A stretch of 64,000 nucleotides of DNA from positions 62,001-126,000 of the forward strand of contig NZMY01000050.1 of NCBI GenBank assembly GCA_002694745.1, in the 5' to 3' direction. The position numbers were made by a program, and so were the translations under genes. Source of the DNA: Croceicoccus sp. Its GTDB lineage: Bacteria > Pseudomonadota > Alphaproteobacteria > Sphingomonadales > Sphingomonadaceae. Positions 1-64,000 of the stretch are shown here, piece by piece; the first letter of the stretch is position 1, and each line of letters begins with the position of its first letter. The notes under the pieces were generated by a model. It was not told where the DNA came from and ran no database searches. It worked only from the letters and a program-made list of their open reading frames with translations.

Positions 1-543
1 TCGGCGGCCATATTATTCGTCGTCATCGTCGTGTTGATCCGCCTGCTGGGCAAGCGCGCGACCGGGCAGATGAGCAATTTCGACTGGATGATCTCGATCA
101 CCGTGGGCAGCCTTGCCGCCAGCGGGATCTTGCTCAAGAACGTCAGCCTTGCCGATGTGATCCTTGCCATCGCGGTCATCGGATTCCTGCAATGGGCCAC
201 CGCGTGGCTTGCCTGCCGCAGCGAATGGTTCGAAAAAATGGTGCGCGCCCGGCCCCGGCTGCTGGTCCACAAGGGGCGGCTGCTGGAAGAGGACATGCGG
301 CGCGAGCGGATCTCGCGGCACGAGATATTCTCGTATCTGCGAGGGCGGGGCTATGTCCGTCCGGACGAGGCGAACTGGGTCGTGCTGGAGAACGACGGCA
401 CCATGACCGTGATCCCCCGGCAGGAGGCAGGCTTCGACGATGCGGGGCTGCTGGACGATGTCGTGTGGTCGTCGTCTCCGGCGGCGGACGCGAAGGAACG
501 GCCGGGCGAAAAGCGCGGCGAAAAGGCGGAACCATCGCGCTGA
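1..543 (+). CDS. DUF421/YetF family membrane protein, 5' truncated
   Basis: The reading frame is open from base 1, so the gene begins upstream of the window and about 180 C-terminal residues are visible. The start of the visible part is hydrophobic and is followed by a typical DUF421 stretch (RLLGKRATGQMSNFDWMISI) and a further membrane segment. The cytosolic YetF-like C-terminal domain comes next, with its characteristic LLVHKGRLLEEDMRRERISR-type strand-helix pattern. Members are small inner-membrane proteins of unknown biochemical role. The tail after about residue 150 is charged and low-complexity. The next gene starts 42 bp downstream on the same strand. Confidence 0.85.
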   Translation, partial: SAAILFVVIVVLIRLLGKRATGQMSNFDWMISITVGSLAASGILLKNVSLADVILAIAVIGFLQWATAWLACRSEWFEKMVRARPRLLVHKGRLLEEDMRRERISRHEIFSYLRGRGYVRPDEANWVVLENDGTMTVIPRQEAGFDDAGLLDDVVWSSSPAADAKERPGEKRGEKAEPSR

Positions 544-585
544 CCTTAGGTTGAGACGGAAACCCGCGACGCCATGGAGACCCGG

Positions 586-1197
586 ATGACCGCCGACACG
601 AAGACCCTCGACCGGCAGGCCGCAACCCGGATCGCGCCCCGCAGCGGTGTGGCCTTTGAATTGGCAGAAGGCCAGCGGCTGACGGTGATCGACCCCGAAG
701 GACAGCAGGTGTCCGACCTGCTCGCCTTTGTGCGCGGAGACGTGGGCGAGGTGATCTCGAACGGGCGGACCTTCGATTATGAAGAGACGATCGCGCTGAC
801 CACCGGCAACCGGCTGTGGTCGAACCGCTCGAACGTGCTGCTCTCGATCGAGGAGGACACGGTCGGTCGGCACGATTTCCTGCTGACCCCGTGCAGCGAG
901 GCGACGTTCCGGCATTTCTATCCGGGCAAGCCCGTGCACCGCGGCTGTTTTGGCAATCTGGCTGAGGCGCTGGCCCCCTATGGAATCGGGGAAGACCAGA
1001 TCCCGGTCGCCTTCAACTGTTTCATGAATGTGCCGATCGCGGCGGATGGCGGCGTGTCCGTCGTGCCGCCGTCGAGCCGGGCGGGCGACCGCATCACCCT
1101 GCTGGCGCACCGCGACCTGGTGATCGGGCTGACGGCATGTTCGGCCTATGACAGCAATGGCGGCAGTTTCAAACCGATCGATTACCGCATCGACTGA
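586..1197 (+). CDS. Urea carboxylase-associated (DUF1989) family protein
   Basis: The 203-residue product matches DUF1989 over its whole length. Recognisable pieces are the N-terminal RIAPRSGVAFELAEGQRLTVID strand region, the DLLAF motif, SNGRTFDYEE, the Cys-containing TPCSEATFRHFY segment and a conserved NCFMNVPI element. The family occurs beside urea carboxylase or in amino-acid degradation loci and probably binds a metal or small ligand; its reaction is not established. I chose the ATG at 586 because GGAG at 576-579 is well spaced from it; an in-frame ATG at 574 would add four residues. No urea or allophanate genes lie nearby, so the context does not assign a pathway. Confidence 0.8.
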   Translation: MTADTKTLDRQAATRIAPRSGVAFELAEGQRLTVIDPEGQQVSDLLAFVRGDVGEVISNGRTFDYEETIALTTGNRLWSNRSNVLLSIEEDTVGRHDFLLTPCSEATFRHFYPGKPVHRGCFGNLAEALAPYGIGEDQIPVAFNCFMNVPIAADGGVSVVPPSSRAGDRITLLAHRDLVIGLTACSAYDSNGGSFKPIDYRID

Positions 1198-1224
1198 CCG
1201 CACAGACCGAAAAGGGAAAGACCC

Positions 1225-1416
1225 ATGAGCGACAAGCAGGACAAGATCGAAAAGCAGGCGATGCCCGACAAGGACCCGTCGGACATGCCCACGACCGACC
1301 GGCGCGAACGCAACAGCAAGCTGTATAACGAGCTGCGCAAGGAGGATTCGGTCGACCCCGAGCAATATCCCAAGAAGGACCGCGATGCCGCGGATCTGAC
1401 CGGCAAGGACCAGTGA
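1225..1416 (+). CDS. Small highly charged hypothetical protein
   Basis: A 63-residue, very hydrophilic peptide rich in Lys, Asp, Glu and Arg, with no hydrophobic segment and therefore probably cytosolic and largely disordered. A purine-rich AAGGGAAAG lies just before the ATG at the right distance for ribosome binding. It starts 27 bp after the DUF1989 gene and ends 22 bp before the glycosyltransferase gene, so it may be part of that transcription unit. Its composition recalls small stress-type or histone-like tail proteins, but I do not recognise a family. Confidence 0.6.
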   Translation: MSDKQDKIEKQAMPDKDPSDMPTTDRRERNSKLYNELRKEDSVDPEQYPKKDRDAADLTGKDQ

Positions 1417-1438
1417 AACGCCAAGGGTCGAAGCGCGC

Positions 1439-2530
1439 GTGAAGATCGCCGTCGTCGGGCATATCCGTTTCGCCATAGCGGAACCCTTCGCAGGCGGGAT
1501 GGAGGCGCATTGCGCGGCGCTGTGCAAGGCGCTGTCGGACGCGGGCCACGACATCGTGCTGTTCGCCGCGGATGGCAGCGAAACCGCCGCGCCGCTCAAC
1601 GCGATCTGCGACGATCCTTACGAGGATGTGCTGCCATGGGCGCGCTGGCGCGGGACCGAGGAACTGGCGCGCTATCAGCACGATTCCTTTGCGCGCGGCT
1701 GGGAGGCGATCCTCTCGGGCGGCTTCGACGTCGTCCACAATAATGCGCTGTTCCCCGATCTGATCGACTGGGCCGCGCGCGACAGCATGCCCATGCTGAC
1801 ATCGCAGCATGTGCCGCCCTTCGGCATCATGCGCGACGCGGTAATGCGCGCCATCGGCGACGAGCGGCTGCAGTTCAGCGTTACCTCCGCCAGCCAGCTG
1901 CCTCTGTGGCTGCAGCGTCCGGCGAGCAATCTCGGCGTGGTGCACAACGGGATCGACACGGCGTTCTGGCAGCCGGGCGAGAAGGGCGGCCGTTTCCTGT
2001 GGTCGGGCCGGATCACGCCGAACAAGGGCACCGCCGATGCGCTTGCCGCTGCGCATGCGGCAGGCGCCGAGCTCGACATCGCGGGGACGGTGGAGGACGA
2101 GATCTATTTCGCACAGCATGTCGCCCCGCTGCTGGACGGCCGCCGCCGCTATATCGGCCATCTGGACCGCGCGGCGCTGCAGGCGAAGGTCGCGGCGGCG
2201 CGTGCGGTGGTGGTGACGCCCGCATGGGACGAACCCTTCGGCCTTGTCGCGGCGGAGGCCTTGTCCTGCGACATTCCTGTGATCGCCTTTGACCGCGGCG
2301 CGCTGTCCGAAGTGGTGCGCGATTGCGGTGTCATCGTGCCCGCAGGCGATGTCGCCGCGCTGGCGCGGGCCATGCAACATCCACCCCGGCTTGCCCCCGG
2401 CATGGCGCGGGCGCGGGCGGAGGCATGTTTTTCGCTGCAGGCGATGGTCGCGGGCTATGAACGCCTGTACCGCGCCGCCATCGCGGCCGTTTCCCATGGT
2501 GCCGATACCGAATGCCGGGCGGTCGCGTGA
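1439..2530 (+). CDS. Glycosyltransferase family 4 (GT-B)
   Basis: A 363-residue GT-B glycosyltransferase starting at GTG 1439. The N-terminal Rossmann half carries the glycine-rich acceptor loop (FAGGMEAHCAALCKAL) seen in GT4 enzymes. The C-terminal half has the WSGRITPNKG donor-binding strand and a clear EX7E motif (DEPFGLVAAEAL). It would transfer a sugar from a nucleotide donor to an acceptor that cannot be read from sequence. The last codons overlap the start of the sulfotransferase gene (GTGA at 2527-2530), so translation is probably coupled and the two enzymes may act on one glycan or small glycoside. Confidence 0.88.
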   Translation: MKIAVVGHIRFAIAEPFAGGMEAHCAALCKALSDAGHDIVLFAADGSETAAPLNAICDDPYEDVLPWARWRGTEELARYQHDSFARGWEAILSGGFDVVHNNALFPDLIDWAARDSMPMLTSQHVPPFGIMRDAVMRAIGDERLQFSVTSASQLPLWLQRPASNLGVVHNGIDTAFWQPGEKGGRFLWSGRITPNKGTADALAAAHAAGAELDIAGTVEDEIYFAQHVAPLLDGRRRYIGHLDRAALQAKVAAARAVVVTPAWDEPFGLVAAEALSCDIPVIAFDRGALSEVVRDCGVIVPAGDVAALARAMQHPPRLAPGMARARAEACFSLQAMVAGYERLYRAAIAAVSHGADTECRAVA

Positions 2531-3381
2531 AGCCGCGCGGGCCCGCGCATGGCCCCGCGCATCGCTATATATTCGTGGGCGGGCTGCACCGGTCGGGCAC
2601 CAGCCTTGTCGCCAGCCTGCTGGCCGAACACCCCGACATCGCCGCGATCGAAGGCGCGCCGGTTCCGGAGAACGAGGGCTGCTATCTGCAGGGCGCAATC
2701 CCGCATACGGCGCGGCACGGCATCCCCGGCCATTTCGCGACCGATCCCGCGCAGCATCATGTCGAGGGCTGCGCGCTCGACCGGATGGACACGCGCGAGC
2801 GGCTGGAGGCCGACTGGGCGCCGTGGTTCGATCCGGGCAAACCGTGGCGGGTCGAAAAGTCGCCCGTCAATTTCACCCGCATGCGGCTGCTGCAGGCGCT
2901 GTTCCCGCTGGCGCAATTCATCGTCGTCACCCGCCACCCGGCGTTCACGACCGAGGCGATGCGCAAATGGATCGATGTCGAGGAGCGCCGCTTTCCGCGC
3001 CACTGGTGCGACGCGCATGACATCGTGTTCGCGGATATCGAGCATCTCCATGGCGTGATGATCGTGCGCTATGAAGATCTGGTCGGTTCGCCTGCCGCCG
3101 TGCGCGATGCGATGTTCGCGTTCCTCGGCCTCGGCCCGTGCGACACGCGGATAGAGGTGGCGAACGGCAATCGCCGCTATTCGGCGAGCGCGCAGCACAG
3201 CGCGCTGTGCTATCCCGCGCTTGGCTATGCGCCGGGGGGCGTGCATGTGCCCTTCGCCCCCGTCGTGCGCCATCCGCTGCGCGCGGTTCGTGACATGGTG
3301 ACCGCGATCATGGCCGCGCAGCACGGCAAAGCGTCAGTCCGGGCAGGCAATGCGGCGGAAGCCCCGATTTCCCGAAACTAA
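2527..3381 (+). CDS. Sulfotransferase family protein
   Basis: About 284 residues from GTG 2527, which overlaps the glycosyltransferase stop; an upstream ATG at 2512 is also in frame. Residues 16-26 ([11 protein letters not shown]) form the 5'-phosphosulfate-binding P-loop of PAPS-dependent sulfotransferases. VEKSPVNF and VTRHPAFTT correspond to the central helix and 3'-phosphate-binding strand, and the later [10 protein letters not shown] motif is typical of the family. Predicted role: sulfate transfer from PAPS to a hydroxyl on a sugar, lipid or tyrosine. The substrate is unknown; coupling to the upstream GT4 favours a glycan or glycolipid. Confidence 0.85.
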
Positions 3382-3427
3382 AGCCGCGCCCATCCATTGC
3401 GGGAGTCTTGATTTAGGAGATTGCCCG

Positions 3428-5524
3428 ATGGCTGAGGATATCAATTTCGACGACGGCGGCGCCAACCACCAAAAGCCCCGCAACGAAGACGAGGTGATGA
3501 CCACGGCGCAGGGATCGCCCGTCGCCGACGACCAGAACTGGCTGACCGCCGGACGGCGCGGTCCGCAATTGCTGGAAGATCATATCGCGCGCGAAAAGAT
3601 CTTCCATTTCGACCACGAGCGCATTCCCGAACGCGTGGTGCATGCGCGCGGCTATGGCATCCACGGCCATTTCGAACTGAAGAAGGCGATCCCCGAATTC
3701 TCGCGCGCCGCGATCTTCAACGAGGTCGGCGTCAAGACGCCCACCTTCACCCGTTTCTCGACCGTGGCGGGCAGCGCCGGATCGCCCGATCTGGCGCGCG
3801 ACGTGCGCGGTTTCGCCACCAAGTTCTACACCAGCGAGGGCAACTGGGACCTTGTCGGCAACAATATCCCGGTGTTCTTCATTCAGGACGCGATCAAGTT
3901 CCCCGACCTGATCCACGCGGCCAAGCCCGCGCCCGACCGCGGCTTTCCGCAGGCGCAGACCGCGCATGACAATTTCTGGGACTTCATCTCGCTGACGCCC
4001 GAGGCGATGCACATGGTGATGTGGATCATGTCCGATCGGACGATCCCGCGCAGCCTGCGCTTCATGGAAGGGTTCGGCGTCCACACCTTCCGGCTGGTCA
4101 ATGCCGAGGGCAAGTCGCATTTCGTCAAGTTCCACTGGAAGCCGCATCAGGGCATGCAATCGGTGGTCTGGAACGAGGCGGTGAAGATCAATGGCGCGGA
4201 CCCCGATTTCCATCGCCGCGACATGTGGGATTCGATCGAGGCGGGCGATTTCCCCGCGTGGGATCTTGGCATCCAGGTCTTCGACGAGGCGTTTGCCGAG
4301 ACCTTCGAGTTCGACGTGCTGGACGCGACCAAGATCATCCCCGAGGAACAGGTCCCGGTCGAGATCATCGGCACGCTGACGCTGGACGCCAATGTCGACA
4401 ATTTCTTCGCCGAGACCGAGCAGGTGGCGTTCTGCACGCAGAACATCGTCCCCGGCATCGATTTCAGCGACGATCCGCTGCTGCAGGGACGCAATTTCTC
4501 CTATCTCGATACGCAGCTGAAGCGTCTGGGCGGGCCGAATTTCACCCATATCCCGATCAATGCGCCCAAGTGCCCGGTGCGGCATTTCCAGCAGGACGGG
4601 CACATGGCGATGACCAATCCCAAGGGCCGCGCCAATTACGAGCCCAATAGCTGGACCGGCCCCGCCGACGACAACCGCGAACCGCGCGGCCCGCGCGGCT
4701 GCCCGATGAACGGGTTCACCAGCTATGAAGCGCCGGTCGAAAGTCCCAAGATCCGGGCGCGCAGCGAAACCTTTGCCGATCACTACAGCCAGGCGCGGCA
4801 GTTCTATGTCTCGCAGACCGAGATCGAACAGGGTCACATGGCCAATGCGCTGACGTTCGAGCTCAGCAAGGTCGAGCATGTCCATATCCGCGAGCGGATG
4901 GTCGGCCATCTGCGCAATATCGACGAGGATCTGGCGAAGGAAGTCGCCGACGGGCTGGGCATGGCCGACATGCCGGACAAGATGCCCGCCGCGCGCGAAC
5001 CGATCACCGATCTGCCCGCCAGCAAGCCGCTGTCGATCCTTGCCAACAGCCCCAAGACCTTCAAGGGCCGCAAGCTGGGCCTGTATATCGCGGAAGGCGC
5101 GGATGCCGGCATGGTGTCGGCGCTGATGGAGGCAGTGAAGTCCGAGGGCGGCATGGTCGAGGTGGTCGCTCCGCACGTGACCGGCGCGAAACTTTCCGAC
5201 GGCAAGATGCAGGCCGCCGACCAGAAGATCGACGGAGCGCCGTCGGTGCTCTATGACGCGGTCGCGGTGGTGATGGGCGAGAAGGCGGGCAAGAACTATG
5301 CCGACGACAAGCCCAGCATCGACTTCGTCAATGACGCGTTCGCGCATGCCAAGTTCATCGGATACGCACCCGGCGCCATGCCATTGCTGAAGGGTGCGGG
5401 CGTCGCCGGAAAGATGGACCAGGGCTTTGTCGAACTGGCCGATGCGAATGGCGCAGCCGCGAAATTCATCGACCAGTGCAAGCAATTGCGGTTCTGGGAC
5501 CGCGCGGCGGTCAAGCAGGACTGA
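3428..5524 (+). CDS. katE: Large-subunit monofunctional haem catalase (clade II, HPII/KatE type)
   Basis: The 698-residue protein decomposes hydrogen peroxide. It carries the distal His72 in VVHARGYG, distal Asn145 in [11 protein letters not shown], and the proximal haem-ligating Tyr359 in the [15 protein letters not shown] motif. After the catalase core, residues from about 530 onward form the extra C-terminal flavodoxin-like (DJ-1/PfpI-type) domain that distinguishes large clade II catalases. The start ATG 3428 follows AGGAG at 3415-3419; an upstream in-frame extension to 3350 has no ribosome site. It is probably monocistronic. Confidence 0.96.
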
Positions 5525-5645
5525 CGTGAATTCCCTGCGACCGGATGCGCCATATGTGCGTCCGGTCGCGGGAACCTTTTGGCGGGTCAGCAATTGGGCG
5601 GACTGACTGCAGCGGAAATTGCAGCCTCATTTCGCAGAGAACATC

Positions 5646-5918
5646 ATGTCCGCCATCGTCCCCGGCCCTTTCGTGCCTGCCGAGCTTGTCCTGCCGGATG
5701 GCAGCATGGTGCCGCTTTGCCTCCACGGCCTGTCCTGCGAGGATTGCATCGTGTCGGGCGCCGTGCCCGAGGGCAGCCACGAATTATGGGTCGGCGCGGT
5801 CGGCCCGTTCCATTTCGCGCGCGATCCGCAGCGGGATGACAGGCTGCGGTTCACCGGCCCGATCCATCCCGCGATCGTGCGGCATTTCAACAGCGTTCTG
5901 GCGATGGACAAGGCCTGA
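5646..5918 (+). CDS. Small PilZ-like hypothetical protein
   Basis: A 90-residue protein. Its central strand pattern (PLCLHGLSCEDCIVSGAV, ELWVGAVGPFHF) and its ending (FTGPIHPAIVRHFNSVL) resemble short alphaproteobacterial PilZ domains, in which an F-x-x-PLHPAVL-type strand-helix closes the barrel. The N-terminal RxxxR c-di-GMP motif of true PilZ domains is not visible, so it may not bind the nucleotide. The likely start is ATG 5646; TTG 5619 is also in frame. It lies between the catalase gene and a convergent Crp-family regulator. The family assignment is an inference from pattern only. Confidence 0.5.
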   Translation: MSAIVPGPFVPAELVLPDGSMVPLCLHGLSCEDCIVSGAVPEGSHELWVGAVGPFHFARDPQRDDRLRFTGPIHPAIVRHFNSVLAMDKA

Positions 5919-5962
5919 GCGGCCCGTCCCTGACGGCCCGACCCTGACAGCGCGTTCAGCGC

Positions 5963-6718
5963 TCAGCCCTTCGACAATTCCTCGCCCAGCTTCAGGCTTC
6001 CCTCGCCGTAGAGATAGGCCGGGTCGAACTTGCCCGCCTGCTCCAGCCGCGCGCGGTCGAGGATGGTGACCCGCCCGCGCGTCAGCTCCATGATCCCGGC
6101 CTCGCGCAGGCTGCGCACCACGCGGTTAAGGTGGATCGGCGTGGTACCGCAGGCGTCCGCGATCTCCACCTGCGTCAGCGGCAGGTTGAAACCGTCCTCG
6201 TCGCCCAGGTCCACGAAGGACAGCCGGTGCCACAGCTCGGCCATCAGATGGGCGAGGCGGCCCTCGATCGGCAAGTGCTCCATCGTCAGGATCCATTCGC
6301 GGTGGATCGCGGCGTCGAGCAGGGTGGAGAACCACAACATCCGCCCCAGATGCGGGTGGGTGGCGATCAGCCGTTCAAGCTTTTCATGGGTGACATAGCC
6401 CACCTTGGCCGGACCGATCGCGACGACCGTGTGGTCGAGCCGTTTGAGCGCGAAGGCATGCAGGTCGACGAAATCGCCCGGCACATGGATCGACACAATA
6501 TGCCGCCGCCCGTCACGCTCAATCGTGCGGGCCATATAGCCCTCGACAAGAAAGGTGCTGCGGTCGACGAGCTGCCCCGCCTCCAGGATGATCTTGTCGT
6601 GCGACAAGCGTTCGAACGGGCCCATCATCTCTTCGATCAGCTGCCGTTCGTTCGGCGTCAGCGCGTGACGCGCACGCCCCCGCAGGAAGCGCCAGCTGTT
6701 GGGATAATCCTCTTGCAT
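5963..6718 (-). CDS. Crp/Fnr family transcriptional regulator
   Basis: A 251-residue regulator with an N-terminal cyclic-nucleotide-binding-type beta barrel (including VSIHVPGDFVDLHAF), a long dimerisation helix, and a C-terminal winged helix with LTQVEIADACGTTPIHLNRV as the helix-turn-helix. The N-terminal iron-sulfur cysteines of FNR are absent, so it is not an oxygen sensor of that type. The ligand is unknown. It reads toward the convergent PilZ-like gene. A 16-bp palindrome at 6784-6799, about 65 bp upstream of its start, is a candidate autoregulatory site. Confidence 0.9.
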   Translation of the reverse strand: MQEDYPNSWRFLRGRARHALTPNERQLIEEMMGPFERLSHDKIILEAGQLVDRSTFLVEGYMARTIERDGRRHIVSIHVPGDFVDLHAFALKRLDHTVVAIGPAKVGYVTHEKLERLIATHPHLGRMLWFSTLLDAAIHREWILTMEHLPIEGRLAHLMAELWHRLSFVDLGDEDGFNLPLTQVEIADACGTTPIHLNRVVRSLREAGIMELTRGRVTILDRARLEQAGKFDPAYLYGEGSLKLGEELSKG

Positions 6719-6783
6719 GGTCGCTTCACCGATCCCGTATCGAATTGCGCGTAAAGCCGCGTGGCAAGAGAGACGTATAACCC

Positions 6784-6799
6784 ATTATCAAATGATAAT
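6784..6799. promoter_or_regulatory. Perfect inverted repeat upstream of the Crp/Fnr-type regulator
   Basis: ATTATCA-AA-TGATAAT is a perfect 7-bp inverted repeat with a 2-bp spacer in an AT-rich pocket of a GC-rich region. It lies between the start of the Crp-family gene (minus strand) and the end of the GT2 gene, at a distance suited to an operator. Which protein binds it is inference; autoregulation by the neighbouring Crp-type protein or a Fur-like site are both possible. Confidence 0.4.
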
Positions 6800-6822
6800 C
6801 GCTGATCATCGCTTTACAAGCC

Positions 6823-7764
6823 TCAGCCCGCCGCAGTCACGGCAGGCTGCGCGGCGGCTGCGTCCGCCTCCAGCTGGCGCAACACCGACGCGCTGCTGGC
6901 ATAGGGATGATGCGCCTGCTGGCGGGTGAGTTCGAGGTCCTCCTCGCGCGTGTCGCGGCACCGGGTCCAGCCGGTCTCGCGCGGTTCGGCGAGCCCCATC
7001 AGGCGAAAGGCGCGCAGCCAGTGCTGCATCGTCGGTTCGCCCCATTTGCGGCGGAAATATTCGGCATTGCGCAGCACGCTGTCGAGGTGGTGGACCGGCG
7101 GCATGTGATGCGGATGATACTGGTGATAGGCCTTCGCCCCGCGCACCCACCAGATATCCATGCCCGCCGCCGCGCAGCTTCGCCCGAAATCGGTATCCTC
7201 GCCGCCATAGCCGACATAGCCCTCGTCGAAGCCGCCGACGCTGCGGAACGCCTCGGCGCGCATGGCGAAATTGAGCGACCAGAAGCAGCGATAGTCGCGG
7301 CAGGGTCCGACGGCCTGCTCGGGCGGGCCGGGGCGTTCGGAATGGCGCACGGCGACGGCGTCGAGCGCGGCGAAATCCAGCGTTTCGACCGGCGCGCCCC
7401 TTGGCAGATAGCCGACCTCGCCCATGAACAGCCCGTCGGCCCCGTTCGCTGCGTCAGACCGGTCCATCGCGGCGGCGTAATCGCCCAGCAGTTCGGGATG
7501 CGCCATGCAATCCACGTCGAGGAACACCAGCCGGTCCCCGCGCGCCGCCCATGCCGCCGCATTGCGCGCGGCGGAAAGCGCAAGGCCGCCTTGGCCCGCG
7601 ACGATCTGGCGAACGGGGAAGTCGCAATCTGGCAGGTCGTAGGGATCGTCCTGCAGCACCGCGATCACCAGCTCGCCGGGGCGGGTGCGGCTTGCGCGCA
7701 GGCTGCGCACCAGATTGCGCAAGTGACCGGCGCGCCCATGCGCCAGCGTGCAGACCGAGATCAT
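6823..7764 (-). CDS. Glycosyltransferase family 2 (GT-A)
   Basis: A 313-residue GT-A enzyme. The N-terminus (MISVCTLAHGR) gives the first nucleotide-binding strand, and FLDVDCMAHPELL supplies the DxD-type metal/donor motif. The C-terminal half (VGGFDEGYVGYGGEDTDFGRSCAAAGM) matches the galactosyltransferase-like acceptor domain, with an ED motif. The start at 7764 forms an ATGA overlap with the stop of the upstream gene, showing tight coupling. It is third in an operon of three glycosyltransferases and is presumably the last sugar-adding step; donor and acceptor are unknown. Confidence 0.88.
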   Translation of the reverse strand: MISVCTLAHGRAGHLRNLVRSLRASRTRPGELVIAVLQDDPYDLPDCDFPVRQIVAGQGGLALSAARNAAAWAARGDRLVFLDVDCMAHPELLGDYAAAMDRSDAANGADGLFMGEVGYLPRGAPVETLDFAALDAVAVRHSERPGPPEQAVGPCRDYRCFWSLNFAMRAEAFRSVGGFDEGYVGYGGEDTDFGRSCAAAGMDIWWVRGAKAYHQYHPHHMPPVHHLDSVLRNAEYFRRKWGEPTMQHWLRAFRLMGLAEPRETGWTRCRDTREEDLELTRQQAHHPYASSASVLRQLEADAAAAQPAVTAAG

Positions 7765-8906
7765 GGCATCGCTTCCTTTTCCAGCGGGACCGGCGAGCCT
7801 GCGCCTTCCCACAAATCGCGCGCCAGATCGTCGAGCCAGCGCGCCGCCTTGCGGTCCGCCTGCGAGTCGATCCAAGGCTCTGCATCGCCGGTGCGCGCGG
7901 CCCGGGCCTCGTCCCACAGCGTTGCCCAGCTGGCGGCATCGGACGGCCACGTCGGTCGCGAGGCGCAGACCCCGGCGCGGGCCAGCGCCTCGGCCTTGCG
8001 TTCCTGCTCTGCGAAATAGCGCCATTCGGGGATGGCGATCCACGGCTTGCCGGTCTGGATGATCTGATGGACAATGGTGTTGCCGCAGCTTGATACGATG
8101 CGGTCGGCGGCGGCGATGTGATCCGACGCATTGTCGACCCAGCCGCGCAGTTCCAGATTGCCGGGCGGCGTCTCGTGCCATTCGCTGAAGGTCTCGCCAA
8201 TGACGATCCAGTGGGTATCCGGCTCGGCCCGCGCGCCCAGCGTCAGCGGCGCGGTGGGCGTGCCCTGTCCGCCGCCGCCCGCGATGACGAGCATCAGTTC
8301 GCGGTCCCTCGGCGCGCGAATGCGCTCGCGCGCGCCGTCGCTCGTCTGCAAGGGCGCGATCCCCAGACCGGGGGCGTGGAAGATCTTGCTCAGCAAATGG
8401 TCGGGGCGGCCCGGCTGCTCCAGCCTTGCGTCATAGGGGGCGAGCAGGCCGACAGCGCCGTCATAGCTGGCGCGGTGCGCGGGGTCGTCGCGGTCGCCAT
8501 GCTGCAGCACTGCGACATGCGGGACCGAGGCGATGCGGCACAATTGCCCGATCTCTGCCGAGACGTCGGTGACGAACAGGGCAGGGCGCGCGCTGGCAAA
8601 CCAGCCGGTGATTTCGGCCACTGCCTCGGTAATGCCGTGCCACCCCAAGGGCGCGCAATGCAGCGTATCGGGCACCGGCATGCCCGCCAGCCGCGGCGCT
8701 TCGCTACCCTGCGCCTCGAACAGCGACGGGATGGTGCGAATCTCGATTCCCGGATTTAGCGGCGGGAAGATATCGTCCCTTGTGCAGAACATCGTGACGG
8801 GCCGCCACTCCACCACCGCATTGGCGAGATGCGCGCAGCGTTCGGCATGCCCGCGCCCCTGGTGATGCACGAAGATCCCGACGGGACGCGTGTCAGGCTG
8901 CGGCAT
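7761..8906 (-). CDS. MurG-like GT-B glycosyltransferase
   Basis: A 381-residue protein starting MPQPDTRPVGIFVHHQGRGH, whose GRGHAERC loop resembles the N-terminal acceptor loop of GT28/GT1-type enzymes. The second half has LMLVIAGGGGQG followed by a C-terminal IAAADRIVSSCGNTIVHQIIQTGKPWIAIP stretch, the donor-binding region of the MurG/UGT superfamily. The start overlaps the upstream fused enzyme by 14 bp and the stop overlaps the GT2 start. Length and context argue against true MurG (no cell-division genes nearby). It probably extends the product of the first enzyme. Confidence 0.78.
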   Translation of the reverse strand: MPQPDTRPVGIFVHHQGRGHAERCAHLANAVVEWRPVTMFCTRDDIFPPLNPGIEIRTIPSLFEAQGSEAPRLAGMPVPDTLHCAPLGWHGITEAVAEITGWFASARPALFVTDVSAEIGQLCRIASVPHVAVLQHGDRDDPAHRASYDGAVGLLAPYDARLEQPGRPDHLLSKIFHAPGLGIAPLQTSDGARERIRAPRDRELMLVIAGGGGQGTPTAPLTLGARAEPDTHWIVIGETFSEWHETPPGNLELRGWVDNASDHIAAADRIVSSCGNTIVHQIIQTGKPWIAIPEWRYFAEQERKAEALARAGVCASRPTWPSDAASWATLWDEARAARTGDAEPWIDSQADRKAARWLDDLARDLWEGAGSPVPLEKEAMP

Positions 8907-10986
8907 CCTCGGCCTCCTTGGCGGGTGTCGTTGCAGAAGCGGGGCGGCGGCGGTCGCGGCGCGCGTGCCACAGCATGCCTTCCAGCACGCCCGCCGCATG
9001 CGAGCGGCGCGCGGTATAGACATGGGTCAGCCCCGCGATGCCTCGCACTTCCTCGTGATGGTTGGCGACCAGCACCGCGCGCTTGCATTCGGCCAGCATG
9101 TCGGCGTCATTGCCGCTGTCGCCTGCCGCGATCACGCGGTCGGGCGGCAGATGCAGCACCTTCGCCACATGGGCCAGCGCGGCATGCTTGCCCGCCCGTT
9201 CGGGCAGCACGTCGAGCAGCCGGTCGTGGCTGAGGATCGCGCGCGCGGTCAGGCCTGACGCGTCCAGCCTGCCCCGCACCGCCGCCAGCACGGCGGGATT
9301 ATCGGCAAGGAAACTGCACTTGAAGCGGCGCTGCTCGATCGCGGTCTGCCGCGAAAGGCCGCTCACGCCGTCCAGCGCTGCGAACACGCCTTCCCGGTCC
9401 CAGCCTTGCGCAATCGACGCAGCATAGTCCTCGTCCAGCCGAAAGCCGCCGTCCCGCCGCCAGTAGATTTCCGAGCCCACCGACGAAATCAGCACATCGG
9501 GCGAGGGCATGTCCCATTCGCGCAGCAGCCGCCGCGCCTCGACGAACGAGCGCCCCGTCGCCACGCCGAAACCGACGCTGGCGCGGCGGCGCGAGAGAAA
9601 GGCCGACAGGCGGCGCGCGCCCGAACGGCAGCCGGTCAGCGTGTTGTCGATGTCGCTGACCAGCAGGCTGCCCGGCGCGGCGGGGGCATTAACGGCCTGC
9701 GAACCGGCCACATCCTGCGCGATCGACAGGAAACCGCGCGCGTAATCGTCCCAGTTCATCGCCCGCACATTGGCCCGCGCATTGTTCGAGCAGCGCTGCC
9801 ACAGCATCTCGTCCTGCAGCAGCCGGGCCATCGCGCGGCCCATGTCGGCGATGTCGAGCGGATCGACCAGCAGCCCGTGCTCCAGCTCAGCCAATATGTC
9901 GCTGGGGCCGCCGTTGCGCGTCGCGACCACCGGAAGCCCGTGCGATGCCGCCTCGATCAGCGTCAGGCCATAGGGTTCGGTCAGCGCCGGATTGACGAAA
10001 ATCCCGCGCGTTCGCCGCGCCAGCTCGTACATGCCCGCCACGTGCCGCGTGTCATGGCGCGAAGGCCATGCGACCGATCCGTGCAGGGCGTTGCGGTCGA
10101 TGGCGTCGACAAGGTCGAGCAGCACTTCGCGGTGTTCCTTCTCCCCCTGCTTGAACCCGCTGCGCAGCCCGGGAAGGATCACCAGATTGGCTTGGGCGCG
10201 CAGCATGTCATGCGCGGCAAAGGCCTCGACCAGCCGGACGAGGTTCTTCTTGTGCACCGGCCGCGCGATGGCGAGGATCATCGGCCGGTCCATGTCCTTG
10301 AGGAAAGGCTCGATCAGGCCGCGCGCGCGTTTGACGTCGCCGTCGGCGGGATCGGCGGTCTCGACACCGGGACGCAGCCGGTGGATCCGGTCGAACCGGG
10401 CGGAGGGATAGGCGACCAGCTGCCGCTCGCACTCGTCGCGCGAGGAGGCGACGATGGCATCCGCGCTGCCGATGGCGCGGTCTTCCTCGCGCAGGCGCGC
10501 GGCGAGGTCGGCGTTGCAATCCAGCATGGCGGCCTTGTCGCGGCCCAGCGAATGCGCGGTGTAGATAAAGGGAATGCCCAGCGCGTCGCGCACGCGGCGC
10601 GCGACATCGGCGGCATCGGCGAAATGCGCATGGATGATGTCGGGCAGATGGTCGGCGCCGCGCAGATGCGCGATCAGCGCGCGGGTGAATGCGTCGCGGT
10701 CGCGGGCCAGATCCTCCTTCGCCAGATAGCGCCGGTCGCCGCTGTCGATGCGGACGATCTCGGATTTGGGGCCGATGCTCTCGCGCGTAGCGGCGTGGAT
10801 GCGGCCAAGCGCGGGTTCGTCGAACAGCCGCGTCGCGATATCGGCGCGGGTCACGCGCGGATCGCGTGCAAGCGCCGCCATGGCCCCGAGGATATAGGCT
10901 ATGTGACCTCCGGTATCCTCGGTCATGCCGTAGGGTACGGGAGGCGCGCGCAGGCAACCGCCCAGCGCAATGGCCAGAACACGCAT
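8893..10986 (-). CDS. Fused GT4 glycosyltransferase (sucrose-phosphate-synthase-like) and HAD-IIB phosphatase
   Basis: 697 residues with two catalytic domains. Residues 1 to about 425 form a GT4 GT-B fold similar to sucrose- or mannosylfructose-phosphate synthases: MTEDTGGHIAYILGAM acceptor loop near 21-36, IHAHFADAADVA at 118-129 and an EX7E pair at Glu337/Glu345. Residues 440-675 form a HAD-IIB domain with Asp445 and Asp447 (DIDNTLTG), ATGRS at 476-480 and GDSGND at 622-627. The phosphatase motifs look intact, unlike the degenerate HAD of some plant-type synthases. Predicted action: make a sugar-phosphate glycoside, then remove the phosphate, in one polypeptide. It heads the three-gene operon. 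Confidence 0.87.
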   Translation of the reverse strand: MRVLAIALGGCLRAPPVPYGMTEDTGGHIAYILGAMAALARDPRVTRADIATRLFDEPALGRIHAATRESIGPKSEIVRIDSGDRRYLAKEDLARDRDAFTRALIAHLRGADHLPDIIHAHFADAADVARRVRDALGIPFIYTAHSLGRDKAAMLDCNADLAARLREEDRAIGSADAIVASSRDECERQLVAYPSARFDRIHRLRPGVETADPADGDVKRARGLIEPFLKDMDRPMILAIARPVHKKNLVRLVEAFAAHDMLRAQANLVILPGLRSGFKQGEKEHREVLLDLVDAIDRNALHGSVAWPSRHDTRHVAGMYELARRTRGIFVNPALTEPYGLTLIEAASHGLPVVATRNGGPSDILAELEHGLLVDPLDIADMGRAMARLLQDEMLWQRCSNNARANVRAMNWDDYARGFLSIAQDVAGSQAVNAPAAPGSLLVSDIDNTLTGCRSGARRLSAFLSRRRASVGFGVATGRSFVEARRLLREWDMPSPDVLISSVGSEIYWRRDGGFRLDEDYAASIAQGWDREGVFAALDGVSGLSRQTAIEQRRFKCSFLADNPAVLAAVRGRLDASGLTARAILSHDRLLDVLPERAGKHAALAHVAKVLHLPPDRVIAAGDSGNDADMLAECKRAVLVANHHEEVRGIAGLTHVYTARRSHAAGVLEGMLWHARRDRRRPASATTPAKEAEDAAA

Positions 10987-11105
10987 CGGCCCTGTCTCCG
11001 AATGAAATGGTTAACGCAGGGTCAATGTCTGTCGAAGCCAATCGGTTCCGAAAGCAATATTATTAATCTTCACGCAATTATCATATGTGAAGAACCGGGT
11101 GCTTG

Positions 11106-12476
11106 TCAGTCCGCCATGGCCGCGGTGCGGGCAGGGACGGTCGCCGGCGTTGGCACGGCGGCGCCATAGGTTACCCGCCACACCGTGTTCGACACATCGT
11201 CCGCGATCAGCAGCGCGCTGCGCTGCGCGTCCCACGCAACGCCCACCGGGCGTCCGCGCGCATGGCCGTCATCGCCGATGAAGCCGGTGACCACATCGAC
11301 CGGCTTGCCCGATGGCGATGCGCCGGTGAACGGCACCCACACCACCTTGTATCCGGCCAGATCCTCGCGGTTCCAGCTGCCATGTTCACCGATGAAGGCG
11401 CCGCTGGCAAAGCGCTGGCCCCATGCGCCGCCGTCGGCGAAGGCAAGGCCCAGGGGCGCGCGATGCGAACCCAGCGAGTAATCGGGCACCACCGCCTGCT
11501 CGACAAGGTCGGGGCGGCGCGGGCGGACGCGCGGATCGACGTGCTGGCCCCAATAGCTGTAGGGCCAGCCATAGAACGCGCCATCGCGGATGCGGGTGAG
11601 GTAATCGGGCACCAGCTGCGCGCCCAGCTCGTCCCGCTCGTTCACGACGGCCCACAGCGCATCGTCGGCGGGGTTGATCGCCAGCGCGGTGGGGTTGCGG
11701 ATGCCAGACACCAGCTGCCGGTGCATGCCGGTCTGCGGGTCGATTTCCCAGATCACCGCGCGGTCCTCCTCCACCTCCATGCCGCGCTCGCCGACATTGG
11801 AGTTGGAGCCGATCCCGACATAGAGCCGCGACCCGTCCGCGCTGGCGGTCATCGCCTTGGTCCAGTGATGGTTGATGCGCGAGGGGAGCTTCGCCACGAT
11901 CTCGCCCGGCGCGGCGATGCGCGTCTGCCCCTCCTGATAGGGAAAGCGCATCAGATTGTCCTGGTTGGCGACATAGATCGCGCCATCGGCATAAGCGAGG
12001 CCATAGGGCGCATCGAGGCCGGTGATGAACTCGCTGACCAGCTCGGCCTGTCCGTCGCCGTCGGCATCGCGCAGCAGCGACACGCGGTCGCCGCCCTTGA
12101 CCGACGTCTTGCCCTTGCCCTTGATATAGCCCGCGATGACATCCTTGGGCCGCAGCGCGGGCGCATGGCCGCCCGCACCCTCGGCTACGAGAATGTCGCC
12201 ATTGGGCAGCACCAGCATCTGGCGCGGAATCTTCAGCCCGGTGGCCAGCGGGGTGATCGCAAAGCCCTGCGGCACGGTCGGCAGATCGCCGTCCCAGCCT
12301 GCGGGCGTCGCGATATTCATCGCGGGCAGCAGCGCGTCGCTCTGCGGCGGGAGGACCGGGTCGGGGCCGGTCTGGTCGACATCGGGACCGGCATTGCCGC
12401 AAGCGGACAACAGCAGGGACAGGGCGGCAACGGGCACGACGGCGGCGGTTCGGGACAGCATGGCGCGCAAGTTCAT
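11106..12476 (-). CDS. PQQ-dependent sugar (sorbosone) dehydrogenase-like lipoprotein
   Basis: A 456-residue exported beta-propeller protein. The N-terminus carries a lipoprotein signal with the lipobox LSAC at about residues 23-26. The mature part shows the glucose/sorbosone dehydrogenase repeats (IPRQMLVLPNGDILVAEGAGG, GLDAPYGLAYADGAIYVAN, GIRNPTALAINP, GEHGSWNR). Known relatives oxidise sugars in the periplasm with PQQ; the substrate here is unknown. The start ATG overlaps the stop of the upstream DUF2231 gene (ATGA), so the two are co-transcribed and perhaps form a membrane-bound unit. Confidence 0.87.
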   Translation of the reverse strand: MNLRAMLSRTAAVVPVAALSLLLSACGNAGPDVDQTGPDPVLPPQSDALLPAMNIATPAGWDGDLPTVPQGFAITPLATGLKIPRQMLVLPNGDILVAEGAGGHAPALRPKDVIAGYIKGKGKTSVKGGDRVSLLRDADGDGQAELVSEFITGLDAPYGLAYADGAIYVANQDNLMRFPYQEGQTRIAAPGEIVAKLPSRINHHWTKAMTASADGSRLYVGIGSNSNVGERGMEVEEDRAVIWEIDPQTGMHRQLVSGIRNPTALAINPADDALWAVVNERDELGAQLVPDYLTRIRDGAFYGWPYSYWGQHVDPRVRPRRPDLVEQAVVPDYSLGSHRAPLGLAFADGGAWGQRFASGAFIGEHGSWNREDLAGYKVVWVPFTGASPSGKPVDVVTGFIGDDGHARGRPVGVAWDAQRSALLIADDVSNTVWRVTYGAAVPTPATVPARTAAMAD

Positions 12477-12955
12477 CGTGCGATCTCCCGGTCATGAACG
12501 ACTTCATGGGCGGCGCGCGCGGAATAGCCGATGAAGCCCGCGACCAGCGCCAGCAGCGCGCCCGCGACCGACAGCACCAGCCCCAGCGTCTCGACCGACC
12601 ACCACGCGTCGCGGCTGTGCTGGAACGAATTGACCAGCCCGACCGCGAACAGCAGCAGCACGACCAGGAAATAGATCAGCGCCCGCCCGCCATATCCCGA
12701 CCGCCCGGACCGCACCAGGGTCACGAAGGCCCCGATCAGCAGCAGCCCCGTAAACAGCTCGCCGCCCGCCAGCAGCCATGCGGAGAAATTGCTCCACTGC
12801 ATCTCGGCGGTGTTCAGATAGGTGATGTCGCTTACCAGCGCGGCAGGGAACAGCGCGACGGGAAAGGCCAGCAGCAGTGCCTGCAGCGAACCGATCATCG
12901 GACCGGAGGCAGTGCGGACATGATGAGCGGAAGGGGGGCGTCGATCGCGGATCAT
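12473..12955 (-). CDS. DUF2231-type integral membrane protein
   Basis: A 160-residue protein with four predicted transmembrane helices (roughly residues 22-44, 60-82, 90-110 and 122-145). The opening LQALLLAFPVALFPAALVSDI fits the DUF2231 family of short membrane proteins, often encoded next to dehydrogenases or cytochromes. GGAG six bases upstream supports the start at 12955. It is translationally coupled to the downstream sorbosone dehydrogenase-like lipoprotein, so it may be its membrane partner or electron-transfer anchor; that role is inference. Confidence 0.8.
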   Translation of the reverse strand: MIRDRRPPSAHHVRTASGPMIGSLQALLLAFPVALFPAALVSDITYLNTAEMQWSNFSAWLLAGGELFTGLLLIGAFVTLVRSGRSGYGGRALIYFLVVLLLFAVGLVNSFQHSRDAWWSVETLGLVLSVAGALLALVAGFIGYSARAAHEVVHDREIAR

Positions 12956-13139
12956 CGGGTACTCCGGTCGTGTCGGGAGGCGCCACGCCTCGTCGCACTT
13001 TCATCTCGTTCAATCCCCACATGCGCGCGACGTTCCCCGGAAATGCTGTTCCGCGCGCAACAGGTCTTGTGGCGTTCTTGTGACCGGCGGGGCTTTCGGA
13101 TGGCAATTCACAAATCTGTAACTAAGTAACTGTCCCGTC

Positions 13140-14384
13140 ATGTCCGATTCCCTCCCCGCGCCGTTGCCGACCCGCCGCCATCTACGCCGCTTTCGCGCCC
13201 TGCTGTGCGGCGGCGCGCTGATGGCCGGCGCGTTTTGCGCAGGCAGCGCCGCCGCGCGCGAGATCGAGGGCGGCGACGGGCGGATCGACTTCGATTTCTC
13301 GGACGACGCCTTCGATGCAGAGGTCCAGCCCTATGAACGTCCGGCCGCGCCGGGCACGCGCTGGCTGTCGGCGTCGGATGCGGAGCAGTGGGATCTTGCC
13401 GTCATTGCCGACCAGCAGGATGGCAGCGGCAGCCGCCCGCACGCGCTGAGCCATTTCGCACAGGTCAGTTCGGAACAGGCTGGCTTGGGACAGGCGGAGC
13501 CCGTGACCGCCGCCCTGCCGCCGCCGGCGTTTTCCGAGGAGAACTACGTCCCCGGCATGGTGCCGACGCGCTGGGCCGACCATGTGCCGCGCGAATATGC
13601 GACCCATCCGACCTTTGGATCGCAGGTCGGCGCCATCAAGACCGAGGCGCTGCTCATGTTCGGCTATTTCACGATCCGCGCCGGGTCCAAGCTGTTCGGC
13701 GAAACCGACGGCTTCAAATTCAAGGACGAGGGCTGGTTCGGCAAGGATACCCAATATGTCGGCGTCGACAAGTTCGCCCATGCGTGGAACACCTATCTCG
13801 CCGCCGAAATCCTCCACAACCGGCTGCACCGCAATGCCAATGCTTCCGAAGGCGACGCATTGACCGCAGCGACGCTGGCCTTCGGCTTCATGGCCTATAA
13901 CGAGATTTCGGACGCGATCGAACCGGACAGCGGCTGGTCATGGCAGGACATCACCATGAATGGCCTGGGCGCGGGCTTCTCGGTGCTGCGCAACACGGTG
14001 CCGGGCTTGAAGGAAAAGATCGCCTTCAAGATCGAGATCGTCCCGAACGAGGAATTCTGGACCTACAGCGGCCCGCGCCGGTTCGAACAGCAACGCTTCA
14101 TGTTCTCGCTGAAGGGATCGGGTTTCCCCGAATTGCACGACACGCCGCTGCGCTTCCTCGACCTGCAGCTGGGCTATGGCGCGGACAAGTTCGAGCCTGC
14201 GGACCGCGCGGCCGGGATCGAGCCGGAGCGTCACGTGTTCGTGGGCGTGGGCCTCAACGTCGGGGAATTGCTGTTCGGCGGGTCGAAATCGAAATTCGGC
14301 AAGGCGGGCTGGTCGGCGCTCGACTATTTCCAGGTGCCCTATACCTCGGTGCGGGTGGATCAGGGCGGCGATCTGTACTTCTGA
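13140..14384 (+). CDS. DUF2279 (YfiM-like) exported protein
   Basis: 414 residues with an N-terminal signal peptide (basic RRHLRRFR, then a hydrophobic stretch ending in SAAAR near residue 40). After a low-complexity linker, the YVGVDKFAHAWNTYLAAEIL segment and the following AFGFMAYNEISDAIEPDSGWSWQD region match DUF2279/YfiM. The C-terminal part alternates strands and ends in an aromatic residue (LYF), like outer-membrane or periplasmic proteins of this group. The function is unknown. It is divergent from the DUF2231 gene and convergent with the TonB-like gene, so it is likely monocistronic. Confidence 0.78.
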   Translation: MSDSLPAPLPTRRHLRRFRALLCGGALMAGAFCAGSAAAREIEGGDGRIDFDFSDDAFDAEVQPYERPAAPGTRWLSASDAEQWDLAVIADQQDGSGSRPHALSHFAQVSSEQAGLGQAEPVTAALPPPAFSEENYVPGMVPTRWADHVPREYATHPTFGSQVGAIKTEALLMFGYFTIRAGSKLFGETDGFKFKDEGWFGKDTQYVGVDKFAHAWNTYLAAEILHNRLHRNANASEGDALTAATLAFGFMAYNEISDAIEPDSGWSWQDITMNGLGAGFSVLRNTVPGLKEKIAFKIEIVPNEEFWTYSGPRRFEQQRFMFSLKGSGFPELHDTPLRFLDLQLGYGADKFEPADRAAGIEPERHVFVGVGLNVGELLFGGSKSKFGKAGWSALDYFQVPYTSVRVDQGGDLYF

Positions 14385-14399
14385 CCGCTTTGCGGCCCT

Positions 14400-15221
14400 T
14401 CAGTTGCTGCGCCGCTGGCGCATGTTGTAATCGATCCGGATCCGCACCCAGCCGCCCACAAGGGACTTGCCGCCCAGCCGCGGCGGGCGCACCTGGAACT
14501 GCCATGCGGCGGCCAGCAGCGCGCGATTGATGTTCGAACCGCGCGGCCATTCGTCCACCGCGACGCAATCCTCGACGCGGTAATCGGGCGCGGTCTTGCA
14601 GGCGATCATGCCCCATCCCGGCCCCTGCGCGGTCGACAGATAGCCGTCCAGCTCTCCGTCGCGCGGGCGGCGATACCATTCCGCGCCATAGAGAGGCTCG
14701 CCATTGGGCGCAGTGCCCACGCGCGGGCTGTCGGGAAGCGCGGATCGCCTCGGCGGTGCGACCGGGCCATAGACCTCCTGCGGCGGCGCAGGCTCAGGCG
14801 GGCGCGGCGGCGCGGGCGGAGCGGGCGGCGCCTTGGGCGCGGGCGCGGGATTGGGCGTCTTCACCACCGGCGGCGGCAGCACGGGTTCGGGCCGCGGCGT
14901 CTCGACTGCGGGCGGAGCGGGTTCGGGGGGAGGTTCGGGCGGGGTCTCTTCGACGGGCGGTTCGGGCTGGTCGGGTTCCGGCTCTGGCTCGGGTTCGGGT
15001 TCGGGTTCCGGTTCGGGCTCTGGCGCGGGGGGCGGGCTGGCCTGGATGTCGACGCTGGTCAGGTTCTCGCTCGGCTCTGGCGTGCCGACGATCGAACTGC
15101 CCAATGTCAGCAGCATCAGGATCAGCAGCACTTCCAGCACGATGGCGAGCGCAATGCTCAGCCCGCGCGGGCCGAACCGGTCGATCAGGCGCTGGAAAGC
15201 AGAAACGTCGCGCGAAGACAT
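14400..15221 (-). CDS. TonB-like energy transducer with Pro/Glu spacer
   Basis: A 273-residue protein of TonB architecture: a short cytosolic N-terminus, one transmembrane helix (about 20-45), then a long proline-rich periplasmic spacer that contains an EP dipeptide run. The C-terminal domain starts near residue 180 and ends WQFQVRPPRLGGKSLVGGWVRIRIDY, the strand pattern of a TonB/TolA C-terminal domain. No ExbB/ExbD genes or TonB-dependent receptor lie beside it, so its partner complex must be encoded elsewhere. The EP/PE repeat DNA is a simple-sequence tract. Confidence 0.82.
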   Translation of the reverse strand: MSSRDVSAFQRLIDRFGPRGLSIALAIVLEVLLILMLLTLGSSIVGTPEPSENLTSVDIQASPPPAPEPEPEPEPEPEPEPEPDQPEPPVEETPPEPPPEPAPPAVETPRPEPVLPPPVVKTPNPAPAPKAPPAPPAPPRPPEPAPPQEVYGPVAPPRRSALPDSPRVGTAPNGEPLYGAEWYRRPRDGELDGYLSTAQGPGWGMIACKTAPDYRVEDCVAVDEWPRGSNINRALLAAAWQFQVRPPRLGGKSLVGGWVRIRIDYNMRQRRSN

Positions 15222-15368
15222 GGACCCTCGATCATCTCGTCAAGCAGTCGATGTCCCCCTCATCCGCCGCTGCGGGCTGCGATAGGCGGGTGCGGGATGC
15301 ATCACAAGGGGGGTGAGGGACAGGGCGGGCCAGCGAAGCGGCGGATTCCGCCCGCATCCTTGTCGGCC

Positions 15369-15884
15369 TCAGCGCTTCAGCCTTGCGGCGGCTTCCTGTT
15401 CGATGACGGTCAGCTCCTCGATCGTCAGTTCCAGCGCCACGCGCTGTTCCTCAAGCTCGGACAGCCGTTCGCGCACCTTGTCGATCAGGCGCTGCATCTG
15501 TTCCTGATGCTCGGGGTCGGCGTCGTACAGGTCGAGGAATTCGCCGATCTCGCGGATCGAGAAGCCCAGCCGCTTGCCGCGCAGGATCAGCTGCATGCGC
15601 GCGATCTCGCGCCGTGTATAGACGCGGGTGGTGCCCACGCGCTCGGGCTTTATCAGCCCTTCCTTTTCATAGAAGCGCAAGGTGCGCAGCGTGACGCCCA
15701 GCTTTCGCGCGACGTCCTGAATGCCCATCAGCGCATTATCCCCGTCCGCGCCCCCGTCCGCGCCGTTCGCCAATGGCGTATCCGCCGCGCCGCTTCCTTC
15801 CGCGCTGCTCGGGTTGCTGGCCCGCAAGTCGTGCATGTTCACCGTGTCGTCCGCCCCCGACCGGCCCTTTCGCGATCCCATCAC
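15369..15884 (-). CDS. MerR family transcriptional regulator
   Basis: 171 residues. The first 50 or so are a Gly/Ala/Asp-rich, probably disordered extension absent from most MerR proteins. A standard MerR winged helix follows (MGIQDVARKLGVTLRTLRFYEKEGLIKPER), then a long dimerisation coiled coil (DPEHQEQMQRLIDKVRERLSELEEQ). There is no C-terminal cysteine metal-binding loop, so it is not a metal sensor; MerR regulators of this plain type include LiuR-like controllers of acyl-CoA metabolism. It follows the acyl-CoA ligase by 58 bp in the same direction and is the best candidate for binding the paired palindromes at 19549-19570 and 19743-19764. Confidence 0.88.
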   Translation of the reverse strand: MMGSRKGRSGADDTVNMHDLRASNPSSAEGSGAADTPLANGADGGADGDNALMGIQDVARKLGVTLRTLRFYEKEGLIKPERVGTTRVYTRREIARMQLILRGKRLGFSIREIGEFLDLYDADPEHQEQMQRLIDKVRERLSELEEQRVALELTIEELTVIEQEAAARLKR

Positions 15885-15942
15885 GAAATCCCCCGGCCCA
15901 TGTGCCTGACGCCACTATGGCAGACTGGAACGCGCCGCGCCA

Positions 15943-17625
15943 TCAGGCGTGCTTTTTCCGCTCTTCCTCGACCAGCTCCTTCTTGGACAGCTTGCCGATC
16001 ATGGTCTTGGGAAGGCTGTCGCGGAACTCGAACTCGCGCGGCAGCTCGATCTTGCTCAGCCGCTCGGCAAGGAAGGCGCGCAGCTCGTCCTCGCTCAGCG
16101 TCTCGCCCTCGCGCAGCGCGACGAACAGCTTGGGCGACTGGCCGCGATATTCGTCGGGGATGCCGATCGCGACCGCCTCCAGAATGGCGGGGGGGTGATA
16201 GGCGGCATCCTCGATCACGCGGGGATAGACGTTATATCCGCCGCACAGGATCACGTCCTTGATGCGGTCGACGATGAACAGATAGCCTTCCTCGTCCAGA
16301 TAGCCGATGTCACCGGTGCGCAATGCGCCGTCGGTGAACACTTCGGCGGTCGCATCGGGGCGGTTCCAGTATCCCTTCATCACCTGCGGTCCGCGTGCGC
16401 AGATCTCGCCGCGCTCGCCCTGCGGCATCAGGGTCTCGGGGTGTTCGGGGTCGCGGATCTCGATGATCGTGCCGGGGAAGGCGGGGCCGCAGCTGTTCGC
16501 CTTGACCGGCCCCTGCAACGGGTTGCAGGTGATGATCGGCGCGGTTTCCGACAATCCGTATCCCTCGACCACGCTGGCGCCGGTGCGCTTCTCGAACATC
16601 TCGCGCACTTCCAGCGGCAGCGGCGCGCCGCCCGAAATGCAGCAGCGCACGTTCGACAGGTCGGGAATGCGGCTTTCCTCCAGCGCGTTCATCGCGACAT
16701 AGATGGTCGGCACGCCGAAGAACTGGGTGGGGGGCTTGCGTTTGATGGTCGCCAGCACCTGGTCCATCTCGAACCGGGGCAGCAGCACCATCTCGGTCCC
16801 CGTCTCGACCGAGTAATTGAGCACGCTGGTCAGCGCGAAGACATGGAACATCGGCAATACGCCCAGCGTGCGTTCCTGCCGTTCCTGCCAGCCCGGCTCG
16901 TCCGGCCATGCGGCGGCGACATGGTCCACCATCTGCCCGCTGTTGGCGGTGAGGTTGCCGTGGGTCAGCATCGCGCCCTTGGGCACGCCGGTCGTGCCGC
17001 CGGTATATTGCAGCACCGCGACGTCGCCGGGCTTTACATCGACGGGATCGGGCGCGGCATCGTTGGCGAGCAGCGTCTTCAGCCGCAGGTGCAGCCCCTC
17101 GTCGCGGATATTGGCGTGGTCCTTGCGCTTGAACAGGTTGAAGCCCACGCCCTGCAGCCACGGCAGCATCTCGCTCATCGGGCACAGCACGATGCGGTCG
17201 ATGCCCGAAGCCTTCGCGACGGTCTCCACCTTGTCGTGGATCATGGCGAGGTCGGGCACCGCGATGAAGCGCGTGCCCGAATCCTTGATCTGGTGGGTCA
17301 GCTCACTCTCGGTATAGAGCGGGTTGAAGTTCACCACGACCGCGCCCGCGCGCAGCGCCGCGAAATACAGCACCACGAAATAGGGACAATTGGGCAGGCA
17401 CAGGCCGAACCGGTCGCCCGGTTTCAGCCCGGCATCCTGCAGGCCGCGGGCGGCGCGGCGGACAAGCTCGCCGATCTCGCCATATGTCCAGCAGCGGCCC
17501 ATGAAGTCGATCGCCGTCCGTTCGGGAAAACGCGCCACCGTGCGGTCCAGCAGGTCGGGGACGATCCGGTCGCCATAGACCGTCTTGTCCGCCTGCATCG
17601 CCTTCATGTTCGCCGCTGCCGTCAT
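15943..17625 (-). CDS. Long-chain fatty acid--CoA ligase
   Basis: A 560-residue adenylate-forming enzyme that activates fatty acids to acyl-CoA using ATP. Residues 207-218 (YTGGTTGVPKGA) are the phosphate-binding loop, GYGLSETAP is the adenine/acyl site motif, TGDIGYLDEEGYLFIVDRIKDVI is the hinge and signature region, and the C-terminal lysine lies in PKTMIGKLSKKEL. Length and motif set fit FadD-type ligases. It starts 35 bp after the FadL stop, so uptake and activation are probably co-transcribed. The MerR gene follows. Confidence 0.93.
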   Translation of the reverse strand: MTAAANMKAMQADKTVYGDRIVPDLLDRTVARFPERTAIDFMGRCWTYGEIGELVRRAARGLQDAGLKPGDRFGLCLPNCPYFVVLYFAALRAGAVVVNFNPLYTESELTHQIKDSGTRFIAVPDLAMIHDKVETVAKASGIDRIVLCPMSEMLPWLQGVGFNLFKRKDHANIRDEGLHLRLKTLLANDAAPDPVDVKPGDVAVLQYTGGTTGVPKGAMLTHGNLTANSGQMVDHVAAAWPDEPGWQERQERTLGVLPMFHVFALTSVLNYSVETGTEMVLLPRFEMDQVLATIKRKPPTQFFGVPTIYVAMNALEESRIPDLSNVRCCISGGAPLPLEVREMFEKRTGASVVEGYGLSETAPIITCNPLQGPVKANSCGPAFPGTIIEIRDPEHPETLMPQGERGEICARGPQVMKGYWNRPDATAEVFTDGALRTGDIGYLDEEGYLFIVDRIKDVILCGGYNVYPRVIEDAAYHPPAILEAVAIGIPDEYRGQSPKLFVALREGETLSEDELRAFLAERLSKIELPREFEFRDSLPKTMIGKLSKKELVEEERKKHA

Positions 17626-17660
17626 TGCCCTTGTCCCTCCGTCTCGTCCGCTCCTTCGGT

Positions 17661-18959
17661 TCAGAACGCCACGCGCCCGCCGACCGAGAAGATCAGCGCA
17701 TTGGCGTCGTTCGCGCTGCCGTTCACGATGATCGGCGTCTGCACCGGCGATCCGGCATAGGCGGCCGTCGTGCGGTCGATGCTGGCTTTCTCGATGGCGA
17801 GATAGTTGAACGCCGCGTCGATGGAGAAACCGGGGCTGACGGCATAGCTGGTGCCCAGCGCAAAGTTCCAGCGGTCGCCGTCAGGCACGCGCGCATCGCG
17901 GTCGCCGTCCTGCGTCGGGGTCTCGTCATACTGGATGCCGCCGCGCACGGTCCATTGCGGCGACACCGCGTAGTCGATGCCGGTCGCATAGCTCCAGGTG
18001 TTGCGATAGTTCTCGGGGATCGCCGAATTGATCGGATCGCCCAGGCGGATCGCGTCGAATTCGCCCCAGCCGATGCGGTTGAGCTGCGCGTTGAGGGTAA
18101 GCTGCGGCGTCATCGCATAGCGCGCGCCGACCATCGCATGCCACGGCGTGCGGAAGGTCGCGCCGGTCTCGATCACGCCGTTCTGTCCCGCCAGCGGGCC
18201 AAGCAGGCCCGACTGCGTCAGCTCTCCGCTCAGCTTGTGCTTCACGCTGGACTTGTAGGCCGCGCCCAGCATCAGCGGGCCGCTGCGATATTGCACGCCT
18301 GCCGACCAGCCGAGATCCCAGCCGTCGCCTTCCAGTTCCTGCAGGCCGTCGGGCAGCTGCGCCGACAGGTTGGGCAGCGCATTCGTCAGCGTCGCATCCG
18401 AATATTCGATGTTCAGCGCCGCGCCGACGCTAAGTTCGGGGGTGACCATGTAGGCGACCGAGGGCTGGATGTCATAGGTGCGCAGCTTGCTCTTGAGCGC
18501 GGTATAGCGCACCCAGCTGGTGTCGTCGTAATCGGTGGTGAAGCTGTAGGGCGAGGATACAGCGACGCCGACCGACAGGCGATCGCCGATGGGCACCGCG
18601 ATGGCGCCGGCGGGAAGGATGCCGGTCTCGATCGGGTCCTTCGACAGCTGGTCGCCGCCGACGGGGGCGGGGGCCTGCTGCGGGCGCACGATCAGCGTGT
18701 TGTCATTCTCGATATCGGCGCTGGGCACGATGATGCTGAGCGCGAAGTGGCCCTCGATCTCGTCGATGCCGCCGATGGCCGCGGGGTTCCACCACAGCGA
18801 CGCTGCGCCGGTGTCGGCGACTTCGCCCGAAAAGGCGCGGCCCGCACCGCGGACCGACTGTTCCTGCAGATAGAAACCGCCCGCGCTGGCGATCTGCGGA
18901 ACGGCAAGCCCGCCCAGTACGGTCGAGGCGGCAATCAGTTGTTTCAGGCGTTTTTGCAC
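17661..18959 (-). CDS. fadL: FadL-type outer-membrane long-chain fatty acid transporter
   Basis: 432 residues from GTG 18959, which has AGGAG eight bases upstream. A signal peptide (QLIAASTVLGGLAVPQIASA) is followed by GGFYLQEQSVRGAGRAFSGEVADTGAASLWWNPAAIGG, the N-terminal hatch region that defines the FadL family. The rest is a beta barrel ending in VGGRVAF with a terminal phenylalanine. It moves long-chain fatty acids or other hydrophobic compounds across the outer membrane. It lies between the DUF2147 gene and the acyl-CoA ligase on the same strand, matching an uptake-activation operon. Confidence 0.92.
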   Translation of the reverse strand: MQKRLKQLIAASTVLGGLAVPQIASAGGFYLQEQSVRGAGRAFSGEVADTGAASLWWNPAAIGGIDEIEGHFALSIIVPSADIENDNTLIVRPQQAPAPVGGDQLSKDPIETGILPAGAIAVPIGDRLSVGVAVSSPYSFTTDYDDTSWVRYTALKSKLRTYDIQPSVAYMVTPELSVGAALNIEYSDATLTNALPNLSAQLPDGLQELEGDGWDLGWSAGVQYRSGPLMLGAAYKSSVKHKLSGELTQSGLLGPLAGQNGVIETGATFRTPWHAMVGARYAMTPQLTLNAQLNRIGWGEFDAIRLGDPINSAIPENYRNTWSYATGIDYAVSPQWTVRGGIQYDETPTQDGDRDARVPDGDRWNFALGTSYAVSPGFSIDAAFNYLAIEKASIDRTTAAYAGSPVQTPIIVNGSANDANALIFSVGGRVAF

Positions 18960-18991
18960 GGGGGATACTCCTGGAAAATTCTGTCGGTGTG

Positions 18992-19027
18992 CGGCGGCGG
19001 AATGCGTGGGGGGCTGCTCCGCCGCCG
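18992..19027 (-). terminator. GC-rich stem-loop between DUF2147 and fadL
   Basis: CGGCGGCGGA and TCCGCCGCCG form a perfect 10-bp stem around a 16-nt loop, placed between the DUF2147 stop and the fadL ribosome site. There is no U-run, so it may be a partial terminator or an mRNA-processing/stability element that sets different levels for DUF2147 and fadL. Confidence 0.4.
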
Positions 19028-19039
19028 ATCGAACGGGGT

Positions 19040-19450
19040 TCAGCGGATGCGGGTCCACGTCTGCGTCTTGCACAGCGGCCACACGATGCAGCCCTTCAGC
19101 TTGAGGTGGTTGGCATCCTGCATGGTGATGGTGGCCTTGTACGTGCCGCCATCCTCGGCATTATAGATCGAGCCGCCGGACCATTCGTCCTTCTTGCGCT
19201 CGAAGCCCTTGAGGATGGTCAGGTTCTTCAGCGGACGGCTGCGCAGGCTCTCGTCCTTGTTGTTCACGTCCTTGAGCGAAGGGTTTTCCTTCAGCCCGTC
19301 GGACGAGACGAGCCTGCCGCAGATCGACTGGCCGCATTCGGTGATTTCGATCACGCCGCCGCGGCTTTCCGCCTTCCAGCGGCCGATGACGTCGGCGGGG
19401 GTTGCGGCGGCGGCCGATCCTGCTGCCAGCAGGGCGAGTATCATGGACAT
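19040..19450 (-). CDS. DUF2147 exported small protein
   Basis: 136 residues with an N-terminal signal peptide (MSMILALLAAGSAAAA). The mature protein has the DUF2147 pattern: a DVIGRWKAESRGGVIEITECG start, a Cys pair around GQSICGRLV, and a C-terminal HLKLKGCIVWPLCKTQTWTRI segment typical of a small lipocalin-like barrel. The location is probably periplasmic. It is the first gene after the left-hand operator-like palindrome, upstream of fadL, so it may help fatty-acid handling in the periplasm; that is inference from context. Confidence 0.85.
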   Translation of the reverse strand: MSMILALLAAGSAAAATPADVIGRWKAESRGGVIEITECGQSICGRLVSSDGLKENPSLKDVNNKDESLRSRPLKNLTILKGFERKKDEWSGGSIYNAEDGGTYKATITMQDANHLKLKGCIVWPLCKTQTWTRIR

Positions 19451-19548
19451 GCAATTCTCTCCACTTGCGCGCCGGTCTTGGTGCGGCGTCGCATCAGGGT
19501 CCCTTCGCCATCAATCACGGCGAATCGGGGTTCTCCCCATTACATCTA

Positions 19549-19570
19549 GGTGACGTATAGGTTAGTCAAG
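19549..19570 (-). promoter_or_regulatory. Operator-like palindrome and promoter of the DUF2147-fadL operon (left copy)
   Basis: This 22-bp block matches the block at 19743-19764 at 18 of 22 positions, including a shared TGACGTATAGGT core and TCAAG end. On the minus strand it reads TTGACT, a 19-bp spacer, then TGTAAT, the stretched spacer typical of promoters controlled by MerR-family proteins. It lies about 100 bp upstream of the DUF2147 start. The MerR gene at 15369-15884 is the likely regulator. Confidence 0.55.
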
Positions 19571-19670
19571 GCGTCAAAGCGTCACGACGATCACTAATGC
19601 GACGGCCTGCTGCCCCAAATCCTCACATGCGTCCGGAACGACCAGGGGGCGAGCGCGGTTCCGGCCCCCA

Positions 19671-19714
19671 TAACGAAAGCGTAACGAAAGCGTGACGAAA
19701 GCGTGGTGACGGCG
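19671..19714 (+). repeat. 11-bp direct repeats in the divergent fad promoter region
   Basis: Two exact tandem copies of TAACGAAAGCG are followed by a third with one change (TGACGAAAGCG) and a degenerate fourth. The 11-bp period is close to one DNA helical turn, so the repeats face the same side of the helix. They lie between the two operator-like palindromes and could bind a second regulator or contribute bent or accessory DNA. Confidence 0.6.
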
Positions 19715-19742
19715 CGGCGAAAGACTTGATCGCACGCGGCTA

Positions 19743-19764
19743 CTTGACGTATAGGTAAATCAAG
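19743..19764 (+). promoter_or_regulatory. Operator-like palindrome and promoter of the fadA operon (right copy)
   Basis: An imperfect palindrome with CTTGA and TCAAG outer arms and symmetric inner TA dinucleotides. It contains TTGACG as a -35 element; 19 bp later CTTAAG serves as a plausible -10, again the long MerR-type spacing. The fadA start follows about 64 bp downstream with GGAGAGG as ribosome site. The same arrangement is present on the other strand at 19549-19570. Confidence 0.6.
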
Positions 19765-19827
19765 CCACCTTAAGGTCACTCCCGACTCGAATTCCGAGTC
19801 ACGAAACATCCGGAGAGGTTTCGATCC

Positions 19828-20961
19828 ATGCGTAACACCGTCATCGCGGGCTATGTCCGCTCCCCCTTCCACCTTGCAGGCAAGGGCGCTCTCGCCCGCG
19901 TACGGCCCGACGATCTGGCCGCGCAGACCATTCGCGGACTGGTCGAAAAGACCGGCGTGAAGGCCGAAGATATCGAGGATATCGTGATGGGCTGCGCTTT
20001 CCCCGAGGGCGAGCAGGGCTTCAACATCGCGCGCCTCGTCGGCCTGCTGGCGGATCTGCCGATCTCGGTCGGCGGAATGACGGTGAACCGGTTCTGCGGC
20101 TCCTCGATGAGCGCGATCCATATCGCGGCGGGCCAGATCGCCATCGGCGCGGGCGAGGCGTTCATCTGCGCAGGCATCGAATCGATGAGCCGCGTGCCAA
20201 TGACCGGCTTCAACCCGATGCCCAATCCCGAACTGGCGAAGAAAAGTGCTGCCTACATGTCGATGGGCGAGACCGCCGAGAACGTAGCGCAGAACTATAA
20301 TCTGACCCGCGAGGAGCAGGACCAGTTTGCCGCGCGCAGCCAGGCCAAGGCCGAGGCCGCGATAAAGGCGGGCCATTTCACCGACGAGATTATCCCGATC
20401 GCCACCAGGAACGGCACCGTCGACACCGACGGCACCCCGCGCCCCGGCACCACCGCAGAGGCGCTGGGCGGGCTGAAGCCGGCGTTCGACCAGAACGGCA
20501 CCGTCACGGCGGGCACGTCCTCGCCGCTGACCGATGGCGCCAGCGCGGTGCTGGTCACCAGCGAGGATTATGCGAAGGAGCACGGCCTGCCGATCCTTGC
20601 GCGCATCAAGTCGGTCGCGATCTCGGGTTGCAACCCTGAGACCATGGGCCTCGGCCCCATCGAATCGAGCCGTAAGGCGCTGGAACGCGCGGGCATTAGT
20701 GCCGACCAGCTCGACGTGATCGAACTGAACGAAGCCTTTGCCAGCCAGTCGCTCGCGGTGATCCGTGACCTCGGTCTGGACGAGAGCAAGGTGAACCCCG
20801 ACGGCGGCGCGATCGCCATCGGCCACCCGCTGGGCGCGACCGGTGCGCGCATCGTGGGCAAGGCGGCGGCGCTGCTGAAGCGCGACGGCGGCAAATACGC
20901 GCTCGCCACCCAGTGCATCGGCGGCGGGCAGGGCATCGCCACCGTGCTGGAGGCGGTGTGA
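19828..20961 (+). CDS. fadA: Acetyl-CoA acyltransferase (thiolase)
   Basis: A 377-residue thiolase catalysing the last step of beta-oxidation, cleavage of 3-ketoacyl-CoA by CoA. The nucleophile Cys90 lies in NRFCGSS; NEAFA, His333 in GHPLGATGAR and the second Cys363 in QCIGGGQG complete the active site. It is first in a plus-strand operon; its stop overlaps the start of the fadB-like gene (TGATG). The product is slightly shorter than the roughly 390 residues usual for the family but no motif is missing. Confidence 0.95.
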   Translation: MRNTVIAGYVRSPFHLAGKGALARVRPDDLAAQTIRGLVEKTGVKAEDIEDIVMGCAFPEGEQGFNIARLVGLLADLPISVGGMTVNRFCGSSMSAIHIAAGQIAIGAGEAFICAGIESMSRVPMTGFNPMPNPELAKKSAAYMSMGETAENVAQNYNLTREEQDQFAARSQAKAEAAIKAGHFTDEIIPIATRNGTVDTDGTPRPGTTAEALGGLKPAFDQNGTVTAGTSSPLTDGASAVLVTSEDYAKEHGLPILARIKSVAISGCNPETMGLGPIESSRKALERAGISADQLDVIELNEAFASQSLAVIRDLGLDESKVNPDGGAIAIGHPLGATGARIVGKAAALLKRDGGKYALATQCIGGGQGIATVLEAV

Positions 20962-23282
20962 TGTCAGCTAGCACTATCGAAAAAGTCTGCGTCATCGGCG
21001 CGGGCACCATGGGTGCGGGCATCGCGGCGCAGGTCGCCAATGCAGGCGTGCCGGTGCTGCTGCTCGACATCGTGCCCAAAGACGGCGACGACAGGGACGC
21101 GGTCGCCAAGGGTGCGGTCGCCAAGATGCTCAAGACCGATCCCGCCCCCTTCATGTCGAAGGCCGCGGCGAAGCTGGTCGAGACCGGCAATATCGAGGAT
21201 CATCTCGAACGCGTCGCCGAATGCGACTGGATCGTCGAGGCCATCGTCGAGCGGCTCGACATCAAGCAGAACCTATACGCCAAGCTGGAGAAACTGAAGA
21301 AGCCCGGCGCGGCTGTCTCCTCCAACACCTCCACGATCCCGCTGGAGAAGCTGATCGACGGGCGCGGCGAGGAATTCCGCAGCAGCTTCCTCATCACCCA
21401 TTTCTTCAATCCGCCGCGCTACATGCGGCTGATCGAGATCGTGCGCGGGCCGCATACCGATGCCGCCGTGGCCGACCGTGTGGTCGATTTCGTCGACCGC
21501 AAGCTGGGCAAGCGCGTGGTGCCGACCAAGGACACCCCCGGCTTCATCGCCAACCGCATCGGCACATACTGGCTGGCGGTCGCGGTCAATGCGGCGATGG
21601 ATCAGGGCCTCACCATCGAGGAAGCCGACCAGATCGGCGGCAAGCCGATGGGCGTACCCAAGACCGGCATCTTCGGCCTGATCGACCTTGTCGGCATCGA
21701 CCTGATGCCGCTGCTGACCGAGAGCCTGACCGCCAATCTGCCCAAGGGCGATCCCTATTTCGACACCGTGCGCGACCAGCCGCTGATCGAGCGCATGATT
21801 GCGGAAGGGCGCACGGGCCGCAAGGCGGGTTCGGGCTTCTACAGCTTCGAAAAGAAGACCCGCACTAAGCGCGCGCTGGACTTCGCAACCGGCGAATATC
21901 GCGATCCGGTGAAGCCGCAGCGCCTGCCCCCGCGCGCCGAGGGCGATCTGCACGCGCTGACCAATGCGCCGGGCAAGACCGGTCCCTATGCGTGGGAGAT
22001 CCTGGGCAAGGTGCTGGCCTATTCCGCCTCGCTGGTGGGCGAGGCCGCCGACGACATCACCGCCATCGATGACGCGATGAAGCTGGGCTACAACTGGAAA
22101 TACGGCCCGTTCGAGCTGATCGACCGCCTCGGCCCCGGCAGGCTGGCCGAGCGGCTCGAGAAGGAGGGCCGCGAGGTTCCGGCGATTCTGAAGACCGCGG
22201 GCGAGCGCCCGTTCTACCGCGTGGAAGACGGCCAGCGGCAATATCTCGGCCTCGACGGCACCTACCACGACGTCGTCCGCGCCGAGGGCGTGCTGATGCT
22301 GGAAGACATCAAGCGCAAGTCGAAACCGCTGATCAGGAACGGCTCCGCCGCCTTGTGGGATGCGGGCGACGGCGTCGCGGTCCTCGAATTCACCGCCAAG
22401 ATGAACGCGCTGGACGGCGAGGTCATGAAGCTGATCGGCAAGGCGGTCCCGCTGGTGGCCGAGAAGTTCAAGGCGCTGGTCGTCTATAACGAGGGCAGCA
22501 ATTTCTCTGCCGGTGCCAATCTGGGCCTCGCGATGTTCGCGGTGAATATCGCGGCGTGGAGCGAGATCGAGAAGCTGATCGCGGGCGGGCAGGATGCCTA
22601 CAAGGCGCTGAAATACGCGCCGTTTCCGGTCGTCAGCGCGCCCGCGGGCCTTGCGCTGGGCGGGGGGTGCGAGATCCTGCTCCATTCCGACGCGGTGCAG
22701 GCGCATGCCGAAAGCTATATCGGCCTGGTCGAATGCGGCGTGGGCCTCGTCCCCGGCTGGGGCGGCTGCGGCGAGATGCTGGATCGCTGGCGCAATATGC
22801 CGAAGCAGCCCAAGGGCCCGATGCCGCCCGTGACCAAGGTGTTCGAGATCGTCTCGACCGCCACGGTCGCGAAATCGGCGGCGGAGGCCAAGGGCTACGG
22901 CTTCCTGCGCGAAAGCGACGGCGTCACCATGAACCGCGACCGCTTGCTGGCCGATGCCAAGGCCAAGGCGCTCTCGCTGGTCGACGGCTATACCCCGCCC
23001 GAAGCGCCCGAGTTCAAGCTGCCCGGCGCGGGCGGCAAGGCGGCGCTGATGCTGGCGGTCGACGGCTTCCGCAAGCGCGGCATGGCGACCCCGTATGACG
23101 CGGTGGTGGCGGACGCGCTGGCAGAGGTGCTGACCGGAGGCAACGCCGATCTGACCGACACCGTGACCGAAAAGAACATGCTGGCGCTGGAACGCGAGCA
23201 TTTCATGAAACTGGTGCGCGATCCCCGCACGCAGGCCCGGGTCGAGTCGATGCTCGAAACCGGCAAGCCGCTGCGGAACTGA
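20961..23282 (+). CDS. fadB: 3-hydroxyacyl-CoA dehydrogenase / enoyl-CoA hydratase bifunctional enzyme
   Basis: A 773-residue multifunctional beta-oxidation enzyme with domain order reversed relative to E. coli FadB. The NAD-binding dehydrogenase comes first (GAGTMGAG at 13-20, then the SSNTSTIPLEKL and THFFNPPRYMRLIEIV motifs) and the crotonase domain last (ALGGGCEILLHSD near residues 563-575 and VECGVGLVPGWGG near 591-603, giving both catalytic glutamates). This order is common in alphaproteobacteria. The start is set by the TGATG overlap with fadA. Together with fadA it should form the hydration-oxidation-thiolysis module. Confidence 0.93.
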   Translation: MSASTIEKVCVIGAGTMGAGIAAQVANAGVPVLLLDIVPKDGDDRDAVAKGAVAKMLKTDPAPFMSKAAAKLVETGNIEDHLERVAECDWIVEAIVERLDIKQNLYAKLEKLKKPGAAVSSNTSTIPLEKLIDGRGEEFRSSFLITHFFNPPRYMRLIEIVRGPHTDAAVADRVVDFVDRKLGKRVVPTKDTPGFIANRIGTYWLAVAVNAAMDQGLTIEEADQIGGKPMGVPKTGIFGLIDLVGIDLMPLLTESLTANLPKGDPYFDTVRDQPLIERMIAEGRTGRKAGSGFYSFEKKTRTKRALDFATGEYRDPVKPQRLPPRAEGDLHALTNAPGKTGPYAWEILGKVLAYSASLVGEAADDITAIDDAMKLGYNWKYGPFELIDRLGPGRLAERLEKEGREVPAILKTAGERPFYRVEDGQRQYLGLDGTYHDVVRAEGVLMLEDIKRKSKPLIRNGSAALWDAGDGVAVLEFTAKMNALDGEVMKLIGKAVPLVAEKFKALVVYNEGSNFSAGANLGLAMFAVNIAAWSEIEKLIAGGQDAYKALKYAPFPVVSAPAGLALGGGCEILLHSDAVQAHAESYIGLVECGVGLVPGWGGCGEMLDRWRNMPKQPKGPMPPVTKVFEIVSTATVAKSAAEAKGYGFLRESDGVTMNRDRLLADAKAKALSLVDGYTPPEAPEFKLPGAGGKAALMLAVDGFRKRGMATPYDAVVADALAEVLTGGNADLTDTVTEKNMLALEREHFMKLVRDPRTQARVESMLETGKPLRN

Positions 23283-23295
23283 AGGAACCCACGCG

Positions 23296-25086
23296 ATGCA
23301 AGTCTATAACGCTCCACTGCGCGACATGCGCTTCGTATTGAACGAGCTTCACAATGACGACGGGTTCGGCGACCTGCCGGGCATGGAGGAGTTCGACACC
23401 GATCTCACCGATGCGGTACTGGAGGAAGCGGCCAAGTTCTGCCGCGACATCTTGCTCCCCCTCAACCGCTCTGGCGACGAGGAAGGCTGCACCCATGAAA
23501 ACGGTGTGGTCCGCACGCCCAAGGGCTTCAAGGACGCCTACGACCAGTTCACCGCCGCCGGCTGGGCCGCGCTCGCCAGCGATCCCGAATATGGCGGGCA
23601 GGGCCTGCCCGAGGCGCTGAACAAGCTGGTCGAGGAGATGATCTGTTCGGCGAACCTGTCGTTCAGCCTCTATCCCGGCCTGACCCACGGCGGCACCACC
23701 GCGATCAAGGGGCACGGCAGCGACGAGCTGAAGGCGAAATGGCTGCCCAAGATGATCAGCGGCGAATGGTCGGGCACCATGTGCCTGACCGAACCGCATT
23801 GCGGCACCGATCTCGGCATGCTGCGCACCAAGGCGGAGCCGCAGGAGGACGGCAGCTTCAAGGTTACCGGCAACAAGATCTTCATCTCGGCGGGCGACCA
23901 TGATCTGGCCGAGAACATCGTCCACCTCGTGCTCGCGCGGCTTCCCGATGCGCCCGAGGGGGTGAAGGGGATCAGCCTGTTCCTCGTGCCCAAGTATCTG
24001 CCGAAGGACGACTTCTCGGTCGGCCCCGCGAACGGCGTGACCTGCACCGCGATCGAGCACAAGATGGGCCTCAAGGGCTCGGCCACCTGCCAGATGAGTT
24101 TCGACGAATCCACCGGCTGGCTGGTCGGCGAACCCAACAAGGGCATGGCCGCGATGTTCACCATGATGAACACCGAACGCGTGTCGGTCGGCATCCAGGG
24201 CCTGGGCGTGGGCGAGGCGGCGTATCAGTCCGCCGTGTGGTACGCCAAGGACCGCGTGCAGGGCCGCGCCTTGTCGGGCGCCAAATATCCCGAACAGGCG
24301 GCGGACCCGATCATCGTCCACCCCGACGTGCGCCGCATGCTGCTGACGATGCGCGCCTATAACGAGGGCTGCCGTGCGCTCTCCGCATGGGTGTCGCGCG
24401 CGTTGGACGCGCAGAAACATTCGGCCGATCCCGAGGTGCGCCAGCGTGCGGAGGAATTCACCGCGCTGATGACGCCGGTGGTGAAGGCCTTGTTCACCGA
24501 TCTCGCGACCGAGAGCGCCAATCTGGCGGTGCAGGTCTATGGCGGCCACGGCTACATCCGCGAAAGCGGCGTGGAGCAATATGTTCGCGACGCGCGCATC
24601 TGCCAGATCTACGAAGGCACCAACGGCATTCAGGCGCTGGATCTGGTCGGCCGCAAGATGGGCGCGAATTTCGGGCGCAACCTGCGCAGCTTCTTCCACC
24701 CTGTGTCGAACTTCATTGAGGAATCGAAGGGCGAAGGCCCGATGCAGCCGATGATCGAGGCGCTGGAAAAGGCGTTCGGCGCGCTGCAATTGTCCACCGC
24801 GACCATCGCGCAAAAGGGCATGGCCGACCCTGAGGAAGCGGGCGCGGCGGCGACCGAATATCTGCGGCTGATGGGTCTGGTGGCGATGGGCTATTGCTTT
24901 GCCAAGGCGACCAAGATCGCCGGTCTGCAGATCTTCTTCGGGTCCGAAGACAAGGCATTCTACGAGACCAAGATCAAGACCGCGACCTTCTTCTTCGAAC
25001 GCATCTTGCCGCAGGCGACCGCGAACTTCCTCGCGATCCGGTCGGGCAAGAAATCGATGATGGCGTTCACCGAAGATGAATTCTGA
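23296..25086 (+). CDS. Acyl-CoA dehydrogenase (596 residues, extended C-terminal domain)
   Basis: An FAD enzyme for the first step of beta-oxidation. It contains MCLTEPHCGTDLGMLRTKA (FAD/substrate loop), KIFISAGDHDLAENIVHLVLAR, the YGGHGYIRESGVEQYVRDARI helix and YEGTNGIQALDLVGRKM with the catalytic glutamate. The C-terminal extension beyond residue 470 is typical of the roughly 600-residue bacterial acyl-CoA dehydrogenases. It starts 13 bp after fadB, and its last codons overlap the thioesterase gene by 11 bp, so this is a tight operon. Confidence 0.94.
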   Translation: MQVYNAPLRDMRFVLNELHNDDGFGDLPGMEEFDTDLTDAVLEEAAKFCRDILLPLNRSGDEEGCTHENGVVRTPKGFKDAYDQFTAAGWAALASDPEYGGQGLPEALNKLVEEMICSANLSFSLYPGLTHGGTTAIKGHGSDELKAKWLPKMISGEWSGTMCLTEPHCGTDLGMLRTKAEPQEDGSFKVTGNKIFISAGDHDLAENIVHLVLARLPDAPEGVKGISLFLVPKYLPKDDFSVGPANGVTCTAIEHKMGLKGSATCQMSFDESTGWLVGEPNKGMAAMFTMMNTERVSVGIQGLGVGEAAYQSAVWYAKDRVQGRALSGAKYPEQAADPIIVHPDVRRMLLTMRAYNEGCRALSAWVSRALDAQKHSADPEVRQRAEEFTALMTPVVKALFTDLATESANLAVQVYGGHGYIRESGVEQYVRDARICQIYEGTNGIQALDLVGRKMGANFGRNLRSFFHPVSNFIEESKGEGPMQPMIEALEKAFGALQLSTATIAQKGMADPEEAGAAATEYLRLMGLVAMGYCFAKATKIAGLQIFFGSEDKAFYETKIKTATFFFERILPQATANFLAIRSGKKSMMAFTEDEF

Positions 25087-25540
25087 GGCTCCGGTGAAGC
25101 CCGCAACCGGTCTCGACGAGATCAGGCTGATGATCGAGCGGGGGATCAAGCCCCCGATGATGGACCTGCTCGATATCGACCTGACCGCCGCGGAGGAGGG
25201 GCGCGTGGTGTTCACCGCCACCCCTTCGCGGCGTGTCTATAACCCGCTGGGCATTGCGCATGGCGGCTTTGCGGCCACGCTGCTCGATTCGGCCTGCGGG
25301 CTGGCGGCGAAATCGGCGACCAAGGATCTGACCGATTGCGTGACGCTGGAACTCAAGATCTCGTATCACGCCGCGCTCGACGAAAATGTCGGCGAGGTGC
25401 GCGCGATCGGCACGGTGGTCAGTATGGGCCGCCGCGTCGCGCACACTACGGCGAAGATCGTCGATTCGGACGACCGCCTCTATGCCACCGCAACCTCCAC
25501 GCTGCTGCTGGCCGCGCGGCGGACCCGTGACGAAGGATGA
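25076..25540 (+). CDS. PaaI-type hotdog thioesterase
   Basis: 154 residues of the PaaI/DUF4442-like hotdog fold. The helix signature NPLGIAHGGFAATLLDSACGLAAKS is followed by LELKISYHAALDENVGEVRAIG and VVSMGRRVAHTTAKIVDSDDRLYATATSTLLL strands. It likely hydrolyses acyl-CoA that accumulates during beta-oxidation and so releases CoA. The start codon lies inside the end of the acyl-CoA dehydrogenase gene, and the next gene begins 5 bp after its stop. Confidence 0.88.
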   Translation: MNSEAPVKPATGLDEIRLMIERGIKPPMMDLLDIDLTAAEEGRVVFTATPSRRVYNPLGIAHGGFAATLLDSACGLAAKSATKDLTDCVTLELKISYHAALDENVGEVRAIGTVVSMGRRVAHTTAKIVDSDDRLYATATSTLLLAARRTRDEG

Positions 25541-25544
25541 TTCA

Positions 25545-25844
25545 ATGCAGGTAACAGTTCCCCACGGCCTCGGCCGCGCCGAGGCGAAACGCCGCCTGGA
25601 GGCGGGCCTTCCCAAGCTGGAACAGCATATTCCGGGCGGCGGATCGCTGACCTCCGATTTCGCGTCCGACAGCCAGCTTCTGCTGGTCATCAGCGCGATG
25701 GGCCAGAAAATCCCCGTCGATATCGCGATAGAGGACGACCGCCTCGAGGCCGATGTCACCGTGCCCCCGTTCCTCAAGATGATGCAGGGCCAGATCGGAG
25801 ACTTCGTGAAGACCAGTGCCGAAAAGATGCTGCAAAAGCCCTGA
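25545..25844 (+). CDS. Polyhydroxyalkanoic acid system-type small protein
   Basis: A 99-residue protein matching the PHA_gran_rgn family: an N-terminal MQVTVPHGLGRAEAKRRLEAGLP helix, alternating strands (LLVISAMGQKIPVDIAIEDDRLEADVTVP) and a C-terminal helix (FLKMMQGQIGDFVKTSAEKML). Relatives occur near polyhydroxyalkanoate granule genes, but none are visible here. It is last in the fadA operon and is followed by a strong terminator. A link between fatty-acid degradation and carbon storage is plausible but unproved. Confidence 0.8.
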   Translation: MQVTVPHGLGRAEAKRRLEAGLPKLEQHIPGGGSLTSDFASDSQLLLVISAMGQKIPVDIAIEDDRLEADVTVPPFLKMMQGQIGDFVKTSAEKMLQKP

Positions 25845-25868
25845 GGCTATTCACACGACCCTAAACGC

Positions 25869-25906
25869 AAACGACCCCGACGCCGGTAAGGGCATCGGGG
25901 TCGTTT
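25869..25906. terminator. Bidirectional rho-independent terminator
   Basis: AACGACCCCGA and TCGGGGTCGTTT form a long stem flanked by A and T residues on both sides, around a short GGTAA-type loop. It lies between the last gene of the fadA operon and the convergent DUF2171 gene, so it can stop transcription from both. Confidence 0.85.
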
Positions 25907-25924
25907 AGCGGTTCGCGCTGTCTA

Positions 25925-26143
25925 TCAGACGCCGGCGGGGATCCGCGCAGTGTCCTTCAGATACACCCTGTTGTCATCGATCTTGTCGACATCGTCGAGC
26001 GCGATGAAATGGTGCATGTTGTCGCCCGCGTCGGACTTCGTCAACTTGATGCGGTCGTTCTCGACCTCGTCCACCGTACCGACATGCTGTCCGGCCGAAT
26101 TGGCGACTTCCATATGTTCCTTGATGCGTAGCTTCTCAAACAT
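25925..26143 (-). CDS. DUF2171 domain protein
   Basis: A 72-residue protein with the DUF2171 / PRC-barrel-like pattern: IKEHMEVANSAGQHVGTVDEVENDRIKLTKSD, then HHFIALDDVDKIDDNRVYLKDTA. Such proteins are small, soluble beta-barrel domains induced by stress in some species; the role is unknown. It runs opposite to the fadA operon and shares its terminator. Confidence 0.85.
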   Translation of the reverse strand: MFEKLRIKEHMEVANSAGQHVGTVDEVENDRIKLTKSDAGDNMHHFIALDDVDKIDDNRVYLKDTARIPAGV

Positions 26144-26378
26144 GAATTTTGCCTTTCCGGGTCTGTCGCTGCGTCGTCACCGCTGCGTTGTAAACCATTG
26201 ATTTAACGTTCATATATAGAACGGATGAAAGGCCGATTCCGTTCCTCGGTCCATCGACGGTCAGGCACGGCTCACGCGGATCGGCGCTACATTCCGCGAC
26301 ATTCCGGCACTTGATCGCCGCTTGCCCCCTCTTCACAGCGGCCATCTCGATCTGTCCGCTCGAAAGGAGTCGCCCCAA

Positions 26379-26768
26379 ATGCGCAAATGGCACCGCTGGA
26401 TCTCGGTATTTTTCGGCATATTCATGCTCTGGATCGCAGCGACGGGGTTTCTCAGCCAGGTCGCGGTTCTGTGGCCTGCAGGTGCCCCCTCTGCCGAGCT
26501 TGCCGCCGCCAGCACTCCGCCGGAAGGATTTGCCTGTCCCGAAGGATGGCGATGCATGCCGCCGCGCGGGGACACCGGCATTCGTTCGATGGTCGGCACT
26601 TTTCACCATTTGCATTCGGGCGAAACATTCGGGCCGATCGGCACGGCGATCTCGGTACTGTCCGCACTGGCGCTGATTTTCTTCAGCATCTCGGGCATCT
26701 GGCTCTATGCGCAGATGTGGCTGAACCGGGGGAAGCGCAGGATGAAACCGCGCTGGTTCTGGAAATAG
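26379..26768 (+). CDS. Small PepSY-type membrane protein
   Basis: 129 residues with an N-terminal transmembrane helix (WISVFFGIFMLWIAATGFLSQVAVLW), a periplasmic loop with a Cys pair (FACPEGWRC), and a C-terminal helix (GTAISVLSALALIFFSISGIWLYAQMW) ending in a basic tail. The first helix starts with the RKWHRWISVFFGIFM pattern of PepSY-associated transmembrane proteins. AAAGGAGT at 26363-26370 fixes the start. Function unknown; PepSY-TM proteins often accompany iron or peptide systems, none of which are adjacent. Confidence 0.75.
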   Translation: MRKWHRWISVFFGIFMLWIAATGFLSQVAVLWPAGAPSAELAAASTPPEGFACPEGWRCMPPRGDTGIRSMVGTFHHLHSGETFGPIGTAISVLSALALIFFSISGIWLYAQMWLNRGKRRMKPRWFWK

Positions 26769-26798
26769 CCTCACCGGCCCGTTCCTGACTCAAAGAAA

Positions 26799-26829
26799 CC
26801 CCTCCCCGCACGCAGTGGTGGGGGAGGGG
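26799..26829. terminator. GC-rich hairpin after the PepSY-type gene
   Basis: CCCCTCCCC and GGGGAGGGG can pair around a 13-nt loop 30 bp after the preceding stop codon. It lacks a T-run, so termination there is only possible. Confidence 0.35.
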
Positions 26830-26940
26830 AAGGTCATGGCCCCGAACCGCCAGAAGGGCCATGCACTATCTGCATGATCGTCGGTCCTGTCTTGGGTCGA
26901 CCTCGGCGGACCGAGCGTCCGGGTCGATATTGTCAAACTC

Positions 26941-27210
26941 TTACCGGTCGCGGCGGCAGCGCTCTGTGTCCTTGGCGCGAATGACCGTATCGTCGCTCCG
27001 CGTTCCCCAGCCGCCGCGCGACAATTCGAAACGCGCGCCTGCGGGCGGGGCCGCACCCAAATAATGACCGCCATGCCAGTGCACGGCAGCATCGGCGGGG
27101 GCGGGCGTGACCGGCGCTGCGCTGCGAAGCGTCAGCACCTTTCTGCCATTCGCCCTAGCTTCTGATCTGCCATCGGGCTGCGGATCCATGGTGACCCTGT
27201 CGTGGGCCAT
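26941..27210 (-). CDS. Possible small hypothetical protein
   Basis: An 89-codon frame starting MAHDRVTMD with a GGGAGA ribosome-like site six bases upstream. The middle (VHWHGGHYLGAAPPAGARFELSRGGWG) looks protein-like, but I recognise no family and the rest is Arg-rich. It is the only supportable frame in the roughly 960-bp interval before nrdB. Codon bias is not decisive, so treat it as tentative. Confidence 0.3.
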   Translation of the reverse strand: MAHDRVTMDPQPDGRSEARANGRKVLTLRSAAPVTPAPADAAVHWHGGHYLGAAPPAGARFELSRGGWGTRSDDTVIRAKDTERCRRDR

Positions 27211-27623
27211 CTGCTCTCTCCCATGACCCCCTCCTGCGACCATCCCGCATGCCCCTGACGGGGAATGTCGGGTGCCGCCCGACGCGAAGGGGATGCACGA
27301 CCGGGCGGCTTGCAATGAGAACGACCGATGCGCCCGACACGTTCCTTGAATCGGATGCGAATCCCGCCATATTCACCATGTTATGCGGCAGGATGCCGAG
27401 CATGCGCGACGAACGGCCGGTCGCAGCGTTAACCACCTTGCCGGACAGCCATCGCCGCCATCAAACCGCCATGTTTCCGCCGCGCCGATGACCGATTTGA
27501 CGCCGCCTGCGATACGGACTTCGCCCGAACGCCATCCCGCAACCAACACGCCGGGACATGCACCGCGCAGTTGGGGATAAGCGATTTTTCCGCGCGTCGG
27601 CGGGGCGCATGGCGGGGGATTTG
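27211..27623. other. Long non-coding interval upstream of nrdB
   Basis: Over 400 bp with no frame carrying a convincing ribosome site, codon bias or known motif on either strand. It probably holds the upstream part of the nrdB promoter region. No nrdA is present in the window. Confidence 0.4.
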
Positions 27624-27669
27624 ATGCTAGATATTGTGGTTCGTTCAGGGGGCTGGGCACATATTGCGG
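27624..27669 (+). promoter_or_regulatory. Candidate tandem NrdR boxes of nrdB
   Basis: The block at 27624-27639 (ATGCTAGATATTGTGG) matches the NrdR-box pattern ACAC-w-ATATAT-w-GTGT at about 12 of 16 positions. A weaker partner at 27654-27669 keeps the A-ATATTG-G core. Their centres are 30 bp apart, close to the three-helical-turn spacing known for paired NrdR boxes, and both lie just upstream of nrdB. Confidence 0.45.
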
Positions 27670-27733
27670 CGTTTGACTCGCCGGAAATCGCGCCCTCCAC
27701 CCCGCCTACAGGCCGACTCGATAAGGAAAGCCC

Positions 27734-28789
27734 ATGCCGCTGCTCGAAGCCCGCAAGACCTACAAGCCGTTCGAATATCCGTGGGCCTATGACTTCTGGA
27801 AACGCCAGCAGCAATTGCACTGGCTGCCCGAGGAAGTGCCGCTGGGCGAGGATTGCCGCGACTGGGCGCAGAAACTGTCCGACCACGAACGCAACCTGTT
27901 GACGCAGATCTTTCGCTTCTTCACCCAGGCGGATGTCGAGGTGCAGGACTGCTATCACGAGAAATACGGCCGCGTCTTCAAACCGACCGAGGTGAAGATG
28001 ATGCTCACGGCCTTCTCCAACATGGAGACGGTGCATATCGCGGCCTATTCGCACCTGCTCGACACCATCGGCATGCCCGAGAGCGAGTACGGCATGTTCC
28101 TCGAATATTCCGAGCTGAAGGACAAGCACGACTATCTTCAGATGTTCGGCGTCGACACGGACGAGGATATCGCCCGCACGCTCGCCATGTTCGGCGGCTT
28201 TACCGAAGGGCTGCAGCTGTTCGGCAGCTTTGCGATGCTGATGAACTTCCCGCGCTTCAACAAGATGAAGGGCATGGGCCAGATCGTCGCATGGTCCGTG
28301 CGTGACGAGACCTTGCACTGCGAAGGCATCATGCGCCTGTTCCACGCCTTCTGCGCCGAACGCGGCTGCCTGACCAAGGCGGTGAAGGAAGACATCGTCG
28401 ACATCTGTCAAAAGACGGTGCGGCTGGAAGACGCGTTCATCGACCTTGCGTTCGAGCAAGGGCCGGTTCCGGGGATGAGCGCCAAGGAGATCAAGAAATA
28501 CATCCGCTATATCGCGGACTGGCGCCTGGGCCAGCTGGGCCTGCCCGCGGTCTACATGCAGGAAGAGCACCCGCTGCCGTGGCTCTCCCCGCTGCTCAAC
28601 GGCGTCGAGCACGCCAATTTCTTCGAGACCCGCGCGACGGAGTATTCGAAGGGCGCAACCAAGGGCGACTGGAACACCGTCTGGGCCAACTTCGACAACC
28701 GCCGGAAAGCGGCGAAGGGCGACGGCGCCAACGATCTGATCGAGAGCGACGGTCCGGGGCTGTTCGGGGATTCTGAAGCGGCGGAGTGA
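27734..28789 (+). CDS. nrdB: Class Ia ribonucleotide reductase beta subunit
   Basis: A 351-residue NrdB that holds the diiron-tyrosyl radical used by NrdA to reduce ribonucleotides to deoxyribonucleotides. Asp67, Glu98, His101 and Tyr105 (SNMETVHIAAYSHLLD) reproduce the E. coli Asp84/Glu115/His118/Tyr122 spacing exactly, and DETLHCEGI supplies second-half iron ligands. The C-terminal tail ends GLFGDSEAAE, the flexible segment that docks on NrdA. The catalytic subunit gene is not in this window. A low-GC two-gene module follows 17 bp after the stop. Confidence 0.96.
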   Translation: MPLLEARKTYKPFEYPWAYDFWKRQQQLHWLPEEVPLGEDCRDWAQKLSDHERNLLTQIFRFFTQADVEVQDCYHEKYGRVFKPTEVKMMLTAFSNMETVHIAAYSHLLDTIGMPESEYGMFLEYSELKDKHDYLQMFGVDTDEDIARTLAMFGGFTEGLQLFGSFAMLMNFPRFNKMKGMGQIVAWSVRDETLHCEGIMRLFHAFCAERGCLTKAVKEDIVDICQKTVRLEDAFIDLAFEQGPVPGMSAKEIKKYIRYIADWRLGQLGLPAVYMQEEHPLPWLSPLLNGVEHANFFETRATEYSKGATKGDWNTVWANFDNRRKAAKGDGANDLIESDGPGLFGDSEAAE

Positions 28790-28806
28790 TGTAGAGGGCC
28801 AAATAC

Positions 28807-29370
28807 ATGCCCATAGGTAATTATGATCCGCGAGTTGTCGCAAACTACATTGTAAAAAAAGCTGGAAGGCCGGTTAGGCAAATTGCTCTGCAGAAGCTCC
28901 TATACTTCTCTCATGGTCTCTTTTTGGTGAGGCATAAAGAGCCCTTAGTAAAAGGAAGCTTTGAAGCATGGCATTATGGGCCAGTCCATCCAGCGATATA
29001 CCAGTCTTTCAAAAAGTACGGCAGTAATCCTATTAGTGAATTTGCCCAGTCTAAGGATCTGCGAACAGGTGAGATGAAGCCTCTGCCGGAGTTAGAAGAC
29101 CCCGAAGTCATGCGAGTTGTCGATACGGTACTGCATGCATTTGGAGATTTGACAGATGGACAGTTGGTAGACCTCTCTCATGCGCCAGCCGGTCCTTGGG
29201 ATGTGATTAAGCAACGAGCCAAGAACGAGCGAATGGTTGGTCTGCGAATAAGTAACGAATTGATCGCTCAACGGTTTGGGAAACACAAATTATCGACGTG
29301 CACACTCACTAGTTCTGGAGATGTTTACGATGGCAAAGATGCGCCAATTGCCTATCACGGATTTGGCTAG
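28807..29370 (+). CDS. Panacea / SocA-like (DUF4065) antitoxin-type protein
   Basis: A 187-residue protein with the full Panacea signature: ANYIVKKAGRPVRQIALQKLLYFSHGLFL, then GSFEAWHYGPVHPAIYQSFKKYG, and a helical second half. The family contains antitoxins, including Caulobacter SocA, a ClpXP adaptor that destroys the toxin SocB. The gene is clearly lower in GC than its surroundings, uses codons rare in neighbours (AAA, AGA, TTA, GTA) and starts 17 bp after nrdB, consistent with horizontal acquisition. Its 3' end overlaps the next gene by 41 bp, the arrangement expected for a toxin-antitoxin pair. Confidence 0.85.
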   Translation: MPIGNYDPRVVANYIVKKAGRPVRQIALQKLLYFSHGLFLVRHKEPLVKGSFEAWHYGPVHPAIYQSFKKYGSNPISEFAQSKDLRTGEMKPLPELEDPEVMRVVDTVLHAFGDLTDGQLVDLSHAPAGPWDVIKQRAKNERMVGLRISNELIAQRFGKHKLSTCTLTSSGDVYDGKDAPIAYHGFG

Positions 29371-30046
29371 GGTATCTGTTCTCGAAAGGTCGCTACGTCG
29401 GCCTGCTCTTGAGCAGGTTAAAGAGGGTGGCGGGCGCGGCAGTTACCGCCCTACGCGAAAGACTCTTGGCGACATCGTTAATCGGCAACCAGGCGTATTC
29501 TCGCTTCCACGCCCATCGTGGGTAGTTATCTCTTCCGAAGTTAAGAAGCTTTCAAAGAACGAAGTTGAAGAAAAGATGAATCTCCGCTCTGCGCGAGCCA
29601 TCTTTGACTACTGCGAAGTTGAAGGTGTCGAAGCTCGTGAGCTTGAAGCCTTTCCGCTTTCCTTCAGCATTGGATTGAAGCTTACCTGTTGGTCACCTGC
29701 ATTGTTTGTCTATCCGGATCGGATCGCCATTCCGTTCTTTGACATGCGCAGGACATACGCTCTCACTCCTGATGCCGCACGCTTCATGATGAGCGTCATG
29801 CATATCGCATTGAGGGAGAGTAACCCGGACTATGAGAACGTAGAACTCGAGATACTCCGGTTGACGAACACCGATGCTCGGACTGTTCACTCGATACAGA
29901 AGATTCCCGGCTCGCTCTATTCGTACGAGCAACTGGAGGAGATGGTCTGGGAAACACAGAGCTTGTGGGTCGATATCCAGACGGAACGGCAAGATCGACG
30001 CCGCCGTAGCGGTGACAAGTGGGGAGAGGGCGACCTGTTCGCTTAA
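29330..30046 (+). CDS. Unrecognised partner of the Panacea protein, candidate toxin
   Basis: About 238 residues from ATG 29330, chosen because GGAG at 29317-29320 is nine bases upstream; ATG 29321 is also in frame. I do not recognise the family. The N-terminal 60 residues are basic with a Gly-rich linker, the middle (SARAIFDYCEVEGVEARELEAF, LFVYPDRIAIPFFDMRRTYALT) looks globular, and the C-terminus is a charged helix ending WGEGDLFA. The EGDLF tail resembles the pentapeptide by which proteins bind the DNA polymerase beta clamp (QL[SD]LF). Low GC and the overlap with the Panacea gene mark it as the second member of a toxin-antitoxin-type module, possibly SocB-like in action. Confidence 0.7.
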   Translation: MAKMRQLPITDLARVSVLERSLRRPALEQVKEGGGRGSYRPTRKTLGDIVNRQPGVFSLPRPSWVVISSEVKKLSKNEVEEKMNLRSARAIFDYCEVEGVEARELEAFPLSFSIGLKLTCWSPALFVYPDRIAIPFFDMRRTYALTPDAARFMMSVMHIALRESNPDYENVELEILRLTNTDARTVHSIQKIPGSLYSYEQLEEMVWETQSLWVDIQTERQDRRRRSGDKWGEGDLFA

Positions 30047-30139
30047 TTATTTTCCTACACCCCCACACCCTGCCATAGCGGACGCTGGCTCCTTCCCATC
30101 GTCGTCCCTCGCAGTCACATGCGTTTTTCCCGCACCCCG

Positions 30140-30232
30140 CGCGTGTCACTTTTCGCCTGAAACCCGCCCATTTCCGCCGCGTGAGGCTGGGTGACAGCCC
30201 CTGTAGGACGTGTCACCTTTGTCACTTTTCGC
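30140..30232 (+). repeat. Dispersed extragenic repeat, copy A
   Basis: The block at 30200-30232 is the exact reverse complement of 52631-52663 (33 of 33 bases). Similarity continues leftward with gaps through a second GTGTCACTTTTCGCC-type motif near 30145. Inside, GTGACA (30191-30196) and TGTCAC can form a hairpin around the CCTGTAGG core. The element lies between two convergent genes. Confidence 0.75.
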
Positions 30233-30242
30233 AGGGAATTGA

Positions 30243-30680
30243 TCAGCCCCGCCGCACCAGCAGCGGGATCAGCGCGAAGAGGATCTGGCCCGCAAGCCCC
30301 GCCAGACCGGCAGGGGTGGACATCGCGGCCGGCCAGCCTGCCACGCCCTGTCCGGTCAGCAGGAAGCCCAGCGCCGCTTCGGCCAGCATCAGCAGCACGA
30401 AGGCGAACCCGCCCATCGCCAGCGCCTGAGCGGCGGTAAGGACCTGCCCCGCCAGCATCCGCCGCCGGATCAGCCAGCGCGCCACCAGCCAGCTTGCCCC
30501 CAGCATCACCGGCAGTTCCACCAGCACGGCGGGCAGCGCGCCCAGCGCCCCGGTCAGCCACAGGGCGCGCACTGTCCCCAGCACGAAGCCCAGCGCAAAG
30601 ATCGCCGCGAAATAGAAAGCGCCCGCCTTGAGCGCGCCCGGCCATCCCCGCAAGGACCAATCCCCCCGATCAATCGTCAA
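30243..30680 (-). CDS. Small integral membrane protein
   Basis: 145 residues with four predicted transmembrane helices and few charged residues other than an RRR cluster in the middle (ARWLIRRRM). I do not recognise a family. Its start overlaps the end of the PPK2 gene by 11 bp, so it is translated from the same mRNA. Such coupling suggests a role linked to polyphosphate or nucleotide handling at the membrane, but no motif supports that directly. Confidence 0.7.
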   Translation of the reverse strand: MTIDRGDWSLRGWPGALKAGAFYFAAIFALGFVLGTVRALWLTGALGALPAVLVELPVMLGASWLVARWLIRRRMLAGQVLTAAQALAMGGFAFVLLMLAEAALGFLLTGQGVAGWPAAMSTPAGLAGLAGQILFALIPLLVRRG

Positions 30681-31452
30681 TCGGAAACGGCGGGATCGGC
30701 TCCAGACGGTCGAATTCCTCGCCGTAAGGTTCGTGGCCCAGTTCGGGCCAGTCGATCGGCTCGGGCGGCACGTCGGTGTCGGGCAGGCGGTCCAGCAGAT
30801 TGCGGATCAGCGTCAGCCGCCCCCGCTTCTGGTCGTTGAAGTCCACCATCGTCCACGGCGCCCAGCCGCTATGCGTCTCGGCAAAGATCGCCTCGCGCGC
30901 CGCGGTATAGTCGCGGTATTTCGAACGCGCCTCGATATCAGTGGGTGACAGCTTCCAGCGTTTCAGCGGGTCTTCCAGCCGTTCCCTGAACCGCTCTTCC
31001 TGATGCGCCTGATCGCAGGACAGCCAGTATTTGAACAGGCGGATCCCGTCGTCGACCAGCATCTTCTCGAACACCGGGGCCTCTCGCAGGAACTTGGCCA
31101 CCTGATCCTCGCTGGCCCAGCCCATGACGCGCTCGACCCCGGCGCGATTGTACCAGCTGCGGTCGAACAGCACGATCTCGCCCGCCGTGGGCAGGTGTTT
31201 CACATAGCGCTGGAAATACCACTGGCCCTGCTCGTCCTCCGACGGCTTGGTCAGCGCGGCGATCCGGCACTGCCGCGGGTCGAGGCAGCCCGCAATCGCC
31301 TTGATCGCACCGCCCTTGCCCGCGGTGTCGCGCCCCTCGAAGATCACCACGATCCGCTCGCCCTTGGCCCGCGCCCATCGCGCCATGCCGACAAGCTCGT
31401 GCTCAAGCTCTTCCAGAGCGTCGTAATAATCGGATTTCTTGATGTCGCCCAT
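30670..31452 (-). CDS. ppk2: Polyphosphate kinase 2
   Basis: A 260-residue PPK2 that transfers phosphate between polyphosphate and nucleotides. The Walker A motif is GRDTAGKGG at residues 40-48, Walker B is FDRSWYNRAGVERVMG starting at 96, and the lid region is RLEDPLKRWKLSPTDIEARSKYRDY. The length fits one-domain class I enzymes. It usually makes GTP or ATP from polyphosphate. It shares its transcript with a four-helix membrane protein whose start lies within its last codons. Confidence 0.94.
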   Translation of the reverse strand: MGDIKKSDYYDALEELEHELVGMARWARAKGERIVVIFEGRDTAGKGGAIKAIAGCLDPRQCRIAALTKPSEDEQGQWYFQRYVKHLPTAGEIVLFDRSWYNRAGVERVMGWASEDQVAKFLREAPVFEKMLVDDGIRLFKYWLSCDQAHQEERFRERLEDPLKRWKLSPTDIEARSKYRDYTAAREAIFAETHSGWAPWTMVDFNDQKRGRLTLIRNLLDRLPDTDVPPEPIDWPELGHEPYGEEFDRLEPIPPFPIDD

Positions 31453-31840
31453 GGTCGCCGCCCGTCATCGCCAAAACACGCAGTCTAGGCGACCGCCGCA
31501 AAGGCTCAACCGGGATTATCATGGAAGGAGAAAGCGAAATCGGCCGGACGGCGCCGCACTGGGGGGAGGGGGAATGCGTGCGGGCCATCCGGCCTTTCAT
31601 CGTCCGGCTTTGGCTGCGTAGGCCTCTGCCGGGTCGCTTTCGAATATGGCGGCCTTTTTGTCGGAGAAAAGGCTGAAAGCGGCCAATGGTTGCGCTCTAT
31701 CGCCGGTTTGAGAGTGTTCATCCGGGGTTTATCGCAGGTTCACCTGGCAGCAACACGCCAGACATGTTCGGGGCGCAAACACGGTGGGGCGGGGCGCTCG
31801 GCCCTTGCGATTCGCCCCGCTTTCCCGCAAGTGCCGCGGC
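31453..31840. other. Intergenic region between ppk2 and lysK
   Basis: A 388-bp divergent promoter region. No frame on either strand has a good ribosome site and codon bias together. A 29-codon minus-strand frame from a TTG near 31693 looks protein-like but lacks a ribosome site and is not called. Confidence 0.4.
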
Positions 31841-33478
31841 ATGGATACCATGATCGCCGACACGCTGCGCGAGGCAGCCGCAAGCTCCAAGGCCTGGCCC
31901 TTTCAAGAGGCGCAGAGGCTGGCCAAACGCTATCCCGGCGGGAAGCGCGATGCCGATGGCAATCTGGTGCCGGTGCTGTTCGAAACCGGCTATGGCCCCA
32001 GCGGCCTGCCGCATATCGGCACGTTTCAGGAAGTGCTGCGCACCACTTTCGTGCGCCGCGCCTATGAAGTGCTGACCGGCGGCCACCCGACAAGGCTGGT
32101 CGCGTTCAGCGACGACATGGACGGCCTGCGCAAGGTGCCCGACAACGTGCCGAACAAGGAGATGCTGACCAAGCATCTGGGCATGCCGCTGAGCCGTATA
32201 CCCGATCCGTTCGGCAGCAATGACAGTTTTGGCGGGCGCAACAATGCGATGCTGCGCGAATTTCTGGACCGCTTCGGCTTCGACTACGAATTCGTGGCGG
32301 CGAGCGAGCGGTACAACAGCGGCGGGTTCGACGAAGCGCTGAAGAACGTGCTGCGCAACTTCGACGCGATCATGGCGGTGATGCTGCCCACCCTGCGCGA
32401 GGAACGCCGCGCGACTTATTCGCCGGTGCTGCCGGTCAGCCCCACCACGGGCGAGGTACTGCAGGTCCCGGTCGAGGTGGTGGATGCCGAAGCAGGCACG
32501 ATCCGCTTCACCGACAGCGACGGCCAGCAAGTCACGCAGTCGATCCTTGGCGGCAAGTCCAAGCTGCAGTGGAAGGTCGACTGGGCAATGCGCTGGGTCG
32601 CGCTGGGCGTGGATTACGAGATGTGCGGCAAGGATCTGACCGACAGCGTCACCCAGTCGGGCAAGATCGCGAAGATCCTGGGCGGGCGGAAGCCCGAGGG
32701 GATGATCTACGAGCTGTTCCTGGATGCGAATGGCGAGAAGATCTCCAAGTCCAAGGGCAACGGGCTGACGATCGAGGAATGGCTGCAATACGGCACGGAG
32801 GAGAGCCTCGGCCACTACCTCTACGCCAATCCCAAGAGCGCCAAGCAATTGCACGCAGGCGTCATCCCGCGCGCGGTCGACGAATACTGGCAGTTCCGCG
32901 AAAAGCTGCCCGAACAGCCGGTGGAGCAGCAGCTGGGCAATCCGGCATGGCACCTGCTGGGCGCGAATGGCGGGCATGGTCAGGACGGCCTGCCGCCGGG
33001 TGCGGGGGACAGCCTGCCGGTCACCTATGGCTTGCTGCTGAACCTAGTCGGTCTGCCGGGCATCGGTACGAAAGAAATCATCTGGAGTTACCTTCGTCAG
33101 TATCAACCGGGTCTTACGCCAGAGACGCATCCAGAACTTGACAGGTTGGTAACCTCGGCTGTGAACTATGGCTGTCAGTTTGTTGTCCCCACACTGCAAC
33201 GCCGCGGGCCCGAGGCGAACGAAGCGGCGGCGCTGAAAGCTCTGGACGAGACGCTGGCCGGTTTCGCCGACGACATACCGGCAGAGGACCTGCAGACCGC
33301 GGTGTACGAGATCGGCAAGCGCGAGGAATTTGGTTTCGGCAATCTGCGCGACTGGTTCAAGGCGCTTTACGAGACGCTGCTGGGATCGTCGCAGGGGCCG
33401 CGCATGGGCAGCTTCATCGCGCTTTACGGCGTCGCCAACACCCGCCGCCTGATCGCCGAGGCGCTGGAGCGCGCGTGA
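31841..33478 (+). CDS. lysK: Class I lysyl-tRNA synthetase
   Basis: A 545-residue class I enzyme, unrelated to the class II LysS of most bacteria but usual in alphaproteobacteria. The HIGH-type motif is GPSGLPHIGT at 52-61 and the KMSKS-type motif is KISKSKGN near residue 300. It attaches lysine to tRNA-Lys. The start was taken at ATG 31841; ATG 31850 is an alternative. A stretch at about 33060-33190 (residues 407-450) uses codons ending in A or T far more than the rest of the gene, although the reading frame is intact. The stop overlaps the next gene (GTGA). Confidence 0.94.
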   Translation: MDTMIADTLREAAASSKAWPFQEAQRLAKRYPGGKRDADGNLVPVLFETGYGPSGLPHIGTFQEVLRTTFVRRAYEVLTGGHPTRLVAFSDDMDGLRKVPDNVPNKEMLTKHLGMPLSRIPDPFGSNDSFGGRNNAMLREFLDRFGFDYEFVAASERYNSGGFDEALKNVLRNFDAIMAVMLPTLREERRATYSPVLPVSPTTGEVLQVPVEVVDAEAGTIRFTDSDGQQVTQSILGGKSKLQWKVDWAMRWVALGVDYEMCGKDLTDSVTQSGKIAKILGGRKPEGMIYELFLDANGEKISKSKGNGLTIEEWLQYGTEESLGHYLYANPKSAKQLHAGVIPRAVDEYWQFREKLPEQPVEQQLGNPAWHLLGANGGHGQDGLPPGAGDSLPVTYGLLLNLVGLPGIGTKEIIWSYLRQYQPGLTPETHPELDRLVTSAVNYGCQFVVPTLQRRGPEANEAAALKALDETLAGFADDIPAEDLQTAVYEIGKREEFGFGNLRDWFKALYETLLGSSQGPRMGSFIALYGVANTRRLIAEALERA

Positions 33479-33885
33479 CCGGCACGCGCATCACCGGCGA
33501 ACCGCCCAGCGCCTCCGATCTGGAGGCGCTGGCGATGGCCGCGATGGCGCGCCTGCCCGATGCGTTCAAGCCCCATGTCGAAGGCGTGGTCGTCCAGATC
33601 GCCGACTTCGCCGAGGACGAGGTCCTGCGCGAATTGGGGATCGAGAATCCGTGGGAGCTGACCGGCCTCTATCACGGCCGCCCGCTGGACCAGCAATCCA
33701 TCTGGGACAGCGGTGACATGCCGCCCGTCGTCACGCTGTTCCGCCTGCCGCTGCTGGCGGAATGGGTGGAATCGGGCGGCAGGCTGGATGCGCTGATCTT
33801 TCATGTCGTGGTGCATGAGATTGGGCATCATTTCGGGCTGTCAGACGACGACATGCATGCGCTGGAGGATGGGGCGGGGGATTGA
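33475..33885 (+). CDS. Zincin-like metallopeptidase (DUF1025 family)
   Basis: 136 residues from GTG 33475, which overlaps the lysK stop. The C-terminus has HVVVHEIGHHFGLSDDDM, an HExxH zinc site with a third ligand candidate in the following HxxG segment, characteristic of the small minimal-zincin family. The N-terminal part (LPDAFKPHVEGVVVQIADFA) matches the same family. Substrates are unknown. Coupling to lysK is probably only positional. Confidence 0.9.
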   Translation: MTGTRITGEPPSASDLEALAMAAMARLPDAFKPHVEGVVVQIADFAEDEVLRELGIENPWELTGLYHGRPLDQQSIWDSGDMPPVVTLFRLPLLAEWVESGGRLDALIFHVVVHEIGHHFGLSDDDMHALEDGAGD

Positions 33886-33923
33886 GGCGGGATGTCAGCA
33901 GACGACCGATAACGGACATTCAG

Positions 33924-34205
33924 TTAGCCTCGACCCCTTATGTCTCGCCAATATTCAGCTTCGACATCGGCATCGATTTCGACTGGTATCGAGCTGTTAT
34001 GCAGCCTGTCCGCACCGTCTTTCCGAGGACCTGAAATCCAGAAGTGATCACCGTTGTCGTCAGCAACATGATTGTATTTGTAGCCGCTACCCACCTTACT
34101 GAAGGTTCGGCCGTCATAGTGCACCGACCGACCTGACTTAGAAAACGTCACACGACCAATCCGAGCAGGTCCGTCCAGACCTTCAGACTTGTTTTCAATA
34201 TACAT
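33924..34205 (-). CDS. Small conserved protein, often mislabelled as DXP synthase
   Basis: About 93 residues beginning MYIENKSEGLDGPARIGRV and continuing FSKSGRSVHYDGRTFSKVGSGYKYNH, HFWISGPRKDGADRLH and PVEIDADVEAEYWRDIR. This pattern belongs to a widespread short bacterial family that databases sometimes label 1-deoxy-D-xylulose-5-phosphate synthase by error; it is far too short for that enzyme. The frame is open up to 34310, but relatives start at MYIE. GC content is lower than its neighbours', suggesting transfer. Function unknown. Confidence 0.7.
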   Translation of the reverse strand: MYIENKSEGLDGPARIGRVTFSKSGRSVHYDGRTFSKVGSGYKYNHVADDNGDHFWISGPRKDGADRLHNSSIPVEIDADVEAEYWRDIRGRG

Positions 34206-34472
34206 GATGCGAGTTTTCGGGATAGGCATGCTCACAACTTTAGCGAAAGTGGCGGCACGAGCAACGTCAGCTTTCCTCCCCATTCCGGTCATAAGCCCAC
34301 GAAGTCCCAACGCCCGATAGCCGCAGCAGGCGCGCCAGAGCCGCGGCTGTCACGTCGAACGACTTGCGGCGGGCCTGATTGCCCTTGCAGCCGCCGACCG
34401 AGGCGCCGCCTCAGGCGCATTAGCGCTGCGCTCGCTGCGCGATGCTCGCGCTACTGCGCGGGCGGCCGCCCC

Positions 34473-35147
34473 TCAATACCAACGCCGCCCGCGATACCAG
34501 CGGGTCACGACATATTTCACGCCCTTCACCACGGGCGTTCCGGCGTGCAGCGTGTCCATGTTGGGCTTGCCGTTCGCCAGCACATTGCTCCACATAATCA
34601 GCGTGCCCGGCTGCGGGGGGACAGAGATGTCGACCTTGGGGAAGTCGGTGTTCCCGCCTTCCTCGACCTCGTTCAGATAGACCATGAGCGTCCAGGCGCG
34701 CTGGCCGCCGCTGGCGACGTCGCCTTTCCAGTATTCCTGGCTGGTGTCGAACCAGTCGTGATGCGGCTTGAATTCCTGCCCCACCTCATAGCGCTGGCCC
34801 TGCAAGGTCTCGCCAAACTGCTCGTCGACGCCCAGCAGGTCGTCCATGCGGCGGTGCAGGCTGCGCACGAAGGGATCGTTATGGTTGAGATCGCCCGAAA
34901 AGCTGGTGCGCGCCTGCCGTCCATAATCCACCTCGAAGACCGGCGAAGGACGCGCGCACATGTCGATCATGCCCATCAGCCGTTCGCATTCCTCTGCCGA
35001 GAAGAATTCGGGAATGCCGAACAATTGCAGCCCGTCGTCGCACAGCACCTGCACGCTGTCATCCGCGCGGACGCGGGCCAGCGTCGCGGCGTTCATGTCC
35101 TGCAATTGCTTGCGATTGGTCTCGTCGATCCGTGCGACTTTCGCCAT
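34473..35147 (-). CDS. Prolyl 4-hydroxylase-type 2OG-Fe(II) oxygenase
   Basis: 224 residues with the double-stranded beta-helix iron site: His129 and Asp131 in FKPHHDWFD, distal His201 in TLHAGTPV and the 2-oxoglutarate-binding Lys211. VYLNEVEEGGNTDFPKVDISVPPQPGTLIMWSN is the typical P4H core. It hydroxylates a protein or small molecule using O2 and 2-oxoglutarate; the target is unknown. It appears to be a single-gene unit. Confidence 0.92.
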   Translation of the reverse strand: MAKVARIDETNRKQLQDMNAATLARVRADDSVQVLCDDGLQLFGIPEFFSAEECERLMGMIDMCARPSPVFEVDYGRQARTSFSGDLNHNDPFVRSLHRRMDDLLGVDEQFGETLQGQRYEVGQEFKPHHDWFDTSQEYWKGDVASGGQRAWTLMVYLNEVEEGGNTDFPKVDISVPPQPGTLIMWSNVLANGKPNMDTLHAGTPVVKGVKYVVTRWYRGRRWY

Positions 35148-35225
35148 GGTCCTGTCCTGCGGGCGCGATAAGATATTATGCGCTGCTAAAGCACAGGCGC
35201 GGCGGCGCGATCAATGCAAAAGCAA

Positions 35226-35251
35226 AGGCCCCCGCCGCCAGACGGGGGCCT
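35226..35251 (-). terminator. Rho-independent terminator of the RcnB-like gene
   Basis: AGGCCCCCG and CGGGGGCCT form a 9-bp perfect stem around an 8-nt loop. Read on the minus strand it is followed by TTTGCTTTTGC, a U-rich tail. It is placed 48 bp after the stop of the RcnB-like gene. Confidence 0.75.
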
Positions 35252-35298
35252 CGCTTCCGGCTGGCCCCACCTTACGGTAGAGGTCTGCCACCCTGGGC

Positions 35299-36369
35299 CT
35301 ACCAGAAGAAATCGTAGATCACGTCCACGACCTGTCCGCTGTACATATCGACCAGCAATACGTCGTCGTAGTACCGCACCCAGCGATAGGGTCCGTATAC
35401 TTCGGGCAAGCGATAGCGCCACGGATCGTTGATCCAGTACCGCGAGCCGTAGAACAGCGATCCCAGTGTGAAGCCGACGCTTATCCGGCGATAGCTCCAG
35501 TTACGGTAAGGGACGTAATACGCACCGGCGCGATATAGGTTCCGGTTGTGGGACCGGTAACGATACCAGTCATAGCGGTTGTTGCCGCGCCAGCCACGAT
35601 CCCAGCGACGGTGGTCGCGGCGCTGGTCGCGATAGTCGTGACGCCAGCGATTGTCGCCGTAACGCCGACCATCATTGCGCCAGCGGTCGCCGTCCCGCCT
35701 GTAGTCGCGATAACGGTCCCGGTCCCTGTCGCGATGCCTGTCGCGATCGCCGTCCCAATGGCGTCCATCGCGCTGGTCGCGGTTCCAGTTGCGTCCGTCG
35801 CGCTGATCGCGGTCGCGGTTCCAGTCGCGCTGATCCCGGTCGCGGTCCCGATCGCGGTCGCGGTTTCCATTCCGGTCGCCGCGGTCGGCATAGCTGCGGT
35901 TGCGCTCACGGTCGGCATAGCTGCGGTTGCGGTCGCCATCGCCCCGCGCGGGTGCATTCACCGCCGGATTATTGGCTTGGGGTGCACGCCACGGACTAGC
36001 TTGCGAGCGGTTGGCCGAAGGGTTGGATCGCATGGCCGTCCGATCGGGGCGTTCGCTGCGTGAAGCGCGCGGCGTATCGGCGCGGCGTGTAGGACGCGGC
36101 TGCGACCGCGGTTCGCTTCGGCGGCTGGCCGAAGGGTTCTGCGCCTTGCGCTGGGCACGGGCCCACGGGCCGTTACCGCGTACTTGCGGATCGGCCAGGC
36201 TGGCCGAGGGCGTCATCGGGGGCGCCGTCAACGGGACAGATGTCTGTGTGGCAGCGGCGGCCTGCAGCGCGGTGCGGGTATCCGCGGCCTGCGCGACCGG
36301 CGCACCGGCAAGCATGGTCGTCGCCAGTGCCAGACCGGTCAGCCTCTTTAAGCTCTCAACCCTAATCAT
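35299..36369 (-). CDS. RcnB family exported protein with Arg/Asp repeats
   Basis: 356 residues from ATG 36369 (GGAGA upstream). It has a signal peptide (LTGLALATTMLAGAPVAQAA), a Ser/Ala/Pro-rich region, a long repeat of R-D-R-D and QRDGRNWNRD units in the middle, and a C-terminal RcnB domain (YYVPYRNWSYRRISVGFTLGSLFYGSRYWINDPWRYRLPE, VRYYDDVLLVDMYSGQVVDVIYDFFW). RcnB in E. coli helps control periplasmic nickel and cobalt; no RcnA exporter is near here. The repeat could bind metal or RNA-like polyanions, but this is speculation. Confidence 0.83.
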   Translation of the reverse strand: MIRVESLKRLTGLALATTMLAGAPVAQAADTRTALQAAAATQTSVPLTAPPMTPSASLADPQVRGNGPWARAQRKAQNPSASRRSEPRSQPRPTRRADTPRASRSERPDRTAMRSNPSANRSQASPWRAPQANNPAVNAPARGDGDRNRSYADRERNRSYADRGDRNGNRDRDRDRDRDQRDWNRDRDQRDGRNWNRDQRDGRHWDGDRDRHRDRDRDRYRDYRRDGDRWRNDGRRYGDNRWRHDYRDQRRDHRRWDRGWRGNNRYDWYRYRSHNRNLYRAGAYYVPYRNWSYRRISVGFTLGSLFYGSRYWINDPWRYRLPEVYGPYRWVRYYDDVLLVDMYSGQVVDVIYDFFW

Positions 36370-36589
36370 GGCATTCTCCGATATTGTGAACGCGGAGGGT
36401 TTTGGCTGTGACAAGACCTCGCGCCGTTGCGTCATGAATGCTGTCCTACATGTAACCGTCTGTCGCAAATCTGAACCGGTCCGCAGTCATTCATTAATAT
36501 TGCCATTTTTCTGAACGTCGGTGCTGCCTTGGTTGTTGGCCCTGTTTTCGGGGGTGGACGACTCGCGATGCGGCCCATAGGTGGCCCCA

Positions 36590-37939
36590 ATGTTGCGCAA
36601 TCGGCCATCCGGTCGCCTCCTGCCGGACCATGTTTCAGAACTGCTGATCGGCCGCCGCGAATGGGGGCGCCGTGTCGCGACGCTGATCGGCGCGGTGATG
36701 GTCGGCATTATCGCCATCCTGTTTGCGCGCGCGGCGGATGCGGCGCATCTGCTGTTCCTGCAGGTGCGTGGGATCAACCCCTATATTCCGCTGGTGATGA
36801 CACCGGCGATCTTCGTCGGGATCACGCTGCTGCAATCCCGGCTTGCCCCCGAAGCGCGCGGATCGGGCATTCCGCAGGTCATCGCCGCAAGCCGGCAGCC
36901 GCGCGGGCGGGCGGCGCGGGCGCTGGTGTCGATGCGGTCGGCGGTTGGCAAGATTGTCCTGACGCTGGGCGCACTGGCGGGCGGCGGCGCGGTGGGACGC
37001 GAGGGGCCCACGGTGCAGCTGGGCGCGGCGATCATGGTCGCGGTGCACCGCATGTTGCGCGTGCCGATGACGCCGGGCGTGCTGATCGCGGGCGGCGCCG
37101 CGGGCGTTGCGGCGGCCTTCAACACGCCGCTGGCAGGGATCGCCTTTGCTATCGAGGAACTGGCCGTCGCCTATGAACAGCGGGTTGCGGTGCTGGTGAT
37201 GGGCGCGGTGATGATCGCGGGCCTGACTGCGCAGGGGCTGGCGGGCAATTACGTCTATTTCGGCCAGATGGGCGGCGGGCTTTCGATCGGCACGGTTCTG
37301 ATCGCAGCGCCGCTGGCGGGTATTGTTGGCGGCGTGCTGGGCGGATTGTTCACCCGCGCCATGCTGGCCATGCGCGGTCCGGGTTCGGCGCTGGCCGCAA
37401 GGCTGAAGGCGCGGCCCGTGCTGACGGCGCTGATCTGTGGGATTGTCGTGGCGCTGCTGGGTCTGGCGAGCGGAGGTCTGACGGCAGGCACCGGATATGA
37501 ACCGACCCGCGCCATGCTGGAGGGTGAGGGCGGTCCATTATGGTATGGCCCCGCCAAGTTCGCGGCGACGCTTGCCACCAGCGCCAGCGGGATCGCGGGC
37601 GGCATCTTCGCGCCTTCGCTGGCGGTGGGTGCGGGCTTTGGCGAATTGATGACCCCGCTGTTCCCGACCGAGCGGGCGGGGCTGATCGTGCTGCTGGGGA
37701 TGGCAGGCTATTTCACCGGCGTGGTGCGCGCGCCGCTGACCGCGGTGATCATCCTGAGCGAGGCGACCGGCAGCAGCCATGCGATCCTACCGCTGTTCGC
37801 GACCGCGCTGATCGGAGACTGGGCAGGTTCGATGGTATGCCGCAAGCGGCTCTACCACGAGCTGGCGCGCGATTTCCTGCCGCGTTCGGTTCTGTCCAAG
37901 GCCGAGGGCAAGACGAAGCGGGGCGAGCCCGCCGCCTAG
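36590..37939 (+). CDS. ClC family chloride channel or Cl-/H+ antiporter
   Basis: 449 residues from ATG 36590; GTG 36581 is also in frame. The selectivity motifs are all present: GSGIPQ at 91-96, GREGP at 136-140 with the gating Glu138, and GGIFAPSL in the second half. The gating glutamate and the AFAIEEL segment fit antiporters as well as channels. About ten membrane helices are visible. It is divergent from the RcnB-like gene and its stop overlaps the convergent acylphosphatase by 4 bp. Confidence 0.93.
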   Translation: MLRNRPSGRLLPDHVSELLIGRREWGRRVATLIGAVMVGIIAILFARAADAAHLLFLQVRGINPYIPLVMTPAIFVGITLLQSRLAPEARGSGIPQVIAASRQPRGRAARALVSMRSAVGKIVLTLGALAGGGAVGREGPTVQLGAAIMVAVHRMLRVPMTPGVLIAGGAAGVAAAFNTPLAGIAFAIEELAVAYEQRVAVLVMGAVMIAGLTAQGLAGNYVYFGQMGGGLSIGTVLIAAPLAGIVGGVLGGLFTRAMLAMRGPGSALAARLKARPVLTALICGIVVALLGLASGGLTAGTGYEPTRAMLEGEGGPLWYGPAKFAATLATSASGIAGGIFAPSLAVGAGFGELMTPLFPTERAGLIVLLGMAGYFTGVVRAPLTAVIILSEATGSSHAILPLFATALIGDWAGSMVCRKRLYHELARDFLPRSVLSKAEGKTKRGEPAA

Positions 37940-38202
37940 CGCCTTTCGAAGCTGGCGAAGCCTTCGGATTCGACGTCCTCGCGCTCGATGCGGTCGACCC
38001 GGGCGCGGGGCGGGCCGTCCTGCATGGCCGCGATCATGCGGTCGATGACGGCGTCCTCACCCTCCAGCCATGCCTCGACCGTGTCGTCGGGCAGGTTGCG
38101 GACCCAGCCGGTCAGGCCGAAATCGCGCGCGGCGGAAACGGTCCAGTCGCGATAGAACACGCCCTGAACCTTTCCGTGGAGGATGAGCCGAACCGCCGCC
38201 AA
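37936..38202 (-). CDS. Acylphosphatase
   Basis: 88 residues with the catalytic loop GKVQGVFYRDW (arginine in the phosphate cradle) and the GWVRNLPDDTVEAWLEG segment containing the catalytic asparagine. It hydrolyses acyl phosphates such as acetyl or carbamoyl phosphate. The length is exactly typical. It follows ettA by 8 bp on the minus strand and could be co-transcribed with it. Confidence 0.95.
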   Translation of the reverse strand: MAAVRLILHGKVQGVFYRDWTVSAARDFGLTGWVRNLPDDTVEAWLEGEDAVIDRMIAAMQDGPPRARVDRIEREDVESEGFASFERR

Positions 38203-38209
38203 GCCGCCC

Positions 38210-39883
<1,674 letters not shown>

Positions 39884-40032
39884 CGGACGTCCTTCGTGAC
39901 AAATTGGGTGTTCGGAAGAGTTGACCGGGCAGATAGGGGCTGCGGCGGTTTCGGGCAAGCGGTTAGCGCGTTGTGGGGAACCGGCGACGCGCCGTCTCGA
40001 CAGGCGGCGGCGGGCGCATTAGCAAACTGGCC

Positions 40033-41427
40033 ATGCACAAACCTCTTCTCGCGCTTGCCGCGCTTTCCGCCAGTGTTTCAACTCTCGCCGCCGCGCCCGC
40101 CATGGCGCAGCAGATGCCCGATGCGGACATCGCCGCCGCGCGCGACCAGGCGCTGGAGGATGACAGCGTCGCATGGGATTTCGTCGAGGGTATCACGACC
40201 GAGATCGGCCCCCGCATGGCCGGGACCGAGGACGAGGCGCGCGGGCGCGAATGGGCGATGCGCTGGCTGAGGGCGCAAGGCTTCTCGAACGTGCGGGACG
40301 AGCCTTTCACCATGCGGACATGGGTGCGCGGCGAGGAAGAGGCCGAGATCGTCTCGCCTTTCCCGCAGCCGATGCATGTGACCGCGCTGGGCAATAGCGC
40401 GTCGACCGGGACGCAGGGGCTGATCGGTGAAGTCGCGGTCTTCCCCTCGCGCGCCGCGCTGGAAGCGGTGCCGGACGGCAGCCTTGGCGGAAAGATCGCC
40501 TATGTCTCGCACGGGATGAAGCCGACGCAGGACGGATCGGGATACGGCCTTGCCGGACCGGCGCGCTGGACGGGCGCTTCGCTGGCGGAAAAGAAGGGCG
40601 CGTCGGCCATCGTGATCAAGTCGATCGGCACCGACCACCACCGCAACCCCCATGCCGGCGGCACGACGTTCGACGAGGGGCAGGACGCGATCCCCGCAGG
40701 CGCGCTGTCGATCCCCGATGCCGAAAACCTTGAGCGCATGGCGGAACGCGCCGCCGCTGCGGGCAAGCCGCTGATGCTGAAGCTGACGCTGACGCCGCGC
40801 GACATGGGCCAGACGACCAGCGGAAATGTGATCGCCGAAATCCCGGGCAGCGATCCCGAAGCGGGCGTGGCGCTGCTGGCCTGCCATCTCGACAGCTGGG
40901 ACCTCGCGACGGGTGCGTTCGACGACGGGGCGGGCTGCGGCATCATCGCCGCGGCGGCCAAGCGCGTGGCCGCGATGGGTCAACCGCGCCGCACGATCCG
41001 CCTGCTGTTCGCCGGGGCCGAGGAAGTCGGCGTGTTCGGCGGCAAGGCCTATGGCGCAGCGCACAAGGACGAGGCGCATGCCTTCGCGATGGAAAGCGAT
41101 TTCGGCGCGGACAAGGTATGGCGGCTCGATACGACGCGCCTAGCCATGCCGCTGGCCGACCGGCTGGCCGCGCTGCTCGCGCCGATGGGCGTGGTGCGCG
41201 GCACGCAGCCTGCGACCGGCGGTGCCGACACCGGCGCGATCGTCGAAGCGGTAGAGCCGGTCGTCATCGACCTGCAGCAGGACGGGACGCGCTATTTCGA
41301 CCTGCACCACACCCCCGACGACACGCTGGACAAGATCGATCCAGCTCAGCTTCGCCAGAATGTCGCGGCGTGGACGGCGACGGTCGCATTGCTCGCCAAT
41401 GCGCCGGGTGATCTGCAGGCCGAATAG
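40033..41427 (+). CDS. Exported M28-type aminopeptidase
   Basis: 464 residues with a signal peptide ending in APAMAQQ. The catalytic zinc domain shows LLACHLDSWDLATGAFDDGAGCGIIAAAAKR (His and bridging Asp), LLFAGAEEVGVFGG (Glu base and ligand), SDFGAD, and the final ligand in DLHHTPDDTLDKID. The middle of the protein holds a PA-like insertion. It removes N-terminal residues from peptides in the periplasm or outside. The gene stands alone with a hairpin after its stop. Confidence 0.88.
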   Translation: MHKPLLALAALSASVSTLAAAPAMAQQMPDADIAAARDQALEDDSVAWDFVEGITTEIGPRMAGTEDEARGREWAMRWLRAQGFSNVRDEPFTMRTWVRGEEEAEIVSPFPQPMHVTALGNSASTGTQGLIGEVAVFPSRAALEAVPDGSLGGKIAYVSHGMKPTQDGSGYGLAGPARWTGASLAEKKGASAIVIKSIGTDHHRNPHAGGTTFDEGQDAIPAGALSIPDAENLERMAERAAAAGKPLMLKLTLTPRDMGQTTSGNVIAEIPGSDPEAGVALLACHLDSWDLATGAFDDGAGCGIIAAAAKRVAAMGQPRRTIRLLFAGAEEVGVFGGKAYGAAHKDEAHAFAMESDFGADKVWRLDTTRLAMPLADRLAALLAPMGVVRGTQPATGGADTGAIVEAVEPVVIDLQQDGTRYFDLHHTPDDTLDKIDPAQLRQNVAAWTATVALLANAPGDLQAE

Positions 41428-41435
41428 GAACCAAC

Positions 41436-41469
41436 AGGAAAGGGACGGCCACATGGACCGCCCCTTCCT
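41436..41469. terminator. Hairpin between the convergent M28 peptidase and SOD genes
   Basis: AGGAAAGGGACGG pairs with CCGCCCCTTCCT with one mismatch or bulge, around a short CCACATGGA loop. It sits between convergent stops, with AT-rich sequence after it on the plus strand. Confidence 0.5.
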
Positions 41470-41491
41470 ACCATTTATTAGCTGAATGCCG

Positions 41492-42070
41492 TCAGCTGGC
41501 GGTGAAGACGCCGCAGGCGATGCGCGCACCGGCGTCGCCGCTGGGCTGGCTTTCGTAATCGTCGGGATCGGCGTGGATCACGAAGGCCGACCCGTCGGCA
41601 TCCATCAGCCCTTCGAACGTACCGGTGGAGGTCCCCTCCATCGAACCGGTGCCGTCGGCCGCGATCGTCAGATTCGGCAGATCGCCCGCATGCGGATTGG
41701 GCTCGGCGCTTTCGGTGCCGTGATTGACATCGGTCGGGTTCCAGTGACCGCCCGCGCTGGTGAAATCGCTGGCCGAGCAATCGCCCGTCGTATGGATATG
41801 CGCGCCGTGCTCGCCTTCGGGCATGCCCATCGCATTGATCGAGAGCATCAGCGTCTCGCCGCTGCCTGTCGCGGTTACGGTGCCGACTTCATTGCCGTTC
41901 GTGTCGTTCAGTACGGCCGTGGCGGTCTGAGTCATCGTATCGTCCGTCGCCATGTCCATGTCCTCGGCGGCCATGTCGGTTTCTGTGGACGTCGGGTCCG
42001 GACCGCAAGCGGCCAGCGCCAGCGCGCTGATGCCTGCAAGGACCGTGGTCGCGGCAAATCGGATCGTCAT
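41492..42070 (-). CDS. sodC: Cu/Zn superoxide dismutase-like lipoprotein
   Basis: 192 residues with lipobox ALAAC near residues 18-22 and an acidic, Met-rich linker (DMAAEDMDMATDDTM). The SOD domain keeps the copper and zinc ligands: GAHIHTTGDC, GGHWNP, HGTESAEPNPHAGDLPN and FVIHADPDD, plus the second disulfide Cys in ACGVF. It detoxifies superoxide in the periplasm from the membrane surface. The gene is monocistronic. Confidence 0.92.
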   Translation of the reverse strand: MTIRFAATTVLAGISALALAACGPDPTSTETDMAAEDMDMATDDTMTQTATAVLNDTNGNEVGTVTATGSGETLMLSINAMGMPEGEHGAHIHTTGDCSASDFTSAGGHWNPTDVNHGTESAEPNPHAGDLPNLTIAADGTGSMEGTSTGTFEGLMDADGSAFVIHADPDDYESQPSGDAGARIACGVFTAS

Positions 42071-42213
42071 GGGATGCTCCTTGGGTTTCGGCCATCGGCC
42101 TTACGGAATCGCTTGTGGCAGCGCACCGGATGCCGCTGCGTCTGATTAAAGCAATGCCCTTCGCCGCACGGTGTTCCCGCGCGGCGCTTTGCGTCCCGCC
42201 CGACGCCGCCGCG

Positions 42214-43083
42214 TCAGGCGGCGCGGCGGGGTGGGTGCATGGCGTGCAGGGGGGCGTGCTGGCGGGCGTGCAGGCGCGGCTCCAGCAATTCCGCCACAAC
42301 GTCATATGTGCGGTCATTGTCGACGTCGATGGCCTGGCTGCCGTCGGGCAGAACGACCGGCACGATACGATGGCCGATGCGGCGGGAAATCCGCTGCAGC
42401 CCGCCGTCCAGCGATACCAGCCTTGCGCGCAGCATCAGCAGGTTGACCAGACCGAAGGCATCGACGATGCGGCGCGCCTTCTTGGCGAATTGCCCGCCGC
42501 CGCGAAAGATCTCCGCCGCGGACAACGCCTTGCGGCTGCCGATGCCGTAAAGGTTGCAATTGGAATAGCCGCCATCGCGGAAGCCGTAGAAGCGGCGCTG
42601 CCCTTCGGGATGCGCGGCGCGCACCGATTCTTCCTGCGCGAGGGCCATGGCGGCATCGCACCGGTCCAGCGCCTTGGCCATCGCCGCGATCGATCGCTCG
42701 GTCAGCAGGGCATTGTCGGCGGTGGTGATAAGGAACGGCCCGTCATGATCCTCTGCCGCCGCAATCACGCTGTCGGCGATGTTAGACTGCGCGGCAATAG
42801 GCCGGACCCGCCCCGCAAGGCCGAGATGCGCCGCGATCGCCGCGATCTCGGAGAACTGATCTTTCTCGACCGACACGACGATCTCGCCGACATGCGCGCT
42901 GGATCCCAGCGTTTCGAGCACATAGGCGATAAGCGGGCGGCCGTGCAGCGGAATCAGGCACTTGTGCGTGGTGCCGAAACGCGCGGCCAGCGGGTCGAGC
43001 GCGCCCTGACGCTGTGCGGCAAGGACGATGGCGCGAAGCCGTGCGCTGGGCGCGGGGCGGGCGTTGAACGAATGGCTGTTCAT
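42214..43083 (-). CDS. MobA-like nucleotidyltransferase (NTP transferase domain)
   Basis: 289 residues. The N-terminus (RAIVLAAQRQGALDPLAARFGTTHKCLIPLHGRPLIAYVLETL) is the nucleotide-binding loop and Lys motif of MobA/IspD-like sugar or alcohol nucleotidyltransferases, and FLITTADNALLT supplies the metal-binding Asp. The C-terminal third is helical and unusual. It would activate a phosphorylated metabolite with a nucleotide. The start overlaps the ATP-grasp stop (ATGA), giving a two-gene operon. A GC-rich hairpin lies around its stop codon. Confidence 0.8.
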   Translation of the reverse strand: MNSHSFNARPAPSARLRAIVLAAQRQGALDPLAARFGTTHKCLIPLHGRPLIAYVLETLGSSAHVGEIVVSVEKDQFSEIAAIAAHLGLAGRVRPIAAQSNIADSVIAAAEDHDGPFLITTADNALLTERSIAAMAKALDRCDAAMALAQEESVRAAHPEGQRRFYGFRDGGYSNCNLYGIGSRKALSAAEIFRGGGQFAKKARRIVDAFGLVNLLMLRARLVSLDGGLQRISRRIGHRIVPVVLPDGSQAIDVDNDRTYDVVAELLEPRLHARQHAPLHAMHPPRRAA

Positions 43084-44120
43084 GCTGCAAGACTCTCCGA
43101 GATTTCGAGCAGCCCGTGGCGGGTCAGGCTTTCGCAAAGGATCGTTTCGATGAGGTCGCCATGGCTCCAGCCCAGAAGCGCCGCCGCGACGCCGAACACT
43201 TTCTGCGACCACAGATTGCAGTTCAGATTGACCTCGAGGAACCGGGCCTGTCCCGTTGCCGGGTCATAGCGGAATTCGAACCGGCCATAATCGAACGGGA
43301 AAAAGGTGCCTGCCATGCGCCTTGTATAGTCGGCAATCTGCGCGGCGGCGGCTTCGTCCCCGAACGGGACCAGCCGGTATTTCTGTTCGCGCTCCACCAG
43401 ATCGCGCTTTTCCTGATAGGTGCGCAGATGGGTGGGATCGGCCTGTTCGAACAGCATCATCGGCAGGATCGCGGGGTGACCGCCGCTGGTGATGACGGGC
43501 ACCTCGACATCGCTGCCGTCAAGGAAAGGCTCGACGATGGCGTCATGGCCCTCGTCGTGGATTTCCTCGATCGCGCGGCGGGCTTCGCTCCAGCTTCCCG
43601 CATCGCGCACGCCCCAGCTGGCCGAAGAGGCATTGGGCTTGATGACCAGCCTCTCGCCCTCGGGACAATGGGCCGGATCGACGGGCGCGCCGCGGCGGAA
43701 GATGCCCCAGGGCGCGGTGGGAATGCCGCGGGCGGCGGCCTCGAGCTTTGACAGGTGCTTGTCGTCGGAATGGCCGCGCAGGATCGGGCTGGCGCCTAGG
43801 AACGGAATGCCCAGCCGGGTGGCGAGCAGGGGCAGCATCATTTCGGAATTGAGGAAGCCGCCGCGATTGAGCAGCGGGAAGATGAAGTCGCAGCCCGGAT
43901 CGGCGAACAGAGCCTCGTAACCGTCGGCAAGCGAGACGCTGATACCCATGTCCTCGAGGCATCGCCGTATCTCGCCATGATAGACGGCGTGATTGCCGTC
44001 CTCATGGTGCAGGCCGCCTTGCCAGAAGACGTGCTTGGCGATGAACAGGACATGGAGGCGCGATTTCGCCTCCGCCGGAATGCGGGCAATCTGGGCCGCG
44101 CCGAAGGTCAGGTTCTGCAT
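43080..44120 (-). CDS. ATP-grasp ligase (D-Ala-D-Ala ligase-like)
   Basis: 346 residues. An N-terminal Rossmann-like part contains FIFPLLNRGGFLNSEMMLPLLATRLGIPFLGA, as in D-Ala-D-Ala ligases. LVIKPNASSASWGV is the ATP-binding lysine strand, VEPFLDGSDVEVPVI the next element, and the Mg-binding FLEVNLNCNLWS motif closes the active site. It should join a carboxylate to an amine or thiol using ATP. It is not the housekeeping Ddl, because no cell-wall genes are nearby. It is first in the minus-strand arm of the divergent cluster. Confidence 0.82.
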   Translation of the reverse strand: MQNLTFGAAQIARIPAEAKSRLHVLFIAKHVFWQGGLHHEDGNHAVYHGEIRRCLEDMGISVSLADGYEALFADPGCDFIFPLLNRGGFLNSEMMLPLLATRLGIPFLGASPILRGHSDDKHLSKLEAAARGIPTAPWGIFRRGAPVDPAHCPEGERLVIKPNASSASWGVRDAGSWSEARRAIEEIHDEGHDAIVEPFLDGSDVEVPVITSGGHPAILPMMLFEQADPTHLRTYQEKRDLVEREQKYRLVPFGDEAAAAQIADYTRRMAGTFFPFDYGRFEFRYDPATGQARFLEVNLNCNLWSQKVFGVAAALLGWSHGDLIETILCESLTRHGLLEISESLAA

Positions 44121-44287
44121 GACGCCAAGGATGAGGGCGCTATGTTACAGGCCCGAGTGGTTTGCGTCAGCGCGGTTACAGCGGGCGCGCTTTTTGCCTC
44201 GTCACGAAATTCAGGGCGTCACGAAACCGTCGCCGTTGCCGGTTAGGGCACGGCTGCAACATTGCCATTCAATCGCGGAGCTTGCGC

Positions 44288-45700
44288 GTGGCTGCAGCCC
44301 AATTCCTGTCCCGCTTGCTGACCCTTGGCGGTGACGACCGGATCACCGTGCCCGGCGGGCAGAATACCAACCGCTATGGCGCGTCGCCCTTTCCGCGCTC
44401 GACGCTGGGTTATGCGTCCTCGACCGCCAACGACATCTCTCTGCCCGCGTTCCGGCATCTGGCCGGGCTGATGGAACAATGGCCCGAAGATGCGCTGTCG
44501 GACGACGGGTTTTACGCCGCCGCGCTGGAAGGGATGCGCGGACGGATCAGGCAAGGCTGGGGGCTGGACGACGGCACCGCCATCGTGTTCGCGCCTTCGG
44601 GCACCGATCTGGAATATGTGCCGCTGGCGCTTGCGGGCGGGCCTGTCGTCAACGTGCTGATCGGTGCGGACGAGGTGGGAAGCGGCTGCGTGCTTTCGGC
44701 GGCGGGCCGGTATTTCGCGGACCGGACCGCGGTGGCCGAACGGACCCAAAGAGGCGCGGTGGTCGAAGGGCTGGAAGGGACCGGGCTGGTCGATATCGCG
44801 GTGCGCGAGACCTGCGGCAGGCCGCGGTCCAGTGCCGACATCACGCGCCGGATCGAGGACATCGCGCTTGCCGCGCATCAAGAGGGCCGCGATTGCCTGG
44901 TCCATGTCGTGTATGGATCGAAGACCGGGCTGGTGCTGCCCGATCTCGCCGATCTCGACCGGTTGCGCGCGCGGCATCCCGGCATGCGTTTCGTGGTCGA
45001 TGCCTGTCAGTCGCGGCTGTCGCCCGGCGATCTGGGCGCGCTGATCGAACGGGGCTGCATGGTGCTGCTGACCGGATCGAAATTCATGGGCGGCCCTCCG
45101 TTTTCGGGCATGGCGCTGGTGCCTGCAGAGTGGACGCCGCCGGCCAGCCTTGCGCAAGGGCTGGCGGCCATCTTCCGCCGGGGTGAATGGCCGGCAGACT
45201 GGAGAGCCTGCGATCATCTGCCGCGCGGTGCCAATCCCGGCCAGCTGTTGCGGCTGGAAGCGGCGCTGTTCGAACTGGAGCGATTCAGGGCGCTGGACGA
45301 AGCGAATGTCCGCGAAGTGATCGCCGCCTTCGCCAGACATGTCGCACTGCTGTCCGACGCGCTCGGCACCGCGCTGGTCGCCCCGTGTCTTACGGGGGAC
45401 GGGCTTCACACATCGACGCTCGCCACCCTCGATCTCAGCGTCCTGCCGTCGGCGCCCGATATCGCCGTGGCGCAGCGCTGGCACCGGGTGCTGGCGGCGC
45501 GCGGTCTGCGGCTGGGCCAGCCGGTCAAGTGCATTCCTTTGCCCGGCGGAGGCTGGGGCGGCACGCTGCGGATCAGCCTGTCGATGCCGCTGATCGCAGA
45601 GCTGTCGTGCCTTTCGCCGGGCGCGCTGGATGCGCGGCTTGCAGGCGACATGGGCATGATCCGTTCGGTGCTGTCCGCCGCGCAGAAAGGCGTTGCCTGA
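44288..45700 (+). CDS. PLP-dependent fold-type I enzyme
   Basis: 470 residues from GTG 44288. A phosphate-binding loop FAPSGTDLEY at 101-110, pyridine-binding Asp238 in FVVDACQSR and Schiff-base Lys265 in LTGSKFMGGPP make a complete PLP site of the aminotransferase class V / decarboxylase type. I do not recognise the exact family, and the N-terminal GGQNTNRYGASPFPRSTLGYASSTAND segment is distinctive. It diverges from the ATP-grasp gene and is followed 15 bp later by the flippase, so it probably makes an amino donor or amine for the pathway. Confidence 0.72.
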   Translation: MAAAQFLSRLLTLGGDDRITVPGGQNTNRYGASPFPRSTLGYASSTANDISLPAFRHLAGLMEQWPEDALSDDGFYAAALEGMRGRIRQGWGLDDGTAIVFAPSGTDLEYVPLALAGGPVVNVLIGADEVGSGCVLSAAGRYFADRTAVAERTQRGAVVEGLEGTGLVDIAVRETCGRPRSSADITRRIEDIALAAHQEGRDCLVHVVYGSKTGLVLPDLADLDRLRARHPGMRFVVDACQSRLSPGDLGALIERGCMVLLTGSKFMGGPPFSGMALVPAEWTPPASLAQGLAAIFRRGEWPADWRACDHLPRGANPGQLLRLEAALFELERFRALDEANVREVIAAFARHVALLSDALGTALVAPCLTGDGLHTSTLATLDLSVLPSAPDIAVAQRWHRVLAARGLRLGQPVKCIPLPGGGWGGTLRISLSMPLIAELSCLSPGALDARLAGDMGMIRSVLSAAQKGVA

Positions 45701-45715
45701 CGCGGCCATGCACGC

Positions 45716-46972
45716 ATGAGCAATATCTTTCGCAATATCGGATGGCTGCTGGGCAGTCGCGGCATCAATGCGGCTTTCAGCCTGGTCTATCTCGGCCTAG
45801 CCACCCGCACGCTGGGTATCGAGGGGTTCGGCGCGTTCGCGATGATCCTTGTGCTGGCGCAGGCCGTTGCGGGCATTGCCAGTTTCAACACGTGGCAGAT
45901 GCTGGTCAAATGGGGGCATTTCGATGGCGATGCGGCGCCCGCGACCGGCTTTGCCATGGCGCTCGACCTTGCCAGCATGGCGGGCGGTATTCTCCTTGCG
46001 CTGGCTGCCGGTTTTACCGCCCCGCTCTGGTTGCCATTGCCGCTGGGCAGCGGAGCGCTGATCGTCGCACTGTCCGCCGCGGCGCTGCTGGCGCTTCGGT
46101 CGACGCCGACCGGTATATTGCGGCTGCACGACCGCTATGACTTGTCCACCGCCGCCGAGGCGAGCCTGCCGCTGACCCGTGCGGCAGGCGCCGTGGCCGC
46201 CGCGATCTGGGTCCCGACACTGGCAGGATTTGTCGCCGCATGGGCGCTGGCGGAACTGATCTGCGCCGCGGCCTACTGGCTGCTGGCCGCGCGATTTGTT
46301 TCCGTCCGCTTATCGGATGTGTCGCTGGCCCGATTTCCTTCCCGCTATCCCGGTATCTGGCCTTTCGTCGTCGCTACCAGCCTGTCGCGAACGCTGGCGG
46401 TCGTATCGAAACAGGTCCTGCTGCTGGGCGTGGGCGCATTCGGCGGGGCGGCGCTGGCAGGCGGTTACCGCGTCGCATCGCAGCTGGGTCAGGCGCTGGT
46501 GCAGCTGGGCGAGGCGGTGTCGCGCGCGATCTATCCCGAATTCGTGCGCAGCGCGGACAGTTCCGCCGCGGTCACACGCCGCATGGTCGCGCTCGCCGCA
46601 TTGACGGGCGCCCTGTCCGTCGCCGCCGCGGTGATGGGCGGGCGGTTCGCGATTGAGTGGATAGCTGGCGCAGCATTTGCCTTTGCCTATCCGGCGCTGG
46701 TGATCCTGTCCTTCGCCGGCGCGATAGAGCTTGCAGCATCGAGCTGGGAAGCGCTTCTCGTGGCGCGGCAGCGGGCGGGCAGGGCGCTGGCCATGCGGCT
46801 GGGGCCGCTGGTGCTGGCGTTGTCCGCCATGCCCTGGGCCATCGCCGCCTATGGGCTGATCGGTGTCGCGGCCTGCATTCTTGCCGCCAGCGTGCTGACC
46901 TTCGCGGGGCTGGCGCATGCCGTTTCCGCGACGCGCGGCCAGTCAGGCGCCGCTATCGGCTCCATCGCCTGA
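45716..46972 (+). CDS. Polysaccharide flippase-like membrane protein (MOP superfamily)
   Basis: 418 residues with about twelve membrane helices. The start IFRNIGWLLGSRGINAAFSLVYLGLATRTLGIEGFGAFAMILVLAQ is the typical opening of Wzx/O-antigen flippases, and the Arg-rich loops lie between helices. It moves a lipid-linked molecule across the inner membrane. Its position after the PLP enzyme suggests that the nucleotidyltransferase, ligase and PLP enzyme build the molecule it exports; this is inference. Confidence 0.83.
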   Translation: MSNIFRNIGWLLGSRGINAAFSLVYLGLATRTLGIEGFGAFAMILVLAQAVAGIASFNTWQMLVKWGHFDGDAAPATGFAMALDLASMAGGILLALAAGFTAPLWLPLPLGSGALIVALSAAALLALRSTPTGILRLHDRYDLSTAAEASLPLTRAAGAVAAAIWVPTLAGFVAAWALAELICAAAYWLLAARFVSVRLSDVSLARFPSRYPGIWPFVVATSLSRTLAVVSKQVLLLGVGAFGGAALAGGYRVASQLGQALVQLGEAVSRAIYPEFVRSADSSAAVTRRMVALAALTGALSVAAAVMGGRFAIEWIAGAAFAFAYPALVILSFAGAIELAASSWEALLVARQRAGRALAMRLGPLVLALSAMPWAIAAYGLIGVAACILAASVLTFAGLAHAVSATRGQSGAAIGSIA

Positions 46973-47159
46973 CCGCCGGGTCAGAGATCGGGAACGGACA
47001 AGCGAGGCGCGGCCAAGTCATATTCGTGGCACCCGCGGCGCTTGTCACCTGCGTGTAGCATTCGTTGCCTAGCGCCCTCTCTTCGCCCGGTCTGTTTCCA
47101 GCCGATGTCGCGTGCGCGGTGCAGGGCCTGAAGATCGTGGGCGAGTTTGGGGGCAGACG

Positions 47160-48761
47160 ATGGCATCGCAACTGAATCTGGGGACGCAAAGGACGGGCGG
47201 TTTCGCCTTCAGCCTGACCGATGTGGCGTTTGCGCTGCTGCTTGCCGCCGCCAGCGTCGGCTTCATGGTCTGGGGCCTCGATTATACGGGTGGCGGCAAT
47301 GTCGCCATCTTTCTGCTCGCGACCGCATTCGGCCTGTTCATGGCCTTCAACATCGGCGGCAACGACGTCGCCAACAGCTTTGGCACCAGCGTCGGCGCGG
47401 GCACGATCACGGTCAAGCAGGCGCTGGCTATCGCGGCCGTCTTCGAAGTCAGCGGCGCGGTGATCGCGGGCGGCGAGGTCACCGACACGATCCGCAGCGG
47501 CATCGTCGACCTTGGCGCCATGCAGGTGCAGCCGATGCAGTTCGTCTTCATCATGATGGCGGCGCTGCTGGCGGCCGCGCTGTGGCTGTTGTTCGCGACG
47601 AAAAAGGGCTGGCCGGTATCGACCACCCATTCGATCGTGGGCGGCATCGTCGGCAGTTCGGTGATGCTGGGCTTCTCGCTTGGCGGGGGCGATGCGGCGC
47701 TGGCGCTGGTGCAATGGGACAAGATCGGCACCATCGCGGTGTCATGGGTGCTGTCGCCGGTGCTGGGCGGGCTGGTGTCCTATGGCCTCTTCTGGATGAT
47801 CAAGCGGCATATCCTGGCGTTCAACGACATGATGAAGGCGCATCTTGCGCGGCTGCACGAGGAACGCCGCAGGCTGCGCGACGAGCACAAGACGCGGTTC
47901 GAGCGGCTCTCCGACATCCAGAAGATCAGCTATACCCATATGATGATCCGCGATGCCGAGGCGCTGGACGAGGACGGGTTCACGCCCGACGACCTTGAAA
48001 CCGATTATTATCGCGGCCTGCACCAGCTGCGCACGCAAAAGGCGGATCTGGCCGCGCACAAGGCGCTGCAGAACTGGGTGCCCGTCGTCGCGGCGTTCGG
48101 GGCCGCGGTCATATCGGCGATGCTGCTGTTCAAGGGCCTCAAGCACATGGAGCTGGGGCTTTCCACGCTGCACAACTATCTGATCATGGCGATGATCGGG
48201 GCGGCGGCATGGATGGCGACCTATATCTTCGCCCGTACGCTCAAGGGCCGTTCGCTCGACACCTCGACCTTCCTGATCTTCAGCTGGCTGCAGGTGTTCA
48301 CCGCCAGCGGCTTTGCCTTCAGCCACGGCGCCAACGACATCGCCAATGCGATCGGCCCGTTCGCCGCCATTCTGGACGTCCTGCGCAATGGCAGCGTGGG
48401 GCCCAGTGCGGCGGTTCCGCCGCCTGCGATGATCGCGTTCGGCATCGCGCTGGTCGTCGGCCTTTGGTTCATCGGCAAGGAAGTGATCGCGACCGTCGGC
48501 CATCACCTGACCACCATGCATCCCGCATCGGGCTTTGCCGCCGAACTTGCCGCTGCCACGGTGGTCATGCTGGCCTCGACGCTGGGCCTGCCGGTGTCGA
48601 GCACGCATATATTGATCGGCGCGGTACTGGGGATCGGCCTTGCGAACCGGCAGACCAACTGGCGACTGATGAAGCCGATCGCGCTGGCATGGGTCATCAC
48701 CCTGCCGGCTGCGGCATCGATGGCGGCGCTCTCCTTCGCGGCTTTGGATGCGCTGTTCTAA
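47160..48761 (+). CDS. Inorganic phosphate transporter (PiT family)
   Basis: 533 residues, start ATG 47160. The two Pit signature repeats are [19 protein letters not shown] in the first half and [17 protein letters not shown] in the second; both carry the GGNDxANxxG or GANDIANA core. A long charged cytosolic loop ([20 protein letters not shown]) separates them. It imports phosphate (or metal phosphate) with protons. No PhoU-like protein is adjacent. Confidence 0.94.
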
Positions 48762-48787
48762 AGGCGGGACAGCGGGTTCGCGCGGCT

Positions 48788-49660
48788 TTATTTCCGCTGC
48801 TGGCTTCCGAATGCCCAGCGCAGCGTCCTGCCCATTGCGAATGTGCCGGCCCTGACGGGTAGCGCCGAAAGCAGGGGCCGCCGCAGGCCCAGCATGGATA
48901 TCGCGAAGTTCGGCAGCAGATCGACCGCTGCGGCGGCAAGCAGCGGCTGAACGGCCAGCGCAGCGCCGCTCTGCCCGCGGGGCGACAGGATCTCGGCGGC
49001 CACCTTCCGGGCGTCGGCGCTCCCTTCCAGATCGCCGCGCATCTCTCGCATCATATCCCGCGCCTCGTCCTCGGTGGTCGGCACCGGATCGGCATGCAGG
49101 CGGCGCGCGATCTCGGCGAACTGGGCGAAATAGATGTCGCGATCGCGCCGCGGCATCGCAGGCCGGACATAGCGCAGATGCGCGTCGAGAAAGCAGGTCG
49201 CCTCGGCCAGATGGACCCAAGCCAGTACCGATGGCTCGGTGGCCGAATAGGGCGTTCCGTCTGGCAGATGTCCCGTCACCGTGCGGTGAATGGCATTGAC
49301 GCGCGCGATGGATTTTTCGGCATCGTCGCGGTGGCCATAGGTCGTGACCGCAATAAAGCGCGCGGTGCGGCGCAAGCGGCCATGCAGATCGCTGCGAAAC
49401 GTCGAATGATCGAGCACGCCGCGCAGCGCGTGCGGATGAAGCATTTGCAGCAGCAACGCCGAAATGCCGCCCACCATCATCGCCGTCACATCGGCATGCA
49501 CCATGCGGATCGGGGTATCCGGCGCAAACAGCGCTTCGTCCGAAGGCGCCACCGGCTGTTCGCCCGCCGCGGGATCGTTGAACACCGCGCGCACATTGCG
49601 CACGATGGCGCGGCGTAACGGGTGCGGGGGATCAGACGGCACAGCGCATGGCCCCGGCAA
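48788..49660 (-). CDS. MpaB-like (DUF2236) oxygenase-family protein
   Basis: 290 residues of the DUF2236 family: IRMVHADVTAMMVGGISALLLQMLHPHALRGVLDHSTFRSDLHGRLRRTARFIAVTTYG, with an HPHAL histidine pair, then ARVNAIHRTVTGHLPDGTPYSATEPSVLAWVHLAEATCF with further histidines. Relatives include MpaB and latex-clearing-type haem oxygenases. The substrate is unknown. It is convergent with the phosphate transporter and monocistronic. Confidence 0.85.
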   Translation of the reverse strand: MPGPCAVPSDPPHPLRRAIVRNVRAVFNDPAAGEQPVAPSDEALFAPDTPIRMVHADVTAMMVGGISALLLQMLHPHALRGVLDHSTFRSDLHGRLRRTARFIAVTTYGHRDDAEKSIARVNAIHRTVTGHLPDGTPYSATEPSVLAWVHLAEATCFLDAHLRYVRPAMPRRDRDIYFAQFAEIARRLHADPVPTTEDEARDMMREMRGDLEGSADARKVAAEILSPRGQSGAALAVQPLLAAAAVDLLPNFAISMLGLRRPLLSALPVRAGTFAMGRTLRWAFGSQQRK

Positions 49661-49786
49661 TCGCTATCCAATGCTGGCGAGGTGATTCCGACATACTCTA
49701 CGCTTACCACCCGGCCGAGGGTATTCCCATGCCGATTGGATCGCAGGCCCGGTCCGGGGGCGTCCAGATCTGGCCGGATGTCGAGG

Positions 49787-49866
<80 letters not shown>

Positions 49867-49892
49867 ACGCTTTGCTGCCTGCTAGAGGCGGA

Positions 49893-49968
49893 TGGTGGGC
49901 CCGGCAGGATTCGAACCCGCGACCTAGCCGTTATGAGCGGCCAGCTCTAACCGCTGAGCTACAGGCCC
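49893..49968 (-). tRNA. tRNA with CAT anticodon, probably tRNA-Ile2
   Basis: Complete cloverleaf on the minus strand: acceptor GGGCCTG/CGGGCCC, D arm GCTC-AGCGGTTA-GAGC, anticodon loop CTCATAA, T loop TTCGAAT and encoded CCA. C4:G69 and C5:G68 pairs and the short D loop resemble E. coli ileX, whose C34 is changed to lysidine by TilS, more than elongator or initiator tRNA-Met. It lies 26 bp from tRNA-Pro. Confidence 0.9.
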
Positions 49969-50041
49969 ATCGCGCAGTGCGGTTAGCCGCCGAGCCCGGG
50001 ATTGGCAAGCGGGCGGTTGGGTTGGCGCGCAGAATTCGCCT

Positions 50042-51805
50042 TCAGGCCGCGTTCGCGCTTTGCGGGGCGCCCTCCTGCCGGGCGAGGGGAAGCCGCACGA
50101 GGACGCATTCGTCGTCATGGCTGAAGCTGCCGCCCGCCGCCCGGACCTCTGCCGCGACCAGCCGCATGGTGAAACCTGCGCCCAGCATGCCGAGCATCGG
50201 CTCGCCGCGTTCGCTGATGCCGATTTCGGCGTCGAACAGGGCTTTATCGTGCAGCGCGCGGGGCAGAGTGATCGAAAGCTGCGCCTGTCCGCCGTCGTGC
50301 AGCACGACATCCAGCCTTTCGCCCGGATCGGCGGCGGCGGACAGCGTGGCGAGCAGGCGCCACAGCATTGTCTCCGCTTCGCCTTCCGCGACGGGCACGA
50401 CCACGTCGGCGCCGGGCGCGTCCAGCACGAATTTCGCGCCATTGCCCTGTTCGATGGAGGCGAACTGGTCGACCAGCTGGCCCAGCATGGCCGCCAGCGC
50501 GGTTTCTCCCTCTTTCAGCGCGGTGCGGCCCTTGCGCATGCGGACGAGGCGTTCGATTTCCTCCAGCCCGGCAAGCAGGCGCGCGCTTTCGGCTGCGATG
50601 TCGGCTGCCTGCGCGCGGTAGCGGTTGGGGACTTCGCCGAACAATTGCTGCTGGATGATCTCGGCAAAGCCCTGGATCGCGCCAAGCGGCGTGCGCAATT
50701 CGTGAAGCGCCTGCCGGATCTCGTCACCGCGCGTGTCGCTTTCCTCCTTTTTCTCAGGCTGGCGCGTCAGGCGGGCGTGATGGCCGAGGAAGCGTCCCCC
50801 TTCGTCGAAGCGCGGCACCGCATCGAGCCGCCAGCGTCCCTGCATCGCGGGTGCGCCCTCTATCAGCGCTTCGCCCGAACGGACCACTTGCTGCCGCCTG
50901 AGGGCGACGGCCGTGCGCCGGTCGATGCGAGCCTCGGCCTCTTCCGCAGCCGAGAACGCGAGGCCGGTGAACAGCGAAGGCAGGCTGCCCGCCCAGCCGA
51001 TCCGGCAGTCGGGCCCGATGCGGCAGTCGACGGTCGCGGGGCGGATCTCGCCGACCGTTTGCGCGACTTCGTCCGATGCGGGTGCCGCGCGGTTGGCGCG
51101 CTGCTCGCGGTAATCCTCGATCCGCTGGACGAGGCTGGCGATGTCCGCGGTGCCGGTCTTGCCGTCGCCGCGGCGGCGCCATTGTGCCGAAGGCGCGCGC
51201 TGTGGTTCCGGGCGCTTTTGCGCCTTTGGGCGCGCCTGCTGCGGAGCGGGCGCGGGTTCGGGCTTTTCCTCGGGCCGGGCGGCGGGCTTCTCGCTCGCTT
51301 CCGGGTCGGGGATGGCCGCATCGGGTTCCAGCACCAGCACGCCCTCGTCGCCAGTCCGTTCATCCTCGCCAGACTTGGCTTCAACCGATGCCTCGACCGG
51401 CGCTTCGACCGGCGTTTCGACCGACAGGGCCGCGCGCCTTGCCTGTGCCCGGTCGCTGAGGCCGTTGCGCAGCATCGGAATCACCGCATCCCAATCCGCA
51501 GCATTCAGCGCGGCCGCATCGATCGCGGCTTCTCCCACCGTGACATCGCCTTCGCATAATTGCGCCACCAGCGATGCGGTGCGCAGCCGCAGACCCGGTT
51601 CGCGCAGGATCGCCACCCGTTCCGCCGCGGGAAGCCGCCGCGACAGGACCGACAGGCGAAGGAAGGCGGAAGCGACAAGCTGGCCGTCCGCCACGGTTCC
51701 CCCCGAACCGAGCAGGTCGACAAGCTGGCGATACTGGGCAAGCGCGGCACGTTCGCCGTCAACGGCGACCCCCAGAACCGTGCGCAAGCGATCGTCCAGT
51801 GTCAT
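50042..51805 (-). CDS. HisKA-containing sensor protein with degenerate ATPase domain
   Basis: 587 residues. Residues 1-115 are helical (DUF2336-like repeats), 130-210 form a Pro/Glu/Ala-rich linker, about 250-345 form a PAS-like domain, and 360-430 are a HisKA dimerisation helix pair with phospho-acceptor His368 (QALHELRTPLGAIQGF). The C-terminal domain keeps the length of an HATPase_c, but the N-box asparagines are replaced (LLATLSAAADPG) and no DxGxG motif is visible, so it may not bind ATP. It could act as a phosphotransferase or scaffold like ChpT or DivL. No response regulator is adjacent. Confidence 0.78.
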   Translation of the reverse strand: MTLDDRLRTVLGVAVDGERAALAQYRQLVDLLGSGGTVADGQLVASAFLRLSVLSRRLPAAERVAILREPGLRLRTASLVAQLCEGDVTVGEAAIDAAALNAADWDAVIPMLRNGLSDRAQARRAALSVETPVEAPVEASVEAKSGEDERTGDEGVLVLEPDAAIPDPEASEKPAARPEEKPEPAPAPQQARPKAQKRPEPQRAPSAQWRRRGDGKTGTADIASLVQRIEDYREQRANRAAPASDEVAQTVGEIRPATVDCRIGPDCRIGWAGSLPSLFTGLAFSAAEEAEARIDRRTAVALRRQQVVRSGEALIEGAPAMQGRWRLDAVPRFDEGGRFLGHHARLTRQPEKKEESDTRGDEIRQALHELRTPLGAIQGFAEIIQQQLFGEVPNRYRAQAADIAAESARLLAGLEEIERLVRMRKGRTALKEGETALAAMLGQLVDQFASIEQGNGAKFVLDAPGADVVVPVAEGEAETMLWRLLATLSAAADPGERLDVVLHDGGQAQLSITLPRALHDKALFDAEIGISERGEPMLGMLGAGFTMRLVAAEVRAAGGSFSHDDECVLVRLPLARQEGAPQSANAA

Positions 51806-52105
51806 CAAGCCCCCATGCTGTCCGAACCCCGAACGGGGCCGTCGCGGCAAGACCAGCGGGGGCGAGGAATCGCGCACCCGTGCTGCCGCAGTGCCACAGG
51901 TAAACAATATCTTAACATTGCAAAACTGCGTTCGCGGGCACGTTGCAATCTGGAACAACCGTCACGCAGTTTGCGTTGATGTTAAAAAATTGCGGAGAAA
52001 GACGCCGAAAACTTTGTTATGTGTTTTGGCATCCGTCCCGCCCGGACCCGGCTTCGCACCGGGATGCGCCGCCGGGCCTAGAAGACGGCGAAGGAAGAAC
52101 GCTTT
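51806..52105. other. Divergent promoter region
   Basis: A 300-bp spacer between the sensor gene (minus) and the Lrp gene (plus). It contains an AT-richer stretch at 51899-52025 that probably holds both promoters. No frame in it is supported. Confidence 0.45.
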
Positions 52106-52573
52106 ATGATTCTGGATGAAATTGACCGTCATCTGCTGGCCGAACTGCAATCCGAAGGCCGGATCACCAATGTCGAACTGGCCAGCCGAGTCGGGCTGAC
52201 CGCGCCTCCCTGCCTGCGCCGCGTGCGCGCGCTGGAGGAGGCGGGGATCATTCGCGGTTACCACGCCGAGCTCGATGCCGCGGCGCTCAGCTATACCATC
52301 ACCGTGTTCGCCATGGTCAGCCTGAAGAGCCAGGCCGAGGAATCGCTCAAAGCGTTCGAGGAGCACATGAACACGCTGCCCGAAGTGCGCGAGTGTCACA
52401 TGCTCAACGGCGAAATCGACTTCATGCTCAAGATCGTAAGCCACGACCTGCAGAGCTTTCAGGAATTCCTGACCAGCAAGCTGACGCCCGCGCCCAATGT
52501 CGCCAGCGTCAAGACATCGCTGGTCATCCGCACCGCCAAGAACAAGCCGGGCGTTCCGATCAAGGGGCGCTGA
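52106..52573 (+). CDS. Lrp/AsnC family transcriptional regulator
   Basis: 155 residues with an N-terminal winged helix (LDEIDRHLLAELQSEGRITNVELASRVGLTAPPCLRRVRALEEAGIIRGY) and a C-terminal RAM/AsnC ligand domain (VRECHMLNGEIDFMLKIVSHDLQSFQEFL). It probably controls amino-acid metabolism genes in response to an amino acid; there is no clear target nearby. A repeat element follows its stop. Confidence 0.95.
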   Translation: MILDEIDRHLLAELQSEGRITNVELASRVGLTAPPCLRRVRALEEAGIIRGYHAELDAAALSYTITVFAMVSLKSQAEESLKAFEEHMNTLPEVRECHMLNGEIDFMLKIVSHDLQSFQEFLTSKLTPAPNVASVKTSLVIRTAKNKPGVPIKGR

Positions 52574-52630
52574 TCCGGGCGGCGCCGAACACGCGCCGCC
52601 TGCGAAGCCAATCGCGATACGAATCCGACC

Positions 52631-52740
52631 GCGAAAAGTGACAAAGGTGACACGTCCTACAGGCGTGTCATCCTTGCGTCGTGCCCGAATTCCTGCAGGT
52701 TTCGGGCCAAAGGTGACACAGGGCACCCCGCGGAAAAAAT
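52631..52740 (-). repeat. Dispersed extragenic repeat, copy B (inverted)
   Basis: 52631-52663 is the exact reverse complement of 30200-30232. The left arm GTGACACG and right arm CGTGTCA can pair around TCCTACAGG, and a further GGTGACAC motif near 52714 matches the outer part of copy A. The element lies between the Lrp gene and the convergent MFS gene. Confidence 0.75.
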
Positions 52741-52850
52741 CGCTGCGCAAACACCATCTCAAAGAGCCGTAGCGCCGCGCGGGTCTGGCGGGGATATGCG
52801 CTGGATGCCTGAAAAGGTGCGTGTAGGACAGCACCTTGCGAGGGGGCGCG

Positions 52851-54413
52851 TCAGACCTCCGCCTCGATCTCGCGCAGGCTGCGGCCGCGGGTTTCGCGTC
52901 CGCATAGGCCGATCGCGGCAGCCGACAGGCCGAAGGGCACGATCAGCGCCGCCGCGACGCCGCCCATCGTGGGGATCAGCCCCGCCAGCGCCGTGACCTG
53001 CACGACGACTCCGCCCGCCTTGCTGCTGGCCGCGATCAGGCCGGTCGCGCGGCCCCTGATGCCCAGCGGGTAATTTTCCGCCGCATAGGGCAGCAGCACC
53101 GCGATCAGCCCGTTCGAGCCTGTCACCAGCATCGCGATCACCGCGATCAATATAGGCGGATGCGCCAAAATCGCGGGCGGCAGCAGGGCGCCCGCCAGTC
53201 CCACCATCGTCAGCAGCACCGTTCCGACCAGCGTGCGCACGCTGCTCCACCGGCTGTAAAGCAGCGCGGCGAGCGCGATGGTGGGCAGCGCGAGGAGGGT
53301 CGAACTGGCGATGATGCCGCTGGCCAGTTCGGCGTCGAAACCGCGGTCCTGCAGATCCGACGGCAACCACAGCAGCAGGCCGAAGGTGACGAAGCTCCAC
53401 GACAGGGCGGCCAGCACGAGGGCCGGGGTCAGGAAGCGGTGGCGGCCGATTACGACCGCCTCTGGGATTTGTGTCGCGGAAGCGGGCAGGCGCGGACGGG
53501 GCACGATGCCGAAGCGGCGCGCCATGTCGGCCAGCTCCGCGTCCATCCCGCGCTCTGCCAGAAAGCGCGGCGATTCGGGGATCCAGCGCGCGAGCAGCAG
53601 CAGCAAGATGCCCGTCGGAAAGCCCTGAAGCCACAGGCTGCGCCAGCCATAGACCGGTTCGAACAGATGCGCGGCTCCGCTGGCGGCGAGATAGCCGCCG
53701 ACGAGGCCCGTCCCCCCGACCAGCACCAGCACCCAGTTGCGATGGCGCGGGGGCATGATCTCTGCCAGCAGCGTATAGACGACGGGCAGCATGCCGCCTG
53801 CCGAACTGCCCATCAGGAAGCACATCACGAGGTTCCATTCGAACGAGGGCATCGCCCCGCAGATCGAGGTGGAAACAAACAAGATGGTCGACAGCAGGAT
53901 CGACACGCGCCGCCCATAGATATCGGCGAGCCAGCCCCAGACGAAGGATCCGACCACGGTGCCGGTCAAGGCAACCAGCGGCAGCAGCGCGGCGGTGGAG
54001 CGGGCGATCCCGTATTCGTCCCGCATGCCGGGGATTACGAAGCCCAAAGTGGCGGGCTTCATCGTATCGATCACCAGCGCCAGCACCAGCACCGCCAGCA
54101 CCGCCGCGTGCGAGCGGGTGAGCGGCGTATCGTCCGCCGCTTCATAGGATGTGCCCGCGCTGGAATCGTGCTGGGGCCGCCGTTTGGGCAGGGCGCCGAA
54201 GGTCGCGGCGGGAACGCCGACGCCGATCAGCGCCATGCCCAGATACATCCACCCGTCCATGGCCATGCCCGACAGGTGGCCTCCCATGCGGTGCTCCATC
54301 GCCAGCATCGGCAGATGAAGCAGCACGCCCGCCGCGATCGCGATGCAGCCTGCACAGAACAGGGGCCAACGCGGGCCGATGATCGAATGCTGCGAAAACG
54401 AATACACGGCCAA
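52851..54413 (-). CDS. MFS transporter
   Basis: About 520 residues from TTG 54413, which has GGGAGAG five bases upstream; GTG 54407 and an extension to 54464 are alternatives. Two extra N-terminal helices precede a 12-helix MFS core. The motif-A loop GWLADIYGRRVSILLS and an IPESPRFLAERG segment before the central loop match sugar/aromatic-acid porter subfamilies. It is in line with aroK and aroB, 54 bp after aroB, so an aromatic or shikimate-type substrate is possible but unproved. Confidence 0.86.
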   Translation of the reverse strand: MAVYSFSQHSIIGPRWPLFCAGCIAIAAGVLLHLPMLAMEHRMGGHLSGMAMDGWMYLGMALIGVGVPAATFGALPKRRPQHDSSAGTSYEAADDTPLTRSHAAVLAVLVLALVIDTMKPATLGFVIPGMRDEYGIARSTAALLPLVALTGTVVGSFVWGWLADIYGRRVSILLSTILFVSTSICGAMPSFEWNLVMCFLMGSSAGGMLPVVYTLLAEIMPPRHRNWVLVLVGGTGLVGGYLAASGAAHLFEPVYGWRSLWLQGFPTGILLLLLARWIPESPRFLAERGMDAELADMARRFGIVPRPRLPASATQIPEAVVIGRHRFLTPALVLAALSWSFVTFGLLLWLPSDLQDRGFDAELASGIIASSTLLALPTIALAALLYSRWSSVRTLVGTVLLTMVGLAGALLPPAILAHPPILIAVIAMLVTGSNGLIAVLLPYAAENYPLGIRGRATGLIAASSKAGGVVVQVTALAGLIPTMGGVAAALIVPFGLSAAAIGLCGRETRGRSLREIEAEV

Positions 54414-54467
54414 GCACGCTCTCCCTTCGGAACCTTGTGCTACTTCGCGCCGTATCGGGCGCAAAGA

Positions 54468-55580
54468 TTAGTGCGCGAGTTGTTCGTCCATAAACGCGGC
54501 CACGTCGTCCAGCGCGACATCCTTTGCCAGATATGTCCGCCCGATCCCGCGCATCAGCAGGAAGGGCAGGTTGCCCGCGTCCATCTTCTTGTCGTGCAGC
54601 ATGTGGTCGACCAGCCGGCGGCCGTCGCAGGTCAGGTCCAGTTCGGTGATGTCGGCGCGCATGTCCATCGCGCGAAAATGGGCGGCGATCCGCTCCGCGT
54701 CCTGCCCGTCCATCTCGCCCCGCCGCACCGAGTAGCGCGCGGCCAGCACCATGCCCATCGCCACGGCCTCGCCGTGGAGAAGGCGGCCCGAATAGCCGCA
54801 TTCCGCTTCCAGCGCGTGTCCGAATGTGTGGCCGAGATTGAGCAGCGCGCGTGTGCCGGTCGTCTCACGCTCATCCGCGGCGACGACGCGCGCCTTCGCC
54901 TCGACCGAGCGTCGGACGGCCTCGGCGCGCAAGGTTTCGTCGCCGGCCAGCAGGGCCGCGCCATTCGCCTCGCACCATTCGAAGAAGGCGGGATCGTCGA
55001 TCAGCCCGTATTTCACCACCTCGGCATAGCCTGCGCGCAGCTCGCGCGGGGGCAGGGTGGCAAGCGCGCCGATATCGGCCAGCACCAGCGCGGGCTGGTG
55101 GAACGCGCCGATCAGGTTCTTGCCTGCGCGCGTGTTGATCGCGGTCTTGCCGCCGACGCTGGAATCGACCTGCGCCAGCAGCGTGGTGGGAAGCTGGATG
55201 AAGCCGCAGCCGCGCTTGAGCACCGAGGCGGCGAAACCGGTCAGATCGCCGATCACCCCGCCGCCAAGGGCCAGTATGTGATCGCCCCGGTCGACCCCTT
55301 CGGCCAGCAGGAAGTCGCACAGCTGTTCCAAATGCGCCCAGTCCTTGGTCGATTCGCCCGCGGGCAGCACCAGCCAGCGCGCCTCTTTCCCGTCAGCCGC
55401 CAGCGAGGCGTCGATCGCGTCGCGCCACAGCGGCGCGACATGGGAATCGGTGACGATGGGCACGGCTTGCTTGCGCAGCAGCGGGCCGCACTGTGCGGCG
55501 ATGTCGGCCAGCAGGCCGCTGCCCACGCGCACATCATAGCTGCGGCCCGCCAGCGCGACGGGCACGGTTTCAGTGGTCAT
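54468..55580 (-). CDS. aroB: 3-dehydroquinate synthase
   Basis: 370 residues. The NAD-binding region GGGVIGDLTGFAASVLKRG, substrate loop PTTLLAQVDSSVGGKTAIN, RAGYAEVVKYGLI and zinc ligands in LNLGHTFGHALE and LLHGEAVAMGM are all present. It converts DAHP to 3-dehydroquinate, step two of the shikimate pathway. The start overlaps the aroK stop (ATGA), so both are co-translated. Confidence 0.96.
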   Translation of the reverse strand: MTTETVPVALAGRSYDVRVGSGLLADIAAQCGPLLRKQAVPIVTDSHVAPLWRDAIDASLAADGKEARWLVLPAGESTKDWAHLEQLCDFLLAEGVDRGDHILALGGGVIGDLTGFAASVLKRGCGFIQLPTTLLAQVDSSVGGKTAINTRAGKNLIGAFHQPALVLADIGALATLPPRELRAGYAEVVKYGLIDDPAFFEWCEANGAALLAGDETLRAEAVRRSVEAKARVVAADERETTGTRALLNLGHTFGHALEAECGYSGRLLHGEAVAMGMVLAARYSVRRGEMDGQDAERIAAHFRAMDMRADITELDLTCDGRRLVDHMLHDKKMDAGNLPFLLMRGIGRTYLAKDVALDDVAAFMDEQLAH

Positions 55581-56272
55581 GCAAGATAGTCCCCCAGCGC
55601 GGCGATGATGCGCGCGACGCCATTCGATTGCGGTCCGGTGTCGCTGGTGACGCGGATCGGCGCCTGCGCATAGGCGGGATTGCGCCGTTCCATCAGCTCG
55701 CCCAGCACCTTGCGCGGGTCCTTGCCGGTCAGCAAGGGCCGCGTGTTCTTGCGCGCGACGCGCGCGACCAGCGTGTCGAGTTCGGCATCCAGCCAGACCG
55801 CGATGGCGCGCTCGAGGATCAGCGCGCGCGTCTCGTCATCCGCGAAGGCGCCGCCGCCCGTCGCGATCACGGCGGGGCGGCCCGCGTTATCCTCTATCAG
55901 CCGGGCGATCACGCGGCGCTCGCCGTCGCGGAAATAATCCTCGCCAAAACGGTCGAATATTTCGGGAATGCTCATCTGCGCGGCCTTCACCACCTCGTCG
56001 TCCGCATCGACGAAGGGGGTGCCGAGGCATTGCGACAGGCGGCGTCCGACGGTGGACTTGCCCACGCCCATCAACCCCACCAGCACCACCGGCCGGTCGA
56101 GCCGCTGCGTCAGATCCGCCAGCGCCGCCGCGTCGGGCAGGGCGGGGGCGCCATCCCGATCGGCGGGATCCGGGGTGTCCGGATCCGGAATGCCTGACTC
56201 CGGCGTGCCTGAATCCGGGGCGCCTGAATCCGGCGTGTGCGCATCGCGCGGTGAATTGCGGGGCTTGGACAT
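55577..56272 (-). CDS. aroK: Shikimate kinase with repetitive N-terminal extension
   Basis: 231 residues. The kinase begins near residue 55: PVVLVGLMGVGKSTVGRRL is Walker A, FVDADDEVVKAA binds shikimate, and VIATGGGAF is the third motif. The first 45 residues are five-residue repeats of the type PDSGA/PESGI rich in Pro, Asp, Ser and Gly, encoded by tandem DNA repeats at about 56160-56250. The repeats are probably disordered and dispensable. It phosphorylates shikimate and is coupled to aroB. Confidence 0.94.
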   Translation of the reverse strand: MSKPRNSPRDAHTPDSGAPDSGTPESGIPDPDTPDPADRDGAPALPDAAALADLTQRLDRPVVLVGLMGVGKSTVGRRLSQCLGTPFVDADDEVVKAAQMSIPEIFDRFGEDYFRDGERRVIARLIEDNAGRPAVIATGGGAFADDETRALILERAIAVWLDAELDTLVARVARKNTRPLLTGKDPRKVLGELMERRNPAYAQAPIRVTSDTGPQSNGVARIIAALGDYLA

Positions 56273-56372
56273 TGAGCAATGCCTATAGTTGGGCTAACCG
56301 GTCATGCAAGCGCGCGCCGCCGCTTCCCCTGATACCGCGATTGAGCAATAGGGGGTTCAGCGGCGATCCCGC

Positions 56373-56582
56373 ATGTCGCGCGCAAAGCAGGTGATGGTGA
56401 GTACGATTTCGCGCAAGTCCCCGAACAAAGCAGCGCTGCCGAGATGGGTCTGGATCGCAGGCGCCGTCGCGCTGGCGGTGATCGTCTATGCCTGGATCGA
56501 TGGCGGCTACCGCGACGTGCGGCCCATAGAGCAGCCGCTGGATCCCGTGACCGCAACCGATGCAGCAGGTGAAGACGCATGA
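56373..56582 (+). CDS. Small single-pass membrane protein
   Basis: 69 residues with one transmembrane helix (WVWIAGAVALAVIVYAWIDGGY) after a basic N-terminus; a second in-frame start at 56394 is possible. Its stop overlaps the next gene by four bases (ATGA), so it is coupled to the secreted 627-residue protein. Function unknown. Confidence 0.65.
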   Translation: MSRAKQVMVSTISRKSPNKAALPRWVWIAGAVALAVIVYAWIDGGYRDVRPIEQPLDPVTATDAAGEDA

Positions 56583-58462
56583 GGCTGCGCGCGCGGCTGA
56601 TGCCCGCGGCGCTGCTGGCGGCGACGCCCGCGGCGGTGCTGATGGCGCAGGAATCGCCCGAATCGCTGTTGCCGCCGGGCTTCGACGATCCCGCGCCCGC
56701 TCCGGCGCCTGCGCCCGCTCCGCGCCCTGCGCCCCGGCCTTCGCCCGCACCGACCGCCGCGCCGCGCCCGTCGCCTGCGCCATCGGGCGACGGATCGGTG
56801 TCGCAGCCCGTCGTGCAGGATGCCACCGGCACTTCGGGTGAGGCGGAAAGGCCGCGTTCGCGGGCCGAGCAGGCGCGCGAGATGCTCGACCGACTGCCTT
56901 CGCTGGAAGAGCTGGAGGCGATGGACACGGACGAGTTGGACGAGTTGCTCGGCCTGAAGCCCACTTTCGACATTCCGCCCGCCGCGCGCCGGTCGACCGA
57001 CCGGGTCGGGCTGCTCAGCCGCGAAGAAGGCGGCATGGGCGCGACCGCGCTGACCAATACGCGCGCCGCTTTCGTGCGGCGGGTGCTGGCGGGTACGCGC
57101 GGGCCGCTGGTGTCGCGCTGGGGGCATATCGTGCTGCGCCGCGCATTGGCGACGCGGATGGCCGCGCCTGCCGGAATGACCGGGGTCAGCTTTGCCGCCT
57201 TGCGCGCCAACCTGCTGAACCGGCTGGGCGAGCCGGTGGTGGCGCGCGCGCTGGTGCAGGAAATCGATACCGCCGAATACAGCCAGCCGCTGATTTCGGC
57301 GGCCTATGCATCCTATCTGGGCACCGGCGATTTCACCGGGGCGTGCCCGATGATGCGGCTCCACGGCGCGTCGCGCGAAGACGAGCAGTGGGAATTGTGG
57401 CGCGCGATTTGTTCGACCTATTCGGGCGAGAGCGGCGGCATGGACCGGATCGAACGCGTAGTGCGGCGCGGCGGCGAGGGGCGCTTCGACGCCTTGCTGG
57501 CGCAGAAATATGCAGGCGCGGTCGGGCGGCAGCGCCGCGCGGTCACGCTGGAATGGGATACGGTCGACGAGCTGTCTCCGTGGCGCTATGCGCTGGCGAC
57601 CGCGACCGGGGCGGAGGTACCCGAAGGGCTGCGCGCGGCGGGCGGGCAGCGCTATCTGATGATGGCGGCGCATTCGCCGGCGGTCGATATCGTCACGCGC
57701 GCCGATGCGTCTGATCTGGCCGGGCGGCGCGGCATCTATTCCAGCACCGCGATGGTCGATCTCTATTCGCAGATCTACGACGACACCGAATTGTCGGGTG
57801 ACGAGGCGGCGCGCGCCTCTCTGCTGCGCGAGGCCTATGTCGGGACCCCGGCGGAGCGGCTGGAAGCGATGCGCGACATCTGGGGCGGGGACGGCGAGAG
57901 CCGCTATGCGCGTCAGGTGCTGACCGCCTATGCCGCCGCGCGCATGCCGGTGAACGAGGAGATGGCCGATGCGGCGGGCGATCTGATCGCATCCATGCTG
58001 TCGGCGGGGCTGGACCGCAATGCGATCCGCTGGTTCAGCGTGGTACCGGTTGGGAGCCATGGCTGGGCGCAGCTGGTGTTGGCGGTGCCGACACGCAACG
58101 CGCCGGTCGAGGAAGGTTCGATCCGCAGCTTCATGGAAAACGACGGCGAGGGACTGCGCTCGCGGTTCCTCGTCGCGGGCCTTGCGGGGCTTGGCCGGAT
58201 GACGCCTGCCAACGTAGACGAATTGTCGGGCGATCTGGGCTTCGACCTGTCGCGCCAGACGGCGTGGACGCGCGCGATCGCGCGAGCGGGCGAGCGGGGC
58301 AATCCGGTGCTGGTGACGATGCTGGCAGGCCTTGGCATGCAGGGGTCCAGCTGGTCGAAGATGACGCCGCTTCATCTTTACCACATCGTGTCGGCGATGA
58401 AGGCCGCGGGGCTTGAGGCCGAGGCGCGCATGATCGCGGCCGAAGCCGTCGCGAGGGCGTAA
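56579..58462 (+). CDS. Large exported hypothetical protein, helical repeat type
   Basis: 627 residues with a signal peptide (RLMPAALLAATPAAVLMAQ), a Pro/Ala-rich linker (about 35-75), and then a long alpha-helical region without a recognised domain. Helix pairs such as LLNRLGEPVVARALVQEID and YASYLGTGDFTGACPMMRLHG suggest TPR- or Sel1-like scaffolding. It sits between aroK and xerD and is coupled to the small membrane protein upstream, so a membrane-anchored periplasmic complex is likely. I do not recognise the family. Confidence 0.75.
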   Translation: MRLRARLMPAALLAATPAAVLMAQESPESLLPPGFDDPAPAPAPAPAPRPAPRPSPAPTAAPRPSPAPSGDGSVSQPVVQDATGTSGEAERPRSRAEQAREMLDRLPSLEELEAMDTDELDELLGLKPTFDIPPAARRSTDRVGLLSREEGGMGATALTNTRAAFVRRVLAGTRGPLVSRWGHIVLRRALATRMAAPAGMTGVSFAALRANLLNRLGEPVVARALVQEIDTAEYSQPLISAAYASYLGTGDFTGACPMMRLHGASREDEQWELWRAICSTYSGESGGMDRIERVVRRGGEGRFDALLAQKYAGAVGRQRRAVTLEWDTVDELSPWRYALATATGAEVPEGLRAAGGQRYLMMAAHSPAVDIVTRADASDLAGRRGIYSSTAMVDLYSQIYDDTELSGDEAARASLLREAYVGTPAERLEAMRDIWGGDGESRYARQVLTAYAAARMPVNEEMADAAGDLIASMLSAGLDRNAIRWFSVVPVGSHGWAQLVLAVPTRNAPVEEGSIRSFMENDGEGLRSRFLVAGLAGLGRMTPANVDELSGDLGFDLSRQTAWTRAIARAGERGNPVLVTMLAGLGMQGSSWSKMTPLHLYHIVSAMKAAGLEAEARMIAAEAVARA

Positions 58463-58477
58463 GGGACGCGTGCGCGC

Positions 58478-59383
58478 ATGAGCCGCGCCGAAATCCGCGA
58501 ATTCCTCGCCCATCTGGCGGCGGAGCGCGGGGCGGCGACCAATACGCTGGCGGCCTATGCCCGCGAACTCGATGCGGCGCGCGAACTTGTGCCCGATCTC
58601 GTGCATGCGGACGGCGAGGCGCTGTCGGGGCTGGGCGGCGAATGGGCGCATCTGGCGCCTTCCAGCTTGGCGCGGCGCTGTTCGGCCTTGCGGCAATTCT
58701 ACGGTTTTCTGGTCGACGAGGGCGTGCGCGAGGACGATCCGTCGGACGCTCTGCCGCGCCCGCAAACCCGCCGTCCGCTGCCGCGCCTGCTGACGCATGA
58801 CCAGATCACCGCGCTGTTCGCCGCCGCCGAGGACGAGGCGCGGACCGAAAAGCCCGAGGCGGTTCGCATGCTGGCGCTGCTGGAACTGCTGTATGGATCG
58901 GGACTGCGCGCGACCGAGCTGGTGTCGCTGCCTTTGAACAGCGTGCCGCGCGATGCGCCGCTGCTGACGCTGACGGGCAAGGGCGGCAAGCAGCGCATGG
59001 TGCCGGTCTCGACCCGCGCGCGCCATGCGCTGTCGGCATGGCTGGCAAAGCGCGTCGTTCCGGCCACGAACGACAAGGCGGCGCGTTTCCTGTTCCCTTC
59101 GCGCACCGGGCATATCAGCCGGGTGCGCCTGTTCCAGTTGCTGCGCGCGCTGGCGGGGCGGGCGGGGATCGATCCGCAAGCGATCAGCCCGCATGTGCTG
59201 CGCCATGCATTCGCGACCCATCTGCTGGAGGGCGGGGCGGATCTGCGCGTGCTGCAGACCCTGCTGGGCCATGCCGACATCTCGACCACGCAGATCTATA
59301 CCCATGTCGATTCGGCGCGGTTGGTCGAACTGGTGAACCAGCGCCATCCGCTTGCGCGCGGGGTGGGCGGCGGTGCACGCTGA
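58478..59383 (+). CDS. xerD: Tyrosine recombinase XerD
   Basis: 301 residues. An N-terminal SAM-like DNA-binding domain is followed by the catalytic domain with Arg144, Lys168, His239, Arg242, His265 and nucleophile Tyr274 in the SPHVLRHAFATHLLEGGADLRVLQTLLGHADISTTQIYTHV block. It resolves chromosome dimers at dif with XerC. The neighbourhood is ordinary, so it is housekeeping rather than a mobile-element integrase. Confidence 0.94.
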   Translation: MSRAEIREFLAHLAAERGAATNTLAAYARELDAARELVPDLVHADGEALSGLGGEWAHLAPSSLARRCSALRQFYGFLVDEGVREDDPSDALPRPQTRRPLPRLLTHDQITALFAAAEDEARTEKPEAVRMLALLELLYGSGLRATELVSLPLNSVPRDAPLLTLTGKGGKQRMVPVSTRARHALSAWLAKRVVPATNDKAARFLFPSRTGHISRVRLFQLLRALAGRAGIDPQAISPHVLRHAFATHLLEGGADLRVLQTLLGHADISTTQIYTHVDSARLVELVNQRHPLARGVGGGAR

Positions 59384-59430
59384 ACGGCAGCCTCTTGCCG
59401 TTTCCCCCGACTGCGGTTAGCGCACCGGCC

Positions 59431-60387
59431 ATGATTTCCTATCTCGAATTCGAAAAGCCGCTGGCCGAGCTGGAAGCGCAGATCAAGGCGCTGCGCGACA
59501 CGTCGGACAAGGACGAAGTCGTCGACATCAGTTCCGAGGTGTCGAAGCTGGAGGCCAAGGCCGCCAACCAGCGCGCGCAGATCTATCGCAACCTGTCGCC
59601 CTGGCAGAAGACGCAGGTCGCCCGCCATCCGCAGCGCCCGCATTTCAAGGATTACGTCGCGCATATCGCCGACGATTTCATGGCGCTGGGCGGCGACCGC
59701 AGCTTTGCCGACGATCAGGCGATCCTGGGCGGTTTCGCCACGCTGAAGACCGGGCAGAAGGTCATGCTGATCGGCCATGAAAAGGGCCATGACGTGCAGT
59801 CGCGGCTCCGGCACAATTTCGGCATGGGCAAGCCCGAAGGCTATCGCAAGGCGGTGCGGCTGATGGAGATGGCGGGTCGTTTCGGCCTGCCGGTCGTCAC
59901 GTTGGTCGATACCTCGGGCGCGTTTCCGGGGATCGAGGCCGAGGAACGCGGTCAGGCCGAGGCGATCGCCCGCGCGACGCAGGCCTGCCTCGACCTGCCG
60001 GTGCCGATGGTCGCGACCATCGTGGGCGAGGGCGGATCGGGCGGCGCGGTCGCGCTGGCCTCTGCCGAGCGCGTGATGATGATGGAACACGCGGTCTATT
60101 CGGTGATCAGCCCCGAGGGCTGCGCATCGATCCTGTGGCGCACGGCGGAAAAGGCGCCCGATGCGGCCGAGGCGATGAAGGTCACCGCGCAGAACCTGAA
60201 GGAACTGGGCGTGATCGACCGGATCGTGCCCGAACCTCTGGGCGGCGCGCACCGCGATCCGGCCGCGGCGGCAGAGGCGCTGGGCGCGGCGATCGACGAG
60301 GAGCTGACCGGTCTGGCCGGGCTGGACGCGGGCGAGTTGCAGGCGCGGCGGGCGGATCGGTTCCTGAAGATCGGATCGTCCTTCTAG
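59431..60387 (+). CDS. accA: Acetyl-CoA carboxylase carboxyltransferase subunit alpha
   Basis: 318 residues starting MISYLEFEKPLAELE, the conserved AccA N-terminus. GGDRSFADDQAILGGFA, LPVVTLVDTSGAFPGIEAEERGQ and VGEGGSGGAVALASAERVMMMEHAVYSVISPEGCASILW match the CoA-binding crotonase-like core. With AccD it transfers the carboxyl group from biotin to acetyl-CoA for fatty-acid synthesis. It follows xerD on the same strand. Confidence 0.96.
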   Translation: MISYLEFEKPLAELEAQIKALRDTSDKDEVVDISSEVSKLEAKAANQRAQIYRNLSPWQKTQVARHPQRPHFKDYVAHIADDFMALGGDRSFADDQAILGGFATLKTGQKVMLIGHEKGHDVQSRLRHNFGMGKPEGYRKAVRLMEMAGRFGLPVVTLVDTSGAFPGIEAEERGQAEAIARATQACLDLPVPMVATIVGEGGSGGAVALASAERVMMMEHAVYSVISPEGCASILWRTAEKAPDAAEAMKVTAQNLKELGVIDRIVPEPLGGAHRDPAAAAEALGAAIDEELTGLAGLDAGELQARRADRFLKIGSSF

Positions 60388-60582
60388 CGACAGGTTCGGC
60401 GGGTGCGTCCAGCACAGGCGTCCGGCACCGGCGACCTTTCCATCCCGTTCAGGCTGCGGGAACAATTGCTGTCATATCTTGGTTTTACCGGACATGGGGA
60501 CTTCAGCGCCGCTCGGTCAGGGGCGGCGCTGATTGCTTTCCCGACCAATGAATCCGCCCGTGAGAGCAGGGAGCCGATGCCG

Positions 60583-62097
60583 ATGAACCGCCCTAAGTTT
60601 TTTCATAAGAATATCCGTCGCCGCACCGGTCTGGCGCTGGCCTCTGCCGGTGCGCTGGCGATGGCGCTGACAGGCTGTGTCGGCGCGACCACCGCGCCGG
60701 TGACGCCGGGGCAGGCCGGCGCGATCACGGCGCAGGAAAAGCAGTACGGCGCCGAGGCGCATCCGCAATTGCTGCAACAGTTCGGCGGCGCATATAACGC
60801 GCCGGTGTCCAATTACGTCGAGCGCGTGGGCAAGAATATCGCCGCGCAGTCCGGCCTCGCCAGCGCGCGCGATGCCTATACGGTGACGCTGCTCAACAGC
60901 CCGGTGAACAACGCCTTCGCGATCCCGGGCGGCTATATCTACACCACGCGCCAGCTTGTCGGGCTGATGGATAACGAGGCCGAGCTGGCCGCCGTGCTTG
61001 GGCACGAGGTCGGCCATGTCGCCGCCCGCCATTCGCAGCAGCGCCAGCAGGCGGCGCAGCAAAACTCTCTGCTGGGCGTGCTGGGCGCGGTGGTGTCGGG
61101 CGTGCTGCTCGGCAATTCGCAGCTGGGCCAGCTGGGGCAGGAACTGGCGATGCAGGGCTCGCAGCTCCTTACCCTCAAATACTCGCGCAGTCAGGAAATG
61201 CAGGCCGACGACCTGGGCGTCGCCTATCTGTCGAGCGCGGGTTACGAGCCGATGGCCATGGCGTCGGTTCTGGAAAGCCTTGCGCAGCAGAACAATCTCG
61301 ACGCGCAGCTGATGGGTTCGTCCGCGTCGAATCAGGTGCCCGAATGGGCCAGCACCCACCCCGATCCCGCCAGCCGGGTGCGCGATGCGGCGCAGGATGC
61401 GCAGGGCAAGCCGGGTTCGGTGACGAATCGCGACGCGTTCCTTACTGCGATCAACGGCATGCTGTACGGCGACGATCCCAAGCAGGGCATCGTCGACGGG
61501 GCGAGCTTCGTCCACCCGGACCTGCGTTTCGCGTTCCAGGCGCCGAGCGGCTTTTTCCTCGTGAACGGCACGCAGGCGGTGTCGATCAGCGGCCAGTCGG
61601 GTCGCGGGCAGCTGTCGTCGGGTCCCTATTCGGGCAATTTGAACAACTACATCAACAGCGTGTTCGGCGCGCTGACGGGTGACGGGCAGGCGCAGGTGCA
61701 GCCCGCGCAGATCCAGCGCACGACGGTGAACGGCATTCCGGCGGCCTATGGCACCGCGCGCGCCAATACCGGAAATGGATCGGTGGACGTGACGGTGTTC
61801 GCCTATGAATTCTCGAACAGTCAGGCGTTCCATTTCGTCACGATCACGCAGGCCGGGCAGGCGGGCGTGTTCAACCCGATGTACCAGTCGATGCGCCGCA
61901 TTTCGGCAAGCGAGGCGGCGAATGTGAAGCCGCGCAAGATCTCGGTCGTGACCGTCAAGTCAGGCGACACGATGCAGGGTCTGGCGAGCCGGATGGCCTA
62001 TGACAACGGAAAGCTGGAGCGCTTCATGGTGCTCAATTCGCTGTCGCAGAACTCGACGTTACAGCCGGGGCAGAAGGTGAAGCTGGTCACCTATTGA
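60583..62097 (+). CDS. M48 family metalloprotease lipoprotein with LysM domain
   Basis: About 504 residues from ATG 60583, placed nine bases after GGGAG; ATG 60577 is the alternative. The lipobox is ALTGC near residue 28. The zinc motif is LGHEVGHVAARHSQQRQQ near residue 140, with the third-ligand Glu in SRSQEMQADDLGVAYL. A C-terminal LysM repeat (VTVKSGDTMQGLASRMAY...LQPGQKVKLV) binds peptidoglycan. It resembles BepA/LoiP-type periplasmic proteases that control outer-membrane assembly. Confidence 0.92.
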   Translation: MNRPKFFHKNIRRRTGLALASAGALAMALTGCVGATTAPVTPGQAGAITAQEKQYGAEAHPQLLQQFGGAYNAPVSNYVERVGKNIAAQSGLASARDAYTVTLLNSPVNNAFAIPGGYIYTTRQLVGLMDNEAELAAVLGHEVGHVAARHSQQRQQAAQQNSLLGVLGAVVSGVLLGNSQLGQLGQELAMQGSQLLTLKYSRSQEMQADDLGVAYLSSAGYEPMAMASVLESLAQQNNLDAQLMGSSASNQVPEWASTHPDPASRVRDAAQDAQGKPGSVTNRDAFLTAINGMLYGDDPKQGIVDGASFVHPDLRFAFQAPSGFFLVNGTQAVSISGQSGRGQLSSGPYSGNLNNYINSVFGALTGDGQAQVQPAQIQRTTVNGIPAAYGTARANTGNGSVDVTVFAYEFSNSQAFHFVTITQAGQAGVFNPMYQSMRRISASEAANVKPRKISVVTVKSGDTMQGLASRMAYDNGKLERFMVLNSLSQNSTLQPGQKVKLVTY

Positions 62098-62141
62098 TCG
62101 GCTTTTCCGGCGAACCCCTTTTCCGGGTAACCAACGACAAA

Positions 62142-62165
62142 GGGGCGGCAGTTTCCTGCCGCCCC
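62142..62165. terminator. Bidirectional terminator between the M48 gene and the Flp pilin
   Basis: GGGGCGGCAG and CTGCCGCCCC form a perfect 10-bp stem with a TTTC loop. A-rich sequence precedes it, giving a short U-run for minus-strand transcripts. It lies between convergent stops. Confidence 0.75.
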
Positions 62166-62191
62166 TCCGCTCAGTAACGGTTGCCCGTAAA

Positions 62192-62377
62192 TTAGGGAGC
62201 GGTCGAGGCGTTGGCGCCCTTGAGGCCAGTGTCGACCGTGCCGAAGGTGTTCGAGAGCGAACCGCCCAGCGAGGTCAGCGCGGTGATGCAAGCCACGGCG
62301 ATCAGAGCGGCGATCAGGCCGTATTCGATCGCGGTCGCGCCGGATTCGTCGTTCAGGATTTCGTTGAAAAGCTTCAT
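62192..62377 (-). CDS. Flp family type IVb pilin
   Basis: 61 residues, MKLFNEILNDESGATAIEYGLIAALIAVACITAL. The GATAIEYGLIA segment is the prepilin cleavage and helix signature of Flp pilins, and the glutamate five residues after the cleavage Gly is present. AGGAGAA upstream confirms the start at 62377. It would form Tad-type adhesive pili; the Tad secretion genes are not in this window. Confidence 0.93.
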   Translation of the reverse strand: MKLFNEILNDESGATAIEYGLIAALIAVACITALTSLGGSLSNTFGTVDTGLKGANASTAP

Positions 62378-62517
62378 GGGTATTCTCCTGGTCAAATAAA
62401 GTACTTCAATTCACCAGCTCTTTCCCGATTTGGCAGAAGTCATTTCTGAATTCCGGTGCCCCCAAAGTCTGGATCAAGCCCTCTCTTCCTAGTTTAAGAT
62501 CCTGAATTATTCGTAAA

Positions 62518-62709
62518 TTACGGTGCCGCAGCGTTGTTTTGTGCGTCCAGGCTCTTGCTAGAAACGTTCATCCACATGGTGATGGTCGATCCGGCAAAGG
62601 CTTGCATCGCGCTCATCGCTGCGATGGCCAGCAATGCGCAGATCAGGCCATATTCGATGGCTGTCGCGCCTTGCTCGTCTTGCAGCAGCTTTTGAACGAT
62701 GCTCGTCAT
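62518..62709 (-). CDS. Second Flp family type IVb pilin
   Basis: 63 residues, MTSIVQKLLQDEQGATAIEYGLICALLAIAAMSAM, with the same cleavage motif but a different C-terminal half (STITMWMNVSSKSLDAQNNAAAP). It lies 140 bp upstream of the first Flp gene on the same strand, likely a duplicated and diverged copy. AGGAGG lies 11 bases before the start. Confidence 0.9.
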   Translation of the reverse strand: MTSIVQKLLQDEQGATAIEYGLICALLAIAAMSAMQAFAGSTITMWMNVSSKSLDAQNNAAAP

Positions 62710-62774
62710 TGCTAATCGGGCCTCCTCGTGTGGTCCGATCATCAAAATCGCTCGCAGGAATTAAGATTTGGTTG

Positions 62775-63263
62775 ATGCGGAGGCATGAGTTGAAAACTGC
62801 ACCGACAGATGGAGGCGCGAACAGCTCCGAAAGCGCCGTGTTGCCGCCGCTGCTGGTGGTGGCGGGTGCGCTGATCGATGATCACCGCCGCGTGCTGATG
62901 CATCGGCGTCCGCCGGGTAAGCATCTGGAAGGATTATGGGAATTTCCCGGCGGCAAGGTCGATCCGGGCGAGACGCCGCCTGCCGCTTTGGCCCGCGAAC
63001 TGCGCGAGGAGCTGGGTGTCCTGATTTCGGACAGCCATTTTCGCCCCTGCGGATTCGCGTTCGAGACACGCGATTTTTCACCGCCGAAGCCGCCGCGCGG
63101 GATTGTATTGCTTCTTTACACCTGCCGAATCTGGGACGGCGAACCCGCGCCGCTGGAGGGAGGCGGGCTGGGCTGGTTCAGGGTTGGCGAGATCGATTCG
63201 CTGGATCTGGCGCCGCTGGACCGGGTTTTGCTGGGGCAGCTGAGGGCCGGGTTTGTGGGGTGA
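62775..63263 (+). CDS. mutT: Nudix hydrolase (MutT-type 8-oxo-dGTP diphosphatase)
   Basis: 162 residues. The Nudix box GX5EX7REUXEEXGU is complete at about 59-82 (GGKVDPGETPPAALARELRE start), preceded by MHRRPPGKHLEGLWEFPGG, the signature of MutT proteins. It removes 8-oxo-dGTP from the nucleotide pool. The first 20 residues are not typical and the true start may be a little downstream. It is divergent from the pilin genes. Confidence 0.9.
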   Translation: MRRHELKTAPTDGGANSSESAVLPPLLVVAGALIDDHRRVLMHRRPPGKHLEGLWEFPGGKVDPGETPPAALARELREELGVLISDSHFRPCGFAFETRDFSPPKPPRGIVLLLYTCRIWDGEPAPLEGGGLGWFRVGEIDSLDLAPLDRVLLGQLRAGFVG

Positions 63264-63406
63264 GCGGGGGGATGTGTCGGCGGGGGTCTGAAGAGTTGGT
63301 GTGTGCCGTGGGGCGCCCGGAAGGATTGGCCGCCGCTTCGCTCTGGCCGTCTCCGGCGCTCACGCGCCTCCGACTCCGAACGGTTCGTATCTGCCGTGAC
63401 CCGACA

Positions 63407-63447
63407 ACAAAACACCCGGCCCCTCTGTGAGGAGCCGGGTGTTTTGT
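63407..63447 (-). terminator. Strong rho-independent terminator after tRNA-Arg
   Basis: ACAAAACACCCGGC and GCCGGGTGTTTTGT form a long stem with a CCCTCTGTGAGGA-type loop. Read on the minus strand it begins directly after the tRNA CCA, so there is almost no trailer before the hairpin. Confidence 0.85.
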
Positions 63448-63524
63448 TGGCGCGCCCGGAAGGATTCGAACCTCCGGCCACCTGATTCGTAGTCAGGTAC
63501 TCTATCCAGCTGAGCTACGGGCGC
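63448..63524 (-). tRNA. tRNA-Arg (ACG)
   Basis: Full cloverleaf on the minus strand: acceptor GCGCCCG/CGGGCGC, anticodon stem CCTGA/TCAGG with loop CTACGAA, T arm GGAGG-TTCGAAT-CCTTC, discriminator G and encoded CCA. The A at the wobble position is expected to be deaminated to inosine, so it reads CGT, CGC and CGA. Confidence 0.96.
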
Positions 63525-63699
63525 GCTCTGGAGGGCGCCCAATACGGCGGGGTTTACACCTTGGCAACCCCTTGCGTCGGTGTTTTCGGCAAACGGGCTA
63601 AAAAAGAATGGCACATCGCCGATGACGGATCGCGGCGTCGCGGCTATTCTGCGGGCCGACGGTGATGCATGCATGCGGCAATGCAGAGGGAGACGGTTT

Positions 63700-64000
63700 T
63701 TGGCCGATAGCGACAGCCCTGCCGAATCGCGGCGGGCGATATTCCGGCACCGGCTTGCGACGCGGCTGTGGCACTGGACCAATGTGCTGGCCGTGGTGGT
63801 GATGATCGGCAGCGGGCTGATGATCTCGAACGCGCATCCGCATCTCTACTGGGGGCAGTTCGGGGCGAATTTCGATCCGGCATGGCTCGATCCGCCGCGT
63901 TTTCCGGGCTGGATCACCATTCCCACCGATTATAATCTGGCCATGGCGCGGCGCTGGCACCTGACATTTGCGCTGCTGTTCGCCTTTGCGCTGCTGGTGT
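63700..64000 (+). CDS. Cytochrome b561-type membrane protein, 3' truncated
   Basis: The frame is open to the end of the window, giving about 100 residues. HRLATRLWHWTNVLAVVVMIGSGLMI is the first membrane helix with haem-ligand-type histidines, and MARRWHLTFALLFAFALLV begins the second. This fits the cytochrome b/b6 (bacterial b561) family, often paired with a periplasmic molybdenum or copper enzyme. GGGAGA six bases before TTG 63700 favours that start; ATG 63673 is in frame but has no ribosome site. Confidence 0.75.
   Translation, partial: MADSDSPAESRRAIFRHRLATRLWHWTNVLAVVVMIGSGLMISNAHPHLYWGQFGANFDPAWLDPPRFPGWITIPTDYNLAMARRWHLTFALLFAFALLV

Follow-up and report, generated by a model that had tools for sequence, protein, structure and literature searches.

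Four genes at positions 42214–46972 of a 64-kb stretch of Croceicoccus DNA (the window) may represent a side branch of the phosphosphingolipid (ceramide phosphoglycerate, CPG) pathway of alphaproteobacteria, one that makes a nitrogen-bearing head group, an interpretation that we consider evenly balanced. Its observed basis is gene linkage, co-occurrence, protein folds, catalytic motifs and the occurrence of the nucleotidyltransferase (NTase) and flippase families at sphingolipid-type loci. Together, these observations moderately support a link between the cluster and the phosphosphingolipid pathway, and from them we infer the substrates, step order and product. The PLP-dependent enzyme would make or reshape a small amine or amino acid, and the D-Ala-D-Ala ligase (Ddl)-like ATP-grasp enzyme would couple that product through an amide bond to a carboxylate, e.g. 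that of (phospho)glycerate, either free or lipid-bound. The MobA-like NTase would convert a phosphorylated precursor of the head group into an activated nucleotide diphosphate derivative, and a transferase encoded elsewhere would attach this to ceramide 1-phosphate or CPG. Finally, the flippase would carry the completed lipid over the inner membrane.

Two divergent gene pairs form the cluster

The minus strand encodes the NTase (P0001 family; 42214–43083, with an ATG start at 43083) and the ATP-grasp ligase (43080–44120), and the plus strand encodes the PLP enzyme (44288–45700, GTG start) and a MOP-superfamily (Wzx-like) flippase (45716–46972, ATG start). Within the first pair, the NTase start codon and the ATP-grasp stop codon share 4 bases (ATGA), and a GTG-started version of the NTase frame, to 43212, would lie inside the ATP-grasp gene. 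The PLP enzyme and flippase genes are separated by 15 bp. These features agree throughout with the divergent four-gene cluster described in the initial annotation. The shared divergent promoter region proposed there was partly supported: the gap between the pairs is exactly 167 bp (44121–44287), but a promoter scan gave no sigma-70-like match in 42000–47300. A terminator scan found nothing.

The ATP-grasp and PLP genes are a near-fixed pair in relatives

In relatives, the ATP-grasp and PLP genes form a near-fixed divergent pair, which is kept in 60 of the 62 loci that include 1200 or more bases of upstream DNA; L064 and the distant L090 are the exceptions. In L026, L043 and L081 the upstream DNA was too short, and these three loci were not counted. 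A script flagged 59 of the 60, and L038, where the PLP frame overruns the ATP-grasp gene, was added. Since the divergent order recurs in orthologues, the arrangement is more than chance. The pair stands at chromosomal housekeeping sites across the order.

The NTase and flippase are less tightly associated with this pair. Among 53 loci with long flanks, 10 have all four genes inside a stretch of ∼6 kb (counting P0004-family flippases), and the NTase adjoins the ATP-grasp or PLP gene in 5 of 16 PLP genomes (G000, G144, G379, G446 and G457). Eleven sampled PLP genomes have the NTase away from the pair. In all five of these that were examined (G390, G407, G461, G468 and G488; G358, G364, G426, G456, G458 and G479 were left out), the NTase and flippase form a separate pair elsewhere. 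The expectation that the four genes would be conserved together held for the ATP-grasp/PLP pair; in the genomes covered, the full set need not be adjacent. One PLP genome, G358, has a weak NTase match only (112 bits), and 33 of 49 ATP-grasp genomes have no PLP gene, with the NTase also present there. Match thresholds were 1e-40 for the ATP-grasp, 1e-20 for PLP, 1e-15 for CpgC and 1e-10 for the NTase. All four genes do occur together in several genomes, and the earlier proposal of an exported envelope molecule carrying an amine or amino acid is a fitting one.

Relatives of the NTase and flippase occur at sphingolipid-type loci

The NTase matches PF12804 (NTP_transf_3; 53.7 bits, cut-off 27), and its orthologues adjoin either an ATP-grasp gene or a flippase gene. 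Outside Sphingomonadales, relatives have ceramide- or Lpt-type genes alongside in 15 of 18 loci, with a cerS-type GNAT gene within 3.5 kb in 13 and a fatty-acid hydroxylase plus LptF/G in 2. The 18 loci come from 17 genomes; the NTase query matched 25 genomes besides the Croceicoccus one, of which 8 were left out. In these 15 loci the NTase occupies the place of CC_1153, a gene that Caulobacter needs for ceramide diphosphoglycerate (CPG2; PMC11324152), and this argues for a sphingolipid role. By gene position and the published description, CC_1153 would be a homologue of the cluster NTase from a separate clan. In a tree of 71 rows, the cluster NTase falls in an ATP-grasp-linked clan that a supported branch (97/92) splits from the cerS/cpg clan, so its substrate may differ.

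Co-occurrence also points to this pathway. Of 192 Sphingomonadales genomes, 129 carry a P0001-family NTase and 128 a CpgC-like gene; 128 have both, and 1 has the NTase alone. A CpgC-like gene was found in 48 of 49 ATP-grasp genomes (G492 is outside that sample or without a match) and in 16 of 16 PLP genomes, assuming that the 192- and 196-genome samples are nested, G492 excepted. Fisher values for co-occurrence ignore relatedness and, since CpgC is common in the order, the NTase/CpgC association is partly ancestry.

Gene order provides a further connection. In the Novosphingobium-type loci (8 of 65), a CpgB-like kinase gene (a weak match, 25% identity) follows the PLP and flippase genes and is followed by a CpgC-like gene in 7, where the contig reaches. 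There, the four genes occupy the slot bounded by cpgB/C and an M20-type hydrolase gene, the latter seen in 7 of these 8 loci. The same slot holds cpgA-, cpgD- and flippase-like genes in L150 and L153, which supports a side-branch role, and is without these genes in L151, L152 and L155. The cluster flippase matches PF01943 (Polysacc_synt; 31.1 bits, cut-off 28.2), consistent with a MOP/Wzx protein; its relatives adjoin the NTase alone or CPG2-type genes, and MOP flippases adjoin cpgA/cpgD-like genes in Sphingomonadales.

CpgD is a CTP:phosphoglycerate cytidylyltransferase (Arg16/Lys26/Asp112) that forms CDP-glycerate. The Croceicoccus genome itself has a CpgD-like gene, an Spt candidate, CpgB/C- and CpgA-like genes, and an additional NTase and flippase, and away from the cluster it carries kinase-, CdsA- and CDP-alcohol-transferase-like genes of the CPG/CPG2 set. 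The cpg candidates, which also favour the sphingolipid connection, lie at loci L142 and L148, with the CpgD-like protein assigned to L142 by gene order and similarity; the cpgB/C locus L148 is without the hydrolase-flanked slot. A cerS query of this genome gave no match, but was run without a positive control and carries no weight. As NTase and flippase relatives belong to the CPG/CPG2 set and further genes of that set are elsewhere in the genome, the cluster is probably not the complete small pathway of the initial annotation. Nor does it stand outside every recognised envelope set, since it resembles an offshoot of a lipid pathway that has been described recently.

Some observations run against a sphingolipid side branch. 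In 57 of 65 PLP loci, the available stretch showed no CPG- or ceramide-type gene, and none, including cpgA, cpgB, cpgC and cpgD, lies within the 64-kb window, which therefore holds no CPG2 cluster. The separate NTase clan, the weak CpgB match, the weak NTase of G358 and the ATP-grasp genes without PLP count in the same direction, as does the lack of ceramide-type genes among the scanned neighbours of distant PLP homologues.

Alternatively, the target could be a uronic acid, in a glycosphingolipid or an exported polysaccharide, which the cluster would amidate or aminoacylate, with the NTase providing an activated sugar or alcohol and the MOP protein acting as a Wzx-type flippase. A Wzx-like flippase with a MobA/CTP_transf-like NTase would suit this role, and a distant PLP homologue (L096) adjoins the sugar-transfer-associated ATP-grasp PF14397. 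In the Campylobacter jejuni capsule, the amine for amidation is reportedly supplied by PLP enzymes. Amidated glucuronate has a precedent there, where Cj1438C of the HS:2 capsule carries out ATP-dependent amidation of an envelope carboxylate (PMC11800397, in the part available); this is also a precedent for the amidation chemistry proposed for a sphingolipid head group. The NTase family tracks sphingolipid-type genes, however, and no glycosyltransferase was detected among the few neighbour groups scanned, most neighbours being unannotated. We regard a uronic acid substrate as somewhat improbable.

The PLP enzyme defines a family partnered with ATP-grasp ligases

The structure-based comparison suggested in the initial annotation assigned folds to both the PLP enzyme and the ligase. 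Pfam and NCBIfam searches at E 0.1 gave no match for the PLP frame, and by its predicted structure (mean pLDDT 91.3) the enzyme is fold type I, class V-like. Lys265, Asp238, Gln241 and an SGT loop are invariant in the family (44 rows); by analogy with NifS, we take Lys265 to be the Schiff-base lysine and Asp238 the pyridine-nitrogen aspartate. Fold matches include NifS-like proteins (Z 25.6) and PhnW (Z 23.9), at 9–16% identity. The 50 listed matches span only ∼3 Z units and include transaminases and lyases as well as desulfurases; the fold therefore singles out no reaction. A cysteine desulfurase (NifS/SufS) role was rejected because neither alignment has an invariant Cys C-terminal to Lys265. 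A PntC/AEP-transaminase (phosphonate) role, raised by the PhnW match, was also considered, but no phosphonate gene was recognised among the scanned neighbours, most of them unannotated.

Distant PLP homologues have an ATP-grasp gene in the same gene row in 11 of 11 loci (L091–L100 and L102, from 17 distant PLP genomes; G093, G117, G169, G211, G231 and G270 were left out). This constant partnership is in keeping with the amide-forming branch proposed here. These loci carry three other ATP-grasp types, and a group II decarboxylase completes a trio with the PLP and ATP-grasp genes in distant homologues. ATP-grasp and PLP pairs are typical of small amino-acid-conjugate pathways, and with this trio they raise the possibility that the cluster makes a soluble conjugate (a dipeptide-like natural product), with the MOP protein as its exporter. 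We judge this unlikely, since it would explain neither the link of the NTase family to ceramide-type loci nor the slot shared with cpgA/cpgD-like genes, and the pair is kept across the order at housekeeping sites.

The ATP-grasp enzyme has a Ddl fold and a different acceptor motif

The ATP-grasp protein matches PF07478 (Dala_Dala_lig_C; 42.3 bits, cut-off 24), and its model (pLDDT 90.9) best matches DdlB (Z 29.7, rmsd 2.7 over 303 residues), with 15–26% identity to Ddl-type proteins in structural alignments. The conserved ATP/metal residues are present, with Lys161, Glu296 and Asn298 invariant in the family. In place of the Ddl acceptor-side motif EVNxxPGM(T) it has EVNLNCNLWS, in which Asn302, Leu303 and Trp304 are invariant. 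It scores 62.1 bits against TIGR01205, under the curated cut-off of 245.65, and a better ddl candidate lies in the genome at C11 (209.9 bits, itself below the cut-off). Therefore, this ligase is probably not the cell's Ddl. Although the Ddl fold and the inclusion of MurJ in the MOP superfamily would allow the enzyme to serve peptidoglycan synthesis as an alternative D-Ala-D-Ala or D-Ala-X ligase, working with a PLP racemase and a flippase of the lipid II type, this is highly improbable given the TIGR01205 score, the acceptor motif, the C11 candidate and an NTase that it leaves unexplained.

Comparison with known systems

At title and abstract-start level, no description of this gene set was found in the searches made of an open-licence library. 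More tentatively, many Sphingomonadales could make an undescribed sphingolipid class with an amide- or amino-acid-bearing phosphoglycerate-type head, using a new PLP family that serves across Proteobacteria as a dedicated partner of ATP-grasp enzymes (Ddl-like, ATPgrasp_ST, cyanophycin-synthetase-like and a fourth type), in many cases together with a group II decarboxylase. A branch placing an amine or amino acid on a head group of this kind would alter the charge of the outer membrane across a large group of sphingolipid-making bacteria, and would provide testable substrates for CC_1153 and the cluster NTase. The PLP family, lacking a curated model match, is relevant wherever it occurs. In the available parts of the Caulobacter studies, anionic CPG2 partly supports survival without LPS (PMC12275187) and is a proposed polymyxin target (PMC11324152).

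The Caulobacter CPG/CPG2 set is described as cpgA-D, CC_1152, CC_1153, CC_1158-1161 and the potential flippase CC_1166 (PMC11324152). The cluster resembles it in the NTase relatives that, next to cerS-type and Lpt permease genes, stand in the place of CC_1153, and in the CpgB/CpgC-like genes directly downstream in Novosphingobium-type loci. In contrast, that paper does not mention ATP-grasp (0 occurrences) and, in the part available, has no PLP enzyme besides Spt, and the cluster NTase is in a clan separate from the cerS/cpg clan. With C. jejuni HS:2 amidation, the cluster would share an ATP-dependent amide on an envelope carboxylate, but the carboxylate there is a uronic acid rather than glycerate, and the available text names no ATP-grasp and no NTase or flippase counterpart (PMC11800397). 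The ligase is like D-alanine-D-alanine ligases in fold, ATP-grasp core and Glu-x-Asn site, and differs in its low identity, its score far under the curated cut-off, its acceptor motif and its gene context. Similarly, the PLP enzyme shares the fold, PLP Lys, Asp, Gln and C-terminal Arg of class V enzymes (NifS/IscS, AGAT and PhnW), and is set apart from them by its own SK(T/L/S) motif and ExGxG-type loop.

Architecture and protein families of the four-gene cluster

The cluster lies in a genome of 4.02 Mb (window G000:C15:62001-126000) and consists, as the initial annotation had described, of two tight gene pairs diverging from a 167-bp gap. On the reverse strand, the genes for a nucleotidyltransferase (NTase; 42214-43083) and an ATP-grasp ligase (43080-44120) share a start/stop overlap (ATGA), and on the forward strand the PLP enzyme gene (44288-45700) is followed 15 bp downstream by a MOP flippase gene (45716-46972). 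The NTase frame as listed (GTG start, to 43212) is too long, since it extends into the ATP-grasp gene. The neighbouring genes, encoding an M28 peptidase (39973-41427), SodC (41492-42070) and a PHO4 transporter (47112-48761), are unrelated to the cluster.

The NTase belongs to PF12804 (53.7 bits) and the flippase to PF01943 (31.1 bits; cut-off 28.2). At E 0.01, TTHA0179 is the sole protein of solved structure that the NTase matches by sequence. The ATP-grasp protein matched PF07478 (42.3 bits). Structure comparison places its model in the Ddl fold (pLDDT 90.9; closest fold DdlB, Z 29.7, rmsd 2.7, 303 residues); Lys161, Glu296 and Asn298 are unchanged across 28 aligned rows and the acceptor-side Ddl motif is substituted. 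Assignment as a D-Ala-D-Ala ligase (TIGR01205) is unlikely at 62.1 bits, below the cut-off of 245.65. A better ddl candidate in the same genome (C11:170727; 209.9 bits, positions 1-317 of 318) is likewise under this cut-off.

Pfam and NCBIfam scans of the PLP enzyme gave no match, and three of 42 family members touched Aminotran_5 (best E 0.0038; the bits, as given for two of the three, are under the cut-off). Its model (pLDDT 91.3) is of fold type I and class V-like, the top fold matches being NifS-like proteins (Z 25.6, 12% identity), followed by PhnW (Z 23.9) and alanine-glyoxylate aminotransferase (Z 23.6); Foldseek's own best rows mixed serine hydroxymethyltransferases with NifS-like proteins. 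Across 44 rows, Lys265, Asp238, Gln241, Lys212 and the SGT loop are invariant and a C-terminal arginine (R428) nearly so. This R428 motif is similar to the arginine with which class V enzymes bind the substrate carboxylate, and would fit an alpha-amino acid as substrate.

The ATP-grasp/PLP pair is conserved, with the NTase and flippase often elsewhere

A search with the PLP protein recovered 65 loci, almost exclusively from Sphingomonadales to judge by the record titles. The ATP-grasp gene is divergent from the PLP gene in 60 of the 62 loci with at least 1200 bases upstream (59 by automated count, plus L038, whose ATP-grasp gene was seen separately); the two loci without it are L064 and the distant L090. 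The pair occurs at varied housekeeping sites. Long flanks are available for 53 loci; of these, 21 have an NTase within 6 kb, 10 have a P0004-family flippase, 10 have both, and five have at least two ATP-grasp copies. In L030 and L086 the nearby flippase is from a different group. Across 196 sampled genomes of the order, the PLP gene was found in 16, all of them within the 49 with the ATP-grasp gene. The NTase adjoins either gene in 5/16 PLP genomes, and in all five examined of the remaining 11 (G390, G407, G461, G468 and G488) the NTase and P0004-family flippase form a pair of their own, on a different contig from the ATP-grasp/PLP genes. In G358, one of the other six PLP genomes, the NTase match is weak (112 bits). 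The divergent ATP-grasp/PLP pair is conserved as a unit, and the full set of four lies together in a minority of the loci.

Within the genus the locus is patchy: 5/14 genomes (own included) carry it, with identities to the window's PLP protein of 69-100% for one version and 47-48% for the other. The existence of two versions (window 44288-45700 compared with G003, G010, G012 and G013) suggests horizontal transfer or old paralogy.

In six loci (L030, L032, L034, L069, L086 and L122), two ATP-grasp copies lie close to the PLP gene. The second shares 49-52% identity with the window's in the first five, a value that is 56% for the genome carrying L122; paired copies are possibly ligases for two acceptors. 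In L057 (6257-12169), the PLP gene is followed by an other-group flippase, a PEMT-type methyltransferase, a P-loop protein, a second, divergent NTase and a membrane dipeptidase gene; L054 has the same set (L057 scanned, L054 by similarity). L117-L120, from other families of the order (f74 and f77), hold the ATP-grasp gene with one or two P0001-family NTases, a PLP gene not having been found there, and in L117, L119 and L120 nearby genes resemble an Mla lipid-transport operon by sequence.

Eleven PLP loci (L091-L100 and L102) were fetched from the 17 distant genomes matched, and in all 11 the PLP gene stands in one row with a gene of ATP-grasp type. Eight of these ligase genes belong to a single unnamed type with a weak profile match to RimK (E 1.4e-4), one is PF14397 and two are cyanophycin-synthetase-like (one scanned). 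Such constant pairing, across four types of ligase with the Ddl-like one counted, suggests that the PLP enzyme serves the ligase, supplying an amine or amino-acid substrate or acting on the ligase product. A decarboxylase homologous to the PF00282 protein of L094 is encoded in 10/11. The trio of PLP enzyme, ATP-grasp and group II decarboxylase is conserved in other proteobacteria (L091-L095, L097-L100 and L102); it lies downstream of flagellar hook genes, as family scans show for L092 and similarity for L091 and L093, and adjoins a tyrosyl-tRNA synthetase gene in L099. In L092, the PLP gene is immediately preceded by a gene (8011-8850) for a 280-residue protein that had no Pfam or NCBIfam match and has relatives in L091 and L093.

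A probable link of the cluster to ceramide phosphoglycerate-type genes

Labels such as cerS and CpgA here denote Pfam families and gene order, not comparison with Caulobacter sequences. Of 192 genomes of the order, 129 have a member of the NTase family and 128 a CpgC-like gene; the two sets coincide apart from G344. Fisher tests on the co-occurrences take no account of ancestry, and their values are not used here to gauge how strong the evidence is. The CpgC list contains 48 of the 49 ATP-grasp genomes (G492 is outside the sample or has no match) and, if G492 is counted as unsampled, 80 of 144 genomes without ATP-grasp.

Eight Novosphingobium-type loci (L055, L062, L067, L071, L072, L076, L082 and L087) have a CpgB-like kinase gene after the PLP and flippase genes (group representatives 25% identical), and then a CpgC-like gene (35%) in 7/7 with a long enough contig (partial in L062); an M20-type hydrolase gene, named from sequence rather than family scan, is on the opposite flank in 7/8. 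The same interval is filled by CpgA-like, CpgD-like and flippase genes in L150 and L153, and lacks these in L151, L152 and L155; L152 and L153 have no kinase label. Comparison of the Novosphingobium-type loci with L150 and L153 indicates that the four genes occupy a slot of the CPG gene set. No CPG-type gene was found within the stretch covered in the other 57/65 PLP loci, and the own genome's cpgB/C locus (L148) shows no such slot. The same genome encodes CpgB- and CpgC-like proteins at C44, and a candidate gene for serine palmitoyltransferase lies at C10 (46%); a cerS query, run without a control, gave no match.

In the NTase tree (71 rows), a 97/92 branch separates a clan of 23 rows (15 cerS-type, 4 cpg-type, 4 other) from one of 48 (41 ATP-grasp-linked, 5 flippase-only, 2 other). 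The NTase of the window falls in the 48-row clan and the genome's other copy (L142), which adjoins CpgA- and CpgD-like genes and a second flippase, in the 23-row clan; L103 (G010, same genus) sits on a 0.01 branch amid Croceicoccus loci, a placement that makes Croceicoccus the probable genus. In the flippase tree (24 rows), the window's flippase groups with those of NTase-flippase pairs (100/100), and the Novosphingobium-type flippases with a cpg-locus flippase (95/97).

Proposed role and comparison with known systems

The initial reading, a complete small pathway for an exported, probably amino-acid- or amine-decorated envelope molecule, is partly supported and can be sharpened: we put at about even chances that the cluster is a side branch in the synthesis of phosphosphingolipid head groups, and we infer its substrates, step order and product. 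In CPG-type head groups, the carboxylate of the glycerate would be a natural site for amide formation by an ATP-grasp ligase.

Of 240 genomes searched in the class, 26 have an NTase relative, the own genome among them, and 18 loci were fetched from 17 of the 25 others. Sphingolipid-type neighbours lie within 3.5 kb of the NTase in 15/18, comprising a cerS-type GNAT in 13 and fatty-acid hydroxylase and LptF/G genes in two; L124-L126 show neither neighbourhood. Several of the 15 also hold genes for DAGK, a CDP-alcohol transferase, a PF00483-type nucleotidyltransferase and a serine-palmitoyltransferase-like protein (one representative per family scanned, other members assigned by similarity). Their gene order matches the Caulobacter locus CC_1168-CC_1152, in which PMC11324152 places cerS (CC_1154), the Lpt permeases (CC_1155/1156) and a CofC-like nucleotidyltransferase needed for CPG2 (CC_1153), with CC_1152 next. 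CCNA_01210 is CpgD and forms CDP-glycerate, according to PMC12275187 and PMC13228409; from numbering and common phenotype, it is presumably CC_1152. The Campylobacter jejuni capsule provides a precedent for amidating an envelope carboxylate, a reaction worked out there with a ligase that acts once the sugar is already incorporated (PMC11800397).
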